DNA of 64,000 nucleotides from Guyparkeria hydrothermalis (GTDB lineage: Bacteria; Pseudomonadota; Gammaproteobacteria; Halothiobacillales; Halothiobacillaceae). Where the stretch lies: positions 62,001-126,000 of the forward strand of contig NZ_JAJSEE010000003.1 of the NCBI RefSeq assembly GCF_023555375.1, read 5' to 3'. The notes below the pieces were generated by a model that saw only the letters and a list, made by a program, of their open reading frames with translations, searched no databases and was not told the DNA's origin. The translations under genes were made by a program, and so were the position numbers. Positions 1 to 64,000 of the stretch are shown in pieces (position 1 is the stretch's first letter; each line of letters begins with the position of its first letter).

Positions 1-559
1 TCTCCGGGGTGATGCGTGTCTCGGCGGCCAGGGGATGGCCGGGGGCGAGCACCAGCACCACCGGGTAATGGAACAAGGGCTCGAAGTGCAGCTCCGGGTC
101 GTCGACCGGATCGGAGCTGATCACGCCGTCGAGCTGACCGCGGCGCAGGGCGTCGATGGCATCGAAGCTGAACGACATCGACAGGTCGGTCTCGATCGAG
201 GGCCACTGCGCGCGGTAGTGCTCGAGGGTCGGGATCAGCCAGGTGAAGCAGGAGTGGCACTCCAGTGCCAGGAACAGCCGCCCGGTCGCCCCGCCGGCGA
301 TCTGGCGCAGGTCGCGGTCGAGCCGATCCACCTCGGGCAGCACGGTGTCCGCCGCGGCCAGCAGCCGTCGCCCGGCCTCGGTCAGTCGCATCGGGCGCGA
401 GCTGCGCGAGAACAGCGGCGTCTCGTAGTACGACTCCAGCGCACGGATCTGGTGCGACAGGGCCGACTGCGTCAGATGCAGTCGGTCGGCCGCCGCCGCC
501 AGCGAGCCGGTCTGCTCGATCGCGCGGATGGTCTTGAGGTGGCGCAGTTCCAGGAACAT
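1..559 (-). CDS. metR: LysR-family regulator MetR, C-terminal part outside the window
   Basis: MetR is a LysR-type activator of methionine synthesis genes (metE, metH and others) that uses homocysteine as co-effector. The reading frame starts at the ATG at 559 and runs off the left edge after about 186 codons. It begins MFLELRHLKTIRAIEQTGSL, a LysR winged helix, with LTQSALSHQIRALE as recognition helix. The effector domain carries LALECHSCFTWLIPTLEHY and LVLAPGHPLAAETRITPE, which closely match MetR rather than other LysR proteins. No methionine gene lies beside it in the window; the neighbour on its upstream side is gor, on the same strand, separated by a terminator. Identity as MetR is strong; its targets are inferred from the family only. 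Confidence 0.88.
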   Translation of the reverse strand, partial: MFLELRHLKTIRAIEQTGSLAAAADRLHLTQSALSHQIRALESYYETPLFSRSSRPMRLTEAGRRLLAAADTVLPEVDRLDRDLRQIAGGATGRLFLALECHSCFTWLIPTLEHYRAQWPSIETDLSMSFSFDAIDALRRGQLDGVISSDPVDDPELHFEPLFHYPVVLVLAPGHPLAAETRITPE

Positions 560-576
560 GGGTGTTGCCTTCGCTC

Positions 577-614
577 AAAAAAATTGGCCGACCGGGTTGT
601 CCCGCGCCGGCCAA
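577..614 (-). terminator. Rho-independent terminator after gor
   Basis: Read on the minus strand, TTGGCCG (614-608) pairs with CGGCCAA (590-584) and is followed by seven T residues (583-577). It sits 30 bases after the gor stop codon and just before metR, so it should end gor transcription and isolate metR. Confidence 0.8.
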
Positions 615-643
615 TGGGGTTGCGTGGCGAGTGGCTGTCGCGG

Positions 644-2008
644 TCAGTCCCGCGGGGTCTTCAGGGTCACCAGCTCCTCGGCCGAAGTCGGGTGCAGGGC
701 GACGGTGTCGTCGAACTGGCCCTTGGTCAGGCCAGCCTTCACCGCGACGGCGAAGCCCTGCAGCATCTCGTCGGCGCCGTCGCCGACGATGTGCAGGCCG
801 GCGACGCGCTCTTCCTTGCCGACGCAGACGAGCTTCATCGCCGTCTTGAAGCCGTGCGAGGAGAGCGCGTAGCGCATCGGCGTGAAGGTGGTCTCGTAGA
901 CCGTCACCAGCTTCTTCCCAAAGCGCTCGACCGCCTGCGGCTCGGTCAGGCCGACGGTGCCCAGTGCCGGGTGGGCAAAGACCACCGTCGGGATGGTCTC
1001 GTACTCGAGGTGCGCGTCGTTCTGGCCGTCGAACAGGCGATCGGACAGGCGGCGACCCGCGGCGATGGCCACCGGCGTGAGCGGGTACTTGCCGATGATG
1101 TCGCCGATCGCGTAGATGCCGGGAACATTCGTGTTCTGGTAGGCATCGACCGGGATCATGCCGTTTTTCTCCACCTCAACGCCGGCCTTGTCCAGCCCGA
1201 TGTCGTCGGTGTTCGGCTTGCGGCCGACCGCCCAGATCACCTGGTCGAACGGGCCGAGTGTCTCGCCGTCCGCACCGTGGATGATCGTGCCCTCGTCGGT
1301 CTTCTCCAGCTTCGAGACCTTGTACGGCAGGTGGGTCTTGATGCCCATCTGGTGCAGGTTCTCGGTGGCCGTCTCGCGGATCAGCGGATCGAACGGCGCA
1401 AGCACCGTGTCGAGCATGTCGAGCAGGGTCACCTCGCTACCCAGTGAGCGCAGCACGCCGGCGAGCTCCACGCCGATGTAGCCGCCGCCGATCACGGCGG
1501 TGCACTCGGGCAGTTCGTCGAGCTCGAAGAAGCCGTCGGAGGTGATGCCGTGCTCGGCCCCCGGTACCGGCGGCACCAGCGGGCGGCCCCCGGTGGAGAT
1601 CACGATGTGGTCGGCGGTGTAGGTGGTGCCGTCGACATCCACCTTGTTGTCGCCGGCCAGACGGCCGTAGCCCTCGAGCACCTCGAGGTCGAGGTCCTTG
1701 GCGTAACCGTTCCAGAAGTTCGTGATGCCGGCGATGAACTCGCGGCGCTTTTTGGTCAGCGTGCCGAAGTCCACCGTGCCCGGGGCCTCGGGGAAGCCCC
1801 AGTCGACGGCGTCGGCCCGATCGTGGGCGAGGTTGGCGGCGTACCACATGACCTTCTTCGGCACGCAGCCGACGTTGACGCAGGTGCCACCGAGCGCGGT
1901 GGGCTCGACCACGGCGACGCGCTTGCCGTGCTGGGACGCGCGTTCGGCGACCGCGAGGCCGCCGGAGCCGCCGCCGAGGACGATCATGTCGAAATGCTTG
2001 CCACTCAT
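644..2008 (-). CDS. gor: Glutathione-disulfide reductase
   Basis: A cytosolic flavoprotein that reduces glutathione disulfide with NADPH. The 454-residue length is normal for the family. Visible are the N-terminal FAD-binding GGGSGG (12-17), the redox-active pair in GGTCVNVGC (C43, C48), a second nucleotide-binding fold at [14 protein letters not shown], and the C-terminal HPTSAEE with the catalytic base (H439). The start at 2008 has a GGAGG site 6 bases upstream. Upstream on the same strand is a peroxiredoxin-glutaredoxin fusion that consumes glutathione, so the two genes form a peroxide-defence pair in which Gor regenerates the reductant. The 169-base gap between them contains a large inverted repeat. 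Confidence 0.95.
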
Positions 2009-2071
2009 GGATGCCTCCAGAAAGGGATATCGAATAAGGGGGCGGGCGTCGTGCCCCTCGTGGTGTCAATG

Positions 2072-2133
2072 CGGCTTTCGGCTGCCGGGCCATCACCGGG
2101 TCATCGTGGTGAGGGCGGGGCAGTCGAAAGCCG
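2072..2133. repeat. Inverted repeat between the Prx-Grx gene and gor
   Basis: Arms 2072-2086 and 2119-2133 pair over 15 bases with one G-T exception, around a 32-base centre. A second small palindrome, CCCGGG-TT-GCCCGGG, follows at about 2135-2150. There is no T-tract on either side, so this looks like an RNA structure or processing/attenuation site in the leader of gor rather than a clear terminator. Function unknown. Confidence 0.5.
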
Positions 2134-2177
2134 ACCCGGGTTGCCCGGGCCGGAGTTGGCGTCGGCCTGAACGGCGA

Positions 2178-2918
2178 TCAGTAGCCGTTCTGCTTCAGCC
2201 AGGTCTCGACTTCCTCGCTGCCGCCGACGTGCTTGCCGTCGATGTAGCACTGCGGCACGGTCTCGGTCTGGGCAACCGCACGCAGGGCGCGCAGGTTCAC
2301 GTCGTCACCGACGACGATCTCGTCGAACTCCAGTTCCGCGTCGTGCAGCATGCCCTTGGCGCGGGCGCAGAACGGGCAGCCCTTGCGGGTGAACAGCATG
2401 ATCGAGTGCGGCTTCTTGGCGTTGGGTGCCAGCCAGTCGAGCATGGTGTCGGCGTCGGAGACCTCGTAGGGGTCGCCCGGCTTCTCCGGCTCGATGAACA
2501 TCTTCTCGACCGTGCCGTCCTTGACCAGCATGGAGTAGCGCCAGGAGCGCTTGCCGAAGCCCAGGTCGTCCTTGTCGACCAGCATGCCCATGCCCTCGGT
2601 GAAGTCACCGTTGCCGTCCGGGATGAAGCGGATGCGGTCGGCGTCCTGGTCCAGGGCCCACTCGTTCATGACGAAGGCATCGTTGACCGAGATGCAGACG
2701 ATCTCGTCGACGCCGTGCTTCTTGAATACCGGCGCCAGCTCGTTGAAGCGCGGCACGTGGCTCGACGAGCAGGTCGGGGTGAAAGCGCCCGGCAGGGAGA
2801 AGACGGCGACGGTCTTGCCCTTGAAGATCTCGTCGGTGGTCACGTTGACCCAGTCGTGGTCCTGGCGGGTGCGGAAGGTGACGTTGGGTACCTTCTGGCC
2901 TTCACGATTCTCGAGCAT
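2178..2918 (-). CDS. Hybrid peroxiredoxin-glutaredoxin (Prx5-Grx fusion)
   Basis: A glutathione-dependent peroxidase in which a peroxiredoxin-5 domain is fused to its own glutaredoxin, as in Haemophilus and several marine and sulfur bacteria. The Prx domain (about 1-165) has the peroxidatic motif PGAFTPTC (C50). The Grx domain (about 172-246) has the active site GCPFC (C181, C184) and the glutathione-binding [14 protein letters not shown]. The frame is open further upstream, but the start at 2918 is chosen because AGGAGA lies 7 bases before it and the sequence upstream shows no conserved domain. The product is 246 residues. Electrons flow from NADPH through Gor (next gene) to glutathione, the Grx domain and the Prx domain. 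An OxyR-like operator lies about 236 bases upstream. Confidence 0.94.
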
Positions 2919-3153
2919 GCAAAGTCTCCTTATATCGGTGAGAGGAAAAACGGGACGAAAGAATCCGACCGGGCCGCGCCGCGAAGGTCGGGCAACCCGG
3001 TGCTCGGAAACTCTGGGGTCGAAACCCGCAAATGCAATGCCTCCGGGGCCCCGGCAGTGCCTGGGGAAGGCCCGGGAACATGCCCCGCGGGCATGCTCCG
3101 ACGGCATTGCTATGAATGGGTTTCAGCTTAGTCGAGGGTTTCGATCAAGGGAA

Positions 3154-3190
3154 ATAGAATTTCCCGATCTTTTTGATAGCGGTTGGCTAT
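3154..3190 (-). promoter_or_regulatory. OxyR-like operator (four ATAG/CTAT elements at 7-base spacing)
   Basis: The E. coli OxyR site is ATAG-N7-CTAT-N7-ATAG-N7-CTAT. Here ATAG (3154-3157), CGAT (3165-3168), ATAG (3176-3179) and CTAT (3187-3190) occur at exactly those intervals, with one base different from the ideal. The inner half is also a perfect 11-base inverted repeat (3170-3180 with 3186-3196). It lies in the 319-base gene-free stretch 2919-3237, upstream of the peroxiredoxin-glutaredoxin and gor genes on the minus strand. The fit between motif and gene function supports the call; binding is inferred. Nothing else was recognised in this gap. Confidence 0.62.
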
Positions 3191-3237
3191 CAAAAAGACG
3201 GTAACCAGCGGGGGGTGCCGGGGATCGAGCTGGCAGG

Positions 3238-4527
3238 TCAGTCGGTGGTGGGCAACTGCTCCAGCGCCCAGAGGGAATCGAGCGGCTCGCGGCGGCGGAT
3301 CTCGTGGCAGGTACCGCCGTCGACCAGCACCTCGGCCGGGCGGGGTCGGGTGTTGTAGTTCGAGGCCATGGAAAAGCCGTAGGCGCCCGCGCCCAGCACG
3401 GCGAGCAGGTCGCCCTCGGCCAGATCCATCGCGCGCTCGTGGCCGAGGAAGTCGCCGGTCTCGCAGATCGGGCCGACGATCTCCCAGGTGCCGGGCTGGC
3501 GTTCGCCGGGGGCCTGTCCCGCGGGCACGATCGCCATGTCGCTGCCGTACAGTGCCGGGCGCATCAGGTCGTTCATGGCCGCGTCGACGATGGCGAACGA
3601 CTTGTGCTCGCCGGGCTTGAGGTACTCGACCCGGGTGAGCAGCGCACCGGCCGGGCCGGCGATGAAACGGCCCGGCTCGATCCAGATGGGCAGCTCGCGG
3701 GCCAGCGGGTCGGCGTCGACCACCGAGCGGATCGCCTCGATCCAGTCGGCGGCTGCCGGCGGGGTCTCGTCGGTGTAGCGGATGCCGAGCCCGCCCCCGA
3801 GGTCGAGGTGTTCGAGCGTGATGCCGCGCTCGGCCAGGCGGTGGGCGAGCGCCATCACGCGCTCGGCGGCATCGCGGAACGGGCTGACGTCGGTCAGTTG
3901 CGAGCCGATGTGGCAGTCGATGCCCGTGACCTCGAGTGCCGGGTGGGCATGGGCCCATTCATAGAGAGGCAGCGCGTCGTCGATGGCGATGCCGAACTTG
4001 TTGTCCTTGAGCCCGGTGGAGATGTAGGGGTGGGTGCGGGCATCGACGTCCGGATTGACGCGAAGGGAAATCGGCGCTTTTTGCTGCATTTCGCTAGCGA
4101 TTTCGGCAATTCGACGCAATTCCGCCTCGGACTCGACGTTCAGGCAGCCGATGCCGGCCTCGAGCGCGCCCTGGATCTCGGCGGCTGACTTGCCCACGCC
4201 GGAGAACACCGTTCGGCCGGGGTCGCCGCCGGCGGCCATGACCCGCGCCAGCTCGCCGTAGGAGACGATGTCGAAGCCGGCCCCCAGGCGGGCGAGCACG
4301 CTGAGGATGCCGATGTTGCTGTTGGCCTTGACCGCGTAGCAGATGCGGTGGGCACGCTCGCCGAAGGCCTCGCTCAGCGCGCGGTAGGCCGATTCGATCG
4401 CCGCACGCGAGTAGACGTAGGTGGGCGAGTTGTAGCGTGCCACGATCTCGCTGGCGTCGACCTGTTCGATCTGCAGGTCGCCGGCGTCGTTGCGGGAGAA
4501 GAAGGGGGGCAGGTCGCTCTGGGGCAC
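3238..4527 (-). CDS. lysA: Diaminopimelate decarboxylase
   Basis: A PLP enzyme that makes L-lysine from meso-diaminopimelate, the last step of the pathway. The 429 residues show the alanine-racemase-type barrel with the PLP lysine in CYAVKANSN (K67), the HIGSQ loop, the glycine-rich GGGLGI, the phosphate-binding EPGRFI, and the C-terminal CETGDFL with the substrate Cys. Only 14 bases separate its start from the stop of lptM, so the two are probably co-transcribed from rsmB or from a promoter in front of lptM. The lptM-lysA pairing is a conserved gammaproteobacterial arrangement. Confidence 0.96.
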   Translation of the reverse strand: MPQSDLPPFFSRNDAGDLQIEQVDASEIVARYNSPTYVYSRAAIESAYRALSEAFGERAHRICYAVKANSNIGILSVLARLGAGFDIVSYGELARVMAAGGDPGRTVFSGVGKSAAEIQGALEAGIGCLNVESEAELRRIAEIASEMQQKAPISLRVNPDVDARTHPYISTGLKDNKFGIAIDDALPLYEWAHAHPALEVTGIDCHIGSQLTDVSPFRDAAERVMALAHRLAERGITLEHLDLGGGLGIRYTDETPPAAADWIEAIRSVVDADPLARELPIWIEPGRFIAGPAGALLTRVEYLKPGEHKSFAIVDAAMNDLMRPALYGSDMAIVPAGQAPGERQPGTWEIVGPICETGDFLGHERAMDLAEGDLLAVLGAGAYGFSMASNYNTRPRPAEVLVDGGTCHEIRRREPLDSLWALEQLPTTD

Positions 4528-4541
4528 GGTGGGGCTCCGGG

Positions 4542-4718
4542 TCAGTCCTGGTCGGTGTTGGTGGTCTCGGCGTCGGCGCGCGCGTCGGTCTCGGCCGACG
4601 GCGCGTCGTCCGGGAGGTGGAGCGGGCCTTTCTGGCCACAGCCGGCCAGCAGCGTGGCCAGCAGGAAGCCGGCGCCGAGGTGGCGGGCCAGCGTCGGGAT
4701 CGATGAGGCGCGTTGCAT
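4542..4718 (-). CDS. lptM: LPS translocon maturation chaperone LptM (YifL-like small lipoprotein)
   Basis: A tiny outer-membrane lipoprotein that in E. coli promotes correct disulfide formation in LptD. Its signature, a lipobox followed at once by CGQKGPLHLP, is present (lipid-attached C27), and the rest is a short acidic, unstructured tail. The frame could begin at 4796, but the ATG at 4718 gives a normal lipoprotein signal peptide and has a GGAG site, giving 58 residues. It lies between rsmB and lysA on the same strand. Confidence 0.88.
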   Translation of the reverse strand: MQRASSIPTLARHLGAGFLLATLLAGCGQKGPLHLPDDAPSAETDARADAETTNTDQD

Positions 4719-4802
4719 GCGGACTCCGGGGCCGCTCAGGGCCGTTGTTGCAGCGTGTTCGGGTTGGTTTCGATGGGCTCGATTATGCCTGAACATGCGC
4801 CT

Positions 4803-6134
4803 TCAGGCCGTCGGTTGCTCGTCGGGTGCCTGCACGCAGGCGATAAAAAAGCCGTCGCAACCGTGCCGGTCGGGCCGCAGGCGGATCCATCCGGCGGGCG
4901 TCACGGCGTCGTCCGGCAGGCCGTCGAGGGCGGGCCGGGTAGCGTGCCAGCCGGGGTGGCGGGCGAGAAAGTCCTCGACGATGGCCTCGTTCTCCACGGG
5001 CCACAGGCTGCAGGTGGCGTACACCAGCCGCCCGCCGGGGCGCGTGGCGTTGGCGGCCTGCTCGAGCAGCCGTCGTTGCGTGTCGGCCAGGCCCGCCCAG
5101 TCGATGCGTGCCCAGCGCAATTCCGGGTGGCGGCGCCAGGTGCCCGAGCCGCTGCAGGGGGCGTCGACCAACACCCGGTCGAAGCCGGACAGATCCGCCG
5201 GCAGGGGGCGGGTGGCGTCCAGTGCCCGCTGGTCGAGGCGCGTGTCGCCGTGACGTGCGGCGCGCCGGGCCAATCGCTCGAGCCGTTCGGCATGCAGATC
5301 GCAGGCGGTCAGCGCCAGATCCCCGCGCGCCTCGTCGAGCAGGCCGAGGCTCTTGCCGCCGGCGCCGGCACACAGATCGAGCACCCGCTCGCCCGGCCGG
5401 GCCTCGAGGGCGCGCACCACCCATTGGCTGCCGGCGTCCTGGACCTCGAAGCCACCGGCCTCGAAGGCCGGCAGGCGGGTCAGGCGCGCCGGGCGCCCGA
5501 GGCGAAGACCCAGTGGCAAGCCGGCGATGGGGGTCGCCTCGATGTCGGCCTCGGCCAGTTCGCCGATCAGCGCGTCGCGATCCGCGTGGCGCGGGTTGGC
5601 GTGCAGGTCCACCGGCGCGCGGGCGTCCAGCGCCCGGGCGAGGGTGTCGGGATCGTCGGGCTGCCAGGCTCGCCATTGGCCGGCGGCGGCTGCCGACAGG
5701 TTGAAGCGGACGTCGTCCGGCAATTGGTCGAACGGCTCGGCGGCTCGTGCGGCGAGCCGGGTGGTCGTCTCGGCCGCCAGTCCGGCTGCCTCGGCGAGTA
5801 CCGGGTCGAGGGCGTCGGCCAGCGATAGCGCGGCGGCGAGTCGGGCGGCCATGCTCGGCGCGTCGTCATCGAGTAGCCAGTCGAGCACCCGCCGCTGGCG
5901 CAGCACGAACAGGGTCAGCTCGCGGACCCGTTCGCGATCGCGTCGCCCCATCTTGCGCCGGGCGGCCAGCTCGCGCTGCAGGCTGCGGTCGGCCGGCAGT
6001 CCCTCCTCGGTAATGCGCTCGAGCAGTTCCGCGGCCAGGTGCAGTTGCGCGGGGAAGGTCCGGCCGCGAGGCAGGTCGGGCCTCGGCCAGTCTCCGCCGG
6101 CCGGCGATGGATGGGTCGGGGTGGGGTGGGTCAT
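4803..6134 (-). CDS. rsmB: RsmB/NOP-family rRNA (cytosine-C5) methyltransferase
   Basis: Probably methylates C967 of 16S rRNA using S-adenosylmethionine. The 443 residues have a helical N-terminal RNA-binding region (about 30-170) and a Rossmann methyltransferase domain with the SAM loop DLCAGAGGKS (253-262). The two family cysteines are in DAPCSGSG (C327) and YATCSLWPVENE (C375), the release and nucleophile cysteines of RNA m5C enzymes. The N-terminal part is less NusB-like than in E. coli RsmB, so another NOP-family specificity is possible. It precedes lptM by 84 bases on the same strand. No fmt gene adjoins it, unlike in E. coli. Confidence 0.85.
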   Translation of the reverse strand: MTHPTPTHPSPAGGDWPRPDLPRGRTFPAQLHLAAELLERITEEGLPADRSLQRELAARRKMGRRDRERVRELTLFVLRQRRVLDWLLDDDAPSMAARLAAALSLADALDPVLAEAAGLAAETTTRLAARAAEPFDQLPDDVRFNLSAAAAGQWRAWQPDDPDTLARALDARAPVDLHANPRHADRDALIGELAEADIEATPIAGLPLGLRLGRPARLTRLPAFEAGGFEVQDAGSQWVVRALEARPGERVLDLCAGAGGKSLGLLDEARGDLALTACDLHAERLERLARRAARHGDTRLDQRALDATRPLPADLSGFDRVLVDAPCSGSGTWRRHPELRWARIDWAGLADTQRRLLEQAANATRPGGRLVYATCSLWPVENEAIVEDFLARHPGWHATRPALDGLPDDAVTPAGWIRLRPDRHGCDGFFIACVQAPDEQPTA

Positions 6135-6153
6135 GGGCTCGGCGGTCGCTTAA

Positions 6154-6243
6154 GGAAACTCTGCATGATGCGATGGCATCTCTGGCGTGGCGGGTCGTTC
6201 GTGATCATGGCGTCGTCGCCGACGTGCCGGTAGTCACGGCAAG
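6154..6243 (+). mobile_element. Truncated copy of the 266-bp palindromic (MITE-like) element
   Basis: Starts GGAAACTCTGCATGATGCG and follows the left 90 bases of the element at 56926-57191, including the shared GTCGTTCGTGATCA region and a following GTGCCGGT block. The right half and the second terminal repeat are absent. It lies between the divergent rsmB and ybfF genes. Just downstream, GGTGCCGC (6246-6253) and GCGGCACC (6272-6279) form a separate stem. Confidence 0.6.
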
Positions 6244-6377
6244 ACGGTGCCGCACCGGGGGCGGACGCGGCGCGGCACCGGGTCCCTGCGGCCCTTCCCG
6301 GCGCGTTTGGTAGTATCTCACGATCTCGCATGCCCCCGATTGGGGGCCGATTTCATTAATAGGACCATGTCATTTCA

Positions 6378-7220
6378 ATGAGCACGCAAGCAACAGAGGC
6401 GGCAAAAGGGGCGCCGAACGCGGCGGTCGACCTGCACTTCGAGGAGCGTGGTGGCGGTCTGCCGGTCATCATCATGCACGGCCTGTTCGGTTCGCTGTCC
6501 AACTGGCGCGGCATTGCCCAGTCGTTGAGCGCGAACTACCGCGTCATCAACGTCGACCTGCGCAACCACGGCCGGTCGCCCCACGCCCCCGGTCTCTCTT
6601 ACGAGGCGATGGCCAACGACGTTCTCGCGGTGATGGATCGGCTCGGGGTCGAGCGCGCCCACCTGATCGGCCACTCGCTGGGCGGCAAGCTCGGCATGGT
6701 GCTGGCGGACCGTCACCCCGAGCGGGTCGCGCGACTGGCCGTGGTCGATATCGCGCCGAAGTGGTACCCGCCCTGGCACAAGGACGTCTTCGCCGCGCTG
6801 GATGCCGTCGACCTCCAGGCGCTCGAGTCGCGTGAGCAGGCGCGCCAGCAGATGGCCGCGCACGTGTTCGAGCCCGAGGTGCGCGCCTTCCTCGCCGCGA
6901 ATCTCGAGCAGGTCGACGGACAGTGGCGCTGGCGGTTCAATCTGCCCGAGCTCAAGGCCGCCTACGAGCAGACCTCGGACATGCCGGCGCTGTCGGGCTT
7001 CTACCTGGGGCCGGCGTTGTTCATTCGCGGTGCCCAGTCGGCCTACATCGAGGCCGGCGACGAGGAGCGTATCGCCCGCGATTTCCCGCAGAGCTGCATC
7101 GTCACGCTGGAGCGGGCGCGCCACTGGCCGCACATCGAGGACACGGCCGGGTTCCTCGACGCCGTCACGCGCTTCTTCGCCCACGGCTGCCAGGATTTCC
7201 CGGCGCGTCCGATCGGCTGA
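6378..7220 (+). CDS. ybfF: Alpha/beta-hydrolase, YbfF-like esterase
   Basis: A cytosolic serine esterase of the YbfF group; the natural substrate is unclear (E. coli YbfF hydrolyses acyl esters including acyl-CoA). The 280 residues show the oxyanion-loop motif MHGLFGS near 34, VDLRNHGRSPH, the nucleophile elbow GHSLGG (S100), and a C-terminal histidine in ARHWPHIED (about 249-252). It stands alone, divergent from rsmB. A GCCCCC-GATT-GGGGGC hairpin lies about 35 bases before the start, within the leader. The region after the gene is the regulatory RNA locus. Confidence 0.85.
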   Translation: MSTQATEAAKGAPNAAVDLHFEERGGGLPVIIMHGLFGSLSNWRGIAQSLSANYRVINVDLRNHGRSPHAPGLSYEAMANDVLAVMDRLGVERAHLIGHSLGGKLGMVLADRHPERVARLAVVDIAPKWYPPWHKDVFAALDAVDLQALESREQARQQMAAHVFEPEVRAFLAANLEQVDGQWRWRFNLPELKAAYEQTSDMPALSGFYLGPALFIRGAQSAYIEAGDEERIARDFPQSCIVTLERARHWPHIEDTAGFLDAVTRFFAHGCQDFPARPIG

Positions 7221-7239
7221 CGGGGTCCGGCGAGCCGTT

Positions 7240-7278
7240 TGTAGGAAAATTCCTACAAGAGAAATGGAAAATTCCTAC
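7240..7278 (+). promoter_or_regulatory. GacA/UvrY-type upstream activating site for the sponge RNA
   Basis: TGTAGG-AAAATT-CCTACA (7240-7257) is a perfect 18-base palindrome that fits the GacA/UvrY/LetA consensus TGTAAG-N6-CTTACA with one symmetrical change. The 13-base core GGAAAATTCCTAC recurs at 7266-7278, 22 bases (two helical turns) further on. Sites of this kind sit upstream of csrB/rsmZ genes, and a GGA-rich RNA locus follows here. The exact promoter boxes are not clear; the start of transcription is placed only roughly near 7310. Confidence 0.78.
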
Positions 7279-7309
7279 GAAACTTTCGGCGATTTCATCT
7301 ATTCACCGC

Positions 7310-7973
7310 GCGTTCCGGGGCGCATCATGCACCCGTGCTTGGATGCACGGGGCAGGAAGCCCACCCGGCCAGGAGGCCGAGGGATCGTACGGCGGACAGG
7401 AGGTCCGCGCAGGATGCACCGGCAGAGGATCTGCCAGACCGGGTGGTCGGGTTCGCCCGACGCGCGCACGGCGCTCTGTTAAGGAAGCGCACCGTAAACA
7501 ACCGGACCTCGGGATAGAGTCCAGGTTTTTTGCGGGCCGCCAGGAAGGCCGCGGCGCGTTCGGCAAGGATGCCGGGCCCGGTAACGGATCTAGCCAAGCG
7601 CCCAGGACGGGCGCTGCCACGGACGGCAAGGGACGATTCCGCGCAGGACGCGCGCCCGATGCAGGATGGCATCGCCGAAAAAAGACGGTGGTAGACGCCG
7701 GCAACAACAAGCAACCGCAGGAACGGTCAGCGGCGAGACAAGAAGCAACAGGACCGGCAACGGATTTGCCCTAGTCTCAGGGATAAGCACTCGCCACACC
7801 GGACCCAGGGATTGGGACCCACGACTCCGCGCAGGGACAACGCGCCGCATCCATGCCGCAAGGCAGGATTGTTTCCCGGCCAGGACGGCCCTTCTCCTTT
7901 TTCTTTCGTCCTCGACGAACCAACCCGATTTATCCGCAGCCACCCTCCGATCGATTCGGAACCGGGTGTTTTT
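7310..7973 (+). ncRNA. CsrB/RsmZ-type CsrA-sequestering RNA
   Basis: A gene-free stretch (7221-8145) holds about 29 GGA triplets between 7321 and 7890, many in loops of short GC stems: CCCGTGC-TTGGAT-GCACGGG (7332-7351), GCGGAC-AGGAG-GTCCGC (7392-7408), GGCAG-AGGAT-CTGCC (7421-7435), GGCA-AGGA-TGCC (7562-7573), AGCGCCC-AGGAC-GGGCGCT (7597-7615), CGCGC-AGGAC-GCGCG (7640-7654), CGATGC-AGGATG-GCATCG (7657-7674). This is the design of CsrB-family RNAs, which titrate the translational repressor CsrA/RsmA. A GacA-type palindrome lies upstream and a terminator ends it. The 5' end is approximate. A GGAC/GTCC hairpin followed by six T residues at about 7503-7531 could produce a shorter species. csrA itself is not in the window. 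The tail 7974-8145 shows nothing recognised. Confidence 0.88.
7941..7973 (+). terminator. Terminator of the sponge RNA
   Basis: CACCC-TCCGA (7941-7950), loop TCGAT, TCGGA (7956-7960), a three-base bulge, GGGTG (7964-7968), then five T residues (7969-7973). An earlier end at the T-rich stretch 7893-7906 is possible. Confidence 0.7.
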
Positions 7974-8145
7974 CGCGTGGGCGCGTTTCTTGGGATTGCA
8001 GTGATCACCAGATCGCGGCGGGCAGGCGCCCCAACGGTGGCGCCCCCCCCTATGCGTATTACGCGTCCGGCAAGGTGGGTGGGTTCCGGTGCGGTGGTGC
8101 TCCCTGGTGGCCTGTCTTCACGCGCCGGGGTAGACTGCGCCGGCC

Positions 8146-10367
<2,222 letters not shown>

Positions 10368-10460
10368 GCGTGCGTACCGAGATTGCCCGGGCTTGTGGCA
10401 TACTCCGGGGCTGTTTTAAAAACCATCTAGACGACACGAAAACCGGGAGCAACCACCACG

Positions 10461-10796
10461 ATGTTCTTTATCAGCGATGCCATGGCCCAGGCGGAAGGGG
10501 CCGGTGAGCCGAGCCTGCTGGCGACCTTCCTGCCGCTGCTGCTCATCTTTGCCGTCATGTACTTCCTGCTGATCCGCCCGCAGATCAAGCGTCAGAAGGA
10601 ACACAAGAAGCTGGTCGAGGCGATCGAGAAGGGCGACGAGGTGGCAACCTCCGGTGGCCTGCTGGGCCGGGTAATCAACGTCGGCGACACCCTCCTGGTG
10701 CTGGAGATCGCCGACGGCACCACCGTGGTCGTGCAGCGTTTCGCCGTCACCACCGTGATGCCCAAGGGCACCATCAAGGACGCGCGCGAGGCCTGA
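10461..10796 (+). CDS. yajC: Sec translocon accessory subunit YajC
   Basis: A small inner-membrane partner of SecD-SecF and YidC. The 111 residues have a single membrane helix (about 22-40, LPLLLIFAVMYFLLIRP) followed by the family motif QIKRQKEHKKL and a basic cytoplasmic domain with GDEVATSGGLLGRV. Its position after tgt and before secD is the common gammaproteobacterial order. Two hairpins separate it from secD. Confidence 0.95.
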   Translation: MFFISDAMAQAEGAGEPSLLATFLPLLLIFAVMYFLLIRPQIKRQKEHKKLVEAIEKGDEVATSGGLLGRVINVGDTLLVLEIADGTTVVVQRFAVTTVMPKGTIKDAREA

Positions 10797-10846
10797 TCCT
10801 CGCCACCGTATCAAGGGCTCGCCACGGCGGGCCCTCTCGTTTATCC

Positions 10847-10902
10847 GCCCGCCGGCCAGGGATGCGTGTCGGCGGGCCGCGCCCCGCTCCACGGGGCGTT
10901 TT
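10847..10902 (+). terminator. Tandem hairpins between yajC and secD, second one terminator-like
   Basis: GCCCGCCG (10847-10854) pairs with CGGCGGGC (10870-10877); immediately after, CGCCCCG (10880-10886) pairs with CGGGGCG (10892-10898) and is followed by four T residues. The second could terminate or partly attenuate transcription from yajC into secD, which begins 20 bases later. Confidence 0.5.
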
Positions 10903-10921
10903 CCACGCGAAGGCCTAGAAG

Positions 10922-12787
10922 ATGAACCGCTACCCCCTGTGGAAGAATCTGATCGTCGTCGTTGTCGTGCTGGTGGGGTTGTTCTACGCCCTGCCGAACT
11001 TCTTCGGCGAAGAGCCGGCCCTGCAGATCTCCAAGCGCGACGGCAGCATGGAGCAGGTCGCCCTGTCCGAGGCGCAGAGCGCCCTGCGGGCGGCCGGTAT
11101 CGAGTACGGCCGCTCGGAGATCCAGGGCGATTCCGGCCTGATCCGCTTCAACTCCACGGATGACCAGCTCGAGGCGGTCGACGTGGTGCGTGCCGCCCTG
11201 GGCGGCGACTACCCCGTCGCCCTCAACCTCGCCCCGGCCGCCCCGACCTGGCTGACCGACCTCGGCGCGCTGCCGATGTACCTCGGCCTCGACCTGCGTG
11301 GCGGCGTGCACTTCCTGATGCAGGTGGACATGGGCGCGGCGATCAAGACCGCGCTCGAGCGTCGTGTCGACGGCATGCGGGCGGACCTGCGCGGCGAGCG
11401 CCTGCGCTACGTCTCCGCCGAGGTCACCGACGAGCAGCGCATCCAGGTGCGGTTCCGCGACGCCGAGTCGCGCGACCAGGCCATCGAGCAGTTGACGGAA
11501 GGCTACGAGGATCTCGAGTTCGATTCGACCGAGATCGACGGCGAGCCCTACCTGACGGCGACGATGACCGAGGAAGGCGTCGAGACCGAGCGCCGCGCCG
11601 CCCTCGAGCAGAACATCACCACGCTGCGCAACCGCGTCAACGAGCTGGGCGTGGCCGAGCCGCTGATCCAGCAGCAGGGCGACAGCCGCATCGTGGTCGA
11701 GCTGCCGGGTATCCAGGACACCGTGCGCGCCAAGGAAATCCTCGGCGCGACCGCCACCCTGGAATTCCGGCTCGTCCACGGTTCGCCCGCCGACTGGGTC
11801 GACGCCGACGAGTCCGGCAGCATTCCACCGCAGGCGCGGCTCTACCAGCGTCGCGATGGCGGCCCGGTGCTCCTGAAGCGCCAGGTGATCGTCACGGGCG
11901 ACCGCGTCACCGGGGCGTCCTCGGGCTTCGATCAGGATTCGGGCTCGCCGGCGGTGTTCGTCAACCTCGACAGCCAGGGTGCACGGCGCATGGCCGACAT
12001 CACCGGCGACAACATCGGCCAGCAGATGGGCGTGGTGTTCATCGAGAACCGCATCGATACCCAGGTTGACGAGAACGGCAAGCTGATCGAGGAGAAGAAG
12101 CTGGTCGAGGAGGTGATCAACGTCGCCACGATTCGTGACCAGCTGGCCAACCGCTTCCAGATCACCGGGCTCGATTCCTCCGAGGAGGCGCGCAACCTCT
12201 CGCTGCTGCTGCGCGCCGGTGCCCTGCGCGCCCCGATGGACATCGTCGAGGAGCGCACCGTCGGCCCGAGCCTGGGGGCCGAGAACATCCAGGCGGGCGT
12301 CAATGCCGCGATCCTGGGCTTCGTGCTGGTCGCGATCTTCATGATGATCTACTACCGCGTGTTCGGCGTGATCGCCGTGGTCGCGCTGGTCACCAACCTG
12401 GTGCTGATCGTCGCGGTGCTCTCGATGCTGCAGGCCACGCTCACCCTGCCGGGCATCGCGGGTATCGTGCTGACCGTGGGCATGGCGGTGGACGCCAACG
12501 TGCTGATCTTCGAACGCATCCGCGAGGAGCTCAGGAACGGCATGACGCCGCACGCGGCGATGAAGGCCGGCTACGAGCGGGCCTTCGCCACCATCCTCGA
12601 CGCCAACATCACCACCCTGCTGGCCGCGCTCGCGCTGTTCGCCTTCGGTACCGGGCCGATCAAGGGCTTCGCGGTGACGCTGTCGATCGGCATCCTGGCC
12701 TCGGTGTTCACTGCGGTGATGCTGTCGCGCGCGCTGGCCAACCTGGTCTACGGCCGCCAGGCGCGCCTGAAGGGACTTTCCATCTGA
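10922..12787 (+). CDS. secD: Protein translocase subunit SecD
   Basis: Inner-membrane RND-type subunit that with SecF uses the proton gradient to pull exported proteins through SecYEG. The 621 residues match the usual proteobacterial length. One N-terminal membrane helix is followed by the periplasmic P1 region, which includes GLDLRGGVHFLMQVD, and a five-helix C-terminal bundle with the RND motif GMAVDANVLIFERIREE. The ribosome site is weak (AAGG). secF follows after 40 bases. Nothing unusual is seen. Confidence 0.97.
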   Translation: MNRYPLWKNLIVVVVVLVGLFYALPNFFGEEPALQISKRDGSMEQVALSEAQSALRAAGIEYGRSEIQGDSGLIRFNSTDDQLEAVDVVRAALGGDYPVALNLAPAAPTWLTDLGALPMYLGLDLRGGVHFLMQVDMGAAIKTALERRVDGMRADLRGERLRYVSAEVTDEQRIQVRFRDAESRDQAIEQLTEGYEDLEFDSTEIDGEPYLTATMTEEGVETERRAALEQNITTLRNRVNELGVAEPLIQQQGDSRIVVELPGIQDTVRAKEILGATATLEFRLVHGSPADWVDADESGSIPPQARLYQRRDGGPVLLKRQVIVTGDRVTGASSGFDQDSGSPAVFVNLDSQGARRMADITGDNIGQQMGVVFIENRIDTQVDENGKLIEEKKLVEEVINVATIRDQLANRFQITGLDSSEEARNLSLLLRAGALRAPMDIVEERTVGPSLGAENIQAGVNAAILGFVLVAIFMMIYYRVFGVIAVVALVTNLVLIVAVLSMLQATLTLPGIAGIVLTVGMAVDANVLIFERIREELRNGMTPHAAMKAGYERAFATILDANITTLLAALALFAFGTGPIKGFAVTLSIGILASVFTAVMLSRALANLVYGRQARLKGLSI

Positions 12788-12827
12788 GCCGGTCACGTGC
12801 CGGCATTCGAATCAGACGAGTGACACC

Positions 12828-13772
12828 ATGAACCTGTTCCCATCCGACGCGCGATTCGACTTCTTCGGCAAGCGCTACTTCGCCTACGCCCTGTCGGCGA
12901 TCCTGCTGCTGGTGGCCGCCGGCTCGCTGGCGACCAAGGGCCTGAACCTGGGCCTCGACTTCACCGGCGGCGTGGTGATCGAGCTCGGCTACCCGGGCGG
13001 GGCGGACATCGACGCCGTGCGCGAGACGCTCGACGCCAAGGGCTTCGAGAACGCCGTCGCGCAGCTGTTCGGCTCCTCGGAGTCGGTGATGATCCGCCTG
13101 CCGCCGACCGACGACAGCCACAGCCGGCTGGCGGACGAACTGCTGATCGCGATGCAGTCCGAGACCGCCGACGTGGAGATGCGCCGGGTCGAGTACGTCG
13201 GCCCCGCGGTAGGCAAGGAGCTGTTCAATGCCGGCGGTCTCGCGCTGCTGGTGGTGCTGGCCGGCATCCTCGTCTACGTCGGCTTTCGCTTCCAGGTGCG
13301 GCTGGCCGGCGGCGCGATCCTCGCGCTGGCGCATGACCTCGTCGTGGTGCTGGGCATTGTCAGCCTGCTGGGGCTGCGCTTCGACCTGACCGTGCTGGCC
13401 GCCTTCCTGGCGCTGGCGGGTTATTCGATCAACGACACCATCGTCGTGTTCGACCGCATCCGCGAGAACTTCCAGAAGATGCGCAAGGGCACCGAGAAGG
13501 AGGTGATGAACGCCTCGGTCAACCAGACCATGTCGCGCACGGTGATCACCTCGGGCACCACCTTCCTCACGGCCCTGGCACTGTTCGTCTTCGGCGGCGA
13601 GGCCCTGTCCGGCTTTTCGCTGACCCTGCTGCTGGGCATCGCGATCGGGACGTTCTCCTCGATCTACGTCGCCTCGGCGGTGTCCCTGGACATGGGGCTC
13701 AAGCGCCAGGACCTGCTCAAGATCGACGACAAGGAACGGCTCAAGCAGGCCGAGGACAGCAATACGCCCTGA
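12828..13772 (+). CDS. secF: Protein translocase subunit SecF
   Basis: Partner of SecD in the proton-driven Sec motor. The 314 residues have the N-terminal helix, the periplasmic region beginning NLGLDFTGGVVIELGY, and the C-terminal helices with GYSINDTIVVFDRIREN, the paired RND motif. It is the last gene of the queA-tgt-yajC-secDF run and is followed by a strong two-way terminator shared with suhB. Confidence 0.97.
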   Translation: MNLFPSDARFDFFGKRYFAYALSAILLLVAAGSLATKGLNLGLDFTGGVVIELGYPGGADIDAVRETLDAKGFENAVAQLFGSSESVMIRLPPTDDSHSRLADELLIAMQSETADVEMRRVEYVGPAVGKELFNAGGLALLVVLAGILVYVGFRFQVRLAGGAILALAHDLVVVLGIVSLLGLRFDLTVLAAFLALAGYSINDTIVVFDRIRENFQKMRKGTEKEVMNASVNQTMSRTVITSGTTFLTALALFVFGGEALSGFSLTLLLGIAIGTFSSIYVASAVSLDMGLKRQDLLKIDDKERLKQAEDSNTP

Positions 13773-13794
13773 TGGCAGGCGTCGAGCCGACAGC

Positions 13795-13823
13795 AAAAAG
13801 CCCGCATTGACTGCGGGCTTTTT
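13795..13823. terminator. Bidirectional terminator between secF and suhB
   Basis: AAAAAGCCCGCA (13795-13806) and TGCGGGCTTTTT (13812-13823) form a perfect 12-base stem with a 5-base loop. The outer A/T runs give a T-tract on both strands, serving the convergent secF and suhB genes. Confidence 0.92.
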
Positions 13824-13853
13824 CGTTTTCGGGTTGCGGGCAGGGCTTAGGTG

Positions 13854-14678
13854 TCAGCCGGTCTCGGGTCGCGACACGGAACGCCAGGCCTGCTCGCCCT
13901 TGCTGATGGCCTGGAGCATGGCGTGGACCAGCTTGGGGTTGGCGCAGATGACGTTGCCACTGGCGAGGTAGTCGTCGCCGCCCTGGTTGTCGATGACGAC
14001 CCCGCCGGCCTCGCGGACCAGCAGCACGCCGGCGGCCATGTCCCAGGGCTTGAGACCGAATTCCCAGAAGCCGTCGAACCGGCCCGCGGCCACGTACGCC
14101 AGATCCAGGGCGGCCGAACCGGGGCGGCGGATGCCCGCGATCGGACCGTGCAGCGCGCGCAGGGTCGCGATGTAGCGCTCGAGGTTCTGGTCGTCGCGGA
14201 ACGGAATCCCGGTGCCCAGCAGTGCGCCGTCGAGGCCCTTGCGCGGCGCGACGCGGATGCGCCGGTTGTCGAGGAAGGCGCCGGCGCCGCGTTCGGCCGT
14301 GAACAGCTCCTGGTTGACCGGGTTGTAGATCACCCCGAGCTCCAGGCGGCCCTGGCGTTCCAGCGCGATGGAGACCGCGTAGTGGCCGATGCCGTGCAGG
14401 AAGTTGGTGGTGCCGTCGAGCGGATCGATGATCCAGCGGTACTCGGCGTTCTCCCGTCCGCCTGCGCCGGTTTCCTCGGCAAGGATGCCGTGGTCCGGGT
14501 AGGCGCGCAGGAGCGTGTCGATAATCGCCGCCTCGGCCTGATGATCGACCTCGCTGACGAAGTCGTTGCGCTTTTTCGACTCGATGGTGAGATCGGTGAC
14601 GCGGTCGTGGCTGCGGGAAATGATGCTGCCGGCGGCGCGGGCGGCGCGCACGGCGATATTGAGCATGGGGTGCGGCAT
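13854..14678 (-). CDS. suhB: Inositol-1-monophosphatase / antitermination cofactor SuhB
   Basis: A magnesium-dependent phosphatase of the IMPase fold; in E. coli SuhB also joins the rRNA antitermination complex with NusA. The 274 residues start MPHPMLNIAVRAARAAG, close to E. coli MHPMLNIAVRAARKAG. Metal ligands are E69 and the motif DPLDGTTNF (D85, D88), with a second in WDMAAGVLLVREAGG. It is transcribed away from trmJ, as in E. coli. A second, more distant IMPase-family gene lies at 40.2 kb. Confidence 0.94.
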   Translation of the reverse strand: MPHPMLNIAVRAARAAGSIISRSHDRVTDLTIESKKRNDFVSEVDHQAEAAIIDTLLRAYPDHGILAEETGAGGRENAEYRWIIDPLDGTTNFLHGIGHYAVSIALERQGRLELGVIYNPVNQELFTAERGAGAFLDNRRIRVAPRKGLDGALLGTGIPFRDDQNLERYIATLRALHGPIAGIRRPGSAALDLAYVAAGRFDGFWEFGLKPWDMAAGVLLVREAGGVVIDNQGGDDYLASGNVICANPKLVHAMLQAISKGEQAWRSVSRPETG

Positions 14679-14843
14679 AATGGTCTGGTCGGCTCGACGA
14701 GCGAATGGTGGATGACGGGCCGTGACAGGCGGTTTGCTCGCTGCCGTTGGCGCGTCCGGGCCGGTCGATCGGACCGTGATGCCCGGTCGGGGCGCTGATG
14801 TGCCCCGTTCCTCGGATCCGGAATTATACGCGTAAACGTCCCC

Positions 14844-15671
14844 GTGTCAGCCATGCCGCAACCGTCCCCTCCCGCCGCCACCCCGTCCCGCGCCCGGTTT
14901 CTCGACCGGATCGAGGTCGTGCTTTGCCAGACCTCGATGGCCGAGAACATCGGCGCTGCCGCGCGGGCGATGAAGACCATGGGCCTGTCGCGACTGGTGC
15001 TGGTCGCGCCGCGAGTCGACCGCGCGGCCATCGACGACAGGGCCCGGGCGGTGGCCACGCACGCCGCCGACCTGCTCGATGCCGCGCGTATCGTCGACTC
15101 GGTCGACCAAGCCGTCGCCGACTCGGTCGCCGTCTGGGCGACCAGTGCCCGCGTGCGCAGTCTCGCGCTGCCGCTGCTCGACGGGCGGGCCGCGGCGGCC
15201 GAGATCGTCCAGCGGGCCGGCTCGCTGGACGAGGGCTCGAACGAACGGATCAGCATCCTGTTCGGCGCCGAGCGCACCGGCCTGACCAACGAGGAGCTCG
15301 GCGTGGCCGATCACCTGCTGGCCCTGCACGCCAATCCCGACTACCCGGTGCTCAACCTCGCCCAGGCGGTCCAGCTGGTGGCCTACGAGCTGTTCCATGC
15401 CGCGCAGACCCCCGAGCCGTCCGAGGCCGGCGGCGACCCCCCGGCCCCCCGGGGCGAGCTTGCTACACTCTGCGCTCGCCTGGAGGGCGCGCTGGCCGAA
15501 CGCGGCTACTTCCCGGGCAACGAGCCGGCCGAGACGGCGCGGCACGCACGCCGCCTGATGCAGCGCATCGGCGTCATGCTCAACCGGGCTGAGCCGCGAC
15601 GCGACGAGTTGCAGATCCTGCAAGGCATGCTGACCGCGCTCTCCCGGGAGCGGCGCGACGGGGCGGATTGA
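14844..15671 (+). CDS. trmJ: tRNA (cytidine/uridine-2'-O)-methyltransferase TrmJ
   Basis: Methylates the ribose at position 32 of several tRNAs with SAM. The SPOUT fold is shown by MAENIGAAARAMKTMGL, ILFGAERTGLTNEEL and LNLAQAVQLVAYEL. The start shown is a GTG at 14844 giving 275 residues; an ATG three codons later (14853) is equally possible. The extra C-terminal segment (about 190-275) is typical. Gene order suhB-trmJ and then iscR is shared with E. coli, with cysE inserted here. Confidence 0.93.
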   Translation: MSAMPQPSPPAATPSRARFLDRIEVVLCQTSMAENIGAAARAMKTMGLSRLVLVAPRVDRAAIDDRARAVATHAADLLDAARIVDSVDQAVADSVAVWATSARVRSLALPLLDGRAAAAEIVQRAGSLDEGSNERISILFGAERTGLTNEELGVADHLLALHANPDYPVLNLAQAVQLVAYELFHAAQTPEPSEAGGDPPAPRGELATLCARLEGALAERGYFPGNEPAETARHARRLMQRIGVMLNRAEPRRDELQILQGMLTALSRERRDGAD

Positions 15672-15695
15672 CCGATAGATTGCGGAGCTGAGTCC

Positions 15696-16532
15696 ATGGG
15701 ATGGTGGAAAACGATACTCGATGACGTCGACAGCGTGTTCGACCGCGACCCGGCGGCGCGCAGCCGCTGGGAGATCGCGTTGACCTATCCCGGCCTGCAC
15801 GCGGTCTGGTGGCATCGCGTCGCCCATGCCCTGTGGCGGCGCAACTGGCGCCTGCTGGCGCGGCTGATCTCGAACGTCAGTCGCTGGCTGACCGGCATCG
15901 AGATCCACCCGGGCGCCCGGATCGGGCGACGGTTTTTCATCGATCACGGCATGGGCGTGGTGATCGGCGAGACGGCCGAGATTGGCGACGACTGCACCCT
16001 GTATCACGGCGTCACGCTGGGCGGTACCACCTGGCGGGAGGGCAAGCGTCACCCGACGCTGGGTGCCGGCGTGGTGGTCGGGGCCGGGGCGAAGATCCTC
16101 GGGCCAATCACCCTCGGCGAGGGCGTGCGGGTCGGCTCGAATGCCGTGGTGCTCAAGGACGCACCCGACGGGGCGACCCTGGTGGGCATCCCGGCGCGGG
16201 TGGTCGAGCAGCGCGCCGAGCAGAGCGAGACCAAGCGACGCGTCGCCCAGCGACTGGGCTTCGATGCCTACGGCGTGGCCCGCGACATGCCCGACCCGGT
16301 GGCGACCGTGGTCGACCGTCTGCTTGACCACGTCCAGGCCGTCGACGGCCAGCTCGACGAGATGGCCGATGCCTTGCGCTCGCTCGGCGTGGATGTGTCC
16401 CGACCCAGTCGACCGAGCCTGGATGGCTGCCACCTGGACGAGGAGGACGGTGTCGCCGGCTGCGGCCGCGCGCCGACCGGCGAGAAGCCCCCCGAGAACA
16501 CCGCGGAGAACACAACCGGGGCGCGGGACTGA
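15696..16532 (+). CDS. cysE: Serine O-acetyltransferase
   Basis: Makes O-acetylserine, the acceptor for sulfide in cysteine synthesis. The 278 residues contain the left-handed hexapeptide repeat domain, [41 protein letters not shown] and [11 protein letters not shown]. It is the short EpsC/NifP-like type that starts directly at [19 protein letters not shown] and lacks the longer E. coli N-terminal domain. The C-terminal 100 residues are low in similarity and end in a polar tail. It sits between trmJ and iscR, 24 bases after trmJ, an order seen in several gammaproteobacteria and linking cysteine supply to Fe-S assembly. Confidence 0.93.
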
Positions 16533-16658
16533 CCGGGTGCATCGCGGACCATATACAGCGCCCGGTCGCCGGACTATCATGGGCCACTATCCCCGAGAAG
16601 ACTGCTCGGGTTTCAGTCGTTTGGGGCGGCCCGGACTGGGGCTGCCGGGAGGTTTGCA

Positions 16659-17159
16659 ATGAGGCTGACGACCAAGGGCCGCTATGCCGTCACGGCCATG
16701 CTGGACCTGGCCATCCATGATCGTGGCCAGCCGACCGCGCTGGCCGACATCGCCGAACGACAGTCGTTGTCGCTCTCCTATCTCGAACAGCTGTTCGCCC
16801 AGCTGCGGCGTGGTCAGCTGGTCAGTAGCGTGCGTGGCCCGGGTGGGGGTTACCAGCTGGCCCGCGAGCCGTCGCGGATCAACATCGCCGAGATCATCCA
16901 CGCCGTCGACGAGGTGGTCGACGTCACCCGTTGCGGCGGCAAGGGTAACTGCCAGGGCGGCGGCAAGTGCATCGCGCACGACCTGTGGATGGGCCTGTCG
17001 GCCCAGATCCAGGGGTTCCTCGAGTCCATCTCGCTGGCCGACCTGGTGGAGCAGCCCGACGTGCTCGACGTCTCCGCCCGCCAGGACGACCGGCTGCAAG
17101 CGGCCCGGGACGAGCGCTCGGAGGCCGTCGCGGCCGGCATGCGGGGCGTCGGGCCCTGA
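16659..17159 (+). CDS. iscR: Rrf2-family Fe-S cluster regulator IscR
   Basis: A [2Fe-2S]-binding transcription factor that senses cluster supply. [18 protein letters not shown] and the winged helix (1-65) are typical. The cluster ligands are C92, C98 and C104 with H107, the same numbering as in E. coli, so it should bind a cluster. The 166 residues end in a variable tail. In related genomes iscS-iscU-iscA-hscB-hscA-fdx follow directly; here the next gene is ndk, so the isc operon is absent from its usual place. Its targets in this organism may be suf or a relocated isc operon. No clear type 1 IscR site was found upstream. Confidence 0.93.
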
Positions 17160-17178
17160 TCGAATGCCCTGACGAACG

Positions 17179-17221
17179 GTGTGGGTAAATCATTCCCACA
17201 CGCTTCGCGTGGATTGTTTTC
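17179..17221 (+). terminator. Hairpins after iscR, probable terminator
   Basis: GTGTGGG (17179-17185) can pair with CCCACAC (17195-17201), and the alternative stem CACGC-TTC-GCGTG (17199-17211) is followed by GATTGTTTT. The two stems are mutually exclusive, so this could be a simple terminator or an attenuator in front of ndk. Confidence 0.5.
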
Positions 17222-17348
17222 CGGTGAATCGTTAAACTGTTGCGCTTTGCGGCCGCTCGCCCCCCGGTGAGCGGCAGCTACCTGTTTCCCTTTTCTTTTT
17301 CACGTTTCACCGGGGTGGGTCGATCCCGCCCGATCAGGAGAGAATTTC

Positions 17349-17774
<426 letters not shown>

Positions 17775-17814
17775 GTGCTGACGGCGACTCGGGCTAACTA
17801 GTACGGTGGCCTGA

Positions 17815-18945
17815 ATGACCTCGACCGACGAACGCATCAACCTGCTGGGCCTCTCGCCCAGCCGCCTGCGTGCCTGGTTCGCCGAGATGGGCGAGAAGCC
17901 CTTCCGCGCCAACCAGGTGCTCAAGTGGGTGCATCAGCGGCGGGTCGACGACTTCGACGCGATGACCGATCTCGCCAAGAGCCTGCGCGAGCGGCTCAAG
18001 GAAGTCGCCTGCATCCAGGCCCCCGAGATCCTGCTCGACCAGGAATCGAAGGACGGGACGCGCAAGTTTCTCGTCGACACGGGCGGCGGCAACTCCGTGG
18101 AGATGGTCTACATCCCCGAGGACGACCGCGCGACCCTCTGCATTTCCTCCCAGGTGGGCTGCTCGCTCACCTGCACCTTCTGTTCGACCGGCCGACAGGG
18201 CTTCAACCGCAACCTGTCGACCGCCGAGATCGTCGGTCAGCTCTGGCTGGCCGAACGGTTGATCGAGCGTCGCCTGCCGACCGGCAAGGCGATCAGCAAC
18301 GTGGTCTTCATGGGCATGGGCGAGCCGCTGTTGAACGAGCAGGCGGTGGTCGATGCCGCCGAGCTGATGCTCGACGACCACGCCTACGGGCTTTCCAAGC
18401 GCCGCGTGACCATCTCGACCTCCGGCATCGTGCCGGCCATCGACCGGCTGGGCGAACGCCTGCCGATCTCGCTGGCGATCTCGCTGCACGCGCCCAACGA
18501 CGCGCTGCGTGACGAGCTGGTGCCGATCAACGAGAAGTACCCGCTCGATCAGCTGATGGCCGCCTGCGACCGCTACGCGAAGGTCGTGCCGCACGGGGCG
18601 ATCATCTACGAGTACGTGATGATCCAGGGCGTCAACGACACCCCCGAGCACGCCGACGAACTGATCGCGCTGCTCGGCCCGCGCAAGGACGCGGTCAAGG
18701 TCAACCTGATTCCCTTCAACCCCTTCGAGGGCTCCGGTTACGAGCGTTCCTCGCGCAACCGCATCGAGCGGTTCCGGGCGCAACTCAAGGCCGTGGGGAT
18801 CAACACCGTGCCGCGCAAGACGCGCGGTGACGACATCGACGCCGCCTGCGGGCAGCTCGCCGGCAAGGTCGCCGACAAGTCCCGGCGCAAGGACCGGCTG
18901 GCACAGATGGGGCTGGATCGTGGCGTCGTGGAGGTGACCCGATGA
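17815..18945 (+). CDS. rlmN: Dual-specificity 23S rRNA/tRNA (adenine-C2) methyltransferase RlmN
   Basis: A radical-SAM enzyme that methylates A2503 of 23S rRNA and A37 of some tRNAs. The 376 residues show the cluster motif [12 protein letters not shown] (C116, C120, C123), GMGEPLLN, and the C-terminal [11 protein letters not shown] with the methyl-carrying cysteine. The stop codon overlaps the start of pilF (ATGA), which indicates tight co-transcription. Confidence 0.96.
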
Positions 18946-19721
18946 GCCGCCTGCTGACGCTTTGCGCCGTCATCCTCGTGGGGCTGAGCGGCTGCGCCAC
19001 CACCGGCATGCAGGGGGGTGACGGTGACTCGATCGAGCGCCACGTGGGCGAGAATCGCCAGGCCGCCGAGATCAACACCGAGCTGGCCGCCGGCTACATG
19101 CGCGAGGGCGAGCTCAAGGTCGCGATGGAGAAGATCAAGCGGGCGATCCGATTCGACAGCGGTTACGCCCCGGCCCACCACGTCCATGCCCTGCTGCTCC
19201 AGCGCCTGGGCGAGACGGACGAGGCCGGCGATGCCTTCGCCCGCGCCGTGCGCCTCGATGGCGACAACTCCGACCTGGCCAACAACTACGGTGGCTTTTT
19301 GTGCTCTCAGGGTGATTACGAGCGTGCCCAGGCGATGTTCCGCCGCGCCTACGACGACCCCCTCTACGAGACCCCGGAATACGCCCTGGTCAACTCCGGG
19401 CGCTGCTATCAGCAGGCCGGTGACCAGGCCCAGGCGCTGGCCCAGTTCCGCCGCGCCCTGGACGAGGGCGCGCGCCAGCCGAGCGCGTTGCTGGGCGTTG
19501 CCCAGGCCCTGCTCGAGACCGGTGAGGCGGACGAGGCCGCCGAGGCGATGCGTCGTTACGAGTCGCGTCACCGGCACACGGCCCGCTCGCTCGGGGTGGC
19601 GATCGCGATCGATCGCGCCGTGGGTGACGAGCAAGCATTGAAGAATCACCGCCTGATCCTGCGCGGCCGCTTCCCGGATTCGCCCGAGGCACAGGCACTG
19701 GAACAGGGAGGCAGTCGATGA
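18942..19721 (+). CDS. pilF: Type IV pilus biogenesis lipoprotein PilF/PilW (TPR pilotin)
   Basis: An outer-membrane lipoprotein with TPR repeats that helps assemble the PilQ secretin. The signal peptide ends in a lipobox (LVGLSGC, C18). TPR units follow from about residue 45 to 240, for example [20 protein letters not shown] and [20 protein letters not shown]. It overlaps rlmN by 4 bases and rodZ by 4 bases. Together with the minor-pilin locus at 41-49 kb it indicates a functional type IV pilus. Named pilF here to avoid confusion with the minor pilin pilW. Confidence 0.88.
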
Positions 19722-20830
19722 GCGAGCAGGAGCGGCGTGAACCCGCGGTCGGAGCGACGACCGGCGAGACCGACGAGGCGATCACCCTCGGCCAGGAGGC
19801 CTCCGGCCCCACGGTCGGCGAACGAATTCGGAAGGGGCGCGAGGCCGCCGGCCTGAGCGCGGCCGACCTCGCTCAGCCGCTCAACCTCGACCTCAAGGTG
19901 ATCGAGCTCATCGAGCGAGATCAGCTCGACGCCGTCCCCGGCCGGCCCTACATCCTGGCCTACCTGCGTACCTGGGCCGGTCAGCTCGACCTCGACGGTG
20001 ACGAGCTGATCGCCCAGTACAACGCCCAGCACGCCCCGGACAACGGCGGCGTGCAGGGGGGCATCCACCCGACGCTCGACGTGATGGAACCCAAGGGCGG
20101 CGGCCTGGGCCGTCGTCTGCTGGGCTGGGTCGGCATCTTGGTCGTCATCGCGATCGTGGTGCTGGCCCTGTCGCGCCTGGATGCCGACCGCGTCCAGGCC
20201 TGGTGGGCCGACCTGAGCGGCGCGAACAGCGAATCGCCCGCCGATACCGCTACCGAGTCGCCGTCTGCCGAGGATGCCGATGCGTCAGACTCGCGGCCGG
20301 CCATCGAGGGTGCCCTCGACGAGCCGCCCGCGCCCCCGACCGCCGAGCAGGCTGCCGCAAGCCAGGACGAGGGCTCGACCGCCACGCTGGCGCTGCCCGG
20401 TGAGCGGCTGGCCGCGATCGATACCGCGACCCGGAGCGAGCCGGCGGCCCCGGCCGACCCGGATGCTGAGGCCAGCCAGGGTGACGCCGCGGCCCCGGCC
20501 ACGACCGATGGCGCCGCCGACGCCGAGGGCGCGGCCGGTGAAACGAGCGAGGCGGCCTCCGAACCGGCCGAGTCGCGTCCGCCGGCGCTCGTGCTGCGTG
20601 CCACCCGTGCCGACAGCTGGGTCGAGGTGCGCGACGGCAACGGCGAGCGGCTGATGTACGACGTCCTGGCCGCCGGCGAGGAGCGCGCGTTCGCCGAGGC
20701 GACCGGCCCGTTCTCGTTGGTCCTCGGTCAGCCCGAGGGGCTGGAGGTCGAATACCAGGGCGAGCCGGTGGAGCTGGGTGAACCGAGCGGTGCCACCGGC
20801 GTGCTGCGAACCACCGTGGGGAATTCATGA
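19718..20830 (+). CDS. rodZ: Cytoskeleton/cell-shape protein RodZ
   Basis: A bitopic membrane protein that links MreB to the cell wall elongation machinery. The 370 residues have an N-terminal HTH of the XRE type (about 28-95, [20 protein letters not shown]), a membrane helix (about 130-150, [19 protein letters not shown]), a long Ala/Glu/Pro-rich periplasmic linker, and a C-terminal DUF4115 domain ([20 protein letters not shown]). It overlaps pilF upstream and ispG downstream. Confidence 0.93.
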
Positions 20831-21948
20831 GCTTTCAACCGGTTCCGGTGACGCGTCGCCTGTCCCGTCGGATCCAGGTCGGGTCCGTGGGCGTGGGGGG
20901 CGATGCGCCCATCTCCGTCCAGTCGATGACCAACACCGACACCTGCGACGTCGAGGCGACGGTCGCCCAGATCGAGCGCCTGGCCGCCGCCGGCGCCGAC
21001 CTCGTGCGGGTCTCGGTGCCCAACATGGATGCCGCCGAGGCCTTCGGCAAGATCAAGCAACGGGTCTCCATCCCGTTGATCACCGACATCCACTTCGACT
21101 ACCGCATCGCCCTGCGCGTCGCGGATCTGGGTGCCGATTGCCTGCGCATCAACCCGGGCAATATCGGTCGCGAGGACCGCGTGCGCCAGGTGATCGATTC
21201 GGCGCGTGATCACGGCATCCCGCTGCGCATCGGCGTCAATGCCGGGTCGCTGGAAAAGGACCTGCAGCAGAAGTACGGCGAGCCCACGCCCGACGCGCTG
21301 GTCGAATCGGCCCTGCGCCACATCGATATCCTCGACCGGCTCGATTACCCCGAATTCAAGGTTTCGCTCAAGGCATCGGATGTCTGGATGACCCTGGGCG
21401 CGTATCGCAAGCTGGCCTCCCAGATCGAGCAGCCACTGCATCTCGGCATCACCGAGGCGGGCGGCCCGCGCGCCGGGGCGGTCAAGTCGGCCGTGGGTCT
21501 CGGCATGCTGCTGGCCGAGGGGATCGGCGACACCCTGCGCGTGTCGCTGGCCGCCGATCCGGTCGAGGAGGTCAAGGTCGGCTGGGACATCCTCAAGTCG
21601 CTGAAGCTCCGCAGCCGTGGCGTCAACCTGATCGCCTGCCCGTCCTGCGCTCGCCAGGAGTTCGACGTGATCAAGACCGTCAACGCCCTGGAAGAGCGCA
21701 TCGAGGACATCGACCTGCCCATGGACGTCGCCGTGATCGGTTGCGTGGTCAACGGCCCCGGCGAGGCCCGCGAGGCGTCCATCGGCCTGACCGGCGGCCA
21801 GCCCAATCTCCTCTACGTCGACGGCAAGCCCTCGCGCAAGCTCACCGAAGAGGAGCTGGTCGACCAGATCGAACACACCATCCGCGAGCGCGTCGCCCGG
21901 GACAAGGCCGCCCATGAGGCCGCCCACGACTCCAGCGACGACCGATAA
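20827..21948 (+). CDS. ispG: 4-hydroxy-3-methylbut-2-enyl-diphosphate synthase
   Basis: A [4Fe-4S] enzyme of the MEP isoprenoid pathway; IspH, the next enzyme, is at 53.3 kb. The 373 residues begin with [20 protein letters not shown], a typical IspG start. The cluster ligands are in CPSC (C271, C274) and [11 protein letters not shown] (C306). The gene overlaps rodZ by 4 bases and precedes hisS by 12 bases, as in E. coli. Confidence 0.97.
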
Positions 21949-21960
21949 CCTGATCCCACG

Positions 21961-23220
<1,260 letters not shown>

Positions 23221-23241
23221 CGACACACTTCGGGAACCCCT

Positions 23242-23865
23242 ATGGTCGCCTCAGACGAAGAACAGATTGAACGCATCCGCGACTGGTGGTCGGAGCACGG
23301 CAAGACGGTGATCGCCGGCGTCGTGCTCGGTGTCGCCGGCCTGATCGGCTGGCAGGGCTGGCAGGGCTGGCAGGACAACCGCGTGGCCTCGGCGGCCGCC
23401 GCGTTCGCCAACCTCGAGCAGATAGCAGCCGCGGGCGAAGGCGACGTGGTCGAGCGCGCCCGCGACGTGGCCACCAGCCACGACGGCACCAGCTACACCG
23501 TGCTGGCCTGGCTGATCGGTGCCGGCGCCGCGGTCGACAACAACGACCTCGAGACGGCCGTCTCCTACCTGGAACGTGCCCGCGCCAGCGCCGAGCGCGC
23601 CCAGCTCGTGGCCACCGTCGACCTGCGGCTGGCGCGTGTCCTCTGGGCCCAGGGCGAGCACGACGCTGCCCTCGAGCGCCTGGCCGAGCCGCCGGCTGGT
23701 TTCGACGGGCTGTTCGCCGAGCTGCGCGGCGACATCCTCGCCGAGCGTGGTGACCTGGTCGCCGCCCGCGAGGCCTACGAGACCGCGGTCGAATCCGACG
23801 CGGCCAACGGCCTGCTGCAGATGAAGCTCGACAGCCTGCCGGCCAACGCGGAGGAGGCGTCATGA
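23242..23865 (+). CDS. yfgM: Ancillary SecYEG translocon subunit YfgM
   Basis: An inner-membrane protein with a periplasmic TPR-like domain that cooperates with PpiD at the Sec translocon. The 207 residues begin with an acidic cytoplasmic segment ending RIRDWWSEHGKT, then one membrane helix (about 20-38), then repeated helical pairs rich in Ala and Glu. Gene order hisS-yfgM-bamB is diagnostic. It overlaps bamB by 4 bases. Confidence 0.92.
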   Translation: MVASDEEQIERIRDWWSEHGKTVIAGVVLGVAGLIGWQGWQGWQDNRVASAAAAFANLEQIAAAGEGDVVERARDVATSHDGTSYTVLAWLIGAGAAVDNNDLETAVSYLERARASAERAQLVATVDLRLARVLWAQGEHDAALERLAEPPAGFDGLFAELRGDILAERGDLVAAREAYETAVESDAANGLLQMKLDSLPANAEEAS

Positions 23866-25013
23866 TGACCACGCAACCCCATCGTTGGACCCTGCCGCTC
23901 GTGGCCGGTCTGGCCGTCGCACTGGCCGGCTGCTCGGCCCCGCGTGAGCTGGTCAAGCCCACGCCGCTCGAGGAAATCGACAACCAGCAGCCGCCCAAGG
24001 TGGTCTGGGATGCCTCGTCCGGCGGCGATCAGGAAAACCACCTGACGGCCATCGCGCCGGTCGAGGACGAGGGGCGTGTCTTCGTCGCCGGTCCGGACGG
24101 CGACGTGTTTGCCTACGACCTCGAGTCGGGCAAGCGGCTGTGGTCTGCCGAGCTCGACGCCGACCTGAGCGTCGGCGGCGGTGCCGGCGAAGGGATCGTC
24201 GTCTTCGGCAGCGAGGATGGCCGCGTGTTTGCCCTGGCCGCGGACAGCGGCGAACGTCGCTGGGACACCTCGATCCGCAGCTCCGTCGATGCCGCCCCGT
24301 CGGTCGGTTTCGGTGACGTGGCCGTGCGTGGTCGCGACGGCACGCTGCACGTGCTGGACGCCGAGAGCGGCGAGGTCCGGTGGCGTCAGTCGAAGGCCCC
24401 GCCGGCCCTGACCCTGCAGGGGCAGGGGCGCGTCCTGATGTTCCCCGACGCGCTGGCCGCCGGTTTCGACGACGGCACGCTGGCGGTCTTCGCCCGCGAG
24501 GACGGTCGCGAACTGTGGAGCCAGGCGGTCGCCCTGCCGACCGGGCGCACCGACGTCGATCGCATGGTCGACGTCGACGCCACCCCGGTGTTCGCCGATG
24601 GCGTGTTCTACGCCGCGACCTACCAGGGCAAGCTGGCCGCGCTGGCGGCCCAGGGCGGACGCGAGCTGTGGTCGCGCGACTTCTCCAACACCAACAACAT
24701 CGCGGCCGGCGGACGCGCGCTCTACCTGAGCGACGCCGACGGCGTGATCTGGGCGATCGACCGGCGCAGCGGCGATGCCCTGTGGCGCCAGTCCGACCTC
24801 AAGCACCGTGGCCTGACCGGGCCGGCCCTGATCAACGGCTACCTGATCGTCGGCGATCGCGAAGGCTACGTGCACGTGCTCTCGACCACCAGCGGCGCGC
24901 TGGTCGGCCGGGCCGACTGGGGCGACCCGCTGGTCGACCCGATCCAGCAGGTCGACGGCCGAGGTCTCGCGGTCTCCCGCGACGGCGAGCTGCGGGTGTT
25001 CACGCTTGACTGA
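23862..25013 (+). CDS. bamB: Outer membrane protein assembly factor BamB
   Basis: A lipoprotein beta-propeller that scaffolds the BAM complex with BamA. The 383 residues have a lipobox (VALAGC, C24) and repeated PQQ-like blades such as VFAYDLESGKRLWSAELD, VFALAADSGERRWDTSIR and LHVLDAESGEVRWRQ, about eight in all. It overlaps yfgM and is followed 42 bases later by der. Confidence 0.95.
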   Translation: MMTTQPHRWTLPLVAGLAVALAGCSAPRELVKPTPLEEIDNQQPPKVVWDASSGGDQENHLTAIAPVEDEGRVFVAGPDGDVFAYDLESGKRLWSAELDADLSVGGGAGEGIVVFGSEDGRVFALAADSGERRWDTSIRSSVDAAPSVGFGDVAVRGRDGTLHVLDAESGEVRWRQSKAPPALTLQGQGRVLMFPDALAAGFDDGTLAVFAREDGRELWSQAVALPTGRTDVDRMVDVDATPVFADGVFYAATYQGKLAALAAQGGRELWSRDFSNTNNIAAGGRALYLSDADGVIWAIDRRSGDALWRQSDLKHRGLTGPALINGYLIVGDREGYVHVLSTTSGALVGRADWGDPLVDPIQQVDGRGLAVSRDGELRVFTLD

Positions 25014-25055
25014 TCCCGCTACCGCCGGCCGTTTTCCCTTGAGTCTATCGACGCG

Positions 25056-26474
25056 ATGAAACCCGTTATTGCCCTGGTCGGCCGCCCCAACGTGGGCAAG
25101 TCGACCCTGTTCAACCAGCTCACCCGCTCCCGCGACGCGCTGGTGGCCGACTACGCCGGCCTGACACGCGACCGCCAGTATGGCGCGGCGCACCACGAGG
25201 GGCGTGACTGGCTGGTCATCGACACGGGTGGTCTGACCGGCGAGCGCGGCGGGATCGAGGCCCTGATGCAGGACCAGGCCTGGCTGGCCATGGAAGAGGC
25301 CGACCTGGTCGCCTTCCTGGTCGACGGCCGCGCGGGCCTGACCGCCGCCGACGAGCAGATCGCCGCCGAGTTGCGCCGGGCGGGCAAGCCGGTGCTCCTG
25401 GTGGTCAACAAGACCGACGGCGTCGACGAGCACGAGGTCCAGGCCGAGTTCTGGGCGCTGGGCATGGGCGAGCCCGAATACATCGCCGCCAGCCACGGGC
25501 GTGGCATCGGTGGGTTGTGGGAACGCCTCGAGGCGATGCTGCCGCCGGAACTGACCGAGGAACCCGCCGAGGAACCGGAAGACCAGGGCATCACCGTGGC
25601 CCTGGTCGGGCGGCCCAACGTGGGCAAGTCCACCCTGACCAACCGCCTGCTGGGCGAGTCGCGCGTGCTCGCTTTCGACGAGCCCGGCACCACCCGCGAC
25701 TCGATCAAGATTCCCTTCGAGCGCGACGGCAAGCCCTACACGCTGATCGACACGGCCGGGGTGCGGCGCAAGTCGCGCGTCGGCGAGGCGATCGAGAAGT
25801 TCAGCATCGTCAAGACCCTGCAGGCGATCGACGCGGCCAACGTGGTGATCCTGGTGCTGGATGCGCATACCGGCATCACCGAGCAGGACCAGCATCTGCT
25901 CGGCTTCATCAACGAGCGTGGCCGGGCGCTGGTGATCGCGGTCAACAAGTGGGACGGGCTCGAGTCCGACGTGCGCGAGCGGGTGAGCACCGAGATCGAG
26001 CGCAAGCTCGGTTTCATCAACTACGCCGAGATCCACCGCATCTCCGCGCTGCACGGCACCGGCGTTGGCCACCTGTTCGAGAGCGTCGACCAGGCCTATG
26101 AGGCGGCGATGCGTTCGATCTCGACCAACGCCCTGACCCGCACCCTGAGCGCGGCGGTCGAGCAGCATCAGCCGCCGCTGATCCATGGTCGGCGCATCCG
26201 CCTGCGCTATGCCCACCAGGGCGGCAGCAACCCGCCGATCATCGTGATCCACGGCAAGCAGACCAAGCGCCTGCCGGGGCATTACCACCGCTACCTCGAG
26301 TCCTACTTCCGCCGCGAGCACGACCTGATGGGTACGCCCATCCGGATCGAGTTCCGCACCGATTCGAACCCTTACGAGGGCAAGATCGACCGGCGCACCC
26401 CGCTGCAGAAGGTCAAGCAGAAGAAGGCCGAGGCCCGTCGTCGCTCCAAGGGTCGCGAGCCGCGCAAGGGCTGA
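25056..26474 (+). CDS. der: Ribosome-associated GTPase Der (EngA)
   Basis: An essential GTPase for 50S subunit maturation with two tandem G domains. The first P-loop is GRPNVGKST (9-17) and the same motif recurs in the second domain (about 185). Each domain also has a DTGG/DTAGV switch and an NKTDG/NKWDG specificity motif. A KH-like C-terminal domain and a basic tail ([21 protein letters not shown] region) end the 472 residues. It is the last gene of this conserved run; a REP pair lies between it and the convergent cysZ. Confidence 0.97.
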
Positions 26475-26548
26475 GTGCGGCGTGGCCCCGCAGGGGCTGC
26501 TCCGTCAATAGCCCCGATCCCGTCGAGGTTGGCTGCCAGATCGGCGTG

Positions 26549-26674
26549 GGACACGCGCCTGCGGCGCGTTTCGCTTGCAAGGCAAGCTCCCACAGTGGGG
26601 TGCTGCCAACCGCTTGCTGGGAGCCCATTGTGGGAGCGCGCCCCGCGCGCGAAGGCCGCCCCAGCGGCCGTCCC
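26549..26674. repeat. Inverted pair of REP-like repeats (GTGGGAGC family)
   Basis: Two copies in head-to-head arrangement: the minus-strand copy at about 26549-26594 reads CTGTGGGAGCTTGCCTTGCA then AGCGAAACGCGCCGC, and the plus-strand copy at 26629-26674 reads TGTGGGAGCGCGCCCCGCGC then GCGAAGGCCGCCCC. Each contains two short hairpins joined by GAA(A/G)(C/G)GC. They sit between the convergent der and cysZ genes, the usual place for REP/BIME elements. A very similar pair is at 52140-52260. Confidence 0.75.
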
Positions 26675-26720
26675 GGCCTGAACCCATGCCACGGCATGGC
26701 AGGCTGAGCTTCCAGCGCGT

Positions 26721-27476
26721 TCAGCCCTCTCGTCTGATCGCCTTCCCCTCGAACCCTTCCACCCACATCCGGGTCGCGCCGCACACGCCCACCGGCATGG
26801 CGAGGAAGTTCGCCACCGGCACCATGGTCATGAGCGTCATCAGGCTGCCGAACCCGAGCGTTAGCGCGGGGCGTTCGCGCAGACGGCGGCGTTGTTCGGC
26901 GAACGACAGGCCGTGGTTGCCGGCCGGGTTGTCGACGTACTCGAGACTCATCATCCAGGCCGAGAAGAGGAACCAGGCGAACGGCGCCAGCAGGTTCAGG
27001 CCGGGGATGAACCACAGGATCACCAGCGGGATGGCCCAGGCGGCGAGATAGAGCAGCCGGCCGACCTCGCCGGCCACGGCGCCGACCGCCCCGGTAATCA
27101 TGCCCTGGTCGTCCCCGGCAGGAGGCTGGCCGGTCAGGTGGGTCTCGACCCGGGCGGCGAGCACCGCGTTGAACGGCGCGGCGATCAGGTTGGCCACCAG
27201 GGTGAAGGTAAAGAAGGTCGCCAGCAGCAGGCCGAGCACCACGATCGGCATGAGCAGCCAGTAGAGGAAGTCCAGCCAGTCCGGCAGCAGGCCCTCGACC
27301 CAGTCACCCGCCAAGCTCAAGAGCAGCCAGCCGGCCAGTCCGAACAGCAGGGTGTTGATCAACAGCGGAATCAGGGTGAAGCGGCGCAGGCCCGGTTGCC
27401 ACATCAGGCGCCAACCGGCCAGCCAGTAACCCACCCCGCCCATCTCGCGCGCCGCTCGTGTCAGGGGTGTCGTCAT
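26721..27476 (-). CDS. cysZ: Sulfate transporter CysZ
   Basis: A four-helix inner-membrane protein that imports sulfate for cysteine synthesis. The frame stays open well upstream, but the ATG at 27476 overlaps the stop codon of the kinase gene and gives 251 residues, the normal length. Membrane segments lie near residues 28-55, 66-95, 140-165 and 205-235. The family-typical hydrophobic hairpins and the region GLSFAEQRRRLRERPALTLG are present. It is the third gene of a queF-kinase-cysZ operon. For a sulfur oxidiser with internal sulfite/sulfide, assimilatory sulfate import is notable but not unusual. Confidence 0.85.
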   Translation of the reverse strand: MTTPLTRAAREMGGVGYWLAGWRLMWQPGLRRFTLIPLLINTLLFGLAGWLLLSLAGDWVEGLLPDWLDFLYWLLMPIVVLGLLLATFFTFTLVANLIAAPFNAVLAARVETHLTGQPPAGDDQGMITGAVGAVAGEVGRLLYLAAWAIPLVILWFIPGLNLLAPFAWFLFSAWMMSLEYVDNPAGNHGLSFAEQRRRLRERPALTLGFGSLMTLMTMVPVANFLAMPVGVCGATRMWVEGFEGKAIRREG

Positions 27477-28744
27477 CTGCCCGCTCCCTTCGTTTCCATG
27501 GCCACCGCCGCCAGGCGCGCGGCGCCCACGGCCGCCTCGGTGTGTGCCGCCAGCGTCACCGGCACGCCCAGGGCCCGTTCTCGGATGCGGGCGAACACCG
27601 GGTTGTGCGCCCCGCCGCCGGAGGAGAGCACCCGCCGCACGGTCGTGCCACCCAGCGCGGCGAAGCGCCGATAGCCCAGTGCCTCGATCCGGGCAATGCC
27701 GCGCAGCATCCCGGCAAGAAAGAGGGCCGGGTCGGCCGGGCGCGGTGTCAGGCGCGGCCCCATGGCCGGGGCGACCACCGGGAACCGCTCGCCGCGGCCG
27801 GCCAGCGGCCAGTAGCCGAGGGTGTCGGGTGCCTCGGGGTCGATCGACTCGCTCAGCCGGGCCAGCTCCTCGCTGTCGAAGAACGTGGCCAGCACGCGAC
27901 CGCCGGTATTGGAGGCCCCCGAGACGGCGAAACGTTCGCCGAAGCGGTGGCTGTAGACCCCGCTGGCCGCATCGCTCACCGGGCGGGTGCTGATCAGTTT
28001 CAACGCCAGCGTCGAGCCCAGGCTGGTCACGCCGTCGCCTTCCTCGGTCGCCCCGCTGGCCCAGAGGGCGGCCATCGAGTCGGTGGTGCCGGCGGCCACG
28101 ATGACGTTCGCCGCCAGGCCCCAGCGTTGGGCGAGGTCGGGTGTGACGGGCGCGATCGCGGTGCCCGGGCGATGCACCTCGGGCAGCCGGGCGCCGAATC
28201 GGTCGGCCAGCGGCGCCGGCCACCGTTCGGCCACCGCGTCGAAGCCCCACTTGAGCGCGTTGTTGCTGTCGCTGACGTGCCGTCCGGTCAGGCGCAGGAC
28301 GAACCAGTCGGCCTGGCTGACCGGCCGCCCGAGCTGTCCACGCGCCTCGGCCAGGAGTCGCCAGCGGGCCAGGGCGGACAACTGGGCATCGGGGTCGATT
28401 TCGAGGGCCCGGAGGGCCGCGAGCTGATCGCCCCCCTGCGGGTCGTCGTACATCAAGGCGGGTCCCTCGGCGGTGCCGTCGTCCGCCACGGTCAGCACCG
28501 TGCCGGAGGTGCCGGCAAAGGCGATCGAGGCGATGTCGGCCAGTCGTCCCTGCCCGCCCAGCCGGCGCATCAGCTCATCGAAGGCCGCCCACCAGCCGGC
28601 GGGGGGCTGTTCGTGCCCGTCGCTGGCCGGCGGTGCCGGCCAACTCGCCTTCTCCAGCCACAGGCACTCGCCGTGGCCATTCAGGGCTGCCAGGCGCAGT
28701 CCCGAGGTGCCGACGTCGATACCCAGATGGCGGGCGGTCGTCAT
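27473..28744 (-). CDS. FGGY-family sugar kinase (ribulokinase/xylulokinase-like)
   Basis: Phosphorylates a sugar, probably a ketopentose such as D-ribulose or D-xylulose. The 423 residues begin GIDVGTSGLRLAALN (phosphate 1 loop) and carry AGTTDSMAALW and SSGGGAHNPVFARI of the adenosine-binding part. It is shorter than the roughly 480-500 of classical XylB, resembling the compact D-ribulose kinases of cyanobacteria and other autotrophs. No sugar catabolism genes are nearby. It overlaps cysZ by 4 bases and follows queF by 4 bases. The exact substrate is not determined here. Confidence 0.72.
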   Translation of the reverse strand: MTTARHLGIDVGTSGLRLAALNGHGECLWLEKASWPAPPASDGHEQPPAGWWAAFDELMRRLGGQGRLADIASIAFAGTSGTVLTVADDGTAEGPALMYDDPQGGDQLAALRALEIDPDAQLSALARWRLLAEARGQLGRPVSQADWFVLRLTGRHVSDSNNALKWGFDAVAERWPAPLADRFGARLPEVHRPGTAIAPVTPDLAQRWGLAANVIVAAGTTDSMAALWASGATEEGDGVTSLGSTLALKLISTRPVSDAASGVYSHRFGERFAVSGASNTGGRVLATFFDSEELARLSESIDPEAPDTLGYWPLAGRGERFPVVAPAMGPRLTPRPADPALFLAGMLRGIARIEALGYRRFAALGGTTVRRVLSSGGGAHNPVFARIRERALGVPVTLAAHTEAAVGAARLAAVAMETKGAGR

Positions 28745-28748
28745 GGAA

Positions 28749-29138
28749 TCAGGGCAGCTCGACCTTCGGCGCCGGCGCCCAGCCGTCCTGGCGGTGTTCG
28801 ACCACCACGTTGGTCCAGATGCCGCCGCGCACGTTCCAGCGGCCGGTCAGGCGCAGGAAGCGCGGGTTGATCGCGGCGACGATGTCGTCGGCGATGCGGT
28901 TGGTCATCGCCTCGTGAAAGCCGCCTTCCTCGCGGAACGACCACATGTACATCTTCAGCGACTTGAGCTCGACGCACAGCTGGTCCGGGACGAAGTCGAT
29001 CAGGATCGTGGCGAAGTCCGGCTGGCCGGTCTTGGGGCACAGGCAGGTGAACTCGGGCACCTCCATGTGGATGGTATAGTCCCGTTCCGGATGCGGGTTG
29101 GGGAAGGTTTCGAGTGTCTTGCTGGGTTGCGTCGACAT
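28749..29138 (-). CDS. queF: NADPH-dependent 7-cyano-7-deazaguanine reductase QueF (type I)
   Basis: Reduces preQ0 to preQ1, the base inserted by Tgt. The 129-residue length is the unimodular type I form. The catalytic Cys is in [13 protein letters not shown] (C34), the NADPH-binding QueF motif is [12 protein letters not shown], and a conserved Glu follows in GGFHEAMTN. It is divergent from smc and leads the minus-strand group queF-kinase-cysZ. It completes the chain QueF to Tgt to QueA in this window. Confidence 0.95.
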
Positions 29139-29270
29139 GGATGACTGTCCTGCGGTATGTGACGAGGTTCTGTTGAATCGGGGGCGGAAGTATAAGTCCC
29201 CGATCCGGGCCTTGCCGACCGTCGCGGTCGATTACCGTTGCCACCCGTCGCGTGGGAGTGTGTCGATCCC

Positions 29271-32200
29271 ATGCGCCTGACCCGCCTGTACCTGGCCGGC
29301 TTCAAGTCCTTCGCCTCGCCCACCGAGATCCGGCTGCCCGCGAACACGCTGGCGATCGTCGGACCGAACGGCTGCGGCAAATCCAACCTGATCGATGCCC
29401 TGCGCTGGGTGATGGGCGAATCGTCGGCCCGCCACCTGCGCGGCCAGGCCCTCGATGACCTGATCTTCGCCGGCAGCGGCGAGAGGGCCGCCGCCAGTCG
29501 GGCCGTGGTCGAACTGACGCTCGACAACCGCGAACGGCGCATCCACGGCCCCTTCGCCGCCTACAACGAACTCACCGTCCGGCGCAGCCTCGACCGCGAC
29601 GGCCAGTCCCGCTACGAGATCAACAACACCCGCGTGCGCCGCCGCGACGTGGTCGACCTGTTCCTCGGCACCGGGGTGGGCGCGCGCTCCTACTCGGTGA
29701 TCGAGCAGGGCCAGGTCAATCGCATCGTCGATGCCAAGCCCGACGAGCTGCGCGGCTACCTCGAGGAGGCCGCCGGCATCTCGGTCTACCGCGAGCGCCG
29801 CCGCGAGACCGCCAATCGCATCAGCCACACCGAGGAGAACCTCTCCCGACTCAACGACATCGCCGCCGAGCTTGAGCGCCAGGAGGCCACGCTCGCCCGT
29901 CAGGCGCGCGCCGCGAGGCGTTACCGCGAGCTTGCCGCCGTCCGTCGTCGCCGCCAGGTCGAGGCGGCCGCGGTCGCCCTGATCCAGGCCCGCGACGAGC
30001 GGGCCCGGCTCGACCGGATCGTCGCCGAGACGGGGCAGATCGAGACGACCTGCCAGCAACGGCTGGCCGCCGCCGAGGCCGCCCAGGACGAGGCCGAACG
30101 CGCCGTCCAGGCGGCCGCCGATCGGCTGGCCGAACTCTCGGCAGAGAAGTATCGACTCGCCAACGACCTCAACGCCGTCACCACCCGGCAGGCCGAGCTC
30201 GACGCGCGGCTCGAGGGGCTCGAACGCCAGACGCACCACGACCGGGAAACGGCCGAACGCCGCGAGGGCGAACGCCGCGAGGCCGAGACCCGTCGCGACC
30301 GCCTGATCGCCGAGCAGCGCGACACCCGCGCCTCGCTCGATGAACTGGCCGCCGCCCACGAGCGCGCCCGCGATGCCCGCGCGAATGCGGAGGCCGAACT
30401 TGACGCATTGCGCCGCGAGGCGATGACGGCCGCCGAGGCCCGCATCGGCCCGCAGCGCGAGCAGGCCCGCCTCGGCGAGCGACTGGAGGCCGTGGAGCGC
30501 GAATGCCGCCGACTCGAGGCGGCCCCGGCGGCCGCCGAACTGGTCCGGGCGCGCGAGGAGCTGGCCGAGCTCGAGCGGGAACGCCAGGAGCGTGCCGGCC
30601 AGATCGAGTCGGCCACGCGGTCCGTCGCCTCGCTGGACCGCCAACATGGCGAGGCCGTGGCCGCCGCCGAGGCGAGCGAGGTGGCCTGGCGCGAACGCGA
30701 GGAGGCGCATCGTCAGGCGCGCCAGGCGCGCGATGAACTGACCGCCGAACGCCAGGCCCTCGAGCGACTGATCGCCGCGCACGCCTCACAGAAGACGGAG
30801 ACATCGACGGGGGCGCGGCTGGCCGACCGCCTGGTCGAGGCCGATATCCACGAGCCCTGGGTCGGCCATGCCCTGGGCGAGGCGTTGGAGGCCGAGCTGG
30901 TCGAGGACCTGGATGCCATGGTGGCCGCCGAGATCGAGCGCTTCCACGAGTCGGAAGGCGCGGGCGGCTGGTGGCTGGAGGCCCAGGCAGGCCTCGATTC
31001 CGACTGGCTTGCCGAGCGGATCGGCGATTTCCCGGGCCGCCCGGCCGAGGACCTCGAGACCGCCCTGTCCCGACGCCCCTCGTTGGGACGCGGCGAGTTC
31101 CTGATCACGCCGACGGGCTGGTGGGTCGGGCGGCACTGGCTCGGCCGCAGCGGCAATGGCGGGGCGGCGGCGCATCTCGCGCACCTGGCCCGCCGCCGGG
31201 AACTGGATGCCGCCATCGAGGCGGCCCGGGTCGAGCTCGAGCAGGCCGATGCCCGGCTCGCCGAGAGCCGCGCGGCGGTCGAGGCCGATCGCGAGGCGGT
31301 CGAGACCAGCCGTCGCGAGCGTGACCAGCAGGCACGCGCCCTCGAGTCGATAGAGCTGGCCGACCGGCACCTCGGTGAACGGCTCGAGCGCCTGGCGCAG
31401 ACTATCGAGACGCTCGAGGCCCGGGCGGCCACCGAATCGGAGGAACTGGAAACTGCCCGCCGTGAACAGGCACGGCTGGTGGCCGAGCGCGATGCGGCGG
31501 CCGAGGCGGTGACCGAGGCCGATCGGCGCCGCAACCAGGCCGTCGAGCGGCAGGAGGCGGCGCGCGAGGCCCTGGAGGCCGCCCGCGAGACCGCGCGGGT
31601 CGCGGCCGACCGCTTTCACCGGGCGCGCCGCGAGATCGAGCAGCGCGACGAGACCATCGCGCGGCTGGGCGACGAGATCCGGCGACTCGACCAGGAACGC
31701 GAGGCCATCGCGCGCCGCCTGGCCGACCAGGACCGCGAGCGTGACCGGGTTCGCGGCGATCGCGAGGGGCTCTCGACCGAGCGCGACCGCCACGCGGCAC
31801 GCCTGGCCGAGGCGGAGGCCGCCGAGGCCGAGGCGCGCGAGGCGCAGCGGGACGCCACCGAGGCGCAGGCCGCCGCCCGACAGGCGGTGACCGAGCTGCG
31901 CGGCGAGCGCGACGCGGCCCGGGCGACGAGCGAACAGGCCCGCATCGATCGCGCCCAGGGCGAAACCCGCGAGCAGCACGCCCGCGCCCGTCTCGAGGAG
32001 GCCCGCGAGCAGCTGGCCGAGGACGAGGACGAACCGGAGGCCGAGGCGATCGAGGCGCTGGCCGCCGAGCCGGGCGTGGCCGACCGCCTGGCGACGGAGC
32101 TGGCCGATCTCGAGGGTCAGATCCGGCGGCTGGGCGCGGTCAATCTCTCGGCGATCGAGGACCACCGCGAGGTCGAGGCCCGCCGCGACGAGCTGGCCGG

Positions 32201-32744
32201 CCAGATCGCGGACGTCGAATCGGCACTGGCGCAGCTGGCCGAGGCGATCGAGACCATGGATCGCCAGACCCGCGAGCGCTTCCGCGAGACCTTCCACGCG
32301 GTCAACCAGCGCCTGGGGCCACGCTTCGATGCGCTGTTCGGGGGCGGCGAGGCCCGCCTGGAGCTGACCGGCGACGATCCGCTCGATGCCGGGGTCGCGC
32401 TGATGGCCCGGCCGCCGGGCAAGCGCATCAGTCATCTGTCGTTGCTGTCGGGGGGCGAACGGGCGCTCACGGCCACCGCGCTGATCTTCGCGATCTTCGA
32501 GCTCAACCCCGCACCGTTCTGCATTCTCGACGAGGTCGACGCCCCGCTGGACGAGGCTAACGTGGGGCGGTTCTGTGCTATGGTTTCGGCCATGTCCGAC
32601 CGGGTGCAGTTCATGTACATCACCCATAACAAGACCACCATGGCGAGCGCCTCCGCGCTGGTCGGCGTGACTATGCGCGAGGCCGGCGTGTCGCGGATCG
32701 TATCCGTCGACATCGACGCGGCGGTGGACCTGGTCGAGACCTGA
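29271..32744 (+). CDS. smc: Chromosome partition protein SMC
   Basis: A condensin ATPase that organises and segregates the chromosome, with ScpA and ScpB. The start at 29271 (MRLTRLYLAGFKSF) is chosen over an upstream TTG because it matches the family; the product is 1157 residues. The head has GPNGCGKSN (31-39), two long Arg/Glu/Ala-rich coiled coils flank a hinge at about 510-625, and the C-terminal head carries LSLLSGGERALTA and CILDEVDAPLDEANV. The coiled coil uses almost only Glu, Ala, Arg and Leu, which produces long spurious frames on the other strand. The presence of SMC rather than MukB excludes the Enterobacteria/Vibrio group. Confidence 0.97.
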   Translation: MRLTRLYLAGFKSFASPTEIRLPANTLAIVGPNGCGKSNLIDALRWVMGESSARHLRGQALDDLIFAGSGERAAASRAVVELTLDNRERRIHGPFAAYNELTVRRSLDRDGQSRYEINNTRVRRRDVVDLFLGTGVGARSYSVIEQGQVNRIVDAKPDELRGYLEEAAGISVYRERRRETANRISHTEENLSRLNDIAAELERQEATLARQARAARRYRELAAVRRRRQVEAAAVALIQARDERARLDRIVAETGQIETTCQQRLAAAEAAQDEAERAVQAAADRLAELSAEKYRLANDLNAVTTRQAELDARLEGLERQTHHDRETAERREGERREAETRRDRLIAEQRDTRASLDELAAAHERARDARANAEAELDALRREAMTAAEARIGPQREQARLGERLEAVERECRRLEAAPAAAELVRAREELAELERERQERAGQIESATRSVASLDRQHGEAVAAAEASEVAWREREEAHRQARQARDELTAERQALERLIAAHASQKTETSTGARLADRLVEADIHEPWVGHALGEALEAELVEDLDAMVAAEIERFHESEGAGGWWLEAQAGLDSDWLAERIGDFPGRPAEDLETALSRRPSLGRGEFLITPTGWWVGRHWLGRSGNGGAAAHLAHLARRRELDAAIEAARVELEQADARLAESRAAVEADREAVETSRRERDQQARALESIELADRHLGERLERLAQTIETLEARAATESEELETARREQARLVAERDAAAEAVTEADRRRNQAVERQEAAREALEAARETARVAADRFHRARREIEQRDETIARLGDEIRRLDQEREAIARRLADQDRERDRVRGDREGLSTERDRHAARLAEAEAAEAEAREAQRDATEAQAAARQAVTELRGERDAARATSEQARIDRAQGETREQHARARLEEAREQLAEDEDEPEAEAIEALAAEPGVADRLATELADLEGQIRRLGAVNLSAIEDHREVEARRDELAGQIADVESALAQLAEAIETMDRQTRERFRETFHAVNQRLGPRFDALFGGGEARLELTGDDPLDAGVALMARPPGKRISHLSLLSGGERALTATALIFAIFELNPAPFCILDEVDAPLDEANVGRFCAMVSAMSDRVQFMYITHNKTTMASASALVGVTMREAGVSRIVSVDIDAAVDLVET

Positions 32745-32868
32745 TCCGAATGCCCTTGGAATTTGTCGTGAGCCGACCAGTGAGCCAGCAAACGTATCGA
32801 ACCGACGGACCCGTCACGAGTCTCTGGACGACGGGCGGCGACGCAGCGGTTTTCGGGGAGTAGACGGT

Positions 32869-35959
<3,091 letters not shown>

Positions 35960-36074
35960 CCTTTTTCCTTCCTGTCGCCAAATCGTCAAGACGGCGACAC
36001 GCCGCTGTCATCGAATCGCCCTAGCGTCCTGACTTGTGGGGCAATTTTGCCCCGGAGTCAGACCGAGGTGCCGA

Positions 36075-37220
36075 TTGGATATCCGACTGGTGACGGAAAC
36101 CTTTCCGCCCGACATCAACGGGGTGGCGACCACCCTGGGTTGCCTGGTCGCGGGCCTGCGTGAACGCGGCCATCGCGTGGTGGTGACCTGCCCGAAAGCC
36201 GCGGTGGCACGCGATCTCGGCGATGGGGAAGAGGTGCCGGGCGTCGCCCTGCCGTTCTACCGCGAGGTGCGGCTCGGCCTCCCGCGCCGGCGTGCCTTTC
36301 TCGCCGACTGGCGCGAGGATCCGCCCGACGTGGTGCACATCGCCACCGAGGGGCCGCTGGGCGCCTCGGCCCTGGCCGCGGCCCGCGCCCTGGATCTGCC
36401 CGTCACCACCTCGCTGCACACCAATTTCCACGCCTATGCACGCGACTACCGGCTGGGGTGGTTGGCCAGTCCGGTGATGCGGTACCTGCGGCGTTTCCAC
36501 AACCGATCGGCGAACACCTTCATCCCCACGGCGACACAGGCCGCCGAACTCGGGGCGCAGGGTTTCGAGCGCCTGATGGTGCTGGGTCGGGGCGTCGACA
36601 CCGATCTGTTCAACCCCGAGCGGCGCGATGCGTCATTGCGGGCGGTCTGGGGCGCGGATGATGCGACGCCCGTGCTGTTGCACGTGGGTCGTCTGGCCGC
36701 CGAGAAGAACCTCGCCCTGCTGGCGGACAGTTGGTCGCGGGCGCGCGCGATCGATCCACAGACCCGCCTGGTGGTGGTCGGCGACGGCCCCGAGCGCACC
36801 CGGCTCGAGCGGCAATTGCCCGGGGCCGTCTTCGCCGGGGCGCTGCGCGGCGAGGCATTGGCACGCCACTACGCCTCGGCCGATGCCTTCCTGTTTCCCA
36901 GTCTGACCGAGACCTTCGGCATCGTGATGCTCGAGGCCATGGCCAGCGGGCTCGACTGCCTGGGCTTCGACTACGCCGCCGGGCGCCAGCTGATCGACCC
37001 GGGTGTTAACGGTCTGCTTGCCCCCTTCGCCGACACCGCGGGCTTTCTCGACCGCGTGCCCGATCTCCTGGCGCCCGAATCGCGCCGGCGTCGCGTGCGT
37101 GCGGCCGAGACCGGTCGCGCCCACAGCTGGGCGGCGATCGTCGATGCCTTCGAGCAGAACCTGGCCGACGTGGCGGACACGTCGACGACCGATGCCGCGG
37201 CACGGGAGCGTCTGACATGA
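36075..37220 (+). CDS. GT4-family glycosyltransferase
   Basis: A cytosolic or membrane-associated glycosyltransferase with the GT-B fold, most like mannosyl- or glucosyltransferases that act on lipids (MgtA/SqdX-like group). It begins MDIRLVTETFPPDINGVATT, contains TSLHTNFHAYARDYRLG, GRGVDTDLFNPERR, HVGRLAAEKNLALL and the nucleotide-sugar EX7E region SLTETFGIVMLEAMASG. The frame extends to a GTG at 36036, but TTG at 36075 has a GAGG site 6 bases upstream and starts at the conserved strand, giving 381 residues. It overlaps the PAP2 gene by 4 bases, suggesting both act in lipid or glycolipid remodelling. Confidence 0.82.
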   Translation: MDIRLVTETFPPDINGVATTLGCLVAGLRERGHRVVVTCPKAAVARDLGDGEEVPGVALPFYREVRLGLPRRRAFLADWREDPPDVVHIATEGPLGASALAAARALDLPVTTSLHTNFHAYARDYRLGWLASPVMRYLRRFHNRSANTFIPTATQAAELGAQGFERLMVLGRGVDTDLFNPERRDASLRAVWGADDATPVLLHVGRLAAEKNLALLADSWSRARAIDPQTRLVVVGDGPERTRLERQLPGAVFAGALRGEALARHYASADAFLFPSLTETFGIVMLEAMASGLDCLGFDYAAGRQLIDPGVNGLLAPFADTAGFLDRVPDLLAPESRRRRVRAAETGRAHSWAAIVDAFEQNLADVADTSTTDAAARERLT

Positions 37221-37780
37221 CGCCCTTGCGTGCCGGTTCGCCGATGGCCGCGCGTTGCTCGCGGGCGATTCAGGCCTACCTGGGCTGGGAGGCGCTCGTG
37301 ACCGAGCGCTGCAATCACGCCCACCGGGTGCGGGCGTTGCGCTGGTTGTTCGCCGCGGCCTCACGGTTGGGTGACGGCATGGGTTGGTACCTGCTCGCCT
37401 TGCTTGTGCTGGTGGGACATGGGGCCGAGGCCGTGGTGCCAATGGCGCTGATGCTCGCCTCTGGCGGGGCGGGCGTGCTGATCTACCTCACGATCAAGCG
37501 GCGGACTGCCCGCTTGCGCCCGCTCAACCGCAACCAGCGGCTGGAAATCAGCGTCGCCCCGCTCGACCAGTACAGCTTTCCCTCCGGGCACACCCTCCAC
37601 GCGGTCAACTTTGGAATCCAGCTGGTGGCCTTCCAGCCGGCGCTGTGGTGGATCGTCTTGCCCTTCGCCCTGCTGGTGGCGATGTCCCGCATGGTGCTCG
37701 GGCTGCACTATCTCTCCGATGTGCTGGTCGGTGCGGCCATCGGTGCGGTGCTCGCCGCATCGACCCTCCATCTGCTCTGA
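37217..37780 (+). CDS. PAP2-family membrane phosphatase
   Basis: An integral-membrane phosphatase acting on phosphatidate, undecaprenyl-diphosphate or a related lipid phosphate. The 187 residues carry the three family motifs: KRRTARLRP, SFPSGHT and SRMVLGLHYLSDV, with several membrane helices around them. The start overlaps the glycosyltransferase stop (ATGA). The substrate cannot be told from the sequence; coupling to the glycosyltransferase suggests a shared lipid product. Confidence 0.85.
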   Translation: MTPLRAGSPMAARCSRAIQAYLGWEALVTERCNHAHRVRALRWLFAAASRLGDGMGWYLLALLVLVGHGAEAVVPMALMLASGGAGVLIYLTIKRRTARLRPLNRNQRLEISVAPLDQYSFPSGHTLHAVNFGIQLVAFQPALWWIVLPFALLVAMSRMVLGLHYLSDVLVGAAIGAVLAASTLHLL

Positions 37781-37970
37781 CGGCTCGGCCCTTCCCGTGG
37801 GTTTGGTGGTCCGTCGTGATTGCCGATTTCCGAATATCTAGAAAACAATAACGAGATTGACCAAGAGGCAGCCCTGCTTCATTCGGGACGCTATTGGGGC
37901 ATAAAAAAGATGCAATGAGAGTGCAAGTGTCTGACGGATAGTGCGTATGCCCTGGTGCGTCGCCTGGCTA

Positions 37971-38016
37971 TTGAATATGCCAACAAAAAACGTCTATATA
38001 AGCATTGCAAAGACGT
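37971..38016 (+). promoter_or_regulatory. Probable sigma-70 promoter and palindromic operator of fccAB
   Basis: TTGAAT (37971-37976) and TATATA (37995-38000) are spaced by 18 bases, in a markedly AT-rich part of the gap between the PAP2 gene and fccA. An inverted repeat ACGTCT (37990-37995) / AGACGT (38011-38016) encloses the -10 box and the likely start of transcription, the position of a repressor site. The rest of the 320-base gap (37781-37970) shows nothing recognised. Confidence 0.55.
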
Positions 38017-38100
38017 AATTTTCGGGGGTATGGTTGCAACGCTTGGGCAGGGACGGCTCGTGCTTGTCCGGGCGGCAAGACACATTGAGGAGGATTAGGG

Positions 38101-38454
38101 ATGTCAAACAATCGAGAAGCGGCCGCGAGCCGCCGACTACCCGCCAGGGCCCTCGCCGCGGTCGGGCTCGGCCTGACGCTGTTCGCCGGCGTTTCGTTGG
38201 CCGACGATCATGGCGAGGCGATGGAAATGAGCAACGGGTCGATCATCGGTTCCACCTGCATGGGCTGTCACGGTTTCGAGGGCAAAGGCTCGGGCAATAT
38301 CCCGCGTCTGGCCGGCCTGCCGAAGGAAGTGATCGCCGGGAAGATGCTGGCGTACAAGTCGGATGGCCAGGAAGGCACGGTTATGAATCGCATCGCCAAG
38401 GGGTATTCCGACGAGGAGATTCAGGCGGTGTCTGAATTCTTCGCCAACCAGTAA
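38101..38454 (+). CDS. fccA: Flavocytochrome c sulfide dehydrogenase, cytochrome subunit
   Basis: A periplasmic monoheme c-type cytochrome that takes electrons from FccB during sulfide oxidation. The 117 residues have a signal peptide (cleavage near SLA-DD, 32-34), the heme site CMGCH (C53, C56, H57), and a likely axial Met in GTVMNRIAKG. It is the single-heme, short form like SoxE/FccA of Halothiobacillus-type bacteria, not the diheme form of Allochromatium. A strong GAGGAGG site precedes the start. fccB follows 37 bases later. Confidence 0.88.
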   Translation: MSNNREAAASRRLPARALAAVGLGLTLFAGVSLADDHGEAMEMSNGSIIGSTCMGCHGFEGKGSGNIPRLAGLPKEVIAGKMLAYKSDGQEGTVMNRIAKGYSDEEIQAVSEFFANQ

Positions 38455-38491
38455 CGCCCCGCAGGCACAAGGAACACGAGAGGTAACCGCA

Positions 38492-39778
38492 ATGAGTCTT
38501 TCCCGACGCGGATTTCTGAAACTGAGCATGGCCATGGCCGGCGTGGGCGCGGTGACCGGTCTGGCCGGCTGCCAGAGCAACGGCAGCGTCACTGGCGCCA
38601 AGCGCGTAGTCGTCATCGGTGGCGGCTTCGGTGGTGCCACCGCGGCCAAGTACGTCAAGCTGTTCGACCCGACCGTCGACGTCACCATGATCGACGGTCA
38701 GTCCAGCCACACCACCTGCCCGTTCTCCAACCTGGTCATCGGTGGTCTCAAGGACATCGACGAGATCACGCACGACTTTTCCGCGCTGGAAAAACGCGGC
38801 GTCAACGTGGTCAAGGGCTGGGTCACCGGCATCGATGCCGAGGCACGCACGGTCACCCTGAAGGACGGCAGTAGCTACGAGTACGACCGGCTGGTCGTCT
38901 CCCCGGGCATCGACTTCAATTACGATGCCATCGAGGGCTACTCCGAGGAAGTCGCCAACACCACGATGCCGCATGCCTGGCAGGCGGGTGAGCAGACCCT
39001 GCTGCTGCGCAAGCAACTCGAGGAAATGGAAGACGGCGGCACGTTCATCATGGCCGCGCCGCCCAACCCGTTCCGTTGCCCGCCGGGGCCCTACGAGCGC
39101 GTCTCGCTGGTCGCCAACTACCTCAAGGAAAACAAGCCCAACTCCAAGATCCTGGTTCTCGATCCCAAGACCGGCTTCTCCAAGGAGCCGCTGTTCCGCG
39201 AGGGCTGGACGGCCAACTACGGCAACATGATCGAGTGGATCGGCGGCGACTTCGGTGGCGGCGTGACCAAGGTCGACCCCGACACCATGACGGTTACCGC
39301 CGGTGGCACCGAGTACCAGGGCGACGTCATCAACGTCATCCCGTCGCAGAAGGCCGGCTGGATTGCCCACGAGGCGGGCCTGGCCGACGACTCCGGCTGG
39401 TGCCCGATCAACACCGGCACCTACGAGTCGACCATGAAGCCCGGTGTGCATGTGGTGGGTGATGCCTGCATCGGCTCGCCGCTGCCCAAATCCGGTTTCG
39501 CGGCCAACTCGCAGGCGAAGAACTGTGCCGCGGCCATCGTGGCGATGTTCCACAACGAGAACCCGCCCGAACCGAGCTGGGTGAACACCTGCTATAGCCT
39601 GGTCGCCCCGGACTACGGCATTTCCGTCGCTGCGGTCTACGAGGTCAAGGAAGGCAAGACCGTCTCCGTGGAAGGCGCTGGTGGCGTCTCGCCATTGGGC
39701 GGCAAGAACGCCGAGAAGGAAGCCGGCTACGCCCACGACTGGTATGCCTCGATCACCGAGGACATCTGGGGCAGTTGA
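38492..39778 (+). CDS. fccB: Flavocytochrome c sulfide dehydrogenase, flavoprotein subunit
   Basis: Oxidises sulfide to sulfur in the periplasm and passes electrons to the cytochrome subunit. The 428 residues start with a Tat signal (SRRGFLKLSMAMAG) and have the FAD-binding VVIGGGFGGATAA. C76 in TTCPFSN is at the position that carries covalently bound FAD in Allochromatium FccB. The redox-disulfide cysteines are in FRCPPGPYER and WVNTCYSLVAP. The C-terminal FCSD flavin-binding domain is complete. With fccA this marks a sulfur-oxidising metabolism. Confidence 0.93.
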   Translation: MSLSRRGFLKLSMAMAGVGAVTGLAGCQSNGSVTGAKRVVVIGGGFGGATAAKYVKLFDPTVDVTMIDGQSSHTTCPFSNLVIGGLKDIDEITHDFSALEKRGVNVVKGWVTGIDAEARTVTLKDGSSYEYDRLVVSPGIDFNYDAIEGYSEEVANTTMPHAWQAGEQTLLLRKQLEEMEDGGTFIMAAPPNPFRCPPGPYERVSLVANYLKENKPNSKILVLDPKTGFSKEPLFREGWTANYGNMIEWIGGDFGGGVTKVDPDTMTVTAGGTEYQGDVINVIPSQKAGWIAHEAGLADDSGWCPINTGTYESTMKPGVHVVGDACIGSPLPKSGFAANSQAKNCAAAIVAMFHNENPPEPSWVNTCYSLVAPDYGISVAAVYEVKEGKTVSVEGAGGVSPLGGKNAEKEAGYAHDWYASITEDIWGS

Positions 39779-39815
39779 CCGCCTCCCGAGCCGCCCACCT
39801 GGCGGCCGACGCCAG

Positions 39816-39847
39816 AAGGCCCGTCATCGCGAGATGGCGGGCCTTCA
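39816..39847 (+). terminator. Hairpin after fccB
   Basis: GAAGGCCCGTCAT (39816-39828) pairs with ATGGCGGGCCTTC (39835-39847), 38 bases after the fccB stop. It lacks a downstream T-tract, so it may stabilise the 3' end or act as a weak terminator. The following gap to 40228 holds the REP pair and the heptamer repeat and nothing else recognised. Confidence 0.5.
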
Positions 39848-40019
39848 ATCGTTATCAGGGCATCATGACGCCGGGCCGATATGCGAGCGCGACTCGCCCG
39901 CGAAGGCAACGGCAGCCGACGTCCCCTCTCAAACGTGGCCACAAGTCGAGACCGGGCCGCATATGCGGCGGTGCATTTCGTTTGCGAGGCTGCCCCTACC
40001 ACACAGGCATGCAACAGCC

Positions 40020-40089
40020 GTAGGAGCGCCTTCAGGCGCGATACGCCGACGTGGCGCCGGACAGGCATCGCGGCTAACGCCGCTCCTAC
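40020..40089. repeat. Inverted pair of REP-like repeats (GTAGGAGC family)
   Basis: GTAGGAGCGCCTTCAGGCGC (from 40020) on the plus strand faces a minus-strand copy reading GTAGGAGCGGCGTTAGCCGC (40089 down to 40064). Each is a head GTAGGAGC, a GC-rich hairpin, and a GCGAT tail. Further copies are at 51783-51808 and 52099-52122. Confidence 0.75.
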
Positions 40090-40193
40090 GCAGGACTTTT
40101 TGCAACAGCCTTCCCCTTATGCGGGCGGGCCTTGTTCGCGAAGTGCGCCGCAGGAGGGGGACTTGACCGTCGGGCGAAAGCCGAGACCTTCGC

Positions 40194-40249
40194 TCAGCTC
40201 TCAGCTCTCAGCTCTCAGCTCTCAGCTCTCAGCTCTCAGCTCTCAGCTC
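40194..40249. repeat. Eight perfect tandem copies of TCAGCTC at the end of the IMPase-like gene
   Basis: The 7-base unit TCAGCTC is repeated eight times without change over 56 bases. The stop codon of the minus-strand phosphatase gene (40231-40229) lies inside it. As the unit length is not a multiple of three, gain or loss of a copy moves the reading frame and changes the last residues, although a stop occurs every 21 bases in this repeat. Confidence 0.97.
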
Positions 40250-41050
40250 TCCCAGCCAGTCCTCCAGCAACTCGACATGCGTCGCCGCCACCGCCGAGCG
40301 CGGTAATGGCTCGAGCGGCCGGTCGAGGTAATCGAGTTCACCGTCAAGATCGGCGGATGCCCCGCCGGCCTCGTGCAGGATCAGCTGCCCGGCGGCGTAA
40401 TCCCACAACTTCTGCTTGCCGTGCACGTACACCTGCACGCGATGCGCCGCCACCCAGCACCAATCGAGTGCTACCGAGCCGATCGATCGCTGTGAGGCAT
40501 AGGGCGGGTCGCAGGCCAGATGCGTGGCGACATCGCGAGGCAGGCGCTTGAAGTCCACCGTGGCCAGGCAGCTCTTGAGAGCCTGCCTAGGTTCGTTGAC
40601 GAGCGACAGTCGCTCTCCGTTCAGCCAGGCCCCGTCACCACGCGCGGCATGGAAGCACTCGTCCCGGCTGGGGTCGAAAACCACGCCGAACACCGTCTGG
40701 CCACCGACCAGCAACGCGACCGTCACCGAGAACACCGGGAACCCCACCCGGAAGTTGCTGGTGCCATCGAGCGGATCGACCACCCATGTCGGCCGCCCGT
40801 CCAGGCACTCGCGCCAAGCCGCTTCCTGAGCGGCGAGGTCCATCTCCTCGCCCAGAAAGCCATGCTCGGGGAACCGTTCGGCCAGGCCCGCCTGCAGATC
40901 CGACTGCATCGCGTGGTCGGTGGCGGTGACCCAGCTGCCGTCGGTCTTGCGGTCGGCGGCCTGGGTGCCGCCGTGCAGCAGGTGCCTGTGGGCCGTTTCG
41001 CGTACGAGTTGGGTTACCGATGACTGGTCGGAGGGGGTAAGCGAGTGCAT
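40229..41050 (-). CDS. Inositol monophosphatase-family phosphatase (HisN/CysQ-like)
   Basis: A magnesium-dependent sugar or nucleotide phosphatase of the IMPase fold. The 273 residues carry the metal site GEEMD (E69) and DPLDGTSNF (D92, D95), and WDYAAGQLILHEAGG. It is clearly separate from SuhB at 13.9 kb. The substrate could be histidinol phosphate, 3'-phosphoadenosine 5'-phosphate or an inositol/sugar phosphate; no neighbour decides this. The last codons run into a heptanucleotide tandem repeat that supplies the residues ELRAES and the stop. The 220-base gap between it and fimT contains no recognised element. Confidence 0.78.
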   Translation of the reverse strand: MHSLTPSDQSSVTQLVRETAHRHLLHGGTQAADRKTDGSWVTATDHAMQSDLQAGLAERFPEHGFLGEEMDLAAQEAAWRECLDGRPTWVVDPLDGTSNFRVGFPVFSVTVALLVGGQTVFGVVFDPSRDECFHAARGDGAWLNGERLSLVNEPRQALKSCLATVDFKRLPRDVATHLACDPPYASQRSIGSVALDWCWVAAHRVQVYVHGKQKLWDYAAGQLILHEAGGASADLDGELDYLDRPLEPLPRSAVAATHVELLEDWLGELRAES

Positions 41051-41270
41051 GATAAAAAAACCTTTGGTCGGGTCCTGGAGGCGTCGCTTGATAACGACGC
41101 GGCCGATAGCAGTGACCCATCGGATGAAAGGGTTGATTAAGCCGTGATTCTACGTGACTTGCATCACCCCTTGACCGTTCATCGGTCGCGACCCGCCTTT
41201 CGTCGCGTGGCCCCTGGAAGCGGTCGCTCAGACATGATTGGATCCATATGTGAAAAAGGAATCGAACCGC

Positions 41271-41876
41271 ATGACACGAATACGCGCCCCGCAACGACGG
41301 TTTAGTCGGTCTTCAGGCTTCAGCTTGATCGAGCTGATGGTCACGATCGCCGTGGCGGCTGTGTTGCTGACCATCGCCATCCCGAGCTTTCGCAATCTGA
41401 TTCTGTCCAATCAGCTGACGACGATCAGCAATGAATGGGTGGCCGCCGTCAATTACGGACGCTCCGAGGCGATCAAGCGCGGTTCGGCGACCGTCGTCTG
41501 CGGCGAGGGCGGTAACCAGGGCGGTACGGCGTTGAGTGCTGGATGCGCCAATGCCCTTGGCGAAGTACGTACCCGCCCCGCGAATGATCCGGCCGCCACG
41601 ACGATCGTGCGGGCTGGGTTGGGCGTGGAAAGACCCGACAGCGTGACATTGCAGGATACGGAGTCGGTTCGTTTCGGTGGTGACGGTGTCGGCAGACAGC
41701 CCGGCACCAATCAACTCTTTAGCGGGCTGGTCGCCGAGGTCAATTCCGACCAACTGGACAACGGCAACCTGCGTTGCGTGTATCTCGAAACCGGAACAAC
41801 CGTGACCACCTGCACCATTACCGGAGCCCAGGGAGGCTGCCCAGACAATGATCCGCCGAACCCCTGCAATCCCTGA
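41271..41876 (+). CDS. fimT: Type IV minor pilin FimT/GspH-like (first copy)
   Basis: A pseudopilin of the pilus assembly priming complex. The start at 41271 (MTRIRAPQRRF) follows an AAGGA site and gives 201 residues. The prepilin peptidase site is G16 before FSLIELMVTIAV, with E21 as the +5 Glu and a hydrophobic helix to about 40. A GspH domain follows (GRSEAIKRGSATVVCG). FimT proteins can bind DNA in competent species, so a role in DNA uptake is possible. It overlaps pilV by 29 bases and leads the minor-pilin operon. Confidence 0.86.
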   Translation: MTRIRAPQRRFSRSSGFSLIELMVTIAVAAVLLTIAIPSFRNLILSNQLTTISNEWVAAVNYGRSEAIKRGSATVVCGEGGNQGGTALSAGCANALGEVRTRPANDPAATTIVRAGLGVERPDSVTLQDTESVRFGGDGVGRQPGTNQLFSGLVAEVNSDQLDNGNLRCVYLETGTTVTTCTITGAQGGCPDNDPPNPCNP

Positions 41877-42333
41877 CGTGCCCGGACGCCAGAGCGGCGT
41901 CGGGCTGATCGAGATCCTGATCGCGGTGCTTGTGCTGTCGGTCGGATTTCTCGGCATGGCCGCACTGCAATCAAAGGCGCTGAGCAACAACAACAGTGCC
42001 ATGGCTCGCAGCATGGGAACGATTGCCAGTTATTCGATCCTCGACGCGATGAGGATCGATCCTGCGGGTGTGGATGCAGGTAGCTACGACGGGGTCGAGA
42101 TCGAGGTGCCGGCTGATGGCGATTGTGCTGGCGTTGACGGCGGCGCGGCCGACCTGGCGGGGGTGAACCTTGAGAGTTGGTGTGGCGAATTGGCCGAACT
42201 GGTCGGCCCGGGCACCACCGGCACCATCACCTCTTTGGGAGGTGGCAATTACCGGATCACCATCGAGTTCGACGACAGTCGCGCGACTGGCGGGGAAGAT
42301 GCCGAAACCCTCGTGACGCAGGCCAAGCTATGA
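41848..42333 (+). CDS. pilV: Type IV minor pilin PilV
   Basis: Part of the minor-pilin complex that primes pilus assembly. The 161 residues have the cleavage site G17 before VGLIEILIAVLVLSVG, with E22 at +5, and the PilV motif GFLGMAALQ. It overlaps fimT upstream and its stop overlaps the pilW start (ATGA), so translation is coupled through the operon. Confidence 0.88.
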   Translation: MIRRTPAIPDVPGRQSGVGLIEILIAVLVLSVGFLGMAALQSKALSNNNSAMARSMGTIASYSILDAMRIDPAGVDAGSYDGVEIEVPADGDCAGVDGGAADLAGVNLESWCGELAELVGPGTTGTITSLGGGNYRITIEFDDSRATGGEDAETLVTQAKL

Positions 42334-43388
42334 AACACGACATGACCCTTTTCCGCGAATTCAGGTGTGGCCGATCGGCACGGTCCGGCGCGTGTCAAGG
42401 CGGGTTCACGCTGGTCGAGTTGATGATTGCCCTCGTGCTGGGTCTTCTGGTCGTCGCCGGCGTAGGCAGTGTGTTCATCGCCAACAAGGACGCGTATCGT
42501 ACCAACGAGGCACTTTCCCAGGTGCAGGATGCATCGCGCACGGCGTTTGAATTTCTTGCTCGTGACGTCCGTGAGGCGGGCTCGAACGCCTGCGGCACGG
42601 TCCGTGTGGAGAGTGTTTTGGAGTCAGGTGGTGATGAGCTGCTTTACGACCTGACCCCCTTAGAAGGCTGGGACGATGCGTCTGATGTGGACGATCTGCC
42701 GGCCTCCGGGAATGGTCAACCAGTCGCAGGGGAATCAGCGCTTCGCCTGTCTGGCACCAGAGACGCTGGTATTAGGCTAGAGGCCCAGAGCAGTCCTCGC
42801 GCAAATATTCGGCTCGCAAACGACGCATTGGGAAGAATCGCCAACGGCGACGTCTTGATGATGTGCGATTCGAATAAGGCCACCATATTCCAAGTGATCA
42901 ACTTCAATGGCACAAACCCGGTTGTGGTTAACCAAGGGAGCGGGGAAACACCAGGGAATCGCACCAAATGTCTCGATCACCCGGTGCCTCAGAGTCCCCC
43001 CGACTGCACAAATTTCAGTGCATCTGCCTATCTCGTCGTCCCGACCAATTACATTTGGTATGTCGGCACAAATGCGGATGGTGTTCGCGGGCTTTATCGA
43101 TATGGACGAGCCGAAGAGGCCACTTCAAGCCCTACCGAGATGGTTCGGGGGGTAGAAGGAATGCAGATCGTCTATCACCGCCGCGACCAGAACGCCTTCG
43201 AGACGGCAACGCAGGTCGATGCGGTTGCCAACGGCTGGGAACAGGTCGACGCCGTCCGGATCACCTTAACCGTGCGCAGTCGTGGACTGAACCCGAATGA
43301 TCCGAATTTCGGCACCAGCACCGATCGTGAGCGCCTGCTGCGGGACTTCTCGACCACGATTGCCATTCGAAACCGACTGGACGGCTGA
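42330..43388 (+). CDS. pilW: Type IV minor pilin PilW
   Basis: The largest minor pilin of the set. The start at 42330 overlaps the pilV stop and gives 352 residues. The cleavage site is G25 before FTLVELMIALVLGLLVV, with E30 at +5, then DASRTAFEFLARDVREAGSNACG, the characteristic PilW segment, and a large variable C-terminal domain. GC content is noticeably lower than in flanking genes from here onward. Confidence 0.88.
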   Translation: MKHDMTLFREFRCGRSARSGACQGGFTLVELMIALVLGLLVVAGVGSVFIANKDAYRTNEALSQVQDASRTAFEFLARDVREAGSNACGTVRVESVLESGGDELLYDLTPLEGWDDASDVDDLPASGNGQPVAGESALRLSGTRDAGIRLEAQSSPRANIRLANDALGRIANGDVLMMCDSNKATIFQVINFNGTNPVVVNQGSGETPGNRTKCLDHPVPQSPPDCTNFSASAYLVVPTNYIWYVGTNADGVRGLYRYGRAEEATSSPTEMVRGVEGMQIVYHRRDQNAFETATQVDAVANGWEQVDAVRITLTVRSRGLNPNDPNFGTSTDRERLLRDFSTTIAIRNRLDG

Positions 43389-43392
43389 CAAC

Positions 43393-44019
43393 ATGACCGT
43401 GCAACCGATTACTAACATCGCTCGATGCAACCGGACCAATCAGCGTGGCGTGGCGTTGGTGATTGCGTTGGTGCTGCTGATCGCAGTCACACTCGTCGGG
43501 CTGGCAGGCATTCGCGGGACAACGCTTCAGGAAAAGATGTCCAGCAACAGTTTCGACCGAGAGACCGCGTTTCAGGCTGCCGAGGCGGCGATGCAGGTGG
43601 CCGCAGCGCGGTTAACGACAGAGTTCGCAACTTTTGAGACCGCCATCAATACTCACGCTGAGCTTGACTGCACCAATCGGCTCTGCGCGATCAATCCGGG
43701 AGATGATGTCCCCGCGGCCGCATGGTTTGATGTGACCGACGGAGTCGGTGACATCAACTTTTCTGCGCGCGATTCCGCGATTCGACCACAATTCGTGGTC
43801 CAGGACATGGGTAGCTGCTCCACCGGGGTTGGTGGAGGCGACTTTGTCGGCACCACCGATCAGAACGAGGCCGGTGGTGGTGCTGGCAGCTATTTCAACG
43901 ACACCGGGCAATGTTTCCGTGTCACGGCCCGAGCCATCGACCCGGCCCTGGAAATCGATGGTGCCAACGTCAATGCCGACCGCGCGCAGGTCGTCCTGCA
44001 AGCGACCTATCGACTGTGA
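43393..44019 (+). CDS. pilX: Type IV pilus assembly protein PilX
   Basis: A minor pilin-like protein that acts with PilW, PilV and PilY1. The ATG at 43393 lies 4 bases after the pilW stop; the product is 208 residues. The N-terminus NQRGVALVIALVLLIAVTLVGLAG is PilX-like in having no Glu at +5 after G19. The downstream signature LQEKMSSNSFDRETAFQAAEAA is the PilX N-terminal domain. It is followed by pilY1 after 11 bases. Confidence 0.88.
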   Translation: MTVQPITNIARCNRTNQRGVALVIALVLLIAVTLVGLAGIRGTTLQEKMSSNSFDRETAFQAAEAAMQVAAARLTTEFATFETAINTHAELDCTNRLCAINPGDDVPAAAWFDVTDGVGDINFSARDSAIRPQFVVQDMGSCSTGVGGGDFVGTTDQNEAGGGAGSYFNDTGQCFRVTARAIDPALEIDGANVNADRAQVVLQATYRL

Positions 44020-44030
44020 GAGGTGATCTC

Positions 44031-47000
44031 ATGACTATCTTTTCCTCAGCCTTTGATCTCTCGCGTCGTGGTTTGCTGACTTTTGTTTCCGCGATGACGC
44101 TATCCCTGCTAACCGGCACGGCCGCTGCCGCGGTGGATGTGAGCCAAAGTCCCCTCATCGTCAGCGAGCCACTGCCCCCGAACATCGTGCTACTCCACGA
44201 CGATTCCGGGTCGATGGCGCGGAATTACATGCCGGACGGCTTGTCTAGCGCGGAGTCGATAAGCCAGGATCCTGCCGAAAATGGGGTGTATTACGACCCC
44301 AATGCTAGATATCCCGCGCCGCCCACCGCGACGGGCAACACCTATCTTGATGTTGAATCATTTCCTTGGGCGCCGACCGATGTGTTTGGCTCTACGTCCG
44401 TCGCCAATATCGAAAGCTATACCAGTCGATTCGACTATTGGACAGAGGTGAACTATTCGGGTGGTTGTCCTAGCAATACTCAATCCAGTAGTCGGCACGA
44501 CGGATACTGTTACCGCGACACTCGGCTGAGCTCAATCGAAGATGAGTTCGCCTTTCGAGACCCTGGGAACGACCTTTACTACTATTACGGAGGCGGTTCG
44601 CGCCAGGTGTTCACTTACCGTCTCGATGGCGAGTCATACTATGTGACCGGCTCGTGCGAGCGCATGCCGGCAGATGAAGCTTCACGGTGCTCCGATTCTG
44701 ATGCCGACAAACAAAACGTGGCGAACTGGTTTACCTACTACCGGACCCGCGAGCTGGCAGCAAAGAGCGGGATCATGTCCGCTTTTGGCACGCTGGATCC
44801 ATCGTTCCGGTTTGGCTTCGGCGCGATTAACGACTCGAATTCGGGCGATCTTGGTTCTGGCCAGTTTGATTATTTCATGAAGGTCAAAGAGGTGGAGCCT
44901 TTCGGTGATGGCGCTAGCGGCACCCAACGCGAGCGATTTTGGAACTGGCTTGAAGGCGTCGGCGCCAATGGAGGCACCCCGCTGAGGCGGGCACTGGATA
45001 CGGCCGGGCGCTACTACCAGACTTCGCAGCCTTGGCTTGAAGGTGGGGAGGAGTATTCCTGTCGACAGTCCTACACGATTTTGGTTTCGGATGGGTATTG
45101 GAGCGGTTCGGCACCCTCTACACGAGTAAACCGCTCGGACAACACCTCCACCGATAACTATGATGCCGTCGATCCCTTTGTTGGGGGGAATGCGGATGAC
45201 GGAAGTGCGACGCTGGCGGATGTAGCCAATTACTACTGGAAAACGGATCTACGTGATGACACGAATGATCCCGGCCAAGACAATCGCGTCCCCGCCACGC
45301 CCAACGATCCAGCTACCTGGCAACACATGACCACCTTCACCGTCGGGCTGGGACTCAGCGTGACGGGGTTGGGTGCGACCGAATCGGAGCTGTTCGATTG
45401 GGCGCGTAATGGCGATCAGGACGCTATCGATAACTGGAATGGCTGGCCCACCCCGGGCGACGGCAATGGTCAGGGCGAGCCCGAAAACGTCAGTGACATG
45501 CTCCACGCAGCCATCAATGGTCACGGCGACTTCTTCTCCGCCCGTAATCCGCAGGAGTTTGCCGCCGGCCTTCGGGCGGCGCTTGCGGCCATCGACAGTC
45601 AGCGTTCGGCCGGGGGGAGCCAGACGGTGTCCAGCCTGCAGTCGGGCGAGACGCTCGTCGATGGCTCCCGCGCCTATTCCGCGACGTATTTCACCAGCCA
45701 GTGGACCGGCGAATTGACCGCCCGGGGCTACAACCCCGATACGGAACAGTTCGACCAGGTGTTGTGGAACGGTGCCGGTGGCATCCCGGCACATGGCAGC
45801 CGCAACATCTGGACCACGGTCGCCGGCCAGGGCAATACGCCGACTGCTCCCGCGAAGTTCATGACAGGGGAGCTTGATAACGATCAGGTAAATGCGTTGG
45901 TCAACAACGTGGGTGGCGGAATCACCGTCGATGAGACGACCATCGTCAACTACCTGCGCGGCGACCGTTCCGAGGAAGGTAACGATCTCAGGCAGCGGAT
46001 CACGCTGCTTGGTGACATCGTTACGTCCACCCCGGTGGCGATCGGTGCCCCCGATCCCGGCGTGTTCGGTGACAGTCAGTTCGAAGGCATCGACGAATAC
46101 GAGACATTCGTCACTGATCAGGCCGACCGTGACACCTTGGTGTATATCGCCGCCAACGATGGGATGCTGCACGCCTTCGATGCCGAAACCGGCGAGGAGG
46201 TGTTCGCCTACATTCCGGGCGCCGTGTTGACTCAGACCGGTGATTCATCGCTCAGTCGGCTGGCCAACCCTGAATACGGGATCGTTGACCCCGTTGACGG
46301 TGACCAGCCGGTTCCTCACCAGTATTTCCACGATGGTGAGATGACCACGCAGAACGTATATCTCGATGGAGGTTGGAAAACGATCCTGGTCGGGACCACC
46401 GGACGCGGCCAGTCACGCACGGTTTATGCACTCGATATCACCGATCCGTCAGTGCTATCGGACGCTGATTCCGCCGGTGACGCGATCCTGTGGGAACGGT
46501 CGGCCGGTGATGGTGAGTCGAACGACGAATACATCGGCATGGCGTTGGGGCGTCCGACTATTGCGTTGGTCCAAGGCAATGGCAACAACACCGAATGGGT
46601 CGTTCACGTTGGCAACGGACCGAATAGCGATTCGGATCGCGCGGCCTTGCTGCAGTTCGATCTCGAAGATGGTGACTTGACCGTGTACGACGCCGGGAAT
46701 GCCACGGACAACGGTCTGGCGGCCCCCTACGTGATTCAGACCGATGCCAGTGATGGCCTGAGTGATTACGCGTTCGCCGGGGATCTGCAGGGCAACCTGT
46801 GGCAGTTCCCCCTGAGCGCAAGCGGCGGTACGGCCGAGCGTATCTTCGTGGCCGAGGATGACGACGGCAATGCGCAACCCATCACGGCCCGCATGCTGGC
46901 GGCCAGGAACCCGAATGATGGCTCGATCTGGGCATTCTTCGGCACGGGCCGCTTCCTCTCACGTGATGACATCACGGATACGAGCGTGCAGACCTGGTAT

Positions 47001-47603
47001 GGCTTGCGCGTTATGGGGCCGGACGGTGGACCGGCAACGGTTGATGACACCACGGGGCGAGGCGACTTGCAGGAGCGCACTATTGACGCCGAAGAGACGG
47101 TTGGCGGCAACGTTGGGCGCGCGACCAGCACAGGCTCGGCCGCCGATCTGGCCGAGGACGACGATGCCGGCTGGTACATGGATCTCGTCTCTCCGGTCGA
47201 GGGCGAAGAGGGCGAGCGCATCGTCTACACCACGCAGTTGATCGCCGGGCGGCTGGTGGTCAATACGCTGATCCCGAAAGCCGATGACCCGTGTGACACC
47301 CTGCCGGCGGGTGCGCTGATGATTGTCGAGCCCTTCAGCGGCGCGAACCCGAACACACGGCTGCTCGACGTGAACGGAGATGGCGTGATCGGCGATGACG
47401 AGTTGTCTTCCGGAGGCGTGTATTTCAACGGGATCCGATTCGACGTGGGGCTTGCAGGCGCCTTGACGGCCGCCAAGGATAGTGACGGCAATCTGAAGCT
47501 GCTGGGCGGTGACCTTGCCGGCGACGATGTGAACCTGGAGATGTCAGGTGGCGCGGCTGGCGCAATGCAGCGCCTAAATTGGCGTGAGCTTTACATTCAG
47601 TGA
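44031..47603 (+). CDS. pilY1: PilY1-like pilus tip adhesin
   Basis: A large tip-associated protein for surface sensing and adhesion. The start at 44031 follows a GAGAGGTG site; an upstream open frame of 40 codons overlaps pilX and is not used. The 1190 residues have a signal peptide (about 1-34), a von Willebrand A region with a MIDAS-like DDSGS (D57, S59, S61), and a C-terminal PilY1 beta-propeller (about 690-1130, LVYIAANDGMLHAFDAETGE). A calcium-binding loop DVNGDGVIGDDE lies at 1113-1124. Many Tyr, Ser, Asn and Asp residues and low GC in the N-terminal half set it apart from its neighbours, as is common for tip adhesins. Confidence 0.9.
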   Translation: MTIFSSAFDLSRRGLLTFVSAMTLSLLTGTAAAAVDVSQSPLIVSEPLPPNIVLLHDDSGSMARNYMPDGLSSAESISQDPAENGVYYDPNARYPAPPTATGNTYLDVESFPWAPTDVFGSTSVANIESYTSRFDYWTEVNYSGGCPSNTQSSSRHDGYCYRDTRLSSIEDEFAFRDPGNDLYYYYGGGSRQVFTYRLDGESYYVTGSCERMPADEASRCSDSDADKQNVANWFTYYRTRELAAKSGIMSAFGTLDPSFRFGFGAINDSNSGDLGSGQFDYFMKVKEVEPFGDGASGTQRERFWNWLEGVGANGGTPLRRALDTAGRYYQTSQPWLEGGEEYSCRQSYTILVSDGYWSGSAPSTRVNRSDNTSTDNYDAVDPFVGGNADDGSATLADVANYYWKTDLRDDTNDPGQDNRVPATPNDPATWQHMTTFTVGLGLSVTGLGATESELFDWARNGDQDAIDNWNGWPTPGDGNGQGEPENVSDMLHAAINGHGDFFSARNPQEFAAGLRAALAAIDSQRSAGGSQTVSSLQSGETLVDGSRAYSATYFTSQWTGELTARGYNPDTEQFDQVLWNGAGGIPAHGSRNIWTTVAGQGNTPTAPAKFMTGELDNDQVNALVNNVGGGITVDETTIVNYLRGDRSEEGNDLRQRITLLGDIVTSTPVAIGAPDPGVFGDSQFEGIDEYETFVTDQADRDTLVYIAANDGMLHAFDAETGEEVFAYIPGAVLTQTGDSSLSRLANPEYGIVDPVDGDQPVPHQYFHDGEMTTQNVYLDGGWKTILVGTTGRGQSRTVYALDITDPSVLSDADSAGDAILWERSAGDGESNDEYIGMALGRPTIALVQGNGNNTEWVVHVGNGPNSDSDRAALLQFDLEDGDLTVYDAGNATDNGLAAPYVIQTDASDGLSDYAFAGDLQGNLWQFPLSASGGTAERIFVAEDDDGNAQPITARMLAARNPNDGSIWAFFGTGRFLSRDDITDTSVQTWYGLRVMGPDGGPATVDDTTGRGDLQERTIDAEETVGGNVGRATSTGSAADLAEDDDAGWYMDLVSPVEGEEGERIVYTTQLIAGRLVVNTLIPKADDPCDTLPAGALMIVEPFSGANPNTRLLDVNGDGVIGDDELSSGGVYFNGIRFDVGLAGALTAAKDSDGNLKLLGGDLAGDDVNLEMSGGAAGAMQRLNWRELYIQ

Positions 47604-47620
47604 TCCGACCCGGAGGAGCA

Positions 47621-48094
47621 ATGAGTAACCAACCGACTGTTCTAGGTCATCGTCCGGTAGCGCCGCGAAGCGTAATAGAGGGCTTCACCCTGATCGAGCT
47701 GATGATCGTCGTGGCGATCATCGGCATCATCGCGGCGATCGCCTACCCGTCCTACATCGACTCGGTGGTCAAAACGAAGCGCGCCGCGGCGGCGGCCTGT
47801 CTTTCGGAACAGGCCAATTACATGGAGCGGTTCTATACCACCAACCTTCGCTACGACCAGGATCAGGACGGGAACGACAACCCGCTTGATGATGGGTCCC
47901 TGACTCTGGAATGCATGAGTAATCAGCAGACGGGGGAGGATTACACCTACACAGTCGGGAACCTCACGCGCTCGACCTACACGCTCACCGCGACCCCGCA
48001 GGAGCCGCAGGCAAGCCGAGATGACTGCGGTGCGCTGACAGTCGACCAAGCCGGCACGCGAGGCGCGGGAGACGATGTGGATGTGTGCTGGTAA
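47621..48094 (+). CDS. pilE: Type IV pilin PilE (minor pilin)
   Basis: A pilin-like subunit at the end of the minor-pilin operon. The ATG at 47621 follows GGAGGAGC; an in-frame GTG at 47600 is less likely. The 157 residues have the cleavage site G21 before FTLIELMIVVAIIGIIAAIA, with E26 at +5, and SYIDSVVKTKRAAAAACL. Two Cys in the C-terminal part (DDCGALT and DVCW) may form the D-loop disulfide. A hairpin AGGCCAGCCA/TGGCGGGCCT (48139-48162) follows before the next fimT. Confidence 0.87.
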   Translation: MSNQPTVLGHRPVAPRSVIEGFTLIELMIVVAIIGIIAAIAYPSYIDSVVKTKRAAAAACLSEQANYMERFYTTNLRYDQDQDGNDNPLDDGSLTLECMSNQQTGEDYTYTVGNLTRSTYTLTATPQEPQASRDDCGALTVDQAGTRGAGDDVDVCW

Positions 48095-48187
48095 TGCGTG
48101 GAAATAACGTAAACAGCGCGTAGCTGATCTCGACGAATAGGCCAGCCAAGGATGGCGGGCCTGAATTGAACACAAGGAGGTGTCTCC

Positions 48188-48808
48188 ATGCTCAAGGAAG
48201 AGCGTGCGGCCCCGGCGTGGGGCGTGTTTCCTGTTTGCCGTCCGGTCGCTTGTCGCGCCCACGAGGGCGGCTTTTCCCTGATCGAGCTGATGATCGCCGT
48301 CGGCCTGACGGCGATCCTGCTTTCGATCGCCATCCCCGCATTCTCCTCGATGATCACCCAGAACCAACTGACGACAGCGACCAATGCCGCCCGTGGGGCC
48401 CTGATGGCGGCCAGGCAGTCGGCCGTCACCAAGGGGCGCCCGGTATCGCTCTGTGCCGGGACGCCCGGCGCGGGCTGCACGGGTGATTGGTCGGCGGGTC
48501 ATTGGGTGGTCTTTGACGACGCCGATCACAGCGGCGATATCGAGGGCGACGAGCGCGTCCTGCGTCACGGGCGGGTGCCGGCCTTGAGCGATGCCGTACG
48601 TCTGGACGCCAATGGCCCCTTGCGAACGGCCCTGGTCTACGTGCCGATGGGACATGCCGAGCGCGCCAGCGGGGCGTTCGGTGCCGGACGATTGCGGGTC
48701 TGCGCCGAAGCGGATCTCGCGCCGAATGCTCGAGAACTCGTGATTTCGGCGAGTGGTCGGGTTCGCTTGCAGTCGGTCGATCTCGACGGCGCGTGTCCCG
48801 ACTTGTAA
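48188..48808 (+). CDS. Type IV minor pilin FimT/GspH-like (second copy)
   Basis: A second FimT-like pseudopilin, 206 residues, with the cleavage site G28 before FSLIELMIAVGLTAILLS, +5 Glu at 33, and the GspH pattern LTTATNAARGALMAARQSAVTKG. A strong AAGGAGG site precedes the start. It resembles the first copy in the helix and the NQLTT segment but diverges after that, and its GC content is back to the window average. Together the two fimT genes bracket the operon. The leader peptide of 28 residues is long for the family. Confidence 0.83.
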   Translation: MLKEERAAPAWGVFPVCRPVACRAHEGGFSLIELMIAVGLTAILLSIAIPAFSSMITQNQLTTATNAARGALMAARQSAVTKGRPVSLCAGTPGAGCTGDWSAGHWVVFDDADHSGDIEGDERVLRHGRVPALSDAVRLDANGPLRTALVYVPMGHAERASGAFGAGRLRVCAEADLAPNARELVISASGRVRLQSVDLDGACPDL

Positions 48809-48922
48809 GTCGGGTGTGGGTCTCGGTTTCCACGTGCAACGCGAGTGAGCGGCGGCGCGGGCTTGCCTGTTACAATCAGCGGCTTGCAGTCTTCCGGCGA
48901 ACTGAACCGACGTGGCCCAACC

Positions 48923-51751
48923 GTGACCGATTACAAATCGACGCTCAACCTTCCCAAGACCGACTTTCCCATGCGCGGCAACCTGCCCAAGCGCGAGCCC
49001 GAGCGGCTAGCGCAGTGGCGGGAGCGTGATCTCTATCGCGCGGTGCGCCAGCACGCGGCCGGGCGGCCCAAGTTCGTGCTGCACGACGGCCCGCCGTATG
49101 CCAACGGTGATATCCATATTGGGCATGCGGTCAACAAGATCCTCAAGGACGTGATCAACAAGACCCGGCTGCTGGAAGGGTTTGATACCCCCTACGTGCC
49201 GGGCTGGGACTGCCACGGCCTGCCGATCGAATTGGTGGTCGAGCGCGAGCACGGCAAGCCGGGCGTCAAGCTCGACGAGCGTGCCTTCCGCCAGGCCTGT
49301 CGCGACTACGCGGCCAGCCAGATCGACCGTCAGCGCGAGGACTTCATCCGCCTGGGCGTGATGGGCGACTGGGATAATCCATATCGGTCGATGGACTTTG
49401 CCTTTGAGGCCGATACCCTGCGCGCGCTGGCGGGCATCATCGAGCGCGGCCACCTGCATCGCGGCGAGAAGCCGGTGCACTGGTGCGTCGACTGCGGCTC
49501 GGCGCTGGCCGAGGCCGAGGTGGAGTACCAGGACAAGACCTCCGACCAGATCGACGTGGCCTTCGCCACGGTCGACCCGGCGGCGGTCAACCGTGCCTTC
49601 GGCGTGGAAGACGATGCGCCGGTGGACCTGGTCATCTGGACCACCACCCCGTGGACGCTGCCGGCCAACCAGGCCGTGGCGGTCAACGCCGAGCTGAGCT
49701 ACCAGCTGATCGAAGTCGACGGTCGTCGCCTCGTGCTGGCCGAGGGGCTGGCCGAGGACGCGCTGGCGCGCATGGGTGCCGAGTCGCCGCGCGTGTTGGG
49801 TGAATGCAGTGGTGCCGCCCTGGAGGGCCAGGAGCTGGCGCATCCGCTCCTCGAGCGCCGCGTGCCGGTGATCCTCGGCGAACACGTCACGCTGGATGCC
49901 GGTACCGGGCTGGTGCACACCGCCCCGGCCCACGGCGAGGATGACTTCGCGGTCGGCAAGCGCTACCACCTGCCGGTCGACAACCCGGTCGACGGCGAGG
50001 GACGCTTCTTCGCCGACACGCCGCTGGTGGGCGGCATGGATCTCAAGGCCGGCGGCAAGGCGATTCTCAAGCGACTGGAGGCCGACAGTCGGCTGCTGGC
50101 GCACTCGAAATTCGAGCACAGCTACCCGCACTGCTGGCGGCACAAGACCCCGCTGATCTTCCGCGCCACGCACCAGTGGTTCGTCTCGATGACCCAGCAG
50201 CACCTGCGCGATGACGCCATCAAGGCGCTGGAAAAAGTCGAGTTCACCCCGGACTGGGGTCGGGCGCGCATTGAGGGCATGGTCGAGAATCGCCCGGACT
50301 GGTGCATTTCGCGCCAGCGCTTCTGGGGCGTGCCGATCGCGCTGTTCGCCCACAAGCAGACCGGCCACGCGCATCCGGATTCAGCCGAGCTGATGCGGAA
50401 GGTAGCCGAGCAGGTCGAACAGCACGGCGTGGACTGGTGGTTTGACCTGGATGCCGCCGAGCTGATCGGCGCGGACGCGGCCGAGTACGAGAAGGTTGTC
50501 GATACCCTCGATGTCTGGTTCGACTCGGGCGTGACCCACTGGGCCGTGCTCGACCGCCGCGAGGAACTGACCTGGCCGGCGGACCTGTACCTCGAGGGCT
50601 CCGACCAGCACCGCGGCTGGTTCCAGTCATCCCTGCTCACCGCCACCGCGCTGCGCGAGCAGGCCCCGTACCGCGGCGTGCTCACCCACGGTTTCACGGT
50701 GGACGCCAACGGTCGCAAGATGTCGAAGTCGCTGGGCAACGTCATCGCGCCGCAGGAGGTGATCGACCAGATGGGCGCCGACCCATTGCGCCTGTGGGTG
50801 GCCTCCACCGACTTCTCCGGCGAGATGACCGTGTCCAAGGAGATCCTCAAGCGCACGGCCGATGCCTATCGCCGCATCCGTAACACCTCGCGTTTCCTGC
50901 TGGCGAACATCGATGGCTTCGACCCGAACAAGGATGCTGTGGCCGACGAGGACCTTCTGGCGCTGGACGCCTGGCTGGTCGACCGCGCCGCGCGCCTCAA
51001 CCGCGAAGTACGTGACGGCTTCGACGCCTACCAGTTCCACCAGACGATTGCGCGCATCCACCACTTCTGCTCGATCGAACTGGGCGCGTTCTACCTCGAC
51101 ATCGTCAAGGACCGCATCTACACCGGCCAAACCGATGCCCCCATGCGCCGCTCGGCGCAGACTGCCATGTGGCGCACCGTCGAGGCACTGGTGCGCTGGA
51201 TCGCCCCGGTACTCTCGTTCACCGCCGAGGAGCTATGGGAGCACCTGCCGGCGGTCGCCGGACGCGAGGAGAGCGTGTTCATGGCCACCCACGTCGAGGG
51301 GCTCGAGCCGCTGCTCCATGACGGTCGTGGTGCCGTAACCCAGCGCGGTTTCTGGGACGATGTGATCGCCATTCGCGACGCGGTCAACCGCCACGCCGAG
51401 GCCGCGCGCAACGAGAAGCGCATCAAGGCCAACCTCTCGGCCAACGTCGAGATCTGGGCGGACGAGACCGTCACCGGGCGCCTGGCCGAGCTGGGCGACG
51501 AGCTGCGTTTCCTGCTGATCGTCTCCGAGGCCACCGTGCGTCCGCTGGCCGACAAGCCGGCGGACGTCGAGGTCGAGACCATCGAGGGGGTGGGTGAACT
51601 GGCCGTGCGCATTGCCCCGGCCGAGGTGGAGAAGTGCGAGCGCTGCTGGCACTTCCGCCCGGATGTGGGCGCGCACGTTGCGCACCCCACGCTCTGCGGG
51701 CGCTGCATCGAGAATATCGAGGGCGATGGGGAAACCCGGCGCTTTGTCTGA
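48923..51751 (+). CDS. ileS: Isoleucine-tRNA ligase
   Basis: A class I synthetase with editing domain. The start is most likely the GTG at 48923, giving [20 protein letters not shown] and 942 residues, the usual length; the frame is open further but without family similarity. HIGH is at 65-68, KMSKS is in [10 protein letters not shown], and the C-terminal zinc finger is CERCWHF with CGRCIEN. A possible -10 box TACAAT lies at 48871-48876. ileS is usually directly followed by lspA; here a 519-base repeat-rich stretch separates them. Confidence 0.96.
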
Positions 51752-51782
51752 GGACGTGATGGCTCCCATCTCAACGCTGCCG

Positions 51783-51808
51783 GTAGGAGCGGCTTTAGCC
51801 GCGATGCC
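51783..51808 (+). repeat. REP-like repeat (GTAGGAGC family)
   Basis: GTAGGAGCGGCTTTAGCCGC followed by GATGCC, a hairpin with GGCT/AGCC arms. The 266-bp element begins within four bases of its end, and the target duplication CTAA shares its last C. Confidence 0.75.
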
Positions 51809-51811
51809 TAA

Positions 51812-52077
51812 GGAAACTCTGCACGATTCGATGACGTCTCTGCGGGACCTCCAAGGGCCCAGATGCAAGGCGCAGTCCGCCGTGAAGGGTCGTCGCCCTT
51901 TACAAGGGCTGCAACGCCGCAGATGGACCCTTGGAGGCCCGCCCGGATGGGGCTCGCGGGTTTGCCCGCACTCGGCGTTGCCGTCCCTCGACGGGCAACG
52001 AGCCCGTCTTCGGGCCGGCACCAGAAAAGCGAGCAAACCCGCGAGCCAGAGATGCCATCGAATCGTGCAGAGTTTCC
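51812..52077. mobile_element. 266-bp palindromic non-coding element (MITE-like) with CTAA target duplication
   Basis: Terminal inverted repeats of 31 bases begin GGAAACTCTGCACGATTCG (51812 onward; 52077 backward) and differ at two positions. CTAA flanks both ends (51808-51811, 52078-52081), the YTAR-type 4-base duplication made by IS5-group transposases. Inside are two more inverted pairs, 51951-51965 with 52033-52047, and CCTCCAAGGGCCCA with TGGACCCTTGGAGG, and a short AAGGG/CCCTT hairpin. It encodes no protein. A second full-length copy in the opposite orientation is at 56926-57191. Confidence 0.82.
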
Positions 52078-52098
52078 CTAATGGTGGCCACGGCGAGG

Positions 52099-52260
52099 TG
52101 TCGCGCCTGAAGGCGCTCCTACGGTTGCCCTTTGCCTTCGTGGGAGCCCGCCTTGCAAGCGAAACGCGCCGGCAGGCGCGTGTGCCGTTTTCCTCTTGCT
52201 GCCACTCTCAAGCGGGGACGGCGGCTAATGCCGCCTTCGCGAGCGAGGCTCGCTCCCACG
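52099..52260. repeat. Cluster of REP-like repeats between ileS and lspA
   Basis: Contains a minus-strand GTAGGAGC-family repeat (52122-52099) and an inverted pair of the GTGGGAGC family (plus strand 52140-52183; minus strand 52260-52214). The 52140 copy shares GCCTTGCAAGCGAAACGCGC with the copy at 26.55 kb. The lspA start follows 10 bases after the last repeat, so lspA translation signals lie almost inside it. Confidence 0.72.
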
Positions 52261-52270
52261 GGGGGCTCGC

Positions 52271-52768
52271 ATGAGCATCGACAAGGCGAACCTTCGCTGG
52301 CTGTGGTTGTCCTTCGGGGTGCTGGTCGTCGACCAGCTGACCAAGTGGGCGGCGCTCGTGGGGCTGACCTACGCGCGTCCGGTCGAGATCCTGCCGTTCT
52401 TCGATTTCACCCTGCTGTACAACACTGGCGCGGCGTTCTCGTTCCTCGCCGATCACGACGGTTGGCAGCGCTGGTTCTTCGTCTTTCTGGCGGTGGTGAT
52501 CACCGCGGTCCTGCTGGGCTGGCTGGCGTTCGTCGCGATCCGCGACCGGCGTATCCAGGCCGGGATCACGCTGGTGATCGGCGGGGCGGTTGGGAACGTG
52601 ATCGACCGGGTGCTCTATGGCCACGTGGTCGATTTCCTCGACTTCCACGTCGCCGGCTGGCACTGGCCGGCCTTCAATATCGCCGATGCGGCCATTACCA
52701 TCGGCGTGGCACTGATCATCTGGGCCGAGTTGCGGCCCGTCGACCGGGAGAGCGCATCCGATGAGTGA
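52271..52768 (+). CDS. lspA: Lipoprotein signal peptidase (signal peptidase II)
   Basis: An inner-membrane aspartic protease that removes signal peptides from prolipoproteins. The 165 residues have four membrane helices; the catalytic aspartates are in GNVIDRV and FNIADAAI, and the conserved YNTGAAFSFL is present. It overlaps fkpB by 8 bases. ileS-lspA-fkpB-ispH is the standard order. The ribosome site is poor (GGGGG), and repeats lie directly upstream. Confidence 0.96.
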   Translation: MSIDKANLRWLWLSFGVLVVDQLTKWAALVGLTYARPVEILPFFDFTLLYNTGAAFSFLADHDGWQRWFFVFLAVVITAVLLGWLAFVAIRDRRIQAGITLVIGGAVGNVIDRVLYGHVVDFLDFHVAGWHWPAFNIADAAITIGVALIIWAELRPVDRESASDE

Positions 52769-53258
52769 CGCCAAGTCCGACCTGCCGACCATCGGAAAGG
52801 ACTCCGAGGTGACCATTCATTACGAGATCCGCCTGCCCGACGACCGGGTGGTCGACAGTAGTTTCGATACCGACCCGTTTACCGTGAAGCTGGGCAGCGG
52901 TGCCTTCGAGCCGCGCCTCGAGGAGGCGCTGATCGGCCTGCCGCTGGGCGAGTACACCCGCATCCTGCTCACGCCGCAATACGCCTTCGGTCAGCCGGAC
53001 CCGGGCAACGTGCACACCATGCCGCGCGGCCGGTTCCCGGACGACATGAACCTCGAGCCACAGCTGGTGGTCGAATTCGATCTGCCCAACGGCGAATCGG
53101 TGCCGGGCACGATCACCGCCGTCACCGAGGACGCCGTGACCGTGGATTTCAACCACCCGCTGGCCGGGCAGAACATCCAGTTGATCGTCCAGGTGCTGGC
53201 CGTCGACGGACAGGCCGCACCCGCCGATTCACCCGCACTGCAGGGAGAGGCGCCATGA
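52761..53258 (+). CDS. fkpB: FKBP-type peptidyl-prolyl isomerase FkpB (SlpA)
   Basis: A cytosolic prolyl isomerase and chaperone of the SlyD/SlpA group. The 165 residues have the FKBP half [20 protein letters not shown], the inserted-flap domain ([17 protein letters not shown]), and [16 protein letters not shown]. It lacks the His-rich metal tail of SlyD, which favours FkpB. It overlaps lspA by 8 bases and ispH by 4. Confidence 0.92.
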
Positions 53259-54196
53259 AGATCCAGCTTGCCAACCCGCGCGGCTTCTGCGCCGGCGTCG
53301 ACCGCGCGGTCGAGATCGTCGACCGGGCACTCGACTCCTTCGGCGCGCCCATCTACGTGCGCCACGAGATCGTCCACAACCGCTACATCGTCGACAACCT
53401 GCGCGACAAGGGTGCGATCTTCATCGAGGAGCTGGCGGACGTGCCGGACGGCGCGACCCTGATCTTCTCTGCCCACGGGGTGTCAAAGGCGATCCAGGAC
53501 ACGGCCGCCGAACGCGGGCTGACCGTTTTCGATGCCACCTGCCCGCTGGTCACCAAGGTGCACATGGAGGTCGCTCGCCATGCGCGTGCCGGGCGTGACG
53601 TGGTGCTGATCGGTCATGCCGGGCACCCGGAGGTCGAGGGCACCATGGGCCACTTCGACCCGGCCTTCGGCGGGCAGATCCACCTGGTGGAGAAGATCGC
53701 CGACGTCGAGACGCTCGAGGTGGACAACCCCAAGGGCGTGGCCTGGGCGACCCAGACCACGCTCTCGGTCGACGAGACCCGCGCGATCATCGGCGCGCTG
53801 CAGGAGCGCCTCCCCCACATCGAGGGGCCGCGCAAGGACGACATCTGCTACGCCACGCAGAACCGTCAGGACGCCGTGCGCGAACTGGCCGAGAGCTGCG
53901 ACGTGGTGCTGGTGGTCGGTTCGAAGACCAGCTCCAACTCCAATCGCCTGCGCGAGCTGGCCGAACAGGCGGGCACGCCCGCCCACCTGATCGATGGGGC
54001 GGAGGACATCGACCCATCCTGGTTCGGCGATTGCAGTCGCGTGGGCGTCACGGCCGGCGCCTCGGCCCCGGAGATCCTCGTGGGTCAGGTGATCGAGCGG
54101 CTCAAGCTCGAGTGCGACGCCACGCTAGAGGAGCGCGAGCCGACCGTGGTCGAGAACATGGTCTTTCCCATCCCGGTCGAGCTGCGTTCCTCCTGA
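53255..54196 (+). CDS. ispH: 4-hydroxy-3-methylbut-2-enyl diphosphate reductase
   Basis: The last MEP-pathway enzyme, an Fe-S reductase producing IPP and DMAPP. The 313 residues begin [20 protein letters not shown] (C12), with the other cluster cysteines in DATCPLV and [16 protein letters not shown] region and the substrate motif TSSNSNRL. It ends the lspA-fkpB-ispH operon and is followed by a strong terminator. Confidence 0.97.
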
Positions 54197-54218
54197 TCGT
54201 CCCGGGCGCGCAAAGCGT

Positions 54219-54256
54219 AAAAGGCCGGACGGGGGTGGCCCCGGTCCGGCCTTTTT
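54219..54256. terminator. Terminator after ispH (two-way)
   Basis: AAAAGGCCGGAC (54219-54230) and GTCCGGCCTTTT (54244-54255) form a 12-base stem, loop of 13, followed by T residues on the plus strand; the A-run gives a T-tract on the minus strand for the convergent DUF3817 gene. Confidence 0.92.
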
Positions 54257-54265
54257 GTTGGATGG

Positions 54266-54577
54266 TCAGTTGCCCTCAGCGAGGCGACGTCTGACCAGGT
54301 GGTGCGAGAACAGCCCGCCGAAGGGGATGAATGCGGCGATCGCGACCACGGCCCCGTGGGGGATGGGCAGCAGTCGCCGGTAGAGCGTGATCGCCAACAC
54401 GGCCATGGTCCAGAGGAAGAGCACCCCGTGAACCGGGCCCACGACGCTCACGGCCTCCGGTAGGTCGGCCATGTATTTCAACGGCATGGCGATCGCGACC
54501 AGGGCGATTAGCGAGCCACCTTCGAGTAACGTCATCACGCCGAGGTGGCGGAGTGCGGGATTGGCCTGGCCTGCCAT
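54266..54577 (-). CDS. DUF3817-family small membrane protein
   Basis: A 103-residue protein with three predicted membrane helices (about 13-32, 46-64 and 74-94) and the family pattern GVMTLLEGGSLIALVAIAMPLKY. The function of DUF3817 proteins is not established. It lies 65 bases after the ArsR-family gene on the same strand and is probably co-transcribed with it. A basic C-terminal HHLVRRRLAEGN follows the last helix. Confidence 0.78.
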   Translation of the reverse strand: MAGQANPALRHLGVMTLLEGGSLIALVAIAMPLKYMADLPEAVSVVGPVHGVLFLWTMAVLAITLYRRLLPIPHGAVVAIAAFIPFGGLFSHHLVRRRLAEGN

Positions 54578-54642
54578 GCGGATTGCCCTTTCATCGATTG
54601 GCCAACCAGCTTATCTCAACGGCTCGTCTCGATGGGATGTGA

Positions 54643-55008
54643 TTAGCCCCGTGCCGGCCGGCCGACCATCTTTTTCAGTCGGTCGAGATCCTCGACAAAG
54701 GTCTCGCCGGTCGCGTTGCCCTCGAAGGTCGCCTTGAGCACGGCGCGGGCCCAGCTGGGCAGGTTCTCGGCAACGCGGTAGAACACCCAGGTCCCGTCAC
54801 GTCGCACGTCGGTGATCCCGGCGTCGCGCAGGTGGGCGAGGTGCCTGGAGATCTTCGGCTGGCTCAGCGCCAGCGCCTCGGTGAGTTCGCAGACACACAG
54901 CTCGCCTTCGCGCAGCAGTAGCATGAGGCAGCGCAAGCGGGTGGTGTCACCAAGGGCTCGGAAAAGGGCCTCGGGCGGCATGGCGGTCTCTCTGATTTCT
55001 GATGTCAT
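54643..55008 (-). CDS. ArsR/SmtB-family metalloregulator, arsenite-type
   Basis: A winged-helix repressor released by metal or metalloid binding. The 121 residues have ELCVCELTEALALSQPKISR: the C38-x-C40 pair on the DNA-binding helix is the alpha3 site of arsenic/antimony-sensing ArsR proteins. No arsenate reductase or efflux gene is adjacent; the only neighbour on the strand is a DUF3817 membrane protein. The ATG at 55008 overlaps a palindrome that may be its own operator; an internal ATG at 54981 is an alternative. Confidence 0.87.
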   Translation of the reverse strand: MTSEIRETAMPPEALFRALGDTTRLRCLMLLLREGELCVCELTEALALSQPKISRHLAHLRDAGITDVRRDGTWVFYRVAENLPSWARAVLKATFEGNATGETFVEDLDRLKKMVGRPARG

Positions 55009-55027
55009 TAATAGGGCTGATCATTAA
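55008..55027 (-). promoter_or_regulatory. Candidate ArsR autoregulatory operator
   Basis: TTAAT (55008-55012) and ATTAA (55023-55027) form an inverted repeat with a 10-base spacer, overlapping the first base of the arsR start codon. ArsR/SmtB operators are AT-rich imperfect inverted repeats in this position. The match is short, so this is tentative. Confidence 0.4.
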
Positions 55028-55130
55028 CTACGGTCATTGTAACCCGGCCTGACATTGCTTCGCATTCAGGTAAGCAGGGCGTTGGCGATTGCCTACAATG
55101 AAGAGGGCAAAACCGCACAGGAGTTCCGTA

Positions 55131-55364
55131 ATGAAGTGGGATCACATTGCAGGCAACTGGCGTTCGTTCATCGGATATGCCGAGGAATACTGGGGCAAGA
55201 TCACCGGTGACGAGTTCGCGGTGCTCGAGGGCAAGAAGGACGAGCTGATCGGCAAGATCCAGTCACGTTACGGCGTCAGCGAGCGGGAGGCCCGTGAGCA
55301 GATCAAGGAATTCCAGAGGCGGATGAAGGAGGAGCTGGGCCCCGAGGGTGTGCCGAAGAAGTAG
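55131..55364 (+). CDS. CsbD-family stress protein
   Basis: A small soluble, Lys/Glu-rich protein of unknown molecular function that is commonly induced by general stress. The start at 55131 follows AGGAG at 7 bases; an upstream ATG at 55089 would add 14 residues without similarity. The 77 residues show WDHIAGNWRSFIGYAEEYWGKITGDEF, the CsbD/YjbJ signature (written here in two parts: WDHIAGNWRSFIGYA and EEYWGKITGDEF), then VLEGKKDELIGKIQ. A possible -10 box TACAAT lies at 55094-55099. Confidence 0.86.
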   Translation: MKWDHIAGNWRSFIGYAEEYWGKITGDEFAVLEGKKDELIGKIQSRYGVSEREAREQIKEFQRRMKEELGPEGVPKK

Positions 55365-55406
55365 ACCGAGTCCTCCACCGCGCTCGGTGGTGATTGCACC
55401 TCACAT

Positions 55407-55433
55407 GAAAAACGCCCCGCAATGCGGGGCGTT
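55407..55433 (-). terminator. glnA terminator
   Basis: AACGCCCCGC (55411-55420) and GCGGGGCGTT (55424-55433) form a 10-base stem with a 3-base loop; on the minus strand it is followed by TTTTT (55415 region down to 55407). It ends glnA 46 bases after its stop and may also stop csbD transcription from the other side. Confidence 0.88.
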
Positions 55434-55478
55434 CGTGGTTCCGTTGGCCGGGAGAGGTTCCCGGCCCGACGGCAGCGG

Positions 55479-56894
55479 TTACAGGCTGTAGTACATGTCG
55501 AACTCGACCGGGTGCGTGGTCATCCGCAGCAGCTGGACTTCCTCGCCCTTGAGCTCGATGTAGGCGTCGATCAGGTCGTCGGAGAAGACGTCGCCACGGG
55601 TCAGGAATTCGCGGTCCTCGTCCAGCGCCTTGAGCGCCTCGTCCAGCGAGAAGGCCACCTCGGGGATGTTCTTCTCTTCTTCCGGCGGCAGGTCGTAGAG
55701 GTTCTTGCTCGCGGCCTCGCCCGGGTGGATCTTGTTCTGGATGCCGTCGATGCCGGCCATCAGCATCGCCGCGAACGCCAGGTAGGGGTTGGCGGTGGAG
55801 TCCGGGAAGCGGAGCTCGACGCGACGCGCCTTCGGGTTGGAGACGAACGGGATCCGGATGGACGCCGAACGGTTGCGGCTGGAGTAGGCCAGCTTGACCG
55901 GTGCCTCGAAGCCCGGGACCAGGCGCTTGTAGCTGTTGGTCGACGGGTTGCAGAAGGCGTTCAGGGCACGGGCGTGCTTGATGATGCCGCCGATGTAGTA
56001 CAGCGCCATTTCCGACAGGCCCGCGTAGCCGTCGCCGGAGAACAGGTTCTTGCCGTCCCGGGTCATCGACTGGTGGACGTGCATGCCCGACCCGTTGTCG
56101 CCGACGATCGGCTTGGGCATGAAGGTGGCGGTCTTGCCGTAGGCGTGCGCGACGTTGTGGATCACGTACTTGAGGTCCTGGACCTCGTCGGCCTTCTTGA
56201 CCAGCGTGTTGAACGCCACGCCGATCTCGCACTGGCCGGCGGTGGCGACTTCGTGGTGGTGGACCTCGACGTTCTGGCCCATTTCCTCGAGCACCAGGCA
56301 CATGGCCTGACGGATGTCGTGCAGGGAGTCGACCGGCGGGACCGGGAAGTAGCCGCCCTTGACGCCCGGGCGGTGGCCCATGTTGCCGTCCTCGTAGACG
56401 CGCTCGGCGTTCCAGGCGGCTTCCTTGGAGTCGATCTTGACGAACGAGCCGGACATGTCCGAGCCCCAGCGCACGTCGTCAAGGATGAAGAACTCGTTTT
56501 CCGGGCCGAACAGGGCGGCGTCGGCCAGGCCGGAGGACTGGATGTAGGCCTCGGCGCGACGGGCGACCGAGCGCGGATCACGGTTGTAGCCCTGCATGGT
56601 GTCCGGCTCGATGATGTCGCAGACGACGATCAGGGTCGGTTCTTCGGAGAACGGATCGATGTTGGCGGATTCCGGGTCCGGCATCAGGATCATGTCCGAG
56701 GCGTTGATGCCCTTCCAGCCGGCGATCGACGAGCCGTCGAACATGACCCCTTCCTCGAAGGTCTCTTCATCGATGTGGCTGGCCGGGTAGGTGACGTGCT
56801 GCTGCTTGCCCAGCGTGTCGGTGAAGCGGAAGTCGACGAACTTGACGCCGTTTTCTTCCATCATGGTCATGACTTTGTTGGTCGCGTTGGACAT
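55479..56894 (-). CDS. glnA: Glutamine synthetase type I
   Basis: Makes glutamine from glutamate, ammonia and ATP. The 471 residues match GlnA of proteobacteria: [20 protein letters not shown] at the start, [10 protein letters not shown], metal ligands in GPENEFFI and [23 protein letters not shown], and NRSASIRIP. The regulatory adenylylation tyrosine is in [11 protein letters not shown] (Y400), so it should be controlled by GlnE. A sigma-54 promoter and two NtrC sites lie far upstream, with a 266-bp palindromic element in the predicted leader. No ntrB/ntrC genes follow, unlike in E. coli. Confidence 0.97.
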
Positions 56895-56925
56895 GGAATC
56901 CTCCGATGAACGTTGAATCTAGTAA

Positions 56926-57191
56926 GGAAGGTCTGCACGAATACCATGCCACTCTGGCCTGGCGAGTCGCTCGTGATCAAGGCGCAATGCCGCCGGCGTG
57001 CCGGTGGCCACGTCAAGGCATCGCAACGCGGAGCACGGGCGACTCGCCAGGCCCCGCAGGGCGTGCCTTGAGCCGAGCACCTGCTGCGTTGTCGTCCTTG
57101 GAAAGGGAATCACCCTTCCGCGGCGGACGAACGCCTTGCATCTGCCCGGCGCAAGGCGCGCAGAGCGGTATGGCATTCGTACAGACCTTCC
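56926..57191. mobile_element. Second 266-bp palindromic element, in the glnA leader
   Basis: Exactly the same length as the element at 51812-52077, in the opposite orientation. Terminal repeats of 31 bases begin GGAAGGTCTGCACGAATAC and pair with four mismatches. Inner stem arms GGCCTGGCGAGTCGC (56956-56970) and GCGACTCGCCAGGCC (57039-57053) occupy the same place as in the other copy but have a different sequence that still pairs. A second stem pairs GCGTGCCTTGAGCCG with CGGCGCAAGGCGCGC. The core GCGGCGGAC..GCCTTGCATCTG is shared. No target duplication is seen (GTAA left, TTCA right). Confidence 0.8.
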
Positions 57192-57262
57192 TTCATGGCG
57201 GGCGTGAGATCGCGCGGCATGCTGCCGACATGATCCGCCGATGCCCGGCTTGGTGCAAGAAA

Positions 57263-57279
57263 AGCAGAAACCGTGCCTG
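57263..57279 (-). promoter_or_regulatory. Sigma-54 promoter of glnA
   Basis: On the minus strand the sequence reads CAGGCACGGTTTCTGCT, with GG at -24 and GC at -12 spaced by exactly 10 bases, matching TGGCACG-N4-TTGCW at most positions. The start of transcription would be near 57252, about 358 bases before the glnA ATG. NtrC-like sites lie upstream of it. The rest of the stretch 57197-57451 shows nothing else recognised. Confidence 0.68.
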
Positions 57280-57451
57280 TTTACGGTGAGCGCGCCGGGG
57301 TGGGTTCCGCCGGCCATCGCCCCCGGCGTGCGCCCGGGGTGGTTTGAGCTAAGTGGTTGTTGTCAGGCGGTCTCTCGTGACTCGGATTTGCGGTCGATCT
57401 GGCGCGTGGGGAGACGGAGTTGGCGAGGGGTGCGCACCATGGCCGAATATA

Positions 57452-57499
57452 TGCACCGTAGTAGTGCATTGGCTTGATTGGCAGCCCCTTTATGGTGCA
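57452..57499 (-). promoter_or_regulatory. Paired NtrC enhancer sites for glnA
   Basis: TGCACC-N5-AGTGCA (57452-57468) matches the NtrC consensus TGCACC-N5-GGTGCA with one change. A second site AGCCCC-N5-GGTGCA (57483-57499) is centred 31 bases away, close to the 32-base spacing of the E. coli glnA enhancer. They lie about 208 and 239 bases upstream of the predicted sigma-54 start. The palindrome GGTGCGCACC (57429-57438) may be an additional weak site. The second site overlaps the stop codon of the adjacent small gene. Confidence 0.62.
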
Positions 57500-57819
57500 C
57501 TGGATCGGCGCGATGTCGTCGGCAGGCTATCGAGCGACGGAATGACGGGCCGCGGCCTCGCCGGGTGGTAGGGGCAGTCCGTGGCCAGACAGGCCATGCC
57601 GTGGCGGCACTCCCGGGCGCAGGCCAGCAGGGCAAGCTGACGGCAGAGTGCGGCCTGGCCCGACGGGCGCCGGTCGAACAGCGCGGCGGTGGACAGCTTG
57701 CCCTCGGCAATGAAACGGTCGAGTTCGGCATAGCGAAACCGGGCGATCTCCCGGTCCCCGTCGGGCGAGGCGACCACGATCTGATCGGCCTTTTCCCCAC
57801 AGTGGTGCAACAGCTGCAT
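57490..57819 (-). CDS. Small Cys-rich protein of unknown function
   Basis: Not recognised as a known family. The 109-residue product from the ATG at 57819, which follows a GGGAGG site, starts MQLLHHCGEKADQIVVASPD and ends with a Cys-rich segment LACARECRHGMACLATDCPY (four Cys plus earlier ones), suggesting metal or Fe-S binding. The tail is Pro/Ser-rich. The frame is open to 57870, but the upstream codons are basic and unlike a domain. A Fur-box-like palindrome precedes it, which would suit an iron-related role. It is isolated: glnA enhancer sites on one side, the SDR gene's end on the other. Confidence 0.6.
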   Translation of the reverse strand: MQLLHHCGEKADQIVVASPDGDREIARFRYAELDRFIAEGKLSTAALFDRRPSGQAALCRQLALLACARECRHGMACLATDCPYHPARPRPVIPSLDSLPTTSRRSSAP

Positions 57820-57876
57820 GGTGGTGGCCTCCCGGTTGGTTCTGGGCGAGCGCGCTGCGTTGAGCGGCATGGGATT

Positions 57877-57893
57877 GGAATGATAACGATTCC
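57877..57893 (-). promoter_or_regulatory. Fur-box-like palindrome
   Basis: GGAATGATAACGATTCC, in reverse GGAATCGTTATCATTCC, resembles Fur boxes of the AATnnTTATCATT type. It is 58-74 bases upstream of the small Cys-rich gene, where it would overlap the promoter. Only that gene is placed to be controlled by it. Confidence 0.5.
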
Positions 57894-57938
57894 CGTTTGC
57901 GCCAACAAGCCTGCCCGTCGCGAGCCTGGCCGCTGCCG

Positions 57939-58637
57939 TTACCAGGGGATCGTGGTGCCGTCGATGTCGATGAACCGACCCCGGTCGGCCTCGGTCAGGC
58001 CGGCCATGTTGCGACGTAGCCCCGCGGCGCTCTGGGCGGTGGTGATCTCGGCGTGGGGGCCGCCCATGTCGGTCAGCACCCAGCCCGGGTGCAGGGCGAC
58101 GACGTTGATGCCGAGCGGTTCGAGGTCGATCGAGGCGCTCTTTATCACCGCGTTGACCGCCGCCTTGCTCGAACGATAGATGTAACCGCCGCCCGAGCCG
58201 TTGTCGCCCATGGAGCCGACCTTGCTCGACAGGATGCCGATCTTCTTCTCGCCGCTGCGCGCCACCTGCTCGACGAAGGCCTGCATGATCAGCATCGGGG
58301 CGATGCTGTTGATGCGGAACACCTCCAGCCAGGCCTCGACGTCGTGGACGTTACCGAAGGCCACGCCGCGCGGGCCGTAGATGCCGGCATTGTTGATCAG
58401 CCAGTCGATCGATTCGTCCGCCAGTCGATCGGACAGCGCCCGGATGGCCTCGGCATTCCCGACGTCCAGGGCATGCAGTTGCAGGGTGTCCGGATGGTCG
58501 ACGGCCAACGCCTTGAGCTCGGCCGATCCCTCCGGATCGCGCGCGGTGGCGTGTACGCGCCAGCCGTCCTCGAGCAGCTGGCGGGCCAGTTCCAGGCCGA
58601 TGCCTCGGTTGGTGCCGGTGATCAGGGCGGTTTTCAT
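57939..58637 (-). CDS. Short-chain dehydrogenase/reductase (C-factor/CsgA-like)
   Basis: An NAD(P)-dependent oxidoreductase of unknown substrate. The start at 58637 (MKTALITGTNRGIGLELARQ) follows AGGAGG; the frame is open further upstream but without similarity. The 232 residues show the cofactor loop TGTNRGIG (7-14), the NNAGIYGPRG motif, a Ser in ILSSKVGSM and the active YRSSK. Similar proteins are called C-factor or sniffer-type SDRs. It lies 37 bases downstream of an unknown membrane protein gene and may be in the zinc operon's transcript. Confidence 0.85.
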   Translation of the reverse strand: MKTALITGTNRGIGLELARQLLEDGWRVHATARDPEGSAELKALAVDHPDTLQLHALDVGNAEAIRALSDRLADESIDWLINNAGIYGPRGVAFGNVHDVEAWLEVFRINSIAPMLIMQAFVEQVARSGEKKIGILSSKVGSMGDNGSGGGYIYRSSKAAVNAVIKSASIDLEPLGINVVALHPGWVLTDMGGPHAEITTAQSAAGLRRNMAGLTEADRGRFIDIDGTTIPW

Positions 58638-58674
58638 GCGCGTGCCTCCTGTGTATTCGGGTAGTGGGTGATCG

Positions 58675-59430
58675 TCATTCGGCCAGCCGGAACACGAGCT
58701 GGCCTTCCTCGACCTGGACGGACTCGACCCCGTCGGCAAGCGACTGCCAAAAGCCCGGTTGGCCCCCGAATTCCGCGACCAGGTCGACGCCCTTGAGCCC
58801 ACCGATCCAGGCGTTGGGTAGCGGCACGCCCCACAGGCTCACGCCGGTCACGACCACCGCCAGTCGCGATCCGTTCGGTGTCGGCACCTGTCGCACCTCC
58901 GCGCCGGCATTCAGGCGCAGCGTCTGTCCGCCCATGATCGGGAAGTCCGGCGGCAGCGGCACCAGGAGCTTGACGCTGACCAGGTCCTCGGAGAGGTCGA
59001 TTGCCAGGCGCCGCGCCATCGCCGGGTCGCGGGCGATGATGGCGTTGAGCTCGCGTTCATCGAACTGCACCTCGCGCGGGGCGTCCTGCTCGCGGTAGGC
59101 CTCGGGCTTGAGTCGCCCCTGGGCATCGAACTCCTCCGGGCGGGCCGCGTACCGATCGCCGGCAGGGGGCGGGGTGCGTTCGGTCTGCACGCCAATGGCG
59201 GCGAGCTTGTCGTCGAGCCGCTGTTGTTCGGCCGTATCGAGTTCGACCGGCTCGAACGGTGACGGGAACAGGAAATACCGCACCGCGACCGCGCCCAGGG
59301 CGAGCGTGACGACCATCGTGCCGACGACAATGAGGCTCACGCCCAGGCAGCCGACGCCCCGTTTCGGCTCAGGCACGTGGGCTGGCGATGCGCCTTGGTC
59401 GTCGTCCGGTGTCCGTGGTGGCTGGTTCAT
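58675..59430 (-). CDS. Single-pass membrane protein of unknown function
   Basis: Not recognised. The 251 residues begin with a Pro/Asp-rich cytoplasmic segment, one membrane helix (about 28-52, GCLGVSLIVVGTMVVTLALG), and a soluble part predicted to be periplasmic. That part contains VQFDERELNAIIARDPAMAR and an LVSVKLLVPLPPDFP strand, resembling lipid- or membrane-associated DUF proteins without a certain match. It lies between the zinc permease (57 bases) and the SDR gene (37 bases), all on the minus strand. A role in zinc uptake or in the envelope is only guesswork. Confidence 0.6.
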   Translation of the reverse strand: MNQPPRTPDDDQGASPAHVPEPKRGVGCLGVSLIVVGTMVVTLALGAVAVRYFLFPSPFEPVELDTAEQQRLDDKLAAIGVQTERTPPPAGDRYAARPEEFDAQGRLKPEAYREQDAPREVQFDERELNAIIARDPAMARRLAIDLSEDLVSVKLLVPLPPDFPIMGGQTLRLNAGAEVRQVPTPNGSRLAVVVTGVSLWGVPLPNAWIGGLKGVDLVAEFGGQPGFWQSLADGVESVQVEEGQLVFRLAE

Positions 59431-59487
59431 GCGGCCCCTCCTGCGTGCATCGCCGGCAAGCGTAGCACGCGGGCAGTTCAGTGGACT

Positions 59488-60261
59488 TTACCGGCCCCGG
59501 GGCGCGAGCTGGCGGACCGCGCTGGCCAATACCAGTAGCGTGGCGACCAGTACCGCGGCGAAGGGTTGGTCGAACATCAGCGCAAGGGCAAAGGCGGCCA
59601 GGTAGCCGATCACTCCGATGCCGACGGCCAGTCGGCTTGCCTGGCGCCAGTCGGTCGCGCAGCGGAACGCCGCCCAGGCGGGCAGCAGTACCAGGGCGAA
59701 GGTGGCCATCAGGCCGATGGAGAGGGTGCCGGCGGCCAGCAGGGCGGCGAGCAGCAGGTCGGTGATGAGTGCGAGTCGGCGGCGCCGGGATCGCTCGGCC
59801 GCATCCGCGGGCGGGAGCAGGCGGGTGGCCAGCTCCAAACGGTCGATGCGTCGGCGCAGGGCAAGGGTCAGTCCCAGCAGCACGACCGCGGCGCCCAGTT
59901 CGATTGGGCCCGTGAAGTAAAGTTGCCCCTCGATTACCTGACGGGCCAGCGTCTCGCCCAACGGGCTGTTGGCCGCGATCAGCAGCGTGATTGCCCAGCC
60001 GGCCAGGATCAACCAGCCGTAGGCGGAGTTGCCGGCGCCGGGGATGTGACGGCCCAGCATGCCCAGCATGGCGGCGACCAAGGCCCCGGGCAGTGACGGC
60101 AGGGAGAGCGCCAGCGCGATCACGGCCCCTGCGCCGGCGAGATGGGCCACGGCCAGCGCGGCCAGCCATTCCTCGCGCAGCCGCAACCACACCCCGGCGA
60201 TCGGCAGCAGCACGGCCAGCGCCAACCCGGTAAGAAACGGCAGGCCGAACAGCTCGGTCAT
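59488..60261 (-). CDS. znuB: Metal ABC transporter permease (ZnuB-like)
   Basis: Inner-membrane permease of a zinc (or manganese) uptake system of the ABC-3 family. The start at 60261 overlaps the ATPase gene's stop and gives 257 residues with about seven to eight membrane helices. The family loop is GTLSIGLMATFALVLLPAWAAF. It is more divergent than E. coli ZnuB. Gene order porin-znuA-znuC-znuB and a Zur-like site in front of the operon support zinc as substrate. Confidence 0.82.
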   Translation of the reverse strand: MTELFGLPFLTGLALAVLLPIAGVWLRLREEWLAALAVAHLAGAGAVIALALSLPSLPGALVAAMLGMLGRHIPGAGNSAYGWLILAGWAITLLIAANSPLGETLARQVIEGQLYFTGPIELGAAVVLLGLTLALRRRIDRLELATRLLPPADAAERSRRRRLALITDLLLAALLAAGTLSIGLMATFALVLLPAWAAFRCATDWRQASRLAVGIGVIGYLAAFALALMFDQPFAAVLVATLLVLASAVRQLAPRGR

Positions 60262-60830
60262 GTCCGTCCCGCCGGCATGGTCACCTGGCGCTGGCAACCG
60301 AGGGCAAGCAACTCCGGGTCGTGGCTGACCAGCAGCAGGCCGCGGTGAGTCGGCCGGTCGCGCAGTAGGCGGTGTAGCTGGGCGCGGGCGCCTGCATCGA
60401 GGTTGTTGCTCGGCTCGTCGAGCAGGACAAGGTCGCCCGGGGCGGTCAGGCCCGCCCAGACGCGCAGCAGCTGGCGCTGCCCGCCGCTCATGGCATCGAG
60501 GCGGCGGTCGAGCCAGTCGTTCAAGGGCGCGGGTGGGTGCGGGTCGGCCCCGGTGGCGGCGAGGAAGTCGCGGCCGCTGACCGGCAGATCGCGATCATGC
60601 GGGTGGGCCTGTTCGACCAGTTGCACGCGGGTGCCGGTGGCGAGGTGGCATGCGCCTGAGAGGACCGGCGCGCGCCCGGTGATGGCGGCGAGCAGGGTGG
60701 ACTTGCCCGCGCCGTTGGGGCCGGTGAGCGCGACCAGCTCGCCGGCATCCACCGACAGGGAAATCGGGCCGATACGCGGTGTCGACGCCCCCGGCGGGGC
60801 GGTGACAACCTGGTGCAGGTCGAGCAGCAT
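60258..60830 (-). CDS. znuC: Metal ABC transporter ATP-binding protein (ZnuC-like, short)
   Basis: ATPase of the same transporter. It has GPNGAGKST (Walker A, about 39-47), the signature MSGGQRQL, Walker B LVLLDEPSNNLD, and the switch histidine in LVSHDPE. At 190 residues it is clearly shorter than ZnuC (about 230-250), lacking the C-terminal extension. It begins 1 base before the znuA stop region ends and overlaps znuB by 4 bases. Confidence 0.82.
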   Translation of the reverse strand: MLLDLHQVVTAPPGASTPRIGPISLSVDAGELVALTGPNGAGKSTLLAAITGRAPVLSGACHLATGTRVQLVEQAHPHDRDLPVSGRDFLAATGADPHPPAPLNDWLDRRLDAMSGGQRQLLRVWAGLTAPGDLVLLDEPSNNLDAGARAQLHRLLRDRPTHRGLLLVSHDPELLALGCQRQVTMPAGRT

Positions 60831-61706
60831 CTAGTCGCGGGGGGCGAGCGCGTCGACCCAGCCGTCGATCAGGTCGACCCAGCCCTCGAGGGTTGGCTCG
60901 CTTGGCTCGGTGTAGCGTTGCTCGATGGGCCAGCCAAGCGCGTCGCCGAGCTTCTTCGGCCCGCTTTCGGGGTAGTAGGGCGCGTGGATGATCACCCCGT
61001 CACGCCCCTCGAGCGACTCGGCCAGCTCGCTGATGTGTCGGGCGGTGGGCGGCACGCCGGGCACGGGCTCGAGGTAGCCCAGGGTGGGCAGCTCGAGCCA
61101 GTCCATCAGGTAGCGGGTGTCGGCGTGGTGGAATACCGCGCCGGGTGCTCCTGCCACCGTTGCCTGCCACTGGGGCATCCGGGTTTCGATGCGCGCGACC
61201 GCGGCGGCCGCGTTCGCTTCATAGGCCGGTGCGCCGGCCGGGTCGATGTCGGCCAGCCGCTCGGCCAGCGCCGGCAGCAACGTGCGCATCCGGCGCGGAT
61301 CGAGGTTGAAGTGCGGATTGCCCGAGGCGTGCGTATGGCCGGCGCCGGACTCGCCCACGTCGAGCAGTTCGACGTGCTCGGCGGCCTGGAAGTGGCCGGG
61401 CTGGCCAGGCTGGATATCACGGTTGGCGGCCCGCTTGACCGCCACCGGCAGCCAGCCGGCCTCGAGTCCGGCGCCCACCGCGATGACGAGATCGGCGCGG
61501 CGCAGGTCGCGCATCATCGATGGTCTGGCCTGCAGGAAGTGGGCGTCGCGGTCCGGTGGGGCGAGCACGGTCAGGCTGATGCGCTCGCCCCCGACGGCCG
61601 TGGCCAGTGCGCCCATCGAGTTCGTGGTTGCCACGACACGCAGATCCGCGGCGTGGAGCGAGCCCGGCAGCAGGAACGCCAGCGTGATGAGCAGCCGTTT
61701 GAGCAT
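60831..61706 (-). CDS. znuA: Periplasmic zinc-binding protein (ZnuA-like)
   Basis: Captures zinc in the periplasm and delivers it to the permease. The 291 residues have a signal peptide (cleavage about 19, SLHA-AD), then RVVATTNSMGALATAVGGE. Metal ligands of cluster A-I proteins are at the expected places: DRDAHFLQARPSM, GNPHFNLDPRRM, FHHADTRYLMDW and IIHAPYYPESG. The long His/Asp-rich loop of E. coli ZnuA is reduced to a short GHTHASGNPH. It lies 12 bases after the porin gene. Confidence 0.87.
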   Translation of the reverse strand: MLKRLLITLAFLLPGSLHAADLRVVATTNSMGALATAVGGERISLTVLAPPDRDAHFLQARPSMMRDLRRADLVIAVGAGLEAGWLPVAVKRAANRDIQPGQPGHFQAAEHVELLDVGESGAGHTHASGNPHFNLDPRRMRTLLPALAERLADIDPAGAPAYEANAAAAVARIETRMPQWQATVAGAPGAVFHHADTRYLMDWLELPTLGYLEPVPGVPPTARHISELAESLEGRDGVIIHAPYYPESGPKKLGDALGWPIEQRYTEPSEPTLEGWVDLIDGWVDALAPRD

Positions 61707-61718
61707 GATCCGTCTCCC

Positions 61719-63008
61719 TTAGAAGGTGTGCGCGCCGTGAGCGCCGAGGCTCATCTGGTACTGCAGGTAGAACTGCGTGTAATCCTCGCGGTGATCGCCG
61801 ACGGCCCCGCTCACCTGCGCGACCTGGGCACGGATGCGGCTGGTCTCGCTGATGTGCCAGGTGGCTGCCGCCGTCCAGCGTTCGCTTTCGTCGTAATCGG
61901 CGTTGACGGCCGGGCGCGGTCCCCGCTTCTCGTTGGTAAAGCCGACGGCATCGTAGCGCAGACCGACCTCCCAGCGCGGCGCGATGCCGTAGGTTGCCTG
62001 AACATACAGGCCGTCCTCGGAGAAGTCGCGCGCCTCGCCAATCACGCCCGGGTTGCTCTCGTGGTGGGCGACCTCGAGGTTCTTGTCCACCCACAGGTAC
62101 TCGCCGGAGACGCGCCAGTCGCCCTGGCCGTAGGCCCGGCCGGAGTCGTACTTGTAGACGGCATCCACGCCAACCAGGCGTGCGTCACCGTCGAGGCCGT
62201 GCTCGTCCGGTTCGCCATGGTGGTGCATTTCCTGGTGACTGCGGAAAAAGGCCGCCGAGGCGCCCAGCTGTACGGCGTGATCGTGGCCGAGGTCCGGGGA
62301 CCACTTGGCGAACGCCGTCCACAGCCGCGGGGCCTTGTCGCGGTCGGGCAACTCGTGGGCATGCTCGGCCTCGGTGCCCAGGCGTTCGTTGTTGTCGCCC
62401 TGGAATGCCTCGATACCGAACAGCGTGTAGTGATCCCAGGCCGGCAGCCAGGTCAGTTGCAGGCCGGTGTCCGACAGGCCATGGTCGCCCAGCAGGGTGC
62501 GGTAGGCCAGGTTCTGATCGACGAAGTCCCATGCGTGCGGGTGCTTGTCATTCGTGTAGCCGATGCCGGAGTAGAACTTGCCCGCCTTGATCCGCAGCCC
62601 GGCCGGCAGGCCGGTGCTGGCGACGAAGGCCTCCTCGAGCTCCACGTCGCCCTCGTCGGAGATGGCGACGTTCAGGCGCGCGTCAACCATCCCGTCGACG
62701 CTGCCACTAAGGACCACCTCGGTGTGGCGAAGATTGAATCCCTGTTCCAGCCCGTGTTCGTGCCCGCCGTGATCGTCTTCGCCCTCATCCTCGTGACCAT
62801 GCGCGGCGAAGATGCCGGCGGTCTCACCGAGCATCGCATCACCATGGCCGTCGAGGCTGTCGTCGTAGTAGACGCCATCGACGATGACCGAAAGCTTCGG
62901 GTTCAGCGGCAGGGGCGAGTCCTGTGCCTGGACGGGCTGTGCGGTCAGCCACACCGCGGCCCCTGCCAACGCGTAATGACTGGTTTTCAGACGAAGGTGG
63001 CGATTCAT
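61719..63008 (-). CDS. Histidine-rich outer-membrane zinc porin-like protein
   Basis: Predicted outer-membrane beta-barrel for zinc entry. The 429 residues have a signal peptide (about 1-28, QPVQAQ), a His/Asp/Glu-rich segment AAHGHEDEGEDDHGGHEHG (about 69-87), and alternating strands ending in a C-terminal Phe (GAHTF), as in barrel proteins. A second His-rich loop is EMHHHGEPDEHG. It has no TonB-dependent plug, so it is not ZnuD. It leads the zinc operon behind a Zur-like site, with AGGAAG before the start. Confidence 0.75.
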   Translation of the reverse strand: MNRHLRLKTSHYALAGAAVWLTAQPVQAQDSPLPLNPKLSVIVDGVYYDDSLDGHGDAMLGETAGIFAAHGHEDEGEDDHGGHEHGLEQGFNLRHTEVVLSGSVDGMVDARLNVAISDEGDVELEEAFVASTGLPAGLRIKAGKFYSGIGYTNDKHPHAWDFVDQNLAYRTLLGDHGLSDTGLQLTWLPAWDHYTLFGIEAFQGDNNERLGTEAEHAHELPDRDKAPRLWTAFAKWSPDLGHDHAVQLGASAAFFRSHQEMHHHGEPDEHGLDGDARLVGVDAVYKYDSGRAYGQGDWRVSGEYLWVDKNLEVAHHESNPGVIGEARDFSEDGLYVQATYGIAPRWEVGLRYDAVGFTNEKRGPRPAVNADYDESERWTAAATWHISETSRIRAQVAQVSGAVGDHREDYTQFYLQYQMSLGAHGAHTF

Positions 63009-63041
63009 GCGGACAACTTCCTGGTCAACGAAAACGAGCCA

Positions 63042-63058
63042 ATGTTATAACATAACGT
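63042..63058 (-). promoter_or_regulatory. Zur-box-like operator of the zinc operon
   Basis: ATGTTATAACATAACGT is a near-perfect palindrome (ATGTTAT-AAC-ATAACgT) and matches the half-site ATGTTATA of gammaproteobacterial Zur boxes. It lies 34-50 bases upstream of the porin gene, at a promoter position. The gene content downstream (porin, ZnuA, ZnuC, ZnuB) supports zinc control. Confidence 0.7.
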
Positions 63059-63210
63059 CCACGAGCGATGGAAGGCCCGCCATGTCCTGTCGACCAGGTC
63101 GTGTCCGCCGCCTCGGCCTTTAATGGCCGTCGTGCGCATGGTTCGGGTTGTCATGCGGTTGCAACGCGGCCGTCGTAAGGTGCGCCTCCTTTTAATTCAC
63201 GGGAGTGACC

Positions 63211-64000
63211 ATGCGGGGGTTCAACTGGGGGATAGCGCAGCGACTGTGGCTTGGGTTCGGGGCCTTGCTCGTGCTGCTGATTACCGTCGCGAGCGTGTCG
63301 GTGTTCCAGTCACGGGATCTGGCCACGGTCGTGCAGCGGTTGAGTGTCGAGGTGATCGAGCGCGCGCAGCTCTCGCAGATGCTGGTCAGTGAACTGGAGA
63401 CGTTCCAGACCGCGCAGAAAAGCGGGCTGCTGGCCCGTGCGACCCTGAGAATCCCGCAATCGCGCGCGTATTTCGATGCCGCGGAAGCCGCCGCGTTACG
63501 CATCGAGGAGCAGGTCGAGGCGATGCGTTCCGGGCTGAGCCAGCGCGAGCGGGGGTTGATCGAGGCCTTCCGTGCCCCGTGGACGGGGTACCTCGAGGTG
63601 CATGCCGCCGTGCGCGAGAAGGCGGATCAGGGCCAGATCGAGCCGGCGCTGACCCTGCTGGAAAACGACGGCGCGCCGAAGCTGGACGAGGCGCGCGCCT
63701 CGCTGGCGCGGTTGACCGATTTTCTACGCGAGGATCTGGCCATGCAGCGCGAGGCAGTGGCCGATCGCATGGAGCGCAATCGCCTGGTTCTGATCGGCAT
63801 CGTGGTGCTCTCGTTGTTGATCGGAGGGTTGCTCGCGGTCACTACCACCCGCTACCTGCGGGGCAGTCTCGATCGTGTGCTGGCCGTGGCCGCCAGAATC
63901 GTGGATGGCGACCTGACCGCCCGCACCGGGCTGGCCCGCAACGACGAGGTCAGTGCCATGGGCCGGGCCCTCGATGACACCTGCGGGCAGTTCGAGTCCG
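63211..64000 (+). CDS. Methyl-accepting chemotaxis-type transducer, N-terminal part
   Basis: The frame starts at the ATG at 63211 (GGGAG site 6 bases upstream) and runs off the right edge after 263 codons. The visible part begins MRGFNWGIAQRLWLGFGALL. It has one membrane helix (about 13-32), a helical periplasmic sensor domain of the four-helix-bundle type (about 35-190), a second helix (about 195-215, LIGIVVLSLLIGGLLAV) and a HAMP domain (RILDGDLTART-like, RIVDGDLTARTGL). The signalling domain is outside the window, so it could be a chemoreceptor or, less likely, a histidine kinase or cyclase. Confidence 0.75.
   Translation, partial: MRGFNWGIAQRLWLGFGALLVLLITVASVSVFQSRDLATVVQRLSVEVIERAQLSQMLVSELETFQTAQKSGLLARATLRIPQSRAYFDAAEAAALRIEEQVEAMRSGLSQRERGLIEAFRAPWTGYLEVHAAVREKADQGQIEPALTLLENDGAPKLDEARASLARLTDFLREDLAMQREAVADRMERNRLVLIGIVVLSLLIGGLLAVTTTRYLRGSLDRVLAVAARIVDGDLTARTGLARNDEVSAMGRALDDTCGQFES

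Follow-up and report, generated by a model that had tools for sequence, protein, structure and literature searches.

The 64-kb window analysed here (64,000 nucleotides, part of contig C3 of the 2.43-Mb genome of Guyparkeria hydrothermalis) very probably encodes a CsrA sponge RNA under the control of a GacA-type regulator. This GGA-rich non-coding RNA, a candidate of CsrB/RsmZ type, lies on the forward strand at 7311..7973, with an inferred start and an alternative 3′ end at ~7905, so that the predicted length is 663 nt if it runs from ~7311 to 7973 and 595 nt if it stops at a T-rich tract near 7905, on either side of the roughly 650 nt proposed in an earlier note on this DNA. The sequence supports its placement in the CsrB/RsmZ functional class as a new member without Rfam recognition, with CsrA binding predicted. 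The earlier note had claimed a sponge of this type together with a Gac/Csr switch, and the kind it named is supported by a csrA gene, a GacA-type gene, and GGA placed in loops. Sulfur lithotrophy is the lifestyle of the family and of the genus. For comparison, we used a family set of 27 genomes, which comprises Guyparkeria (group g1, 11 genomes including that of G. hydrothermalis), g4 (another genus, 10 genomes), g3 (five genomes), and g2 (a further genus with a single genome, G011).

The GGA array is dense and confined to one strand, with 29 GGA on the + strand of 7300–7900 vs. eight on the − strand. This bears out the earlier count of about 29 in about 570 bases, and dinucleotide shuffles of the stretch have a mean of 15.58 (sd 2.76, maximum 25), with none of 2000 reaching 29. 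Extended forms of the motif behave similarly: AGGA occurs 15 times (shuffle mean 3.1) and CAGGA 12 times (shuffle mean 1.24), neither count being reached in 2000 shuffles, and ANGGA occurs ten times (shuffle mean 3.3, reached by 2/2000). In the rest of the 64-kb window, the richest 580 bases hold 19 GGA on the + strand and 17 on the − strand. The GGA are mostly found in the loops of small hairpins, as 21 of the 29 are able to sit in loops of Watson–Crick stems of at least three pairs, and 16 in loops of stems of at least four. When the GGA were fixed, the other letters shuffled, and each GGA scored individually by the best stem around it, the means were 10.8 and 3.5, respectively, and the observed counts were reached in 0/200 shuffles. 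Enrichment over shuffled sequence was the check that the earlier note had set for its claim of GGA in stem loops, and the outcome is favourable. Among relatives, the same test in eight of the ten g4 genomes and in the one g2 genome gave counts that at most 7/200 shuffles reached in each for stems of at least three pairs, and at most 1/200 for at least four. The claimed absence of a protein gene also holds: none of the ten ORFs of at least 60 aa overlapping 7300–7900 has a Pfam match at E ≤ 0.01, and no frame is open throughout the GGA stretch in eight of ten orthologues (the exceptions are G004 and G010).

Conservation of structure was assessed in 17 local hairpins, picked from an RNAalifold consensus fold of ten Guyparkeria sequences, 15 of which have a GGA in the loop by reading. 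In these hairpins 97.9% of cells are paired, a percentage that is biased upward because the structure was derived from the same alignment. Seven pairs are changed on both sides, compared with 3.0 in shuffles (reached in 0/500) and 0–1 in slid controls, and 53 of the 74 pairs never vary. Further pair types are at shuffle level (17 vs. 16.3, reached in 206/500), RNAalifold assigns a small covariation term (−1.77 kcal/mol), and the global fold has only a moderate advantage over shuffled sequence (z −2.27, 20 shuffles). The GGA hairpin AGCGCCC-AGGAC-GGGCGCT (7597..7615, + strand) has both-side changes in three of its seven pairs, and the last GGA hairpin, GGCC-AGGAC-GGCC (7878..7890, + strand), has four pairs that are invariant in 10/10 sequences and leads into a T-rich tract that extends as far as 7907. 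The Rfam covariance search that the earlier note had proposed gave no CsrB or RsmX/Y/Z family over threshold: no family reached its gathering score on the stretch and none was usable at E ≤ 10, the best relevant match being PrrB_RsmZ (RF00166) at 14.9 bits vs. 44 needed. On the whole G. hydrothermalis genome, the CsrB model (RF00018) matched neither this RNA nor a second sponge, a search that further sponges may escape. Several Guyparkeria genomes contain a spot with 82–85% resemblance to a 39-nt piece of the RNA (7678–7716); by eye, the lookalike in L037 and L038 (1501–1538) is close to an rplM-like ORF, and it is terminator-like on the other strand.

The RNA would be a free-standing intergenic gene with its own terminator. 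Upstream is an alpha/beta hydrolase gene (an esterase, PRK10673-like although below that model's cut-off; 6378..7220, + strand), and downstream, separate from the RNA gene, is queA (8146..9225, + strand). As claimed previously, an intrinsic terminator is present, consisting of a 28-nt hairpin (7941–7968) and U5 (7941..7973 in all, + strand), and it is conserved with compensatory changes. Its hairpin folds at −14.2 kcal/mol, which is better than shuffles but not rare (16/200 fold as well). In an alignment of ten rows, of which G007 and G008 align poorly, three of its pairs are changed on both sides against a shuffle mean of 1.0 (reached by 24/500), and its covariation score is reached by 2/500. 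That it went unlisted in a pattern scan is probably because of a 3-nt bulge. There are thus two possible 3′ ends, either the last GGA hairpin with its T-rich tract (7878–7907) or the better terminator at 7941–7973.

At the upstream end there is a GacA/UvrY-type 18-bp palindrome, TGTAGGAAAATTCCTACA (site 1; 7240..7257, + strand), which is of the UvrY consensus type (PMC4682653) and has the TGTAGG-N6-CCTACA form described in the earlier note. An imperfect copy (site 2; 7262..7279, + strand) lies 22 bp, or two helical turns, downstream, and the 13-base core of site 1 recurs at this spacing (starts 7244 and 7266), as the earlier note had also reported. A consensus scan found no sigma-70 promoter. 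Comparing promoters by eye suggested a putative −10 element, TCTATT (7298..7303, + strand), which would place the site centres near −62 and −40. The exact form TGTAGGN6CCTACA occurs twice in the G. hydrothermalis genome, upstream of the RNA and before the gene comEA1. Allowing up to one mismatch gave five single-site matches vs. four for a reversed control, which is not above control, and a single-site search at this setting is therefore too loose alone. The tandem-site pattern, with fixed spacing and up to three mismatches, gave 27 matches in 17 of the 27 family genomes, and the reversed pattern gave none. The pattern was built from three G. hydrothermalis promoters and sites already seen in relatives, so the matches in that genome are not independent of it, and the reversed control addresses chance rather than other spacings. 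Of these 27 matches, 17 head a GGA-rich stretch (17–33 GGA between +60 and +760), ten in Guyparkeria and seven in g4. The orthologous site in G022, TGTAAGAAAATTCTTACA, is an exact fit to the published UvrY consensus TGTAAGN6CTTACA (PMC4682653), and the g2 genome G011 has TGTAGGAGCAATCCTACA with 23–24 GGA downstream.

The RNA and its setting are widely shared in the family. By DNA similarity the stretch was found in 10 of the 11 Guyparkeria genomes, with 74–92% identity in the nine others, and the search gave no match in G003, which is 64% complete. Short matches in this search were followed up at two places in the query, the site and positions 449–487. In g4 the RNA is present in 10/10 genomes, with a more diverged site in G015, G019, and G022 (31, 33, and 20 GGA, respectively). 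All 20 loci tested by tblastn (10 Guyparkeria, 10 g4) have the hydrolase upstream and queA downstream. In G011, the palindrome and a GGA-rich stretch are upstream of queA, tblastn did not find the hydrolase at the locus, and before queA come an opposite-strand ORF and a hairpin that, by eye, resembles a terminator and has a run of T. A survey of queA-upstream regions covered 30 of the 57 genomes from the DNA similarity search. Three regions with 20, 19, and 17 GGA per 400 bases (L181, L183, and L193) were dropped, as no site was seen by eye; the GGA stretch of L181 is inside the queA coding region, that of L183 is part of a repeat array, and that of L193 looks coding.

The earlier note had named the absence of csrA and gacA/uvrY as grounds for rejecting its reading, and both are present in the G. 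hydrothermalis genome: csrA as one copy, and a GacA/UvrY-type gene (C2:486546), with a receiver and a LuxR-type domain, directly before uvrC. No fliW match was found in this genome. The best family for the GacA-type protein is the UvrY/SirA/GacA model NF007018 (194 bits; next family 134), at a score below the curated cut-off of 280 bits, which none of the 27 family genomes passes. At E ≤ 1e-40, 22/27 genomes have a GacA-type match, and uvrC is beside the best match in 18 of 21 other genomes by a crude motif check (not in G015, G019, and G021). Of the 22 genomes that have the regulator, 21 also carry the RNA. The five genomes without the regulator are all g3; these keep csrA (5/5) and have no tandem site (0/5). 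Upstream of queA, the g3 genomes G012, G016, and G018 have 11–13 GGA per 400 bases, with no site and no GGA-rich stretch with a site; G014 has 178 bases before queA, and queA is split in G020. Nothing argues more strongly for assigning the site to the GacA-type protein than this shared absence, although g3 is one clade and a single event may account for it. CsrA had no match in G003, G010, G021, and G022, and the last three (93–99% complete) have the RNA, which may reflect draft gaps or real loss. The gacS search suggested by the earlier note did not succeed: the highest-scoring BarA/GacS candidate was a partial match to NF008318 with 131 bits, below the family cut-off of 890 bits. A 795-aa frame (L173 721–3105; G000:C1:387220–389604) has a receiver and an Hpt domain like the BarA C-terminus and no Pfam kinase domain. 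Seemingly the nearest in architecture, it is a candidate for an atypical partner of this regulator. In G011 (L182, L238, L259, L261, L262), four GacA-like regulators were observed at E ≤ 1e-40, and there the GGA-rich stretch has a single palindrome.

Guyparkeria has 20 tandem sites (up to three mismatches), ten at the RNA and ten at comEA-like loci. Five of the latter are before comEA1 and five are at the comEA2 locus, before an ATP-grasp (sucC-like) gene. G. hydrothermalis has three, at the RNA, comEA1, and comEA2 (the two comEA-like ones are L040 2757–2796, G000:C2:268756, and L041 2726–2765, G000:C2:198725), and G004, G006, G007, and G008 have the RNA site only at this threshold. A search with ComEA1 gave 26 places in the family, 15 in Guyparkeria and 11 in other genera. 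The tandem site (at least 18 of 23 positions) was found at 12 of the 15 Guyparkeria places, the other three having 15–16, and at none of the 11 places outside the genus (best 12–14 of 23). Both comEA1 and comEA2 pass Pfam HHH_3 and so have the ComEA helix-hairpin-helix region. For TIGR00426 (cut-off 53.1), comEA1 passes with 64.8 and comEA2 fails with 42.1, and neither passes the full-length ComEA model TIGR01259. By eye, the RNA, comEA1, and comEA2 promoters differ by no more than one base in how far the site is from a −10-like element. Among the five comEA2 loci, the gene is intact in three, the G009 copy has an in-frame TAA, and no HhH gene was found in G005. The site is kept at this locus even where the gene was not found (L163, G005) or has a stop (L235/L167, G009), as if comEA2 were decaying. 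By eye, an rRNA operon seems to end (5S-like sequence; L040 2500–2600, L041 2460–2550) directly before each of the two comEA-like genes of G. hydrothermalis.

Since all other Guyparkeria tandem sites are at comEA-like loci, direct GacA control of DNA uptake is suggested. The shared site is there to be seen; that a GacA-type regulator uses it to control the comEA-like genes directly is a tentative proposal, to which we give slightly less than an even chance. We are about as cautious, leaning a little against, on the wider idea that the direct GacA-type regulon of Guyparkeria is tiny, made up of the sponge RNA and the comEA-like genes, such that one switch would both free CsrA targets and start DNA uptake. 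In the seven comEA1 leaders compared (L168 1620; L161, L166, L169, L170, L217, L218), three GGA at the ribosome-binding site and start codon are conserved throughout and might form a CsrA site. The case for such a site is weak because the ribosome-binding site itself contains one GGA and four comEA2 leaders are without the arrangement. With it, comEA1 could be in a coherent feed-forward loop, with transcription through GacA and translation through the removal of CsrA. This comEA link is the part that a specialist would find unexpected, and it may be new.

Several other explanations of the stretch can be weighed against this evidence. That the GGA richness is an effect of composition, or part of a protein gene, is hardly credible: high G+C does keep long frames open, and G004 and G010 are open throughout, but the dinucleotide shuffles and the strand bias speak against composition, and the interrupted frames in eight orthologues, the ten ORFs without Pfam matches, and the indels and compensatory stem changes among orthologues speak against a protein. 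The stretch is on the same strand as queA and upstream of it in all 20 g1 and g4 loci tested, as would be expected if it were a long 5′ leader or attenuator of queA rather than a separate sponge gene. We consider this very unlikely, given that the conserved terminator ends the RNA at 7973, 172 nt before queA, that a 79-aa ORF on the opposite strand separates the GGA-rich stretch from queA in G011, and that the promoter site is common to unlinked comEA-like loci. It is equally improbable that we are dealing with a structural or base-pairing sRNA whose GGA hairpins serve another role. A GGA-free part (7667–7719) is well conserved and includes the 39-nt piece with its lookalike near rplM in relatives, which would fit such a role, whereas the CAGGA loops conform to the CsrB repeat CAGGA(U/A/C)G known from the literature (PMC7652899) and the GGA array is kept across genera in which the sequence has otherwise diverged.

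A further alternative keeps the sponge and changes its regulator, with the tandem site being bound by a protein other than the GacA-type one. The assignment of the site to the GacA-type protein comes from reading the DNA, no BarA/GacS partner is over the cut-off, and the genome has many further response regulators (20 GacA-model matches at E ≤ 0.001). On the other hand, the half-sites TGTAGG/TGTAAG match published UvrY sites (PMC4682653), the GacA-type gene and the RNA go together in all but one of the genomes with the gene, and gene and tandem site are both absent throughout g3. We therefore regard another regulator as unlikely.

Our preferred reading, a CsrA sponge under GacA-type control, implies the following sequence of events. 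The phosphorylated GacA/UvrY-type regulator would bind the two sites 22 bp apart and centred near −62 and −40, and from there would recruit RNA polymerase in what appears to be a class II-like geometry. The transcribed RNA (~595–663 nt) would display its ~29 GGA, most of them in the loops of small hairpins, and would titrate CsrA away from mRNAs. We infer transcription, binding of the regulator to its sites, CsrA binding, and the direction of control.

In many respects the RNA resembles CsrB/CsrC of E. coli and RsmX/Y/Z of Pseudomonas, which also carry GGA in hairpin loops with CAGGA repeats, are intergenic, end in an intrinsic terminator, and have a GacA/UvrY-type 18-bp palindrome upstream. 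Unlike those RNAs, it has no Rfam match, and it is 595–663 nt long vs. 356 positions in the Rfam CsrB model and has 29 GGA vs. 22 in CsrB and 14 in CsrC (PMC11882849). In E. coli csrB, the palindrome is followed after 5 bp by a partial TGTAGGAGA (PMC4682653), a spacing close to ours, and the site pair as such is therefore not new. The position differs, with the pair here lying at the inferred promoter and the centre of the csrB palindrome near −183 (PMC4682653). Another GGA-rich Csr RNA system of a non-model gammaproteobacterium is that of Pseudoalteromonas fuliginea, which we liken to ours by description; its RNAs Pf1, Pf2, and Pf3 have 25, 21, and 9 GGA, so three Csr RNAs compared with the one found here (PMC11882849).

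The regulator is like those of BarA-UvrY, GacS-GacA, and LetS-LetA in that its gene neighbours uvrC and its predicted site is an 18-bp inverted repeat, and unlike them in that the site also precedes comEA-like genes. In E. coli, csrB and csrC are by far the strongest UvrY targets (PMC4682653), and an earlier study cited in the same paper has rsmY and rsmZ as the sole GacA targets in P. aeruginosa. FliW and BarA-UvrY have been described as anti-correlated (PMC4682653), and the lack of a fliW match here is in line with this. In Legionella, loss of LetA lowers transformability more than 500-fold, by a route that was left open (PMC7811196). For Acidithiobacillus caldus, another sulfur oxidiser, no Csr-family sRNA had been identified according to a 2026 paper (PMC13029372). 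In the open-licence literature, we found nothing joining CsrB with Halothiobacillus, or Guyparkeria with CsrA.

With this RNA, a family of sulfur oxidisers would gain a CsrA antagonist. Its 29 GGA are more than in any of the published counts compared (25, 22, 21, 14, and 9; PMC11882849), a small sample. The site pair at the promoter, together with the pattern of presence and absence at the genus level, would allow the GacA regulon to be read off the sequence. If true, direct Gac control of comEA would be one possible answer to the question of how Gac systems affect natural transformation.
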